From Acidobacteriota bacterium (GTDB lineage: Bacteria > Acidobacteriota > Terriglobia > Terriglobales > Acidobacteriaceae), in assembly GCA_019241535.1 (NCBI GenBank), contig JAFAWX010000050.1:1-36891 (forward strand): a stretch of DNA of 36,891 bases, in the 5' to 3' direction. Positions 1 through 36,891 of this stretch are shown piece after piece (positions within the stretch are counted from its first letter, which is position 1; each line of letters begins with the position of its first letter). The translations under genes were made by a program, and so were the position numbers. A model generated the notes under the pieces. The model was not told the origin of the DNA and ran no database searches. It saw only the letters and a list, made by a program, of their open reading frames with translations.

Positions 1-2
1 GG

Positions 3-101
3 GCTCCGGCGGTACAGGTGAACTACGATTTTCACGAGAACCTGACCGCGGAGAAGATGGACAGAGTTTTAGAGGAGTACAGGAGGAAAGCAGCACAATA
101 G
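3..101 (+). CDS. nuoE: NADH-quinone oxidoreductase subunit E, C-terminal fragment (truncated by window start)
   Basis: Frame 3 reads APAVQVNYDFHENLTAEKMDRVLEEYRRKAAQ-stop, which resembles the NuoE C-terminus (VNYDFxENLT), and lies immediately upstream of nuoF. Confidence 0.8.
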   Translation, partial: APAVQVNYDFHENLTAEKMDRVLEEYRRKAAQ

Positions 102-152
102 ACGTCCGGTTCCATCCGGACGGCGCGCTGTGGGCTGCATAATCGAAGGCGA

Positions 153-1472
153 ATGGCGGAACTTGTTTCCCATCCCGACGAGGTACGCATCGTCTCCCGG
201 CGCTTTGGCCAGGGAGCAACGAACATCGACCGTTATCTCGAGCTGGAGGGCTACAAAGCCGTTCAGAAGGCACTCACCATGCAGCCCGAGGCGATCATTA
301 ATGAGGTGAAGAACTCGGGACTGCGCGGTCGGGGCGGGGCGGGTTTCAACACCGGCTTGAAGTGGTCGTTTGTTCCCAAGCAGTCGGCAAAACCGAAATA
401 CATCCTGTGCAACGGCGACGAGAGCGAGCCCGGCACCTGTAAGGACCGGCTGATCTTCGAGCAGGATCCGCACTCAGTCATAGAGGGTGTCATCATCGCC
501 GGCCTGGCCGTAGGCGCGCACGTCGGCTACATCTATATTCGCGGCGAATACCGCTATCTCTCCGAGATCATGCTGCGGGCGATTGGCGACGCTTACGCCC
601 GGGGCTTGCTGGGTAAAAACATCTTCGGCAGCGGCTACAACTTTGACATTTACTGGCATGGCGGCGCCGGCGCGTACGAGGTGGGCGAAGAATCGGCGCT
701 GATGGAATCGCTCGAGGGCAAGCGGGGTGTCCCCCGCATTCGTCCTCCCTTCCCCGCCGTGGTTGGGCTTTGGGGGGGGCCCACGGTGATCAACAATGCC
801 GAGACCCTGGCCAGCGTCCCTCCCATCATTCTGCAGGGCGCCGAGTGGTATGCCCATCTGGGCACGCCCAAAAACGGCGGCACCCGGCTGTTTTGCCTTG
901 CCGGTCATGTCGCTAAGCCAGGGGTTTACGAGCTCCCCATGGGATATAACTTGCGCAAGATGATTTACGACGTCGGTGGCGGAATTCCCAATGGGCGCAA
1001 ACTGAAGGCGGTGGTACCGGGCGGCTCAAGCTGCCCGTTGCTGACGGCTGAGGAAATTGACGTGCCCATGGACTTTGACTCTCTGATGAAAATCGGCAGC
1101 ATGCTGGGCTCCGGGGGAGTGGTGATCGTTGATGACGCAACCTGCATGGTGAAGTTTGCCCTGCGCATTATGAAGTTCTACCAGCACGAGAGTTGCGGCT
1201 GGTGCATTCCCTGTCGCGAAGGCACCGATTGGCTCAAGAAGACTTTGACGCGGTTTCATTTGGGAGCCGGGTTGCGCAAGGACATCGATAATATTCAATA
1301 CCTATCGGAGAACATGCTTGGCCGGACCTTCTGCCCTCTGGGCGATGCCGCGGCGCTGCCCACGATCTCCATTGTGAAGAAGTTTCGCACAGAGTTTGAA
1401 GACCACCTGGACGGGCGCCCCTGCCCGTTTTTGAAAAGCGGGGCCATAGTAGAGCTACCAGTTTTAGCCTAG
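153..1472 (+). CDS. nuoF: NADH-quinone oxidoreductase subunit F (NADH/FMN-binding)
   Basis: 439 aa with GLRGRGGAGFNTGLKWSF, CNGDESEPGTCKDR and the 4Fe-4S motif ESCGWCIPCREGT. Confidence 0.97.
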   Translation: MAELVSHPDEVRIVSRRFGQGATNIDRYLELEGYKAVQKALTMQPEAIINEVKNSGLRGRGGAGFNTGLKWSFVPKQSAKPKYILCNGDESEPGTCKDRLIFEQDPHSVIEGVIIAGLAVGAHVGYIYIRGEYRYLSEIMLRAIGDAYARGLLGKNIFGSGYNFDIYWHGGAGAYEVGEESALMESLEGKRGVPRIRPPFPAVVGLWGGPTVINNAETLASVPPIILQGAEWYAHLGTPKNGGTRLFCLAGHVAKPGVYELPMGYNLRKMIYDVGGGIPNGRKLKAVVPGGSSCPLLTAEEIDVPMDFDSLMKIGSMLGSGGVVIVDDATCMVKFALRIMKFYQHESCGWCIPCREGTDWLKKTLTRFHLGAGLRKDIDNIQYLSENMLGRTFCPLGDAAALPTISIVKKFRTEFEDHLDGRPCPFLKSGAIVELPVLA

Positions 1473-1486
1473 AGCGAGGAGTTTTG

Positions 1487-3838
1487 ATGGCGGATGCGCC
1501 CAAACTCGTTACCCTCACCGTGGATGGAAGAAAGGTTACTGCTCCTGCCGGCACTCTCCTGATCGAGGCCTGCAAAGCAGTCGCGGTTGAAATTCCCTCA
1601 TTCTGCTATTACCCGAATCTGTCGCTGCAAGGCGCCTGCCGCATGTGCCTGGTACGCATTGAAAAGATGCCCAAGCTGCAAACCGCCTGCACCACGCCGG
1701 TGAGCGAGGGCATGATGGTGGTGTCCGACTCGGACGAGATCCGCCAGGCCCGCAAGGCGATGGTCGAGCTGCTGCTGGGGAATCATCCCCTGGATTGTCC
1801 GGTATGCGACGCGGGCGGAGAGTGCGAACTGCAGGATATGACCTTCTCGTACGGGGCGGCGGAGTCGAAATTCATTGAACTGAAACAACACCGCGACGAG
1901 CAGCAATGGTCGCCGGTGGTCTACTTCGACCGCCCGCGTTGTATTCTGTGCTACCGCTGCGTGCGCATCTGCGGGGAAGGCATGGATGTATGGGCGCTCG
2001 GCGTAGATAACCGCGGTGCGATCTCAACCATTGTGCCCAATAGGCGCGACTACCTGGAGTGTGAAGAATGCGGGATGTGCATCGATATTTGCCCGGTGGG
2101 AGCGCTTACCTCGGGTGCCTACCGCTATAAGACACGGCCTTGGGAGATGAAGCACGTCGCTACCACCTGCACTCATTGCAGCGACGGGTGCAAGACCACG
2201 CTGGGGGTGCGCCGGTCTGAAAGCGGAATGGAGATCGTGCGCGGCGACAATCGCGATAAGGGTGGTATCAACGGGGACTTTCTCTGTATTAAAGGACGCT
2301 ACGCCTTTGACTTCGCTTCTAACGAGGAGCGCCTTGACCAGCCTCTGCTCAGAAAAAACGGCCGCTTGACTGCTGTGAGCTGGGAGGACGCATTCCGCCG
2401 TATCGGGGAGCGCTTTGCGGAAATTTGTCGCCAGAACGGCGGGCATGCCATCGGTGTAATCGGCTCTACCCGCACCAGCAACGAAGAAAACTACCTGCTG
2501 CAGAAGTTTGCCCGCATTGTGCTGAAGACCAATAACATCGATCATCACCGCACCTCAGATCTGCCGGCACTTGCGGCCGCCTTGAGCGGTAGGTCCGACT
2601 CGACGGCCACGATGAGAGACCTCTACCGAGCACCGGCGATTCTTCTCATTGGGAACGATCCGACCGAGCAGCACCCGCTCCTCGCCTGGCAGATTCGCAA
2701 TAATGTTCGCCTGCACCAGGCACAGCTTTATGTCGCCAACGCGGACGCCATCAAACTCACACGCCAGGCCCAGGCGGTCGTGGAAGTACCGGCCGGCGCC
2801 TACAACGAGTTCGCAGCATTTCTTGCCGGCGCCAGCCCGCAGCTCTCCCCGCCACAGACCTGGCATGATCTTCGCGAGAAGCTCCGCGGGCTTGAAAACC
2901 TGGTCATCGTCTTCGGGTCGGAGGTTTTCGGCGACGGGGTCGAAAGCCTCGCCCGGTTTGCCTGCGCGATCTCCGGAGCAAAGCTTGTCTCGCTCTCGGA
3001 CTACGCGAACTCGCGAGGGGCCGCCGACATGGGCCTGTATCCCGATCTGCTGCCCGGCTATCTCCCGGCGCAGTCAGGGGAAAAGTTCCGCCAGGAATGG
3101 GGTTATCTGCCGGAGCAGCCCGGTCTCGATATTCCCGGCATGTTTGATGCCGCAAAAGCGGGAACTCTGCAAGCCCTATACGTCGTGGGTGCAAATCCCG
3201 TCGGACGTCTACAGGTGGGCGCCTCCACACTGCGCAACACCTTCCTGGTGGTTCAGGAGATGTTCCTGACCGAGACCGCAGCTCTGGCCGAAGTTGTCCT
3301 GCCGACAGCCAATGCTTACGAGAAATCCGGGACCTTCACCAACACCTGCGGCGACATTCAGCTGCTGAAAAAGGCCGGCGAGGTTTCAACCACGAAGACG
3401 GATTTCGAGATGATCATCCGCATCGCCGATGCCATGGGCTTTGATGTGCACAAGCTGGTGCCCTTCGGCCGCGGGGTACGTTCGGACATGGGCCAATCAC
3501 GCGGAGCTCAGTCGGGCGAAGCCGACCAGCACAGCGTCTGGCTTGAGGCGCGCGGGCTGGAGCCGAAGACGAGTCCCCTTGACCCAATGGCCACGCTCGA
3601 TGAGATTCAACGCCTGGTGCCCGGCTATGATGTCTCCCGGGTCGAATTGCTGGCGGGAAATGATCAGCACACCTCGATCTGGACGATGGGACCGGGCGCT
3701 AGACATAACCCAGCCCTGATCGCTCCCGCGGGCAACAATCTCTTCAGCTCCGGAACTCTGGGACGCTACTCGCGGACGTTAGCTGGCGTCCTCGAAAACA
3801 GGAATCTTAGACCCGCCGAAGAGGTCCCGGCGGATTAG
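1487..3838 (+). CDS. nuoG: NADH-quinone oxidoreductase subunit G
   Basis: N-terminal 2Fe-2S ferredoxin, H-x3-C-x2-C-x5-C (HPLDCPVCDAGGEC), CILCYRCVRIC...CEECGMCIDICPVGAL and a molybdopterin-oxidoreductase-like C-terminal half. The ATG at 1487 directly follows the track's TTG at 1484. Confidence 0.96.
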   Translation: MADAPKLVTLTVDGRKVTAPAGTLLIEACKAVAVEIPSFCYYPNLSLQGACRMCLVRIEKMPKLQTACTTPVSEGMMVVSDSDEIRQARKAMVELLLGNHPLDCPVCDAGGECELQDMTFSYGAAESKFIELKQHRDEQQWSPVVYFDRPRCILCYRCVRICGEGMDVWALGVDNRGAISTIVPNRRDYLECEECGMCIDICPVGALTSGAYRYKTRPWEMKHVATTCTHCSDGCKTTLGVRRSESGMEIVRGDNRDKGGINGDFLCIKGRYAFDFASNEERLDQPLLRKNGRLTAVSWEDAFRRIGERFAEICRQNGGHAIGVIGSTRTSNEENYLLQKFARIVLKTNNIDHHRTSDLPALAAALSGRSDSTATMRDLYRAPAILLIGNDPTEQHPLLAWQIRNNVRLHQAQLYVANADAIKLTRQAQAVVEVPAGAYNEFAAFLAGASPQLSPPQTWHDLREKLRGLENLVIVFGSEVFGDGVESLARFACAISGAKLVSLSDYANSRGAADMGLYPDLLPGYLPAQSGEKFRQEWGYLPEQPGLDIPGMFDAAKAGTLQALYVVGANPVGRLQVGASTLRNTFLVVQEMFLTETAALAEVVLPTANAYEKSGTFTNTCGDIQLLKKAGEVSTTKTDFEMIIRIADAMGFDVHKLVPFGRGVRSDMGQSRGAQSGEADQHSVWLEARGLEPKTSPLDPMATLDEIQRLVPGYDVSRVELLAGNDQHTSIWTMGPGARHNPALIAPAGNNLFSSGTLGRYSRTLAGVLENRNLRPAEEVPAD

Positions 3839-3926
3839 TGGACACGTCGAAAGACAACAAAGAAGCGCCAGGCCGCGTATTTCCTGCGCACGCCTGCCGC
3901 TCAGAACTAGGCAGGGCGGGATCGCT

Positions 3927-4997
3927 TTGAGCATCTTAACTTTCATTCTCGTGTCGGTCGTCAAGATCGCCCTGGTGCTTTTCGTTCTCCTTACCGCGGT
4001 TGCTTATACGGTGTGGCTGGAGCGCAAAGTTGTGGGTCATATGCAGAACCGCTGGGGTCCGACGCGGGTAGGTCCTTTTGGGCTGCTGCAGCCGGCGGCC
4101 GACGGAATCAAGTTCCTGTTCAAGGAAGATTTGACGCCGCCACACGTTAACCGGCCGCTGTACATTGCGGCGCCCATAATCGCCGTAATATTTGCCCTGA
4201 CCTCGATCGCCGTCATCCCCTTCGGAAACTCGGTGACCATCGGCAGGATTCAAACTCCCCTTCAGATCACGGACGTGAATATAGGATTGCTGGTAGTGCT
4301 CGGCATTACTTCGCTCGGGGTATATGGGGTGGCTCTGTCGGGCTGGTCCTCAAACAACAAATACTCGCTGCTCGGCGGCCTGCGGGCGAGCGCGCAAATG
4401 GTAAGTTATGAGATTGCCCTGGGCCTGTCGCTCATCGGCGTGCTGATTCTGGCGGGCACCTTCAGCCTTAGGGGTATCGTGGATGCCCAGGCGGGACATT
4501 TCGTCAGCGGCATTGCTTTTCTCGATCATTACGTTTTGCGTTTTGTCCCGCGCTGGTTCTTCTTCCGCGGCCAGTTTGTGGCTTTCTTCATCTATTTGAC
4601 GGCTGCCTACGCGGAAACCAACCGCATACCTTTTGATCTGCCCGAGGCGGAGACGGAACTGGTGGCCGGCTATCACACCGAATATAGTGCCATGAAATTT
4701 GCCATGTTTTTCATGGCCGAATACGCGAACATGATTACCGTTGCCTGTCTGGCCTCGCTGCTTTTTTGGGGAGGCTGGAGGGGGCCGCTCTTCGGGCCCG
4801 AGTGGTTCCAGGAGATTCTGCCTTTGCTGTGGTTCGTGCTGCGGGTCTTCGTCTTTATCTTTGTTTATATTTGGGTGCGCGGCACCTTGCCTCGATTTCG
4901 TTACGACCAGCTCATGGCCTTTGGCTGGAAATTTCTGCTGCCTTTGGCGATCTTGAATCTGGTAGTGACGGCGTTGGTTGTAGCCTTGCGGGCCTGA
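3927..4997 (+). CDS. nuoH: NADH-quinone oxidoreductase subunit H
   Basis: 356 aa with AYTVWLERKVVGHMQNRWGPTRVGPFGLLQPAADGIKF and AETNRIPFDLPEAETELVAGYHTEYSAMKF. TTG start. Confidence 0.97.
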   Translation: MSILTFILVSVVKIALVLFVLLTAVAYTVWLERKVVGHMQNRWGPTRVGPFGLLQPAADGIKFLFKEDLTPPHVNRPLYIAAPIIAVIFALTSIAVIPFGNSVTIGRIQTPLQITDVNIGLLVVLGITSLGVYGVALSGWSSNNKYSLLGGLRASAQMVSYEIALGLSLIGVLILAGTFSLRGIVDAQAGHFVSGIAFLDHYVLRFVPRWFFFRGQFVAFFIYLTAAYAETNRIPFDLPEAETELVAGYHTEYSAMKFAMFFMAEYANMITVACLASLLFWGGWRGPLFGPEWFQEILPLLWFVLRVFVFIFVYIWVRGTLPRFRYDQLMAFGWKFLLPLAILNLVVTALVVALRA

Positions 4998-5057
4998 GTC
5001 ATGCCGGTCGGCGCTCCTCGCGGCTGATCAGCGGAGCAGCGAACGAAAGGAATTTCC

Positions 5058-5579
5058 ATGCTTCACATGATTCTTTTTCTGGCTTTCGCCGTGCTCTCGG
5101 TGGCTGGGGCGGTGAACCTGCTCATTCAGCGTCACCCCATCAGTAGCGCCTTGTCGCTCGTCGTGGTCATGGGTTCGCTGGCGGTTGAATACCTGCTGCT
5201 CGGCGCCGAGTTTGTGGCCGCTGTCCAGGTGATCGTTTACGCCGGCGCCATCATGGTGCTGTTTGTGTTTGTCATCATGTTGCTCAACGCGGGTGAAGAA
5301 GAACGCACGCATGGCAGCCGGGTAGCTTGGCTGCTGGGAATTCCCGGGGTCCTCGCCCTAACCGTGATCATCTGCTGGGCGCTGGTTGAACATTCAATGG
5401 CCGGCGTCGCCGCCATCGGCGCCCTCCCCGGACCTCCCGCGGATATTGCCGAATTGCTGTTTCACGAGTTCCTGCTGCCGTTTGAGGTCACTTCCATTCT
5501 CGTGCTGATCGCCATTATGGGAGCCGTGGTGCTTGCGGCCCGCCCGGAATCAGTCGAGCAGACAAAGAAGGAGAGCTGA
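5058..5579 (+). CDS. nuoJ: NADH-quinone oxidoreductase subunit J
   Basis: 173 aa membrane protein with EFVAAVQVIVYAGAIMVLFVFVIMLLN. GAACGAAAGG-type upstream site. Confidence 0.95.
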   Translation: MLHMILFLAFAVLSVAGAVNLLIQRHPISSALSLVVVMGSLAVEYLLLGAEFVAAVQVIVYAGAIMVLFVFVIMLLNAGEEERTHGSRVAWLLGIPGVLALTVIICWALVEHSMAGVAAIGALPGPPADIAELLFHEFLLPFEVTSILVLIAIMGAVVLAARPESVEQTKKES

Positions 5580-5882
5580 GTGGTTCCGCTGTCCTATTAC
5601 CTGATTCTCAGTGCCATTCTGTTCGCCTGCGGAGTCACCGGCTTCCTCATTAAGCGCAATATCATCACGATATTCATGTCCATAGAACTGATGCTCAACG
5701 GTGTGAACCTTTCCTTTGTGGCCTTTGCCGTTCGCTGGCACAACCTTAGCGGCCAGGTATTTGTCTTTTTCGTCATGGTGGTGGCAGCGGCCGAAGCCGC
5801 CGTCGGCCTGGCCATCATCATTGCGGTGTTCCGTACGCGTGAGACCTTGAACATTGATCAGGTTAACCTGCTGAAGTTATGA
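5580..5882 (+). CDS. nuoK: NADH-quinone oxidoreductase subunit K
   Basis: 100 aa, GTG start, with [24 protein letters not shown] and [19 protein letters not shown]. Confidence 0.96.
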
Positions 5883-7999
5883 CGCCCAATCTCCATCTCT
5901 GGCTGCTTCCCGTTCTGCCTCTGGTGGGTGCGGCGATCAACGGCCTTTTCGGCAAACGGTTCAACCGGCGCGCGGTCGCTGCCGTCGCCCTCATCTTCAG
6001 CGGGTCGGCATTTTTGATCGCGCTTTGGGTTGCGTCCCAGTTGCCCAAGATGTCCTCCCTGCCCCACGTGGAAACGGTGGCGGGCTGGCTGCGCGCGGGC
6101 ACTTTCCGCGCCGACTTTTCTTTTTATCTCGACCAGCTTTCCGTGGTGATGCTTCTCGTCGTCACCGGTGTCGGATTCCTGATCCATGTCTATTCTGTCG
6201 GGTACATGTGGGAAGAGGGCGGCTATTATCGCTTTTTTTCCTATTTGAACCTTTTCATGTTCTTCATGCTGGTGCTGGTTCTTGCCGGCAATTATCTCCT
6301 CCTGTTTGTCGGCTGGGAAGGCGTTGGTCTGGCTTCGTACCTGCTGATTGGATTTTTCTTTCTGCGTGATTCGGCGGCGGCCGCGGGCAAGAAGGCGTTC
6401 ATTGTGAACCGCGTGGGCGATTTTGGCTTCTTGCTGGCGCTGTTTTTGATCATCCAACACTTCGGAACGCTTGATTTTGACAAAGTCTTTGCCGCCGTCG
6501 AGCCCTACCAGGGTGAGACCGCAGGCTTCGGCTTTCTCACTGCTATTGCACTTCTGCTGACCATGGGCGCCTGCGGCAAATCGGCGCAGATCCCTTTGTA
6601 CGTGTGGCTGCCCGATGCCATGGAAGGACCAACACCGGTCTCGGCGCTGATTCATGCCGCCACCATGGTAACCGCCGGCGTGTACATGGTGGCGCGCTCA
6701 CACGTGATTTTTGAGCGCGCACCCAGCGCCCTGATGGTGGTCGCCATCATCGGAGCGCTGACGGCCTTCTTTGCCGCAACTATCGGCATTGCCCAGACCG
6801 ATATAAAAAAAGTCCTTGCCTATTCCACGATTTCGCAGCTGGGATACATGTTTCTGGCCTGCGGAGTGGCGGCGTTTTCTGCAGGGATTTTTCATTTGAT
6901 GACTCACGCCTTCTTCAAAGGCCTGCTGTTTCTGGCGGCAGGTTCCGTTATTCATTCGATCGGCGGCGAGCAGGACATGCGCAAAATGGGCGGCTTGCGA
7001 ACTCGTATTCCGGGGACATTCTGGACGATGACGGTTGCGACCTTTGCCATCGCCGGCATTCCCCCGTTCGCCGGATTCTTCAGCAAAGACGAAATTCTGT
7101 GGCGCGCCTACCAGGCGAGCTGGGCATACTGGCTGGTCGGTTTGTTGACCGCTTTCATCACCTCCTTCTACATGTTTCGGCTTTGGTTCCTGACATTTTT
7201 TGGCCAGTATCGCGGTTCGGCCGTTGCTTCGCATAGTCATGTCCAGCCTGCCCCAGGGGTAATCGAAGTTGCCAATCAGCGCCCCAGGGTCGGGGAAGCG
7301 GAGAATGCCCAGGCTCGAGGGCTCTCCGGAACGCCTGTGCAAGAGAGCCGAGGTCACGAGCACGGCGGCATTCACGAGAGCCCCACAGTGATGCTGGTTC
7401 CTCTTGCCATCCTGGCGGTGCTTTCGCTCGTAGGCGGCTGGATTGGCGTTCCCGGCTCGCTCGGGGGCAGCAACCGTTTCGATAAGTTTCTCGGGCCCGT
7501 ATTCCGCTCGACGACCCCCGCGTTGACCCAGGAACACGAGCGTCCGGCGGAATCCGTTCCCCCGGAGCGAGAAACCGAGGGCGCGGAGCCCCAGACCGGG
7601 CATGGCACAGAATTAGTCTTTACGGCGATCTCCGTCATCACCGCCTTCGCGGGATTCGGTCTGGCCTTCCTGCTTTACTGGAAGCGCCCCGAACTGCCGG
7701 ATCAGATCGCCGCTTCCTTCCACGGTATCTATCAAGCCGTGGCCAACAAGTACTGGATCGACGAGGTCTATGCCGTCATCTTCGTTAAACCTCTAATTTC
7801 CGTTTCCGCACTTGTCTTCTGGCGGGGAATCGATCAGGGCGTTATTGACGCCACCATTGACGGCAGCGCCGAAGGCGCGCGCGAGCTCTCGGATAATTTG
7901 CGGCACATGCAGTCGGGCAACCTGCGTTCCTACGCCGGATGGGTGGCGATCGGGGCCACGGGCGTGATTGCATACATGCTTTGGGTGGGAATGAGATGA
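5879..7999 (+). CDS. nuoL: NADH-quinone oxidoreductase subunit L
   Basis: 706 aa with [47 protein letters not shown] and a C-terminal lateral-helix region. Overlaps the nuoK stop. Confidence 0.97.
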
Positions 8000-9504
8000 A
8001 CGGACTTGACTCGGCAATTTTGACCCTGATCACGTTCGTGCCCGCGGCAGGAGCACTGCTCCTTGTGCTCGTCCCGCGACGCGATCGGGACATCCGAGTA
8101 TTCGCGCTGGGCATTTCCCTACTGGCGCTGGCATTGTCTCTTCACTTGCCCGATCATTTTCACCGCGATCAGGCGGGATTTCAGTTTGAGCAGAATGTGC
8201 CCTGGATTCCAGCTCCTAACATTCACTATCACATGGGCATCGACGGAATCTCTCTGTGGCTGGTGCTCTTAACCACCTTTCTTACGCCCCTGTGCGTGCT
8301 GATCTCCTGGCGCTCGATTCACGAGCGGGTCAAGGAGTTTTTCATTCTGCTGCTGCTGCTCGAAACCGGGCTGATCGGAGTCTTTGTCGCGCTCGACCTC
8401 TTCCTGTTTTACTTCTTCTGGGAAGCAACGCTGATACCAATGGCCCTGCTGATCGGCGTTTTCGGGCACGAGCGGCGGGTGTACGCGGCCGTCAAATTTT
8501 TCCTCTATACCATGATTGCTTCGGTTTTTATGCTGGCCGCAATCCTTTGGTTATATGCGAAAACCGGAAGCTTCGATTTCACGACCGTGCAGACGGCGAT
8601 CCGCGGCGGCGGAGTTGAAGGAATGGCGGCAGCCGCGCCGTGGTTGTTTTTAGGATTCTTCATTGCCTTTGCCGTGAAGGTTCCGCTCTTCCCCGTGCAC
8701 ACCTGGCTGCCCGACGCCCACGTCGAGGCTCCTACGGCGGGCTCCGTACTGCTGGCCGGCGTGCTCCTGAAGATGGGTACCTACGGCATGCTCCGTTTCA
8801 ATCTGGGATTGTTTCCGGAGCAGTCGCGGCTGAATGCTCCCTGGATTGCGATTCTGGCGATGGTTGGGATTATTTACGGCGCGCTCGTGGCCATGGTGCA
8901 GCCGAATCTGAAAAAGCTGATCGCCTACTCATCCATCAGCCACCTGGGATTTGTTGTGCTCGGCATCTTCAGCTTTACCTCCGCTGGGCTGAATGGCGCA
9001 ATGTTCATCATGCTCGCTCACGGAGTTTCAACGGGTGCGCTTTTTATGCTGGCGGGAGTCATTTACGAGCGGCGACACACATATCAAATTTCCCAGTTTG
9101 GCGGCCTGGCCACTCCGATGCCGGCCTACTCCACCTTCTTTCTATTTATCGTTCTCGCCTCTCTGGGCCTCCCATTGCTGAACGGCTTTATCGGCGAGTT
9201 CCTGGTCCTGAGCGGAGCTTTCCAGGCAAGGACCTGGTGGGGCGTCATCGCAACCACCGGAGTCATCTGGAGCGCCTGTTACCTGCTCTGGATGTACCAG
9301 CGGGTGTTCTTTGGCGCGGTCACGCACGCCGAGAACCTCAGCTTGCGCGACCTGGACTTGCATGAGCGCGTAGCGCTGTGGCCGACTGCGGTGATGGCCC
9401 TAGCTATGGGGGTCGCGCCGCTGCTATGGCTGAACGCCATCGCTCCGGCCGTTGACAGCACACTTGCGCCGTTTACCCAACTTGCCCGCCGGGTGGCACG
9501 CTGA
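7996..9504 (+). CDS. nuoM: NADH-quinone oxidoreductase subunit M
   Basis: The ATG at 7996 ([23 protein letters not shown]) overlaps the nuoL stop and is preferred over the track start at 7939. Contains FFWEATLIPMALLIGVFG and HTWLPDAHVEAPTAGSVLLAGVLLKMGTYG. Confidence 0.96.
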   Translation: MNGLDSAILTLITFVPAAGALLLVLVPRRDRDIRVFALGISLLALALSLHLPDHFHRDQAGFQFEQNVPWIPAPNIHYHMGIDGISLWLVLLTTFLTPLCVLISWRSIHERVKEFFILLLLLETGLIGVFVALDLFLFYFFWEATLIPMALLIGVFGHERRVYAAVKFFLYTMIASVFMLAAILWLYAKTGSFDFTTVQTAIRGGGVEGMAAAAPWLFLGFFIAFAVKVPLFPVHTWLPDAHVEAPTAGSVLLAGVLLKMGTYGMLRFNLGLFPEQSRLNAPWIAILAMVGIIYGALVAMVQPNLKKLIAYSSISHLGFVVLGIFSFTSAGLNGAMFIMLAHGVSTGALFMLAGVIYERRHTYQISQFGGLATPMPAYSTFFLFIVLASLGLPLLNGFIGEFLVLSGAFQARTWWGVIATTGVIWSACYLLWMYQRVFFGAVTHAENLSLRDLDLHERVALWPTAVMALAMGVAPLLWLNAIAPAVDSTLAPFTQLARRVAR

Positions 9505-10982
9505 TGACCCTGATTCAGACAACTGCGGCCTTGCCAGCTGCGCCCGATTATGTGCGCATCCTGCCGGAGATCGTGCTCTCAATTTTCGGTATGGCAATCA
9601 TGCTGCTTGACCCACTCATCGATGAGCGACGCGGGCAGCGACTGCTGGGCGGGGTCGCCCTGGCTGGGTCCCTGGTGGCGGTCGTCGCGACTTTGTTTCA
9701 GGCGCAACAACAGTTCTGGGGCTCGGGCTTTTGGGACATGGTGAAAGTCGACGCCTTCAGCATCTTCTTTCATTTCGTAGTTGCCGCCGTCTTACTGCTG
9801 GTAATTCTCAGCTCTTATGAGTATATGGAGGTGCAGCAGATTCGAGCTGGCGAGTACTACGGATTGCTGCTGTTTGGTGCCGTAGGCATGGACCTGATGT
9901 CCTCGGCCGTAGAGCTGGTGCTGATCTTTATAGCTCTCGAGATCTCTTCGATTTCCACTTACATCCTGGCGGGATTCCGGCGACGGTCGGCGATCAGCAC
10001 CGAATCTTCGGTGAAATACTTTCTCCTGGGATCGTTTGCAACGGCCTTCTTCCTTTACGGTGTTGCCTTGATCTTCGGCGCTACGGGGTCGACCAGCATC
10101 CCTAGAATCAGTGCGGCGCTGACGGAATACATCTCGGGCGGAGGCGGGCCGCTTTTGGCGTATTTGGGTATCGCGCTGATGTTCGTCGGCCTGGGGTTCA
10201 AAGTCGCAGCCGCGCCTTTTCACATCTGGACCCCCGATGTTTATGAGGGCGCCCCGTCACCCGTGGTGGGATTCATGTCCACGGCTCCGAAGGCAGCAGT
10301 TTTTGCCGTGCTCCTGCGCATCATGTTTCAGATCGAGGCGCCCGGCCGCATCTGGCTGATCTGGATTGCTGCCGCGCTCTCGATGACCCTGGGAAATATC
10401 GCCGCTCTGGTGCAGGACAATGTGAAGCGACTGCTGGCCTATTCCTCGATTGCTCATGCCGGCTATCTTCTGGTGGCATTTGCCAGCCTGCCAGAGAATG
10501 GCATACCCGCGGCCATGTTTTATACCGCCTCCTACGCCGCCATGAATGTTGGGGCGTTCGCCGTGGTAGGGCATTTCGCGAGCGCCGGTGAGCGTTACGT
10601 CACGCTCGAAGACTACTCCGGGCTGGGACGGCGCTCGCCCGTTCTGGCCGCCATTCTGACCATTTTTCTGCTCTCGCTGATTGGAATCCCAATTACCGGC
10701 GGGTTCTTTGCTAAGTTCTACGTCTTCAGCGCCGCTCTCCAAGCCAACCTGGTAGGTTTAGCCATTATTGCAGTGGTCAACAGCGCAGTCGCCGCGTACT
10801 ACTACCTGCGCCTGATGGTAGTCATGTACATGCGCGAACCCCGCGATGAATCTCCGGTCCCGGCCATTCCTTCCCGCCTCGGGATTGCGCTCGGCCTCAG
10901 CTTGGCGGCAACGATTTATCTCGGCATCCTGCCCGGTCGCATTCTCGAGTATGCCGCCCGCTCGGTTGCCCTGCTGCGTTGA
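9504..10982 (+). CDS. nuoN: NADH-quinone oxidoreductase subunit N
   Basis: 492 aa with FHIWTPDVYEGAPSPVVGFMSTAPKAAVFAVLLR and VKRLLAYSSIAHAGYLL. Confidence 0.96.
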   Translation: MTLIQTTAALPAAPDYVRILPEIVLSIFGMAIMLLDPLIDERRGQRLLGGVALAGSLVAVVATLFQAQQQFWGSGFWDMVKVDAFSIFFHFVVAAVLLLVILSSYEYMEVQQIRAGEYYGLLLFGAVGMDLMSSAVELVLIFIALEISSISTYILAGFRRRSAISTESSVKYFLLGSFATAFFLYGVALIFGATGSTSIPRISAALTEYISGGGGPLLAYLGIALMFVGLGFKVAAAPFHIWTPDVYEGAPSPVVGFMSTAPKAAVFAVLLRIMFQIEAPGRIWLIWIAAALSMTLGNIAALVQDNVKRLLAYSSIAHAGYLLVAFASLPENGIPAAMFYTASYAAMNVGAFAVVGHFASAGERYVTLEDYSGLGRRSPVLAAILTIFLLSLIGIPITGGFFAKFYVFSAALQANLVGLAIIAVVNSAVAAYYYLRLMVVMYMREPRDESPVPAIPSRLGIALGLSLAATIYLGILPGRILEYAARSVALLR

Positions 10983-11406
10983 GCCCAAGCTGAAGACGGG
11001 AAAAGCTTTGCTCACGGTCTGCCGGGTGGTTCAATGTTCATCGAACGCTGACAATCGGGGGACGCCTGTGAGATTTGAAGCTCTTCATAAACCAGCGCAC
11101 TGGTGATGTGACTCTCGCAGGGCGTGACGGGAAGTTGTTGTTGGTTTAGGAGGAATCGAACAAACCCTACCACCGCACTTCTGAAGCTCCACACAGGCAT
11201 CCGTCGCTTTGGAATCCAACCGCGTATCCCTGTTTTCAAGATGCGACGGGGAAATCCTGATTTGATTTACAAACTTCGTCGAAGACATCTGGCCTGTCGA
11301 AAGGCAGAGGGAACGATGCCCTGATCCTTGCTTGACTCGGCTTTCCCGCCCGGTGCGCTGCTTTCAGCTTCGCCTTGAATTGTTTCAGAATTTTGATTGC
11401 AGTTCT

Positions 11407-12408
11407 TTACTGCACTTCTTTAAGCGGGATTCGCAAAAGCAACCCTCGCTTGTAATCGGTAATCCAGAGCGAACCGAAGCCGATCCGGAGAGAATCTCCA
11501 CCCTTGCCGATCCACTGTCTCACGACCGTGTCCGTGTTCGCGTCAATTCGAGTCAGCGGAACTTCAAAGACTGAAGTCCAGACGGAACCAGCGCCGTAGG
11601 CGATGTCGCCGCCAGTGCCGGGAATGCCCAATTGAACCGTAGCCGTAAGTTTCCGGCTTTTTTCGTCAACGCGGCTGACCGTCCCGTCCCCTTGGTTTAA
11701 CGTCCAAATTGAACCTGCACCCGCGGTGACAAAACGCGGCTTCGATCCCACAGGTATTGACTCTAGTACCCTTCCCGAAGTGGCATCGACAGGCGTAAGA
11801 ACATTGCTTTCGCTTCCGGTGATCCAAACTGTCTCGTCACTAAAGACCGGATTGAAGGAACCGGCAGGAATGTGAAGTTTTTCTTGTACGCTGTTTGTGG
11901 ACGGGTCAACTCGGACTAGGGTTCCATTCTTGTCGGTTACCATCCAGACGCTATCGCCACTTACAACAATGCCGCCTTCGGCGCCTGCTGGTGCGAGCGG
12001 AAGAGTTGCGCTGACCGCGTTTTTTTTGGCGTCGATCCGAACCAGCGCAGGTCTGCTGCCGCAGATTGGAACCCAGATGCTCTCGAAACCGAAAGCAAGA
12101 CCAGAACAAGCCTCGCCGGAGATTCTCACTCGGGCAACAATCTTGTTGCTCTGAGGATCGACTCGGAGCAGGGCGTCCGGTCTCGTGCCCGCGACCCATA
12201 CAGCGCTTTCCGCCACCAGAACCCAGTCCGCTGTCCCCCCGATCTTAATCGTAGCCGAGGGCTTTACCGAAGAATAAGGAACCTGAACTGCTTTGATGCC
12301 CGGTTTGGCCGGGCTCTCAGTCCCTGAGGTTGGTGCGAGCGGGATTGTGAGTGATGCGAGCAGAGGGATTAAGTATTTGCGAGCGTTCGAGATCACAATT
12401 TTGCGCAA
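11407..12408 (-). CDS. Secreted/periplasmic YncE- or Vgb-like beta-propeller protein
   Basis: 333 aa from a TTG start. N-terminal hydrophobic signal-like segment, then repeated units such as SVWMVTDKNGTLVRVDPSTNSV and SIWTLNQGDGTVSRVDEKSRKLTATV typical of YVTN/Vgb-type propellers. Confidence 0.75.
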   Translation of the reverse strand: MRKIVISNARKYLIPLLASLTIPLAPTSGTESPAKPGIKAVQVPYSSVKPSATIKIGGTADWVLVAESAVWVAGTRPDALLRVDPQSNKIVARVRISGEACSGLAFGFESIWVPICGSRPALVRIDAKKNAVSATLPLAPAGAEGGIVVSGDSVWMVTDKNGTLVRVDPSTNSVQEKLHIPAGSFNPVFSDETVWITGSESNVLTPVDATSGRVLESIPVGSKPRFVTAGAGSIWTLNQGDGTVSRVDEKSRKLTATVQLGIPGTGGDIAYGAGSVWTSVFEVPLTRIDANTDTVVRQWIGKGGDSLRIGFGSLWITDYKRGLLLRIPLKEVQ

Positions 12409-12485
12409 TTAAGGTCAAACTCGAGCGGCGGAATTCGGCAACTCCCACCCGGCACGATCCCATTCCTCTGCTCCTCTGAGAAACT

Positions 12486-14405
12486 TCAGCTGTTTGCAAC
12501 CGTCGCCGGCATCTCCGCACTCACCAGCTTCAGCTTCGGCTCGCGCTCAAAGGCCGACATAAGCTCCTTCATCAGCAGGTCGTCCATGTCACTCGCCTTC
12601 TCGAGCTCGACGGGAAAGCGCACGCTGACCTCGATGCCGGAAGCGGTGTAGTGCAGGCGTATCTTGGCGCGCAGCTCGGCCGGGGAAACGGTCAGATTTC
12701 TTTCCATCATCAGGCGTTGCGCCTCGAGGCCCTCGCGGGATTCGGCAAGCGCCCGGTCGACGGAGTGGTTGATCCGCTCCTTCGCCGCATGGTAGTCGGT
12801 GTCGGCGGCCAGAGTCAGTTTGACTTCGTGCCAGATGAAATTCGTGCCTGGAATCTGTTTAAAGACGCCCGCCGTGGGCTGGAAGACGATGGAATTCGAA
12901 AAGGCCACGATGCGGCCGGTCGGCTGGCCATCCCCCGGACCGCTGAGTTCCATGAGATGGATCCGCAGCAGGCCGATGTCAACAACTTCACCCGCCACTC
13001 CCGCAATCTGCACGCGATCCCCAACTCGGATCCCATACTTGCCAATTAAAAAGAAATAGGCGACGGCCGAGAGGATGACGTTCTGCAGAGCCACGGCCAC
13101 CCCGGCCGTGATCAGGCCGGCGAAGGTCACTGCCGATCCCAGCTGTGAGGCGAAAGTTAGCAGAATAATGACGCCCACAGCGAGCCACATCACCACGCGG
13201 CGGAGCAGGAGAAATTGATAACGGCGCCGCACATCGCGCACATAACGAAAGGTTGTCTTTCGCCAGACCTCGCCAATCACCAGAATCACCACGATCAGGG
13301 CGAGCAGTAATCCAACCCGCAGCAGCAGCTGGCGCAGTTCCTCGTGAATCTCGTCCGTGACCGATTCCCGCCAGCTATTGAGCGTGCGTTGATAGATATC
13401 GACCAGAACCAGGATCTTGCTGAGTGGCAGCAGGTCGGCGGAGTTCTGCTTGAACTGCGCCGTAAGCGCGTCCAACTGTTTTTTTTCTTCAACCAGCTGC
13501 GCGGCCGCAGCCGTGTCGGCGGCGGCAAACAGCCGGTCACCCTGGTGGACCAGGTTCTGAAGATAGCCGACCAGTGGGGCGCGCAGCCCCTGCGCGCTCG
13601 AGCTCAATTCCTGCGTGGCGCCGATTTCATCCTCCAGGCTGTGCTTCTTGCCCGAAAGCTGGATCAGGTCGGCCGTCAGCCCCCAGATGCCGGAGGGCTG
13701 CGGCTTCTTTGAAACCGCGTTGTTGGGAGAAGCAACGGTTTGCGCGCTAATTTCCCCCTGGTTGGTTCCAGCAGGCCGGCTCAATGTGGTCGGGACCGAA
13801 CGCGCCAGCTCCTCGATTTGGGCACGCAGCCCCATTCCTCCGGTGCCCGACTGGCTGGTACTCATGAATTCGGCCATGGTTTGAAGAGCGTCGCGTCGTG
13901 CTTGGAGCAGGCCCAGTTCACTCTCGAGTTCTGCGGCCTGCGCCGCCAGCGCCTTTTTTTTCCCGGGAGAAGCGCTCCCGAGCTTTGCCCGAGCGCCTTC
14001 AAGTTCCGTTTCGGTGTCCTGAATCTGTTGTTCTGCCTGCTGTACGAGGCGCGTGAGGCCCACAGTTTGCCCGTTATTCGCCGAAGATGGCTGCAGTGTC
14101 CGCTGCTTTGCTCGCTGCTCGGCTTGCGCCCGCGCATAGTCAAATGCGAGCGGTACGACCTGATCGGCTACCCGGCGATTTTCATCGAAAAAGGTCAAAT
14201 CAGAGGGCTCGGTCGCGAGCTGCTGCTCGACGGCACGCTGCCGGTACCAGGTGATGGTTTGACTCAGGAAATGAACGATCTGGGCGGGCTCGGCACTGGG
14301 AGGACTCAACGGCGATGCCGGACTCGTTTGGGCCGGCCCCCCCGATTCGAGGGCGGAAATCGTCAGAAAAATAGCAATTATTTGAGCTGCTTTCTTAAAG
14401 CGCAT
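12486..14405 (-). CDS. MscS-family mechanosensitive ion channel with a long N-terminal periplasmic coiled-coil domain
   Basis: 639 aa: signal peptide, coil-rich region (QQIQDTETELEGARAKLGS), TM helices, then GLITAGVAVALQNVILSAVAYFFLIGKYGIRVGDRVQIAGVAGEVVDIGLLRIHLMEL, the MscS core. Confidence 0.88.
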   Translation of the reverse strand: MRFKKAAQIIAIFLTISALESGGPAQTSPASPLSPPSAEPAQIVHFLSQTITWYRQRAVEQQLATEPSDLTFFDENRRVADQVVPLAFDYARAQAEQRAKQRTLQPSSANNGQTVGLTRLVQQAEQQIQDTETELEGARAKLGSASPGKKKALAAQAAELESELGLLQARRDALQTMAEFMSTSQSGTGGMGLRAQIEELARSVPTTLSRPAGTNQGEISAQTVASPNNAVSKKPQPSGIWGLTADLIQLSGKKHSLEDEIGATQELSSSAQGLRAPLVGYLQNLVHQGDRLFAAADTAAAAQLVEEKKQLDALTAQFKQNSADLLPLSKILVLVDIYQRTLNSWRESVTDEIHEELRQLLLRVGLLLALIVVILVIGEVWRKTTFRYVRDVRRRYQFLLLRRVVMWLAVGVIILLTFASQLGSAVTFAGLITAGVAVALQNVILSAVAYFFLIGKYGIRVGDRVQIAGVAGEVVDIGLLRIHLMELSGPGDGQPTGRIVAFSNSIVFQPTAGVFKQIPGTNFIWHEVKLTLAADTDYHAAKERINHSVDRALAESREGLEAQRLMMERNLTVSPAELRAKIRLHYTASGIEVSVRFPVELEKASDMDDLLMKELMSAFEREPKLKLVSAEMPATVANS

Positions 14406-14431
14406 ATATGGGCGTCTTCATGCTTGATTTT

Positions 14432-14449
14432 CTCCAGTTTAAACTGGAG
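14432..14449. promoter_or_regulatory. 18-bp perfect palindrome in the divergent intergenic region
   Basis: ctccagttt|aaactggag, a perfect inverted repeat with no spacer, 27 bp upstream of the mscS start codon. Confidence 0.6.
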
Positions 14450-14625
14450 CACCGGAAGAGTTGCCAGCCGCAGAAACCGGGGTCTAAAGCGGTATCGAGG
14501 CGAACGATTCTTCTATTTTTTGCATTATTAACAGAATTAAGGTTAGCTTGAAAGTTACCGGAGGACTTCCCGGCCGGGACGGCGCGTGCCCCGGCCTTTG
14601 GCTCAGTGCTCGTCGGCAGGTTTGG

Positions 14626-15345
14626 ATGACGAATAATAGCTTCAGCGAGAGCGACTCACTCGTGGTGCTGACCAGGCGCGCCTACGGGGTGGCCAGCGCC
14701 GCCGCCCAGACCGCCGCTGATCTTATTTTGGGTGCAAATTCGGGCCTCGAGCAGATTGCAGCGTACGAGCGCCAGCTGGACGAACTGGACCGGGAAATCG
14801 ACGAGCGCCTGGCGACCGAGATTGCCGACGCGCCGCTCCCGCAGGTTCGGGAGAAACTTGCCTGCCTCAAGTGCATGATCGATCTTGAGCGGGTTGGGGA
14901 TCTGCTTCTGTCATTTTCAACCCGCGCCGACACCGTGCGCTCCCGCCTCGACATGCAGGACCTGCGAGACCTCGGCGACATGCTTGCCATTCTTTCCCGC
15001 ATGCTGAGTGACACCGATGCAGCGTTTTCATCACGCGACCATGCCCGCGCACTCGAAGTGCTGCGCGCAGACTGGGAGGTCGATCGCCTGCACAACTTGA
15101 TCGTGATGCGCCACCTGGAGCCGCAATCAGCCTTCGGGGGACCGCACAGCGTGCATGTGATCGGCATGGCCCAGGCGGTCGAACGGGCTGCCGACCACGT
15201 CAAGAACACGGCGGAAGAGGTCTGTCACTTGGTCAGCGGCCATACCGTCCGACACCTGCTGCGATTAAAGGAAAAATCCGCCGAGCAGCTCTATCTGGAG
15301 CACCTTCACCAGCAACATCTCGGGGGCGGAACCCGCGCGGAATGA
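14626..15345 (+). CDS. PhoU-like protein (divergent paralogue of the downstream phoU)
   Basis: From ATG 14626: MTNNSFSESDSLVVLTRRAYGVASAAAQTAADLILG, helical with CMIDLERVGDLLLSFSTRADT and QAVERAADHVKNTAEEVCHLVSG, matching PhoU E/DxxxD-type helices. Located upstream of pstS. Confidence 0.75.
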   Translation: MTNNSFSESDSLVVLTRRAYGVASAAAQTAADLILGANSGLEQIAAYERQLDELDREIDERLATEIADAPLPQVREKLACLKCMIDLERVGDLLLSFSTRADTVRSRLDMQDLRDLGDMLAILSRMLSDTDAAFSSRDHARALEVLRADWEVDRLHNLIVMRHLEPQSAFGGPHSVHVIGMAQAVERAADHVKNTAEEVCHLVSGHTVRHLLRLKEKSAEQLYLEHLHQQHLGGGTRAE

Positions 15346-15350
15346 CGAAT

Positions 15351-15405
15351 TTCCGCAATTGTTAATCCCGGTTTCATCGTCCTTTAACCGCCGGCGCTTT
15401 CTAAT
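15351..15405 (+). promoter_or_regulatory. Candidate PHO box and -10 upstream of pstS
   Basis: Hexamers TTAATC (15362), TTCATC (15373) and TTAACC (15384) at exactly 11-bp spacing, with a weaker TTCCGC at 15351, followed by TCTAAT at 15400. Confidence 0.55.
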
Positions 15406-15439
15406 CGGGCTGAGCCATGCTCATCGAGGAGAACACATT

Positions 15440-16444
15440 TTGAAGAGGTTCCCCGTCTTACTCGTGCTCGTTCTCGCCGTGCTCCCGTCATCGGCTCAGA
15501 TGAAGTTGAACGGTGCCGGCGCCACATTTCCTTATCCGATCTATTCGAAGTGGTTCAGTCAGTACCACCAGCAACATCCCGATATCGAGATCAACTACCA
15601 GTCAATCGGGAGTGGGGGAGGAATTCGCCAAGTGACGGCCGGAACCGTCGACTTTGGCGCCAGCGACGGCCCCATGACCGATCAGCAGCTCAAAGACGCC
15701 AAGCTCAAGATCATCCACCTGCCCACCGTGCTTGGCGCCGTGGTTCCCGCCTACAACATTCCGGGAATTAAGGGTGAGTTAAGGTTCACCTCCGATATCC
15801 TGGCGGGGATCTATCTGGGCAAGATTACCTCCTGGAACGACTCCGCCATTGCTCGGGTTAACTCCGGAGTCTCTCTGCCCAACCAGCCGATCGTGGTGGT
15901 GCACCGATCCGACGGCAGCGGAACGACCTACATTTGGACGGATTACCTGTCGAAAGTAAGCTCCGATTGGAACAGCCAAATAGGAAAAGGGACCTCCGTG
16001 AGGTGGCCCGTAGGTCTTGGTGCCAAGGGGAACGAAGGTGTGGCGGGCATGATCCGCCAGATGGACGGCGCCTTCGGATATATCGAGCTGATTTACGCTC
16101 TTTCCAACAACATTGCGTTTGGATCGGTGAAGAATGCGGCAGGAGATTTCGTCAAGGCCACCCTTGAGTCGACCACCGCGGCCGCCGCGTCGGTAAAGGC
16201 CATGCCGCCGGATTTTCGCGTGTCCATCACCAACGCTCCCGGCAAGAACGCCTACCCCATCTCAAGCTTCACCTGGCTGCTGATTCCTGCCGACTGGAAG
16301 GACAAGAGCAAAGAGAAGGTCATGGTGGATTTCTTGAACTGGATGCTCGATGAAGGCCAGACGATGACCTCACAATTGAACTATGCGCCTCTTCCCGAGG
16401 CTGTCAAGGAGAAGGAGCACGACGCCATAAAGACCATACGTTAG
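15440..16444 (+). CDS. pstS: Phosphate ABC transporter substrate-binding protein
   Basis: TTG start with upstream GAGGAGAA; signal peptide MKRFPVLLVLVLAVLPSSAQ; LNGAGATFPYPIYSKWFSQY, INYQSIGSGGGIRQ and VVVHRSDGSGTTYIWTDYLS are PstS hallmarks. The track start at 15359 is probably too early. Confidence 0.96.
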   Translation: MKRFPVLLVLVLAVLPSSAQMKLNGAGATFPYPIYSKWFSQYHQQHPDIEINYQSIGSGGGIRQVTAGTVDFGASDGPMTDQQLKDAKLKIIHLPTVLGAVVPAYNIPGIKGELRFTSDILAGIYLGKITSWNDSAIARVNSGVSLPNQPIVVVHRSDGSGTTYIWTDYLSKVSSDWNSQIGKGTSVRWPVGLGAKGNEGVAGMIRQMDGAFGYIELIYALSNNIAFGSVKNAAGDFVKATLESTTAAAASVKAMPPDFRVSITNAPGKNAYPISSFTWLLIPADWKDKSKEKVMVDFLNWMLDEGQTMTSQLNYAPLPEAVKEKEHDAIKTIR

Positions 16445-16495
16445 AGCGGAAAAAGCCGGTACGCGACCGGAGCTCTTGCCCGCTCACCCGCTGCG

Positions 16496-16512
16496 TTCAT
16501 CATCTTTTAACA
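16496..16512 (+). promoter_or_regulatory. Candidate PHO-box half-site pair upstream of pstC
   Basis: TTCATC (16496) and TTAACA (16507), 11 bp apart. TTCATC[GA]TC[CT]TTTAAC is shared with the pstS upstream region. Confidence 0.45.
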
Positions 16513-16672
16513 AAGGCGTTGCTAACGTGGAGAGTTACCCGATTACCCTGCCTCCAGCATCGCTGACGGGCAATGGGGGAGCAGGTACATGGGAGCCGCA
16601 CCCGAGAAGCATCTTTCACTTCAAGATCCGCAGGCACCCGGTCTGGGCGGCGGCCGGCGATCCCGGCAAACA

Positions 16673-17665
16673 ATGGATACCTCGGAATCCAAACTGTCGC
16701 TGGTGACAAAGGCAGAGAAAGTTCCTGCCTGGCACAGGTCGGGTTTGAATCTGGATTTTGGCTTCCACGGGTTACTGCTTGCCGCCGCGCTGGCTGTCCT
16801 CGGCATCGTCGCGTTGATCGTCGCGGAACTGATTGTGCGTTCCACTCTAGCCTGGCAGAAGTTCGGACTGCACTTTCTTGCCGGAAGTGAGTGGGACCCG
16901 GTATCAGGCATGTTCGGAGCTCTGCCGTTTATCTATGGGACGCTGGTCTCTTCGGTCATCGCGCTGGTCATTGCCGTGCCGCTGGCGGTCTCAGTCGCCG
17001 TATTCGTAACCGAAATGTGTCCGAAGCTGCTGCGCAAGCCGATTGCCTACGCCACCGAGCTGCTGGCAGCAATTCCCAGCGTGATCTACGGCCTGTGGGC
17101 GATTTTCGTGCTGGTACCGATTTTGCGTGTGTACGTGGATGCTTGGCTAAGGAGGTATTTTGCCTGGACGGGCCTATTCTCCGGTCCCGCCTACGGTGTG
17201 GGAATGCTCGCAGCGGGCACTGTACTGGCCATCATGATCATTCCTATCATCTCTTCAATCACACGCGAGGTGCTGGCGGCCGTGCCACAGCACCAGCGGG
17301 AGGCGGCTCTGGCCTTGGGCGCCACTCGCTGGGAGATGATACGCGTGGCAGTGCTGCGCAACGCCCGCGCAGGCATCACTGGGGCCGTGATTCTTGGCCT
17401 GGGGCGGGCGCTCGGTGAAACCATGGCCGTAACCATGGTGATTGGCAACCGGCCGGAGATCGCAAGATCGCTGTTCGCGCCGGGATATACCATGGCCAGC
17501 GTAATAGCCAATGAGTTCGCCGAGGCTGCCGACGACCTCTACCTGAGCGCCCTGATGGAGGTCGGCCTGGCGCTTTTTCTCGTCACCATCGTGGTGAATA
17601 TTCTTGCCCGGCTGATGATTTGGACGGTCACGCGCGGCCTTCCGGTGAGGGCGCATGCCCAATAA
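16673..17665 (+). CDS. pstC: Phosphate ABC transporter permease PstC
   Basis: ATG 16673 (MDTSESKLSLV...) preferred. AIPSVIYGLWAIFVLVPIL and REAALALGATRWEMIRVAVLRNARAGITGAVILGLGRALGETMAVTMVIGN. Confidence 0.95.
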   Translation: MDTSESKLSLVTKAEKVPAWHRSGLNLDFGFHGLLLAAALAVLGIVALIVAELIVRSTLAWQKFGLHFLAGSEWDPVSGMFGALPFIYGTLVSSVIALVIAVPLAVSVAVFVTEMCPKLLRKPIAYATELLAAIPSVIYGLWAIFVLVPILRVYVDAWLRRYFAWTGLFSGPAYGVGMLAAGTVLAIMIIPIISSITREVLAAVPQHQREAALALGATRWEMIRVAVLRNARAGITGAVILGLGRALGETMAVTMVIGNRPEIARSLFAPGYTMASVIANEFAEAADDLYLSALMEVGLALFLVTIVVNILARLMIWTVTRGLPVRAHAQ

Positions 17666-18512
17666 ATACCGGAAACTTCGTCGCCAACTGATGGATTATT
17701 TCTTCACCGGGCTCGCGGGCAGCTTGTCGGTGGTGGTGGTGGGAGCCCTGGTGGCCATTTTCGCCTACCTGGTTATCCGGGGTGCGGGAGCGCTGAACTT
17801 TTCATTCTTCACCGAGCCTCCCCGGCCGGTAGGCGAGGCTGGCGGAGGCATGGCCAATGGAATCCTAGGCTCGCTGATGATTCTGGCTATCGCTAGCGTG
17901 TTTGGCGTTCCCGTGGGAATTGCGGCGGGAGTATACCTTGCCGAATTCGGGCGCCATCGTTTGGCAAAACTGGTTCGCTTTACCGCCGATGTGCTTAACG
18001 GAGTGCCTTCGATCGTCATTGGGCTGGTCGCTTACGGGCTGGTAGTGATCGAGCAAAGACACTTTTCCGCCTTCGCGGGAGGAGTCGGTCTGGCCATCAT
18101 GATGATCCCGACCGTGACGCGCTCGACGGAGGAAATGCTCCTGCTGGTACCCCAAGCCGTGCGGGAAGCGGCGCTCGGGTTAGGCATTCCGCAATGGCGT
18201 ACTACTGTTTCGATCATCCTGGCTACGGCCCGCTCCGGGATCATTACCGGGGTAATGCTGGCGTTCGCGCGGGTTGCCGGTGAAACGGCTCCGCTGCTTT
18301 TTACCGCCTTCGGCAACCAGTTCTGGAGCTTCAGCCCAGGCCAGCCGATTGCCGCCCTTCCTCTGCAGATTTTTACCTATGCTATTTCGCCCTTTGACGA
18401 GTGGCACCGGCAGGCTTGGGCGGGCGCCCTGGTGCTTGTCATTCTTATTGTGGGGACGACTACAGCCGTGCGCTTCCTGTTCCTCAGGAGTACGCTCGGA
18501 GGAGCCCGCTAG
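17655..18512 (+). CDS. pstA: Phosphate ABC transporter permease PstA
   Basis: NGVPSIVIGLVAYGLVV and REAALGLGIPQWRTTVSIILATARSGIITGVMLAFARVAGETAPLLFTAFGN. Confidence 0.95.
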   Translation: MPNKYRKLRRQLMDYFFTGLAGSLSVVVVGALVAIFAYLVIRGAGALNFSFFTEPPRPVGEAGGGMANGILGSLMILAIASVFGVPVGIAAGVYLAEFGRHRLAKLVRFTADVLNGVPSIVIGLVAYGLVVIEQRHFSAFAGGVGLAIMMIPTVTRSTEEMLLLVPQAVREAALGLGIPQWRTTVSIILATARSGIITGVMLAFARVAGETAPLLFTAFGNQFWSFSPGQPIAALPLQIFTYAISPFDEWHRQAWAGALVLVILIVGTTTAVRFLFLRSTLGGAR

Positions 18513-19268
18513 ATGAGCACCGCCGTTGAGGTGCGCAATCTCAAAGCCTGGTTCGGCCCGACCGAGGCGCTGCACGGTATCGACATGTCCATTGCCTCGA
18601 CTCACGCTACGGCCGTGATCGGGCCCTCCGGATGTGGCAAGTCCACCTTTATTCGCTGCCTCAATCGTATGCACGAAACCAATCCGGAGGCTCGGGCCGA
18701 AGGCGAAGTCAAGATCGGGGGCATGGACATTTATGGTGTGCCGGCTGTTGACGTGCGGCGGCGGGTAGGGATGGTGTTTCAGAAAGCGAATCCATTTCCC
18801 ACCATGTCCATCTATGACAATGTAGCCGCCGGTCTGAAGCTGAACGGGATGCGCGATCGCCGGGTGCTCGATGAGGTTGTCGAGCACTCGCTGCAGCAGG
18901 CGGCGCTGTGGGAAGAAGTCAAGGATGTGCTCAAGAAGAAATCTGGAGCGAGCCTTTCCGGTGGTCAGCAGCAGCGCCTGTGCATTGCGCGCTCCCTGGC
19001 AGTAGATCCGGAGGTGCTGCTGATGGACGAACCGGCTTCGGCTCTCGATCCCATCTCCACCGCCAAAATCGAGGACCTGATCTTCGAGCTGAAACAGAAG
19101 CTCACCATCGTTATTGTGACTCATAATATGCAGCAGGCGTCTCGGGTGGCTGAATTCACGGGATTTTTCCTGATGGGCAGCCTGGTTGAGTTCGATCGCA
19201 CAGAAAAAATCTTCACTAATCCGTCGGACAAGCGAACAGAGGATTACATTACGGGCAGGTTTGGATGA
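18513..19268 (+). CDS. pstB: Phosphate ABC transporter ATP-binding protein
   Basis: Walker [10 protein letters not shown], signature [17 protein letters not shown], Walker [14 protein letters not shown]. Confidence 0.97.
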
Positions 19269-19942
19269 CACGCATTCGCTTCCATCAGGAACTGGAGGAA
19301 CTAAAGCACCGAATTCTGGCCATGGCGGGAATGGCGGAGCAAGCGGTGGACCTCGCGGTTGAAGCCTACACCGAGCGCGATTTAGGGCTTTGTCAGCGCG
19401 TGCTCACGAACGAAGCGGCCATTAACCGTGCCGAGCGCGAGGTGGACGAGTTTGCCATCGATCTGCTGGCCATGCAGCAGCCGATGGCCATCGACCTTCG
19501 CTTTATTCTCGCCGTCATCAAGATCAATGCCGATCTCGAGCGGGTAGGAGACCAGGCAGTCAACATCGTGCAACGCGTAATGAACATGATCGAACTGGCG
19601 CCGGCTGAGTTGCCGGTGGACATTCCCGCGATGGCGGCGCGGGCACGCGCCATGGTCAGGGACGCGCTGCGGGCCTTCATTGAAGGCGACCCGGAGCTCG
19701 CCCGGCACGTTCTGGTGGCCGACGACGAGATCGACCGCATGAACAAAGAAGCCTTTGCCGCCCTGTCCGCCTGCATGCAGTCTAAGCCCGATTGGGCCGC
19801 GCAGGCTCTCGACGCCCTGTCGATTGCGCGCAACCTGGAACGGGTCGCGGACCATGCTACCAACATTGCCGAGGACGTCATTTTCTGGATCCGCGGGGCT
19901 GACGTTCGCCACGGCGCAGGGCAGAGCCTGGCGGGGAGCTGA
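19265..19942 (+). CDS. phoU: Phosphate signalling regulator PhoU
   Basis: 225 aa overlapping the pstB stop by [63 protein letters not shown]. Confidence 0.96.
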
Positions 19943-19950
19943 CAAAGGGC

Positions 19951-20655
19951 ATGCCGCAGGCCTTGAGCCCGACAATTTTCATTCTGGAAGATGATCCCGA
20001 TATTGCAGGACTGCTGAAGCATCATCTCCAGCCTGCAGGTTATGGCGTCTCCTGGTTTCCAACGAGTGCGGGATTTCTTGACGAAATGCACGCCCGCCGG
20101 CCGGCTCTTGTGATCCTGGACATCATGGTTCCAGGCAGCAGCGGGCTGGATGTTGCTAAATCGATTCGCAGCAACTCGGCGCTGGCCGGCATTCCCCTGG
20201 TGTTTGTGACCGCCCGCACGGCAGAATCCGACCGCCTGCGGGGCTTTGAAATCGGTGCCGACGACTACATCACCAAGCCGTTCAGCCCCAAGGAAGTGGT
20301 GGCCCGGGTCAAGGCGGTCCTGCGCCGCTTCGAACCACCGCTCAAGAAAGAAATCGTGCGCGCCGGCGATCTTATGATCGACACCGCTGCCATGCGCCTG
20401 ACCGTGCGCACGGAAGCAGTGGTGACCACCGCGACCGAATTCCGCCTCATTGAATTTCTTGCCTCCCATCCCGGCCGTGTCTTCACGCGCAAGAGCCTCC
20501 TCGACGCGGTTTGGCATGACACTGCCTTTGTTACCCCTCGGATTGTAGATGTGTATATTCGCCGTCTGCGAGAGAAAATAGAACGTGACCCGGAAAAACC
20601 GCGTCATATACATACCGTGCGCGGCGCCGGCTACATGTTCGAGGTTCGTAAGTGA
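19951..20655 (+). CDS. phoB: PhoB-type OmpR-family response regulator
   Basis: 234 aa: receiver (ILEDDPDIAGLL, VILDIMVPGSSGLDV, FVTARTAESDRLRGFEIGADDYITKPFSPKE) and winged helix (RKSLLDAVWHDTAFVTPRIVDVYIRRLREKIE). Adjacent to phoU. Confidence 0.93.
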   Translation: MPQALSPTIFILEDDPDIAGLLKHHLQPAGYGVSWFPTSAGFLDEMHARRPALVILDIMVPGSSGLDVAKSIRSNSALAGIPLVFVTARTAESDRLRGFEIGADDYITKPFSPKEVVARVKAVLRRFEPPLKKEIVRAGDLMIDTAAMRLTVRTEAVVTTATEFRLIEFLASHPGRVFTRKSLLDAVWHDTAFVTPRIVDVYIRRLREKIERDPEKPRHIHTVRGAGYMFEVRK

Positions 20656-22412
20656 GACAGCGGATTTTCCTGAAGCTTCTTATTCTGATCGTCGTGGTCG
20701 TAGGGGTCTCGACCGCCGCTTTGGACCTCCTCGTGCGAAGGAGCTGGGAGGGTTCGCTGTCGGCCGAGCTTGACCAGAGTCTGCGAGACAAGGCGGAAAT
20801 GTTTGCCGCCGCGGCAAATCGCGATGCAGGGCGGATTCCCTTTCCCCAATTGGCGCAACAGGTCGCGGTCGCGGCCCGCGCGCGGGCTACCATCATCGAT
20901 CGTTCCGGCAGAGTGCTGGCCGATTCCGAGGCGCAGGCTGGCGAGATGGAGAATCATGCCACCCGCCCGGAATTCCGCGCCGCCCTGGCCGGACGTCTGG
21001 GAACGAATACCCGCCTCAGCCGGACGCTGGGAATCGAATTTCACTATGTCGCCGTGCCCACCGACTTTGGCGCCGTGCGGCTTGCCTACCCGCTATCCTC
21101 GATCCGGGCCGAAGGGGCTAAGGCGCGCAAAGAATTGCTGCTCGCTTCGGCGGCGGCGCTTCTGGTCGGTCTCGCCCTAGCCCTGATCGGAGCCGAAAGC
21201 ATAGCCCGGCGGCTGCGCAGGATAGTGGCCTTTGCCCAGGAGATTTCGCGCGGTAACCTGTCCGCCCGCCTGCCCGAATCGGGAGGAGACGAGATCGGCA
21301 TGCTGGCAATGACGCTCGACAAGACTGCGCGGCAGCTAGAGACGAACTTCCGCAATTTGGAAAGCAGCCGCCAGCAGCTTGAGACCCTGCTCAACAGCAT
21401 GGAGGACGCGGTGGTGGCGGTCTCGCCTAAACGCGAGGTGGCGTGGTTCAACGGTGCCATGCAGCGTCTGGCCGTGAGTTCCATTTCCGTAGGGACGCCA
21501 CTCATTCGCGCCGTGCGCGACCCGGATCTGCTGCGCGTCGTCGGAGAGGTGCTAACCGGCCGGGAGGCGCAAACCGTCTCGCTTTACTCGCTCGCTCCGG
21601 GCCGCAGCTTCAGCATGACTTCCGCTCCATTGCCTAACGGAGGAGCGGTTTGCGTGCTGCGTGACAGCACGGAAATTGCACGCGTTGAGCGTACGCGACG
21701 CGACTTCATCGCCAACGTCTCCCACGAGCTGCGCACACCCCTGACCTCCCTACTGGGCTATACGGAAACATTGCTCGACGAAGTTGCGGACACAAAAACA
21801 CGCGAGTTTTTGGAAATCATCCGCCGCAACGCTCAGCGCATGAGCCGCCTGACGGAGGATTTACTGATACTGGCGCGGGTAGAATCTGGCGAGTACCCGC
21901 TCGCGCAGGCTTCCGTACCCGCCCCGGAATTGCTCAAGGAAGCGCAACTTTCGTTCACCGACGTTGTCAAAAGCAGAGGGCTGACAATCACGGTGGCCGG
22001 ATCACCCGATCTCGAGGTGTTTGCCGATCGGGACGCTATCCATCAGGTGTTTGCCAATCTGATTGACAACGCCTTAAAGTACGCAACCGGCACCGGAAGA
22101 ATCGAGATCGGTGCCCGTGAAAGACTCCGCAACGTCGAGTTTTACGTACGCGATTTCGGTCCGGGAATTGCCTCCGAGCATCTGACGCGCCTGTTTGAAC
22201 GTTTTTACCGCGTGGACAAGGCGCGATCGCGCGAGGCGGGAGGTACCGGGCTGGGGCTGGCGATTGTGAAACATATCGTTCTCAATCACGGAGGGGAGAC
22301 GGGAGTAACCAGCGAGCTTGGCCATGGCTCGGTCTTTTGGTTCAGGCTGCCGGTTTCAGAAGTCAAGGCGGAGGCAGGGCCGGAAACCGCCATCCACGAA
22401 ACGCGCACTTAG
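20652..22412 (+). CDS. phoR: PhoR-type sensor histidine kinase
   Basis: 586 aa: TM segments, HAMP, PAS-like region, FIANVSHELRTPLTSLLGYTETLLDE (H box), NLIDNALKYA (N box) and GGTGLGLAIVKHIV. Confidence 0.92.
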   Translation: MRQRIFLKLLILIVVVVGVSTAALDLLVRRSWEGSLSAELDQSLRDKAEMFAAAANRDAGRIPFPQLAQQVAVAARARATIIDRSGRVLADSEAQAGEMENHATRPEFRAALAGRLGTNTRLSRTLGIEFHYVAVPTDFGAVRLAYPLSSIRAEGAKARKELLLASAAALLVGLALALIGAESIARRLRRIVAFAQEISRGNLSARLPESGGDEIGMLAMTLDKTARQLETNFRNLESSRQQLETLLNSMEDAVVAVSPKREVAWFNGAMQRLAVSSISVGTPLIRAVRDPDLLRVVGEVLTGREAQTVSLYSLAPGRSFSMTSAPLPNGGAVCVLRDSTEIARVERTRRDFIANVSHELRTPLTSLLGYTETLLDEVADTKTREFLEIIRRNAQRMSRLTEDLLILARVESGEYPLAQASVPAPELLKEAQLSFTDVVKSRGLTITVAGSPDLEVFADRDAIHQVFANLIDNALKYATGTGRIEIGARERLRNVEFYVRDFGPGIASEHLTRLFERFYRVDKARSREAGGTGLGLAIVKHIVLNHGGETGVTSELGHGSVFWFRLPVSEVKAEAGPETAIHETRT

Positions 22413-22463
22413 TCCATTGGCTACGCTTGACCCCCAGCCAAAATTGGATGTCTGTGTATGAGC

Positions 22464-24050
22464 CTATCGCCAGTGCTTAACCCGCGGCCAGAGGTCTTTC
22501 AGCGATGAAAATTTCTTACCCCGGCAGATGAAAACATCAATATTCTTTTCCAGGGCGTACGGATTGTCGGCCGAGGTTCCCACGTACTCCACTTGGGTCC
22601 ACAGCCGCTCGAGTGTTTCCCGGGTGTCGTCGAGAACTATCAGGCAATCACCCGAGTAGTTGCCGGGACCCCAAAGATACCATGTCTGGTGCCCGCTTAG
22701 CGCCCGGGGCATACCGTAGCGCCGACCGAAAAAGTCGATTGCTCCTGCTTGACCGTAGTCTTGAGCGAAGATGCCGCAGTCGCTGCGCTCGTCGGGTTTG
22801 AGTTGGTTCCAGGCAAGGGCGGTTTCGGCGACAATTTCTTCCCAGCCGAACTGGTCGGAATACCACTGCGGCAGCACCGCCCGTGTGTGCGAATGCTCCA
22901 TGACCGGCAGCTTCATCGGCAGGTATCTCATATAGGCGATGAAGGAGTCTGGTGACAAGATTGGCGCTGCCACTGGAGCGAGGTACAGGCCGCTGGTCAC
23001 CAGGATAGCGATGATCGTTGCTTTCAGTCGTCTTCGGCCGGCACTCCCGAGGAAGTGTTCGATCCTGACCGCGCCGGCTGCGAGCAGCATGGGGTAGACG
23101 GGAGAAAGATAGTAGTTCTTGCCATGCAGTAAAAAAAAGACACCATAACAAACCACATAGCTCCAGCCGAGAACGCGGTAGCGTCGGAGCGGCGCCCACA
23201 GGAATAGGGCAATCAGACCGGCGATCCAGATCGGAGCGGTCAGCGGGTGAACGAGCAGCGTTTGTTGGAGAAAATACTGCCCGGCGGGAAGTATTACGTC
23301 TCGCCCTTCGGCACGGATGTTGTGCATCAGCTGCAGGAAAGGCCAGCGGCGGTGGGTGTTCCAGAGGAAATTGGGAAGAAAAATGAGGAACGCCGCCAGA
23401 GCCCCGAGCCAGACCCATTGAGTGCGCAACACCCGGCGCTCGTCGGTGAGGATTACGCCAACGACAATAGCCAACCCAAACAGCGCGATCGAGTACTTCT
23501 CCTCCAGCCCAAGGCCGGCGATCACGCCCGCCCACAGCCAGTAACGCGGGTCAGCGCGCTTTATGGCCAGAATCACCGAATACGCGCAGCCCATCCACAA
23601 GTTCGGCTCCAGGCAATTGGTTCCAAGAAGACTGCCATTGGAAAGGTACTGCGGGGCGATTGCTATGGTGACGGCACTGAGGACGAGCGCAAAACGCCTG
23701 CCCCCAAATTCGCGGGCAATGAGGGCAGTCTGCACCACCAGAAAAGAAGATGCCAGAGCCGGAACGAACCGAATGCTGCGCAGGGAATCGCCTAGGAGCG
23801 CGCGGCAGATGTGGATCAGGAAAGGAATCAGCGGCGGCTGGTCAACATATCCCCAGGCCAGGTGCTCGCCGCAGGACATATAGTCAAATTCGTCGCGAAA
23901 ATAGCCGTAGCCCTTATTGAAATAGATGTGAAAGAGAAATTTTACAGTGGCAATGGCCACTACGATAGCCATGCCGCTGGCTCGCAGGCGCAAGTCGTTG
24001 TCCTCTCGGAGTTCAATCGTGCGAGCACTGGTTACAATCTGCGATTCCAT
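22464..24050 (-). CDS. GT39/PMT-like (ArnT-family) integral membrane glycosyltransferase
   Basis: Homologous part starts near ATG 24050 (MESQIVTSARTIELRED...), then FRDEFDYMSCGEHLAWGYVDQPPLIPFLIHICRALLGDS and multiple TM helices. The track start at 24323 adds an unrelated 91 aa. Confidence 0.8.
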   Translation of the reverse strand: MESQIVTSARTIELREDNDLRLRASGMAIVVAIATVKFLFHIYFNKGYGYFRDEFDYMSCGEHLAWGYVDQPPLIPFLIHICRALLGDSLRSIRFVPALASSFLVVQTALIAREFGGRRFALVLSAVTIAIAPQYLSNGSLLGTNCLEPNLWMGCAYSVILAIKRADPRYWLWAGVIAGLGLEEKYSIALFGLAIVVGVILTDERRVLRTQWVWLGALAAFLIFLPNFLWNTHRRWPFLQLMHNIRAEGRDVILPAGQYFLQQTLLVHPLTAPIWIAGLIALFLWAPLRRYRVLGWSYVVCYGVFFLLHGKNYYLSPVYPMLLAAGAVRIEHFLGSAGRRRLKATIIAILVTSGLYLAPVAAPILSPDSFIAYMRYLPMKLPVMEHSHTRAVLPQWYSDQFGWEEIVAETALAWNQLKPDERSDCGIFAQDYGQAGAIDFFGRRYGMPRALSGHQTWYLWGPGNYSGDCLIVLDDTRETLERLWTQVEYVGTSADNPYALEKNIDVFICRGKKFSSLKDLWPRVKHWR

Positions 24051-24158
24051 CGAGCAGTTCCGACATTGTATCGGACGCCGCCTGCAAAAATCGCGACCAG
24101 GCGCAGGATGTAATTTCTTTGGCGCTTCAGGTGCGATTCTGTCTGCTACTATCACGAC

Positions 24159-24401
24159 CTTATCCACGCGTCGCCGGGTGGCCGTGAAGCCGATCAGGTA
24201 ACGGGAACCATGAGCTTCGAAGAGGTCGAAGTGATCGAAGATGCGCCGATAGCTGGGAGCGACTGCGTGCTGTGCTTCATCAACAACCACGATCGAAAAC
24301 TCATGCGGCTGAAGCCGTGACAAGCATGCGCCGTCGCGGGACAGGGTTCGAACCGAAGCATTGACAACCTGCCGGTACCCGTCGGTAATGAACTCGGCCG
24401 G
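24159..24401 (-). pseudogene. Remnant of a superfamily II DEAD/DEAH helicase
   Basis: Minus-strand reading PAEFITDGYRQVVNASVRTLSRDGACLSRLQPHEFSIVVVDEAQHAVAPSYRRIFDHFDLFEAHGSRYLIGFTATRRRVDK has the DEAQ/DEAH box and a GFTAT motif. A TAG codon lies directly upstream and no helicase domain 2 follows. Confidence 0.7.
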
Positions 24402-24865
24402 CTATGTAAGCGTCTTTAATTGTTGTTAACGCTTCGCTCTAGTACGGGCGGAGACTCGAGGTGGTGAGAGTCTGCGTGTTGCTCATGGCCTAGGAACTAC
24501 TTTATGGAAATCAGCAACTGCCGAGCCGCCCGGTGTGGCAACGCAGGGTTCTGATTGCTGCAGCTCGGAGATGGCCTTGCCATCATCTCGCCCGTCCGGC
24601 GAGCATTAGTAGGCTTACCCCTGTCCGCCGCGTGTTGGGGGCCAGCCGCTTGATGGCCGAGGGGGGACCACAGCACTGAAATCCGGATCCTTCCGCTGAG
24701 CTTGGATAGAGGCCTGCCGAAGGCCACCCCAGAGCGCGCGAGGCCTGCTGCATAACAAATCTCGGGCTCTTGTAACCTTTGTCGGGTTTTCGAATCACAC
24801 TCTGGTTAGCCTTTCTTCGGAAACAGTGTATGGAACGCCGCATCGACAGCCGGGGATTCAGACTT

Positions 24866-25549
24866 ATGAATCGGCGTGAACTGCTGAAATTCACGCCGCT
24901 CCTCGCATTTGGGGCATTGGCTGTTCCGAAACTCCAGAAGCCGTTCTTGAAAGCAGGTCTGGGATTGAGCGACTGGGTTTCAGCCAAGCTTTACCGCTCC
25001 CATCATCTTGCGACCACGTTTTCGGACTCTGAACTAACTCCGCTCGATAAGTTCCCGGTCAACGACTACGACGTTGACGATCCGGATCTCGATCTCGATA
25101 GTTGGACGCTTGCCGTCGGAGGTGCAGTCGAGAGGCCCGGAGAGTACAGGCTGGGCGACATTCAAGCCCTTCCGCTGTACCGGCAGAACACGCGCCACGT
25201 TTGTGTGGAGGGTTGGGACGTGATCGGGCGCTTTGGCGGGGCGCGCCTCTCTGACTTCCTGAAAACTGTCGGTGCGCAGCCGGGGGCACGTTTTGTCACG
25301 GTCGAATGTGCTGATGACTATTACGAGTCCCTTGACATGGCCACAGCACTACATCCCCAGACTCTGCTTTGCTACGAAATGTACGATCGGCCGCTGACGC
25401 GCGAACACGGGGCGCCTTTGCGTCTACAAATTCCCACCAAAATTGGATACAAGCAGGCCAAATACCTGACCAAGTTGAAACTCACACATGTGCTCGAGCG
25501 GGTTGGTTACTGGGAAGATCAGGGTTACTCGAAGTTTTACGGGCTCTAG
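24866..25549 (+). CDS. Sulfite-oxidase-fold molybdopterin-dependent oxidoreductase (MsrP/YedY-like), TAT-type N-terminus
   Basis: MNRRELLKFTPLLAFGALAVP twin-arginine-like start; RHVCVEGWDVIGRFGGARLSDFL (Mo-ligand Cys region); DYYESLDMATALHPQTLLCYEMYDRPLTREHGAPLRLQIPTKIGYKQAKYLTKL. Confidence 0.9.
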   Translation: MNRRELLKFTPLLAFGALAVPKLQKPFLKAGLGLSDWVSAKLYRSHHLATTFSDSELTPLDKFPVNDYDVDDPDLDLDSWTLAVGGAVERPGEYRLGDIQALPLYRQNTRHVCVEGWDVIGRFGGARLSDFLKTVGAQPGARFVTVECADDYYESLDMATALHPQTLLCYEMYDRPLTREHGAPLRLQIPTKIGYKQAKYLTKLKLTHVLERVGYWEDQGYSKFYGL

Positions 25550-25564
25550 GAGGGCGGTGTCGGC

Positions 25565-26260
25565 ATGTCGGCGAAGGAAGTCACGATCGAGAACAGAAAA
25601 ACCGGCGAGATTACCGACGCTGTCTATGAGCACCCTCTGATCATTCGCTACTGCCACTGGCTCAATGCGGTGGCATTGTTCGTTCTCGCCGGAAGCGGCC
25701 TCCAAATCTTTCGCGCCTTTCCGAGCTTCGGAGCGAAAATCCCGCAGAAGGTGCTCATCAATTGGCCGCCCTCGCTTGCAATCGGGGGCTGGCTCGGAGG
25801 CGCTCTCCAGTGGCATCTCACCTTTGCCTGGATCTACATCGGCACGGGCCTTCTCTACCTTGCCTACCAGGTTTTAAGCGGAAACTATAAACAGGTGCTG
25901 TTTGTGAGCCGCGATCTCCCGGGAGTTTGGCCCATGGTGCGCCACTACTTCCTCTTCGGTCCTAGGCCAGCGCCCCGGGAAGCCTATAACGCCTTGCAGA
26001 AGCATGCCTATACGTCGGTCTTCGTCTTAGGCGTACTATCGGTCGGGACGGGTTTTGTCTTGTGGAAGCCGGTTCAGTTTTCCTGGCTGGCGTGGATGAT
26101 GGGCGGTTTTCACTGGGCGCGGCTCTGGCATTTCCTTATCTTGTGGGCGATGGTGGCTTTCGTGTTCGGCCATCTGGTGATGGTGGTTGTGCACGGGTGG
26201 AATAACTTTGTCTCAATGTTGACGGGATGGAAGAAGGATCCGGAATACATTCGGAGGTAG
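25565..26260 (+). CDS. Cytochrome b561-type membrane diheme protein
   Basis: YEHPLIIRYCHWLNAVALFVLAGSGLQIF, QKHAYTSVFVLGVLSVGTGF and HFLILWAMVAFVFGHLVMVVVHGW, consistent with the Ni-hydrogenase/thiosulfate-reductase cytochrome b fold. Starts 16 bp after the molybdoprotein. Confidence 0.87.
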   Translation: MSAKEVTIENRKTGEITDAVYEHPLIIRYCHWLNAVALFVLAGSGLQIFRAFPSFGAKIPQKVLINWPPSLAIGGWLGGALQWHLTFAWIYIGTGLLYLAYQVLSGNYKQVLFVSRDLPGVWPMVRHYFLFGPRPAPREAYNALQKHAYTSVFVLGVLSVGTGFVLWKPVQFSWLAWMMGGFHWARLWHFLILWAMVAFVFGHLVMVVVHGWNNFVSMLTGWKKDPEYIRR

Positions 26261-26308
26261 CAGGCCTTCCCGAGAGTAGTGGTCCTGCCGTTTACGGTGA
26301 GGAGGTAG

Positions 26309-26950
26309 GTGGTGACCCGGCTGGAGGAGGCGCATCAAATCGAGGAGGAACGCCTCATCCAGCGCGTGAGGGACGGCGAGAGTGAGATTTTTTATGAGCT
26401 GGTCCGTCCTCACGAACGCCGTATCTATGCCGCGGCTTTTGCCATCCTCCGCAACCAGGCCGATGCCGAGGATGCGGCTCAGGAAGCCGTATTCAAGGCC
26501 TTCAAACACATCCGCCAGTTCCGCCGTGAAGCGAAGTTCAGTACCTGGCTTATTCAAATCGTGGTGAATGAGGCACGCATGCGGAGAAGAAAAGACCGCG
26601 CCGAGCTTATGGAGGCGATCGACAAGCATGGAGAAGACGACCGTTACACGCCTCGCGATTTTGCCGACTGGCGCGAAATTCCTTCGGACGTTCTCGAACG
26701 GCGGGAAGTACGGGAGAAGCTGGCGCAAGCACTGGCTTCGCTCGGGCCGATCTACCGGGAAGTCTTCGTGTTGCGCGACATGGAACAATTGAGTATCGAG
26801 GAGACGGCGAAGGCGCTGGAAATTTCTTCGTCTGCGGTGAAGACGCGGCTGCTTCGGGCGCGGCTAATGCTGCGCGACCTGCTCGCGCCCGGACTGGGGG
26901 CACCGTGGAGCAGCCGGTTGTCTTTTTCACAGGGGACAAAGCCATGGTAG
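26309..26950 (+). CDS. RNA polymerase ECF sigma factor (sigma-E/W like)
   Basis: Region 2 (IYAAAFAILRNQADAEDAAQEAVFKAFKHIRQFRREAKFSTWLIQIVVNEARMRRRKDR) and region 4 (YREVFVLRDMEQLSIEETAKALEISSSAVKTRLLRAR). GTG start after GGAGG. Confidence 0.93.
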   Translation: MVTRLEEAHQIEEERLIQRVRDGESEIFYELVRPHERRIYAAAFAILRNQADAEDAAQEAVFKAFKHIRQFRREAKFSTWLIQIVVNEARMRRRKDRAELMEAIDKHGEDDRYTPRDFADWREIPSDVLERREVREKLAQALASLGPIYREVFVLRDMEQLSIEETAKALEISSSAVKTRLLRARLMLRDLLAPGLGAPWSSRLSFSQGTKPW

Positions 26951-27534
26951 TCAGCTGCGAGCAGGTATGGCAGGAAGTGTCAAATTATCTCGATGCCGAG
27001 GTCGAGCCGGAGCTGCGCGCCGCCATCGATCAGCATGTGCGCGGCTGCAGGTGCTGCGCTGCGGTGATGGACGGCGTCCGTAACGTTATGCAACTCTACG
27101 CTGACGAACGCATGCTCGAGCTGCCGCTCGGATTCAGCCGCCGTCTGCACCGCCGATTGGAAGGCGAGTTGGGGGGTACGAGAAGAAGCTTTTTCGGCTG
27201 GATGGCTGCCGCTGCCGTCTCCGTCCTGGCCGCAGGGGCCTTCGAAGCGGCGCGCTCGTCCGTCTTTAGCCGCCCTGGTCTGCGTTCACAACACGCTCGA
27301 GCTTCGGGCCACGTGCCTCCTGACATGCTGGTCGTAGTAGCCGAGAATGGAAAGACCTTTCATGTCAGTGGCTGCCGGTTCATTCACGACCAAAGGAGCT
27401 TGCGCACGATTCCCGCCCGCGAGGCAATCGAGGAAGGATACGTTCCCTGCGTGCGTTGCATGAAGAAATATCTTGAATCTGGCGCACGCCTGGGCGCCGT
27501 CGATCCCGCTCCGCCCGACCTCGCCCGCTCCTGA
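26944..27534 (+). CDS. Putative membrane-anchored anti-sigma factor with zinc-finger N-terminus and Ada-like Cys/His C-terminal tail
   Basis: ATG 26944 overlaps the sigma stop. HVRGCRCC (H-x3-C-x2-C) ZAS-like motif, TM-like FFGWMAAAAVSVLAAGAF, then FHVSGCRFIHDQRSLRTIPAREAIEEGYVPCVRCMKKY. Confidence 0.82.
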   Translation: MVVSCEQVWQEVSNYLDAEVEPELRAAIDQHVRGCRCCAAVMDGVRNVMQLYADERMLELPLGFSRRLHRRLEGELGGTRRSFFGWMAAAAVSVLAAGAFEAARSSVFSRPGLRSQHARASGHVPPDMLVVVAENGKTFHVSGCRFIHDQRSLRTIPAREAIEEGYVPCVRCMKKYLESGARLGAVDPAPPDLARS

Positions 27535-27598
27535 TCTGACGGTACTAGGGCTGCCCCACCGGTAGTTTACTAGTTCTCTTTCCATGAATAGGGTGCAA

Positions 27599-27864
27599 TC
27601 AGCTCTCTCCTCCGTCCTCAAGCCTCGCGGCGCAGGTCAGGCGGTTAACCGGGGTCCCATGGCGCTCGTGTGCCGGTAGTTCGATGAACCAGGCCTCGTA
27701 CTCGATTTCTTCGTTCAGGATTCCGCGATGCCACGTCCTAGGTACGCACTGCCGCAATCCACGTACATCGCGCCTTTCTCGATCATGGTCAAAGGGCGGG
27801 CGAAGCATTCTTCGGCGGACGGCTTGAGGACTGTTTTTCCGGAGATTAAAGAGAGGCAGCGAAT
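27599..27864 (-). pseudogene. Possible frameshifted small gene relic
   Basis: Minus strand 27864-27715 reads IRCLSLISGKTVLKPSAEECFARPLTMIEKGAMYVDCGSAYLGRGIAES-stop; the adjacent frame then reads NEEIEYEAWFIELPAHERHGTPVNRLTCAARLEDGGES-stop. Both look protein-like, offset by a frameshift near 27715-27730. Confidence 0.25.
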
Positions 27865-29547
27865 TTAGTCCCCGGAAAACATCATCTCGACAACGGTGCA
27901 GTCGTCGCTAAGCGGGGTGCTGCCGCAAAACTGGGAGACGGCTTTGAAGATCTCCTGCAGACTTCCTTGCTTCGCGGCAGCTTCGAGCCGTTCGTTGTCG
28001 AAGAACTCGCCTTCCGCGTTTTCCGCCTCCGTGACCCCGTCGGTAACCAGCACCAGGCGATCTCCGGGGTGGAGGCTGTAGCGATCGCTCGCGTAGGTGG
28101 CATGGGGCAGAAGGCCCACCGGCAGGTTGCCGTGCGAGGGACGAATCACTTCCCTGCCACAGATCAGCAGGGGAGGAACGTGCCCGCAATTAACGTACTC
28201 CAGGTCGCCATCGCGCCTGAGCCGGGCGATGATTACAGTCGCGTACTTCTCGCCGATATGTTTGCTGGTCAGATAGCGGTTGGCCGCAGCAACAATGTCG
28301 GTCAGGGGCGTATGGGCCACCAGTTGCGAATAGATCATTCCCTGCAAGGTGGAAGCGAGCAGGGCCGCCGACACCCCCTTGCCGGCCACATCGGCCAGAA
28401 CCACGGCCAGGCCGTCGTCGGTGTTGATGGCGTCGTAAAAATCTCCCCCGATCTCTTTGCAGGAAAGATTTTTTCCGTCCACTCGGGCAAACGGCACCTC
28501 GGGAATGGTGACTGCCATGAGCCGCTGCTGAATGGAGGCCGCGATCGCAAGTTCCTGCTGATAGCGACGTGCTTCTTCTTCGGCCTGCACCAGCCGGGCA
28601 TTCTCAATCAGGGAGGCGGCTTCGGTGGCAACCACGTGGAGAATGTCTCCGCTCACTTTAGAAATGTCACGGGAAGCAAAACGCGAATCTACATAAAGCG
28701 CTCCCATGGCCTCGCCCGCGGTGCTTTCCCCCGTTGCCCGTCCGCGCGTCTGAACCTGCAGCTTGCGCAGGGGAATGCAGATGACGGTGCGCAGATCGTA
28801 GGCTACGATGCTCTGCCTACCGGAGATATCGAGCGATCGGCTTGTGTCAGTCAATACAAATTCGGAGTTGGAACGTAGGGCATCTTCCAGTATGGAATGG
28901 GAGATGGTCTTGTCATCGAGCAGCAGTTCTCCCCTGGCATTTCGACCTGCCGCGAGGCGCAGCTGGCCGTCCTCTGTCTTTAGAAAGACGTAGCCCCGCT
29001 CGGCCCCCGTCAGCTTCAAGGTGACGTCGAGCAGGGTCACCAGAATTTCATCCAGCACGCCGGTGGTATTCAGCTTGCGCGCCGCCTCGAGAAATATAGT
29101 GAGTTTTTCAAGGTCGGTGACCTCGTTTGAGATCTGGATCCCGGAGATCTGGCTGAGGAAGTCCCGAGCCGTGTTGGTGGTCACGTGCTGAGGATGAAAT
29201 ACGGCGTAGATGCTGTCGCGAGCGCCAAATTCCAGGCGGTCGTTCCGTTCGAGCGCCCTGCGCTGCACGCGCTCTCCGTTGACAAACGTACCGTGCTTAC
29301 TTCCCTGGTCCTCGACAAAAAACTTGCCGTTTTCGGAAACGATTAGGGCGTGATCGCGCGAGACCCGGGGATCGGCGATCGCCAGGTCCTTTTCCATTTT
29401 GCGCCCGATGGTAAACGGGGTATGGTCAAGATATAGGGTGCGTTGTTCGCTGGCCTGCACGAAGATCAAGCTGGGGAAAACACCGGAACCCGAGCCGGCA
29501 ATGGGTGTGATCACGCTGGATCCAGCCATGTCTATGCTCTTGTCCAT
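27865..29547 (-). CDS. FHA-GAF-PP2C (RsbU/SpoIIE-type) serine phosphatase
   Basis: FHA: TIGRKMEKDLAIADPRVSRDHALIVSENGKFFVEDQGSKHGTFVNGERV. GAF-like middle domain. PP2C: GGDFYDAINTDDGLAVVLADVAGKGVSAALLASTLQGM ... YVNCGHVPPLLI ... DRLVLVTDGVTEAEN. Confidence 0.93.
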   Translation of the reverse strand: MDKSIDMAGSSVITPIAGSGSGVFPSLIFVQASEQRTLYLDHTPFTIGRKMEKDLAIADPRVSRDHALIVSENGKFFVEDQGSKHGTFVNGERVQRRALERNDRLEFGARDSIYAVFHPQHVTTNTARDFLSQISGIQISNEVTDLEKLTIFLEAARKLNTTGVLDEILVTLLDVTLKLTGAERGYVFLKTEDGQLRLAAGRNARGELLLDDKTISHSILEDALRSNSEFVLTDTSRSLDISGRQSIVAYDLRTVICIPLRKLQVQTRGRATGESTAGEAMGALYVDSRFASRDISKVSGDILHVVATEAASLIENARLVQAEEEARRYQQELAIAASIQQRLMAVTIPEVPFARVDGKNLSCKEIGGDFYDAINTDDGLAVVLADVAGKGVSAALLASTLQGMIYSQLVAHTPLTDIVAAANRYLTSKHIGEKYATVIIARLRRDGDLEYVNCGHVPPLLICGREVIRPSHGNLPVGLLPHATYASDRYSLHPGDRLVLVTDGVTEAENAEGEFFDNERLEAAAKQGSLQEIFKAVSQFCGSTPLSDDCTVVEMMFSGD

Positions 29548-29765
29548 CCTTCGGCGGGTCGAGCCTTATCTCCGCCCCGCGGCCGTAGCGATGATTCCAC
29601 GGTGGTGAATAAAAGGCATAAATCGGAGAAGGCCATAAACCGTTCTTAGCTCACCCGCCCATATTCAGAGTGAAAGCCTCATCAATGGTATTACAAATCG
29701 GCAAAAATGTGCCTGGTTCATACCAGCCTCGGCAGGCGCCCGGCGAACTCATTCCTCGGTGCCGG

Positions 29766-29787
29766 AACGGCCCGCAATTGGGCCGTT
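29766..29787. terminator. Second hairpin, possible terminator
   Basis: aacggccc-gcaatt-gggccgtt, perfect 8-bp stem, with only a weak T tract on the plus strand. Confidence 0.35.
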
Positions 29788-29806
29788 TGTCACGCAGCGG
29801 AAGGCC

Positions 29807-29836
29807 AAAAAAAGCGCCTTCTGGTTTGGAAGGCGC
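29807..29836 (-). terminator. Intrinsic terminator for the PRC-barrel gene
   Basis: gcgccttc-tggtttg-gaaggcgc (perfect 8-bp stem) followed on the minus strand by seven T (aaaaaaa at 29807-29813 on plus), just after the minus-strand stop at 29858. Confidence 0.8.
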
Positions 29837-29857
29837 GAGACGAGGGTTCAGGACCGC

Positions 29858-30538
29858 TTAACTTACTTTTCTTTGTGGTTCTACGCGTTCTGCGGAACGA
29901 TCCGCGGCCGGGCTGCTGGCGCAGGTCGTGCAGGCACGGGTGATATCGTGGCGACGTTGGCGCAGCCGCTGTTCAAATGTGAGCCAGCGTGAGCCGATAC
30001 CGGTTCCACTGGACTGAATGGTTACCTCATTCGCCGTCGCGGGAATGATGCGCGAGTTTATTTCCGCACGCTCGCTCGGGCTTAGTTCCTGACCGATCGA
30101 TCCCGGTTCGGGGGGAAATTCATCCGGCGTCGGAGTGATGTCGCGATCCGAGCCTTTGCGATGCTGCACTGGTCCGGAATGCCAGGCCGCGTCATATTGT
30201 TTTTCGTAATTCCCCCATGTCTCCTCCGATTCGAGATCGGATTCGTTGTAACGGGGGAGACTTTCAATCTGTTGTTTATCTAAGTTGATGGCAAAATGGT
30301 TTTCGTGCTTAGCCGAGCTATGCAGCCGATGAGCCGGCACCAGGAACTTCTTGCTGGAAAACCAGCCTCCAGTATCGACTACGACATAGCGAATGGCTCC
30401 GCTGGAGTGGTCAAAGACCACATCGTCGATGGTGCCCAGTTTGTCGTCGTCGCGGCCGTATACGTTTGAACCTCGAATGTCGTCCGCCGTACCCAGATCG
30501 TCGAAGCGAAACTCTCGCAACAGGCCGTAATGTGCCAT
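29858..30538 (-). CDS. PRC-barrel domain protein
   Basis: ATG 30538 preceded by CTGGAGG. SNVYGRDDDKLGTIDDVVFDHSSGAIRYVVVDTGGWFSSKKFLVPAHRL is PRC-barrel-like. The track start at 30715 is likely too far upstream. Confidence 0.82.
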   Translation of the reverse strand: MAHYGLLREFRFDDLGTADDIRGSNVYGRDDDKLGTIDDVVFDHSSGAIRYVVVDTGGWFSSKKFLVPAHRLHSSAKHENHFAINLDKQQIESLPRYNESDLESEETWGNYEKQYDAAWHSGPVQHRKGSDRDITPTPDEFPPEPGSIGQELSPSERAEINSRIIPATANEVTIQSSGTGIGSRWLTFEQRLRQRRHDITRACTTCASSPAADRSAERVEPQRKVS

Positions 30539-30684
30539 AAATCCTCCAGGCAGGAACTTAGATTGCAAGTTCCTTTTCGGTTTGCGTTCCAAAACTAAGA
30601 TGCGCCAAGCCGCGCCGAGGAGCGCATGTGGACTACAAGTTGATGGATTGAATACGTCCAGGGAGGCTGCGGAAAACATTCGTC

Positions 30685-30690
30685 TATAAT
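30685..30690 (+). promoter_or_regulatory. Candidate -10 box upstream of tolQ
   Basis: TATAAT at 30685, 28 bp before the tolQ ATG. No convincing -35 was found at the usual spacing. Confidence 0.35.
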
Positions 30691-30717
30691 CGGGTTCTGG
30701 CGCTTTCCTGAACACAA

Positions 30718-31431
30718 ATGCATTTCCATCTCTTCCCTGCTTTCTTTATCGGCGGCGAGATCGTCGACTTGGTGCGTGAAACCGGCGTGGTTGCTCAGGC
30801 CGTGCTGTTGCTTCTCCTGGTCTTCAGCTTGATTTCCTGGGCCATTATTCTTTCCAAATGGAGCCTGCTCGGGCGCGCTCGCGGGCAGAGCGGCCGGTTT
30901 CTACGGGCGTTCCGCCGGGCGCAACGGCTGCAGGATATTCACGCCGTCAGCGATCAATTTCGCCCCAGTCCGCTCGTGGGAGTGTTTCGTTCGGGATTCC
31001 GGGAATTCGAGCGGCAGGTGGGCTCATCGGGAATGCTGAGGAACCCACTGGCGGTGCAGCGGGCAATGCAGATCGCCTCTTCGGAGGAGATGACGCGCTT
31101 CGAGCGCAACCTGCCCTGGCTGGCGATTACCGGCGCTGTGACCCCGTTCGTCGGTTTATTCGGAACCGTCTGGGGAATCATTGATGCCTTTCACGGCCTC
31201 GGTACCACCGGCGCCGCTACCCTGCGGGCCGTGGCCCCGGGCATCTCGGAGGCTCTGATTACGACCGCCGCCGGCCTGGCGGCCGCCATCCCTGCCGTGA
31301 TCGCCTATAACCTGATTGGCGGCTCTATTCGCGACTTCGCTGCGCGCTGCGACGATTTCTCGCTCGAGATGCTGAATGCGGTCGAGCGCCAGCCTGCGAT
31401 GTCGCGGCTCGCGGAGGAGGTTCGGCGGTAA
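30718..31431 (+). CDS. tolQ: TolQ/ExbB proton channel family protein
   Basis: ERNLPWLAITGAVTPFVGLFGTVWGIIDAFHGLGTTGAATLRAVAPGISEALITTAAGLAAAIPAVIAYN. First gene of the tol cluster. Confidence 0.93.
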   Translation: MHFHLFPAFFIGGEIVDLVRETGVVAQAVLLLLLVFSLISWAIILSKWSLLGRARGQSGRFLRAFRRAQRLQDIHAVSDQFRPSPLVGVFRSGFREFERQVGSSGMLRNPLAVQRAMQIASSEEMTRFERNLPWLAITGAVTPFVGLFGTVWGIIDAFHGLGTTGAATLRAVAPGISEALITTAAGLAAAIPAVIAYNLIGGSIRDFAARCDDFSLEMLNAVERQPAMSRLAEEVRR

Positions 31432-31856
31432 TGGCCTTCACCGCTCCCAGCGGCCGCACCCAAGTCTCTCTCGCCGACATCAATATTACCCCTCTGGTCG
31501 ATGTGGTTCTTGTGCTACTCATCATCTTTATGGTTACAGCACCGGTGTTGCAGTCGGGCATCGAAGTCGCAGTGCCCAAGACGCGAACCGTGAAGGAGAT
31601 TACGGAAGAAAGGCTGGTGGTCACGATCGATAAGCAGCAGCGCGTGTTTCTGGGCAGCGATCCCATCAATATCAACGAGATCGCGAGCAAACTGCGCCAG
31701 AAGGTGCGCGACCCCCGCCATCAGGCAATTTTTCTGCGCGCCGATGAGGATGTCCCCTTCGGCGCCTTTGCCACGGTGATGGATGCGGTCAAGCAGTCGG
31801 GCATCAGCAACGTAAGCATCGTCACCCAGCCGCTGGAATCACATGGACAGCGGTGA
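31431..31856 (+). CDS. tolR: TolR/ExbD family protein
   Basis: LADINITPLVDVVLVLLIIFMVTAPVLQSGIEVAVPKT. Confidence 0.93.
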   Translation: MAFTAPSGRTQVSLADINITPLVDVVLVLLIIFMVTAPVLQSGIEVAVPKTRTVKEITEERLVVTIDKQQRVFLGSDPININEIASKLRQKVRDPRHQAIFLRADEDVPFGAFATVMDAVKQSGISNVSIVTQPLESHGQR

Positions 31857-32628
31857 AATTTTCTTCGAGCACGAGCGCTGGGGACGCAACCTGGCGTGGT
31901 CGGCTGCCCTGCATGTGGGGTTTAGCCTGGCCGTTGCCGTTTATGCCTGGCTTGGTGGAGCACCCCATGGCTCAAATTGGGGGGCCGGCGGAGGCGGAAG
32001 CGCCATGGGGGTGACCCTGGTAAGCAATATTCCCTTGCCCGCAAATCCGGTCGAGACCAAGAACGTCCTGGCGACCGAATCCAAGGGATTATCGCAATCG
32101 AAGCCTGAGACCCGCGTTGAGGAGCCCGAGGCCATTCCCATCCCGCAGAAGAGTGCTCCCAAGAAACCCGCCCCTCAGCCAACCGCCAGTGAGCGCAAGC
32201 CACGGCCCCAACCTGTCGAAGAGGCCAACAATGTGGTTCCTTTTGGAGAGGGCGGTCCGGTCAGCGGTCCTTATGCGATGTTCAGCACGGCCGGGACGAA
32301 GGGTGGTTTCTCATTTACCGGAGGTGGCGGGGACTTCGGGTCACGCTACGCCTGGTACGTGCGGGTCGTTAACCAGAAGGTCTCGGAAAACTGGCTGAAA
32401 TATGAAATCGATCCCCGAATTCGTGACGCCAACCGCGTGTATCTCACCTTCGACATCGATCGCAGCGGGCGACCTCAGCACGTTGCCGTAGAGCAATCGA
32501 GCGGGGTGCCGTCGCTCGACCAGTCGGCCATGCGAGCCCTGGAGCGGATCGATACCTTTGGCCCCCTTCCGCCGGATTATCCCGGAAGCCGGGTCAGCGT
32601 GGAGTTCTGGTTCGATTACAAACGATAA
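31843..32628 (+). CDS. TonB/TolA-family energy-transducing protein
   Basis: Single N-terminal TM (LAWSAALHVGFSLAVAVYAWL), Pro/Lys-rich linker, C-terminal domain NRVYLTFDIDRSGRPQHVAVEQSSGVPSLDQSAMRALERIDTFGPLPPDYPG. Between tolR and tolB. Confidence 0.85.
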   Translation: MDSGEIFFEHERWGRNLAWSAALHVGFSLAVAVYAWLGGAPHGSNWGAGGGGSAMGVTLVSNIPLPANPVETKNVLATESKGLSQSKPETRVEEPEAIPIPQKSAPKKPAPQPTASERKPRPQPVEEANNVVPFGEGGPVSGPYAMFSTAGTKGGFSFTGGGGDFGSRYAWYVRVVNQKVSENWLKYEIDPRIRDANRVYLTFDIDRSGRPQHVAVEQSSGVPSLDQSAMRALERIDTFGPLPPDYPGSRVSVEFWFDYKR

Positions 32629-32665
32629 ACCACCCCGGAATCAAATTCCTACACAGGAGAGTTTC

Positions 32666-34060
32666 TTGAACCTGGTGTTTCGTCGTAATACGATTCGTTC
32701 TATTCACCCTATGATTCGTTTTTCCCGACTTTACTTTCATCCCGCTTCCCTCCTCGGAGCGCTGCTGTTTCTGAGCGCATTGCCTGGCTTGGCGCAGGAC
32801 TGGATCAAGACCGGTACCGGCCTGGGTGTTGAAAGAGTACGCATCGCGGTGCCCGAATTCAAGGCGGCGAATGCTGACCCCAGGAATGGTGAGCTCCTGA
32901 AAACATTCAACGACACCCTGTGGAACGATCTGGCGAACGCCGGCATCTTCGACCTGGTCTCAAAAAGTTTTTATCCGCTCGGCCAGGTCGGCTCGCCTTC
33001 GGACGTAAAGTTTGAAACCTGGAATGCGCCGCCGCCCAACGCCGCCATGCTTGCCTTCGGAAATCTCGGCGCAGCCGCGAACAATGTGACCGTCCAAGGC
33101 TGGCTGGACGACGTGAAGAACGTCAGCTCCCCGCAGGTCCTCGCCAAACAATACAGCGACAGCGCCACCACGCAGGCGGCACGGACCATTGCTCATAAAT
33201 TTGCCGATGAGATCATCTTTCGCCTGGGTGGCGGCATTAACGGCATTGCCGAAACCCAGATCTTTTATGTCAGCGCCCGCGGTGGCCGCAAAGAAATCTG
33301 GGCGATGGACTATGACGGAGCCAGTCAGCACCCGGTAACCACCCTGGGAACCATCTCTTTGTCTCCTCACATCTCCCCCGATGGCTCGCGCCTGGCTTTC
33401 AGCTCCTTTACCGGATCGGGGTGGGAAATTCGCATGTTTTCCTTCGACTTAAATCGCCTGGTCTCTTTCCCGCGCTTCGGAGCCAGCAACCTTTCCCCTT
33501 CCTGGGCCCCGGACGGCTCCCGGCTGGCGCTCTCATCCTCGCGCTCCGGCGATCCGGAAATCTACATTGTCGACCAGTCGGGTGCCAACCTGCGGCGAAT
33601 TACAAATTCCCGCGGTCCGGATGTTTCGCCTGTGTGGAACCGGAAGACCGCATCGGAAATCGCCTGGGTCAGTGGGCGCAGCGGGCTGCCACAGATTTAC
33701 ATCATGGGCAGCGACGGCACGAACGTTCAGGCTATGACCGATCAGGGCTACGCGGTTTCCCCAGCCTGGTCCCCCAACGGGCAATTCCTGGTGTTTTCCT
33801 GGATGCGTCACTACGGGCCCGGGGCTCCGGGAGCACAGGACATCTACATCATGGACGTGGCCAGCAAACAATGGGTGCAGCTCACGCACGACGGCGGGCG
33901 CAACGATTTCCCTTCGTGGGCACCCGATAACCGGCACATCGTTTTCCAGTCGAACCGATCGGGATCCTTGCAGATCTGGAGCATGCTGGCCGACGGCAGC
34001 AATCAGAAACAGCTGACTACATCGGGCAGCAATTCCGAGCCCGACTGGAGCTGGAAATAG
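32666..34060 (+). CDS. tolB: TolB periplasmic beta-propeller protein
   Basis: TTG 32666 after AGGAGA (an alternative ATG is at 32711). Signal peptide, then repeated WAPDGSRLALSSSRSGDPEIYIVDQSGANLRRIT and WAPDNRHIVFQSNRSGSLQIWSMLADGSNQKQLT blades. Confidence 0.92.
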   Translation: MNLVFRRNTIRSIHPMIRFSRLYFHPASLLGALLFLSALPGLAQDWIKTGTGLGVERVRIAVPEFKAANADPRNGELLKTFNDTLWNDLANAGIFDLVSKSFYPLGQVGSPSDVKFETWNAPPPNAAMLAFGNLGAAANNVTVQGWLDDVKNVSSPQVLAKQYSDSATTQAARTIAHKFADEIIFRLGGGINGIAETQIFYVSARGGRKEIWAMDYDGASQHPVTTLGTISLSPHISPDGSRLAFSSFTGSGWEIRMFSFDLNRLVSFPRFGASNLSPSWAPDGSRLALSSSRSGDPEIYIVDQSGANLRRITNSRGPDVSPVWNRKTASEIAWVSGRSGLPQIYIMGSDGTNVQAMTDQGYAVSPAWSPNGQFLVFSWMRHYGPGAPGAQDIYIMDVASKQWVQLTHDGGRNDFPSWAPDNRHIVFQSNRSGSLQIWSMLADGSNQKQLTTSGSNSEPDWSWK

Positions 34061-34169
34061 ATTTCTCGTTTGAGGTTGTTGTGGGTTCCGGATACCTCTG
34101 GGGAGGAGCAAGAGTCCCGACCAGAATGAACCGCGTGTCTGCGGACGCGCAAACGATGGGAGGAGGAAA

Positions 34170-34907
34170 TTGAAGCAGCTAAAACTGAGATGTTTCGCCC
34201 TTGTATTCGCGCTGGGTGCGATTCTCGTCCTCGGCGCGTGCCACAAAAAGACGCCACCACCGCCACCGCCGCCGCCGCCAGCTGCAAGCGCACCGACGGC
34301 CTCTCTCACGGCGAATCCCGAGACCATTGATCGGGGCCAGTCTTCGACTCTGACCTGGCAGACGGCAAATGCCACCGACGTCAGCATTGAGGGCGTAGGG
34401 GCGGTCCAGGCCAGCGGCTCGCAGTCGGTCACCCCGACCGAGTCGACAACCTATACCCTTAGCGCTCATGGTCCGGGCGGAACCCAGAGCGCGACGGCGC
34501 GCGTCACGGTAAACGCACCGCCTCCCCCGACACCGACGCCGCAGACCAACCTGACCGAAGAGCAGATGTTCGCGCAAAATGTCAAAGACATCTACTTTGA
34601 TTATGATAAGGCCGACATCCGCCCCGATCAGCAGGCTTCTCTGCAGGCGGACGCAGCTTTCCTGCAGCAGCATCCGACCATGCCCTTGACCATCGAGGGA
34701 CACTGTGATGAAAGGGGCTCGACGGAATACAACCTCGCACTGGGCGACAACCGCGCCAGCGCGGTGAAGAATGCTTTGGCGGCGGCAGGGGTTTCCGGCG
34801 ACCGCATGAAGACGGTGAGCTACGGCAAAGAAAAGCCGTTCTGCACCGAGTCGACGGAAGCCTGCTGGCAGCAGAACCGGCGCGGGCATTTCGTCTATTC
34901 TAAGTAA
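34170..34907 (+). CDS. pal: Pal-like OmpA-family lipoprotein with polyproline tract and Ig-like insert
   Basis: Lipobox-like LVLGAC; KKTPPPPPPPPPAAS; Ig-like SLTANPETIDRGQSSTLTWQTANATDVSIEG; C-terminal IYFDYDKADIRPDQQASL and IEGHCDERGSTEYNLALGDNRASAVKNALAAAGV. TTG start after GGGAGGAGG. Confidence 0.9.
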   Translation: MKQLKLRCFALVFALGAILVLGACHKKTPPPPPPPPPAASAPTASLTANPETIDRGQSSTLTWQTANATDVSIEGVGAVQASGSQSVTPTESTTYTLSAHGPGGTQSATARVTVNAPPPPTPTPQTNLTEEQMFAQNVKDIYFDYDKADIRPDQQASLQADAAFLQQHPTMPLTIEGHCDERGSTEYNLALGDNRASAVKNALAAAGVSGDRMKTVSYGKEKPFCTESTEACWQQNRRGHFVYSK

Positions 34908-34945
34908 CCGACCTCCTCAAGGCGAGGCGTCCGACGGTTCATCAG

Positions 34946-34974
34946 AGAGGCGGCAGGGTCTGCCGCCTCTTTTC
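34946..34974 (+). terminator. Intrinsic terminator after the tol-pal cluster
   Basis: agaggcggca-gggtc-tgccgcctct, perfect 10-bp stem, followed by tttct. Confidence 0.8.
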
Positions 34975-35113
34975 TCCGCAGCCCGCTTCCGGGTGCATCC
35001 TCGTCCGGCGTCTGCCTATTTAGCCCCGCCAAAAGGGACGCGGTTTTCCAATATTCGGAGGGTTTTTCCACTTTGGCGCCCAATCAGCAGCACAGTAAAA
35101 TTAAGGCAAGCGC

Positions 35114-36891
35114 ATGCCGGAATTTGTTCACCTTCATCTCCACACCGACTACTCCATGCTCGACGGTGCTTGCGATCTGGAGAAGCTCTGTCAGCGCGTA
35201 AAAGAGCTGGGCATGCCGGCCGTGGCTATGACCGACCACGGCAATATTTTTGGCGCCGTGCACTTTGTGAACGCCGCAAAGGCTGCCGGCATCAAGCCGA
35301 TCATCGGATGTGAGCTTTATGTCTGCAAGAAGCCGGATCACCGCATCGAGCGCATGCCTGCGGACGGCGACACGTATAACCATTTGTTGGTGCTCGCTGA
35401 AAACGAGGAAGGTTACCGCAATCTGGTAAAAATCACCTCCGAAGCTTCTCTCCACGGCGTCTATTACAAGCCCCGAGTCAGCAAGCGCTTTTTGTCCGAG
35501 CATGCGCGCGGATTGATTGCCCTTTCCGGATGCCTGAAGGGCGAGGTCGCCGAATGCCTGACTGAGCCCAACTACTCGGCCGCCCGCCGGGCGGCGGCTG
35601 AGTATGCGGACATTTTCGGGCCGCAAAATTTCTTTCTCGAGATTCAGGACCAGGGCTTGGAGATGGAGCAACGCATCCACGCCGATCTGTTCCGCCTGGA
35701 GAAGGATCTTGGCCTGCCTGTGGTTGCAACCAACGACAGCCATTATCTGACCGCCGACGACGCCTACGCCCAAGACGTCATGGTCTGTATCCAGACTGGC
35801 AAGAGCATTCAGGATCCGAACCGCATGAAGTTTCCCGGTTCTGGGTTTTATGTCAAGAGTGGCGGGGAAATGTACCAGGTATTCAAGGACGATCCCCGCG
35901 TGCTGTCGCGGACCATGGAGATCGCCGACCGCTGCCACGTGCATCTTGAGAAAATTAGTAATCCCTTTCCCCATTTCGATGTCCCCGGCTCTTACACCCT
36001 GGACACCTATCTGGAGCACATTACCCGGCAGGGGTTTGCGCGCCGCCTGGAGACGATTCGGCCGGCCGCATCGGCCGGCGCCCTGAAGCACGCAATCGCC
36101 GAGTATGAGCAGCGGTTGCGACAGGAAATAGCCATCATCCAACAAATGAAGTTTTCCGGTTATTTCCTTATTGTTTGGGACTTTATTCGCTACGCCAAGG
36201 AGCACGATATTCCCGTCGGCCCGGGCCGCGGCTCGGCCGCCGGTTCTCTGGTTTCCTACGCTCTCGGTATCACCGATATCGACCCCCTCGAGCATGAACT
36301 GCTCTTCGAACGCTTCCTCAATCCGGAACGCATTTCCATGCCTGACATCGACATCGATTTCTGCATGAACCGGCGGGGGGAGGTGATTGATTACGTCACT
36401 CGCAAATACGGACGCGAAAACGTTGCCCAGATCATTACCTTCGGCACCATGCAGGCCAAGGCGGCGATCAAGGACGTGGGGCGGGCCATGGACATCCCTT
36501 ACAGCGACGTCGACCGCATCGCCAAGATGGTGCCCGCCACGCTCAACATCAAGCTGGAGACGGCGGTGAAGGAATCGCCGGCGCTCGCGCAGGCGTACGA
36601 AAGCGACCGGCAGGTACGACAGCTGATTGACATTGCCAAGAAACTGGAGGGACTGGTTCGAAACGCAGGCATGCATGCGGCCGGGGTGGTGATCTCGCCC
36701 CGGCCCTTGAACGAACTCGTTCCCCTGCACAAAACCAAGAACAACGAAATCGTCACCGCGTTCGACATGGTGGCCATCGAGAAAATGGGTCTACTCAAGA
36801 TGGATTTTCTCGGGCTGACCGCGCTCACCATTCTCGACGACACCCTCAAGCTGATACGACAGACACGAAACGAGCGGGTAGAACTGAACGC
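35114..36891 (+). CDS. dnaE: DNA polymerase III alpha subunit, N-terminal part (truncated by window end)
   Basis: ATG 35114: MPEFVHLHLHTDYSMLDGACDLEKLCQRVKELGMPAVAMTDHGNIFGAVHF (PHP domain) through PVGPGRGSAAGSLVSYALGITDIDPLEHELLFERFLNPERISMPDIDIDF. Open to the window end, so absent from the ORF track. Confidence 0.97.
   Translation, partial: MPEFVHLHLHTDYSMLDGACDLEKLCQRVKELGMPAVAMTDHGNIFGAVHFVNAAKAAGIKPIIGCELYVCKKPDHRIERMPADGDTYNHLLVLAENEEGYRNLVKITSEASLHGVYYKPRVSKRFLSEHARGLIALSGCLKGEVAECLTEPNYSAARRAAAEYADIFGPQNFFLEIQDQGLEMEQRIHADLFRLEKDLGLPVVATNDSHYLTADDAYAQDVMVCIQTGKSIQDPNRMKFPGSGFYVKSGGEMYQVFKDDPRVLSRTMEIADRCHVHLEKISNPFPHFDVPGSYTLDTYLEHITRQGFARRLETIRPAASAGALKHAIAEYEQRLRQEIAIIQQMKFSGYFLIVWDFIRYAKEHDIPVGPGRGSAAGSLVSYALGITDIDPLEHELLFERFLNPERISMPDIDIDFCMNRRGEVIDYVTRKYGRENVAQIITFGTMQAKAAIKDVGRAMDIPYSDVDRIAKMVPATLNIKLETAVKESPALAQAYESDRQVRQLIDIAKKLEGLVRNAGMHAAGVVISPRPLNELVPLHKTKNNEIVTAFDMVAIEKMGLLKMDFLGLTALTILDDTLKLIRQTRNERVELN

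Follow-up and report, generated by a model that had tools for sequence, protein, structure and literature searches.

The window, a stretch of 36,891 nucleotides from a soil Acidobacteriota bacterium (assembly GCA_019241535.1, contig JAFAWX010000050.1, positions 1-36,891), carries four adjacent genes on the plus strand. The first (24866-25549) encodes a 227-aa molybdoprotein with a sulfite-oxidase fold (PF00174, E=2.3e-32). It is followed by the gene for a 231-aa b561-type cytochrome b (Ni_hydr_CYTB; 25565-26260; PF01292, E=4.2e-25), an ECF sigma factor gene with a GTG start (26309-26950; 213 aa; Sigma70_r2, PF04542, and Sigma70_r4, PF08281), and an anti-sigma factor gene (26944-27534), the 196-aa product of which contains a zf-HC2 zinc finger, one TM helix and an Ada-like domain. 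The intergenic distances are 15 nt and 48 nt, and the sigma and anti-sigma genes overlap by 7 nt; the compact same-strand arrangement described in the first-pass annotation is thus real, with spacing essentially as claimed. A longer GTG reading frame beginning at 26905 was considered as the start of the anti-sigma gene and rejected, the conserved start being the ATG at 26944. In keeping with the single unit proposed in that annotation, no terminator-like site was found in the gap between the cytochrome and sigma genes. Terminator-like sites across the region did not rise above the shuffle level, and an explanation by sigma-70 promoters and terminators was set aside, as the matches stood at that same level. 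The comparison of the region with Rfam yielded no matching RNA element. Elsewhere in the window, an apparent pst operon for phosphate uptake lies between two PhoU-like genes (14548-15345 and 19265-19942), of which one precedes pstS and the other comes after pstB.

The molybdoprotein begins with MNRRELLK, a Tat-like signal (NRRELLK), and its Cys113 (25202-25204) aligns with Cys102 of E. coli MsrP, the molybdenum ligand, as does Glu115 with Glu104; C113 and E115 are invariant in 34 sequences. Against the MsrP equivalog model NF003767, the protein scored 84.5 bits, below the cut-off of 207, and the canonical MsrP of the same genome scored 458.5 bits. In a maximum-likelihood tree, all MsrP sequences formed one 100/100 clade on a branch of length 2.4, with the window molybdoprotein outside it. 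An assignment as MsrP was rejected by both score and tree, and the sequences place the molybdoprotein in a separate, b561-linked family. The genome also carries a separate canonical msrP, followed by an MsrQ-like gene truncated by the contig end, and the operon cytochrome matches PF01292 and not the MsrQ family. The suggestion of the first-pass annotation that a b561 cytochrome replaces MsrQ was not borne out, since the molybdoprotein belongs to a different family and the canonical MsrPQ is present; what we see is better described as a distinct family of molybdoproteins that is paired with a b561 cytochrome of its own. In the open-licence literature searched we found no demonstrated substrate or described function for this family, nor any b561-partnered methionine-sulfoxide reductase or acidobacterial system, which is a weak absence. 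The same genome encodes a 559-aa cytochrome-molybdoprotein fusion (L233, 5036-6715, on contig C238).

The cytochrome scored 89 bits against PF01292, above the Pfam gathering score of 30.1, and a PDB sequence search returned hydrogenase-1 cytochrome b alone (E=9e-4). In named genomes we scanned 80 loci, which were selected by two peptide patterns and therefore sample this b561-linked family only; the family is spread over Acidobacteriota, Ignavibacteriota, Pseudomonadota and Cyanobacteriota. The cytochrome gene adjoins the molybdoprotein gene in 79 of these 80 loci, across the four phyla, and the b561-type cytochrome is the predicted electron donor passing electrons from quinol to the molybdoprotein. 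The sole locus with a molybdoprotein gene lacking an adjoining cytochrome gene (L156, 6001-10336) has apparent electron-transfer flavoprotein genes downstream of the molybdoprotein gene.

Close orthologues of the molybdoprotein (61-91% identity) were found in nine genomes, including its own, among the 41 genomes of the relatives set. All four genes occur in order in five of the relatives (G021, G013, G005, G004 and G006), with differing flanking genes; in G002 the module is split over two contigs, and in G001 it is present as far as the contig reaches. In the named-genome scan, the sigma and anti-sigma genes follow the enzyme pair in 16 of the 34 acidobacterial loci and in none of the loci from other phyla. 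The distance between the cytochrome and sigma genes was 3-143 nt in 11 of the 12 loci measured. Because the gene order recurs in relatives with different flanks, the four genes form a module beyond chance, and the co-occurrence of the sigma pair with the oxidoreductase pair, on which the first-pass annotation had staked its proposal, holds in seven relatives as well as in those acidobacterial loci. In one locus (L145, 4157-4651), an SRPBCC/AHSA1-like gene is inserted between the cytochrome and sigma genes. The window's own genome contains a second, decaying copy of the module on the minus strand (L055, G000:C185:5000-20000, at 5794-7693), in which the sigma gene is intact, the cytochrome and anti-sigma genes are broken by frameshifts and stops, and no molybdoprotein gene was found beside them. 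Relatives of the sigma/zinc-finger pair, mostly without a periplasmic domain, were found in about 30 genomes, nearly all lacking the enzyme pair.

The ECF sigma factor shows 63-75% identity among module relatives. Its partner had been called a cysteine-rich anti-sigma factor, and C5, C35, C38, C144, C169 and C172 are indeed invariant among the module anti-sigmas. The ZAS motif H31-x3-C35-x2-C38 (27034-27057, plus strand) is unchanged in eight module anti-sigmas. A TM helix predicted at residues 83-106 (27190-27261, plus strand) appears as a long hydrophobic helix in the AlphaFold model (pLDDT 81.5), and beyond it lies an Ada-like domain, predicted to be periplasmic, with the invariant residues H140-x3-C144...C169-x2-C172 (27316-27474, plus strand) and a His at the position of Ada's first zinc Cys. 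In a Foldseek search with the model, the three best matches were Ada N-domains (for 1u8b, probability 0.97, E 0.09); anti-sigma complexes (RskA, RslA) ranked lower. The resemblance of this domain to the Ada metal-binding domain is only suggestive, because the best Foldseek E-values were 0.07-0.09; the Ada_Zn_binding profile (PF02805) stayed under its 23-bit cut-off in every member tested, with weak matches in several.

A lone Ada-like domain behind a TM helix or a lipoprotein signal adjoins the enzyme pair, with no sigma factor or zinc finger, in L139, L168 (on the opposite strand), L170 (the same place as L053), L177 and L171. The last of these, from Ignavibacteriota, encodes a small Ada-like-domain lipoprotein (6802-7011) between the molybdoprotein and cytochrome genes. 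A parsimonious view is that fusion gave the anti-sigma factor an accessory domain from the enzyme side, which would tie the switch to the enzyme. We propose, tentatively and with rather more doubt than confidence, that the domain was captured from the Mo/b561 repair enzyme and that the anti-sigma factor directly senses oxidant damage or enzyme redox load through its His-Cys3 metal/thiol site.

A putative ECF promoter, GTAACCT-N14-AATC, is located on the plus strand at 24772-24796, starting 94 nt before the ATG of the molybdoprotein gene. The consensus was GTAAC[C/T]T-N14-[A/C]NTC, with a nearly invariant spacing of 16 nt from GTAAC to NNTC; a tighter pattern ending in Y was discarded, as it missed the window site. 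A count over 536 kb of acidobacterial loci gave 39 sites, where shuffling predicts 2.95; the figure is slightly inflated because some contigs are represented twice. Loci from other phyla, 483 kb in total, had none. The element stands before molybdoprotein genes of relatives, before all 12 acidobacterial-type MXKDX genes tested, before msrA in L048, L160, L161 and L165, and before the detached sigma gene in L159. No such element precedes the sigma gene in the four-gene module, as it should be if transcription of sigma starts at the molybdoprotein promoter. Several module loci (e.g., L140, L143 and L144) lack it upstream of the molybdoprotein gene.

The motif was derived partly from sites later counted, and two tests were free of training sites, namely the window's own genome and the msrP genes of relatives. 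In the own 4.95-Mb genome, a relaxed form of the element gave six matches, with one for the reversed control; one match is the operon, and another lies 73 nt before the canonical msrP (contig C91). Matches at C370, C420, C425 and C159 were inside or far from genes and were therefore treated as chance, as was that on C238, which is some 500 nt away from the closest plausible start of a gene. Canonical msrP carried the element in 5 of 7 module genomes versus 1 of 13 others (Fisher p=0.007), the two module genomes without it being G006 and G002.

The neighbouring genes in relatives point to methionine repair. Secreted MsrA adjoins the anti-sigma gene, downstream, in L045 and L048, and secreted MsrA and MsrB adjoin the enzyme pair in L119, L160, L161, L165 and L169; family membership was confirmed for one MsrA and one MsrB. 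Small secreted Met-rich proteins, many of them MXKDX, are encoded beside the enzyme pair in 28 of the 80 loci under a strict scan and nowhere in 198 kb of control sequence, and the two MXKDX proteins tested were both above the TIGR02953 cut-off. Small Met-rich proteins of this kind act as hypochlorite scavengers, and the systems of Azospira and Brucella link them with YedYZ (PMC8315932, PMC4623255). In L058, a secreted protein with about 30% Met over 60 residues (7291-7788) is encoded directly after a distant cytochrome-molybdoprotein pair.

These MsrA/MsrB and MXKDX neighbours, and a promoter element shared with canonical msrP, point to periplasmic methionine-sulfoxide repair, and the precedent of SigF/NrsF and BcrS/AbcS over MrpX-YedYZ-type systems lends further weight (PMC4623255, PMC8315932). 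We therefore consider that the operon is probably an autoregulated periplasmic methionine-sulfoxide repair system, with the molybdoprotein as its predicted periplasmic methionine-sulfoxide reductase. Several observations count against this: the molybdoprotein shares only 30% identity with E. coli MsrP and lacks its C-terminal part, the own msrA does not carry the element, the window has no MXKDX or msrA neighbour, and the likeness to Ada consists of sub-threshold profile matches and the Foldseek E-values given above. A search of the own genome by pattern and by pieces gave no MXKDX protein matched by TIGR02953.

In such a system, the Tat-exported molybdoprotein would reduce protein methionine sulfoxide in the periplasm, with electrons presumably passing from the quinol pool through the b561-type cytochrome, as the protein families suggest. 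The one-TM anti-sigma factor would hold the ECF sigma factor at the membrane until reactive chlorine or related species, the probable oxidants, arrive at the periplasmic Ada-like H-C-C-C site; its cytoplasmic zinc finger may also be an oxidant target. The released sigma factor would then transcribe its own operon from GTAACYT-N14-MNTC and, in trans, the canonical msrPQ of the same genome; in relatives, it may also transcribe msrA(B) and the genes of methionine-rich scavengers (MXKDX).

An alternative, which we regard as rather unlikely, is that metals (copper, chromate, cadmium) are the main signal for the sigma pair and that methionine repair is one branch of a regulon for metal stress, on the pattern of Caulobacter sigma-F. 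In Caulobacter crescentus, YedY and DUF692/DUF2063 operons are under the control of sigma-F, for which chromium and cadmium act as signals (PMC3511200). Homologues of the sigma factor with a short zinc-finger partner are encoded beside bufferin-type genes (DUF692, DUF2063) in L056 (1-3936) and L123 (2396-6147), and the promoter element precedes bufferin-like genes in L056 and L136 (about 7105). However, no bufferin genes were seen in the module loci, where the neighbours are MsrA/B and MXKDX, and the anti-sigma factor there has gained a different periplasmic domain.

It is improbable, in our judgement, that the enzyme pair acts on another periplasmic substrate, as a sulfite dehydrogenase or an S-/N-oxide reductase, and that the Msr and MXKDX neighbours merely share an oxidative-stress regulon. 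The family is well separated from MsrP, the SorA, SoxC and SorT models also match the molybdoprotein, weakly, and no substrate has been demonstrated; yet each of the three b561-linked members scanned had MsrP as its best model, a gene for a cytochrome c partner is lacking, and the adjacency of MXKDX and MsrA/B, repeated in several phyla, fits methionine-sulfoxide repair best. That the four genes are adjacent by chance or general clustering and are separately controlled is hardly credible, despite the extra gene in L145 and the many sigma homologues without an enzyme pair, given a gene order that at least 16 named contigs share despite differing flanks, the short cytochrome-sigma gaps, a promoter element that precedes the first gene but not sigma, and a domain common to the anti-sigma factor and small enzyme-side proteins.

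ECF control of MsrP-type systems is already known (PMC8315932, PMC3511200, PMC4623255). The closest precedents for the repair system proposed here are SigF/NrsF-MrpX-YedY1-YedZ1 of Azospira suillum and BcrS/AbcS-BcrXQP of Brucella melitensis, which belong to ECF16 (PMC4623255, PMC8315932); the SigF/NrsF type is a reactive-chlorine system. As in the window, an ECF sigma factor and a membrane anti-sigma factor stand over a periplasmic Mo reductase, an activity that is predicted in our case. The regulon of those systems includes a Met-rich MXKDX peptide; here, MXKDX genes with the element occur in many module relatives and were not found in the own genome. Secreted MsrA/B have joined SigF-type systems in some perchlorate islands, just as MsrA/B neighbours occur in relatives here. 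The differences are that the reductase here falls outside MsrP and is paired with a b561-type cytochrome, not with MsrQ, and that the anti-sigma factor is a one-TM zinc-finger protein with an Ada-like domain, in contrast to the six-TM DUF1109 protein of the SigF/NrsF type. The putative promoter in the window can be written GTAACC-N13-CGAA as against GTAACC-N16-CGAA for the SigF type (PMC3511200), with the same -35 and a spacing 3 nt shorter. The proposed circuit logic is, on this sequence comparison, that of SigF/NrsF-MrpX-YedYZ, built from other parts: the reductase, the electron donor and the anti-sigma factor all differ.

Caulobacter sigma-F/NrsF likewise places YedY-type and bufferin operons under one ECF sigma factor, and homologues of the sigma factor described here adjoin such genes; it differs in its anti-sigma factor, its metal signal and the position of the reductase outside the sigma operon. 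E. coli MsrPQ shares a Tat-exported molybdoprotein, a membrane haem partner and the conserved Cys and Glu, and differs in its HprSR two-component control, its MsrQ partner and its distinct family, MsrPQ being present in the own genome as well. The anti-sigma factor shares H-x3-C-x2-C, an upstream Cys and the predicted anti-sigma fold with RsrA, RslA and ChrR-type ZAS proteins, to which it adds the TM helix and the periplasmic Ada-like domain. With the N-terminal metal-binding domain of Ada, that domain has in common the C...C-x2-C pattern, the best Foldseek match and a weak profile match, whereas Ada has a first zinc Cys in place of the His, and the domain here is predicted to be periplasmic and comes without a methyltransferase domain.

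Periplasmic methionine repair is known through MsrPQ. The present data point to a second, widespread Mo/b561 family that travels with methionine-rich peptides and MsrA/B. The acidobacterial form comes with a regulator of its own as well as a candidate promoter and regulon, which makes a joint test of enzyme, sensor and scavenger possible. It would also mean that different phyla have assembled a SigF-like circuit, combining an ECF sigma factor, methionine repair and bufferins, around unrelated anti-sigma factors. If the anti-sigma factor did capture the Ada-like domain from the enzyme side and does sense through it, it would be a novel kind of periplasmic redox sensor, coupled to a methionine-sulfoxide reductase of a new class that takes its electrons from a b561 donor.
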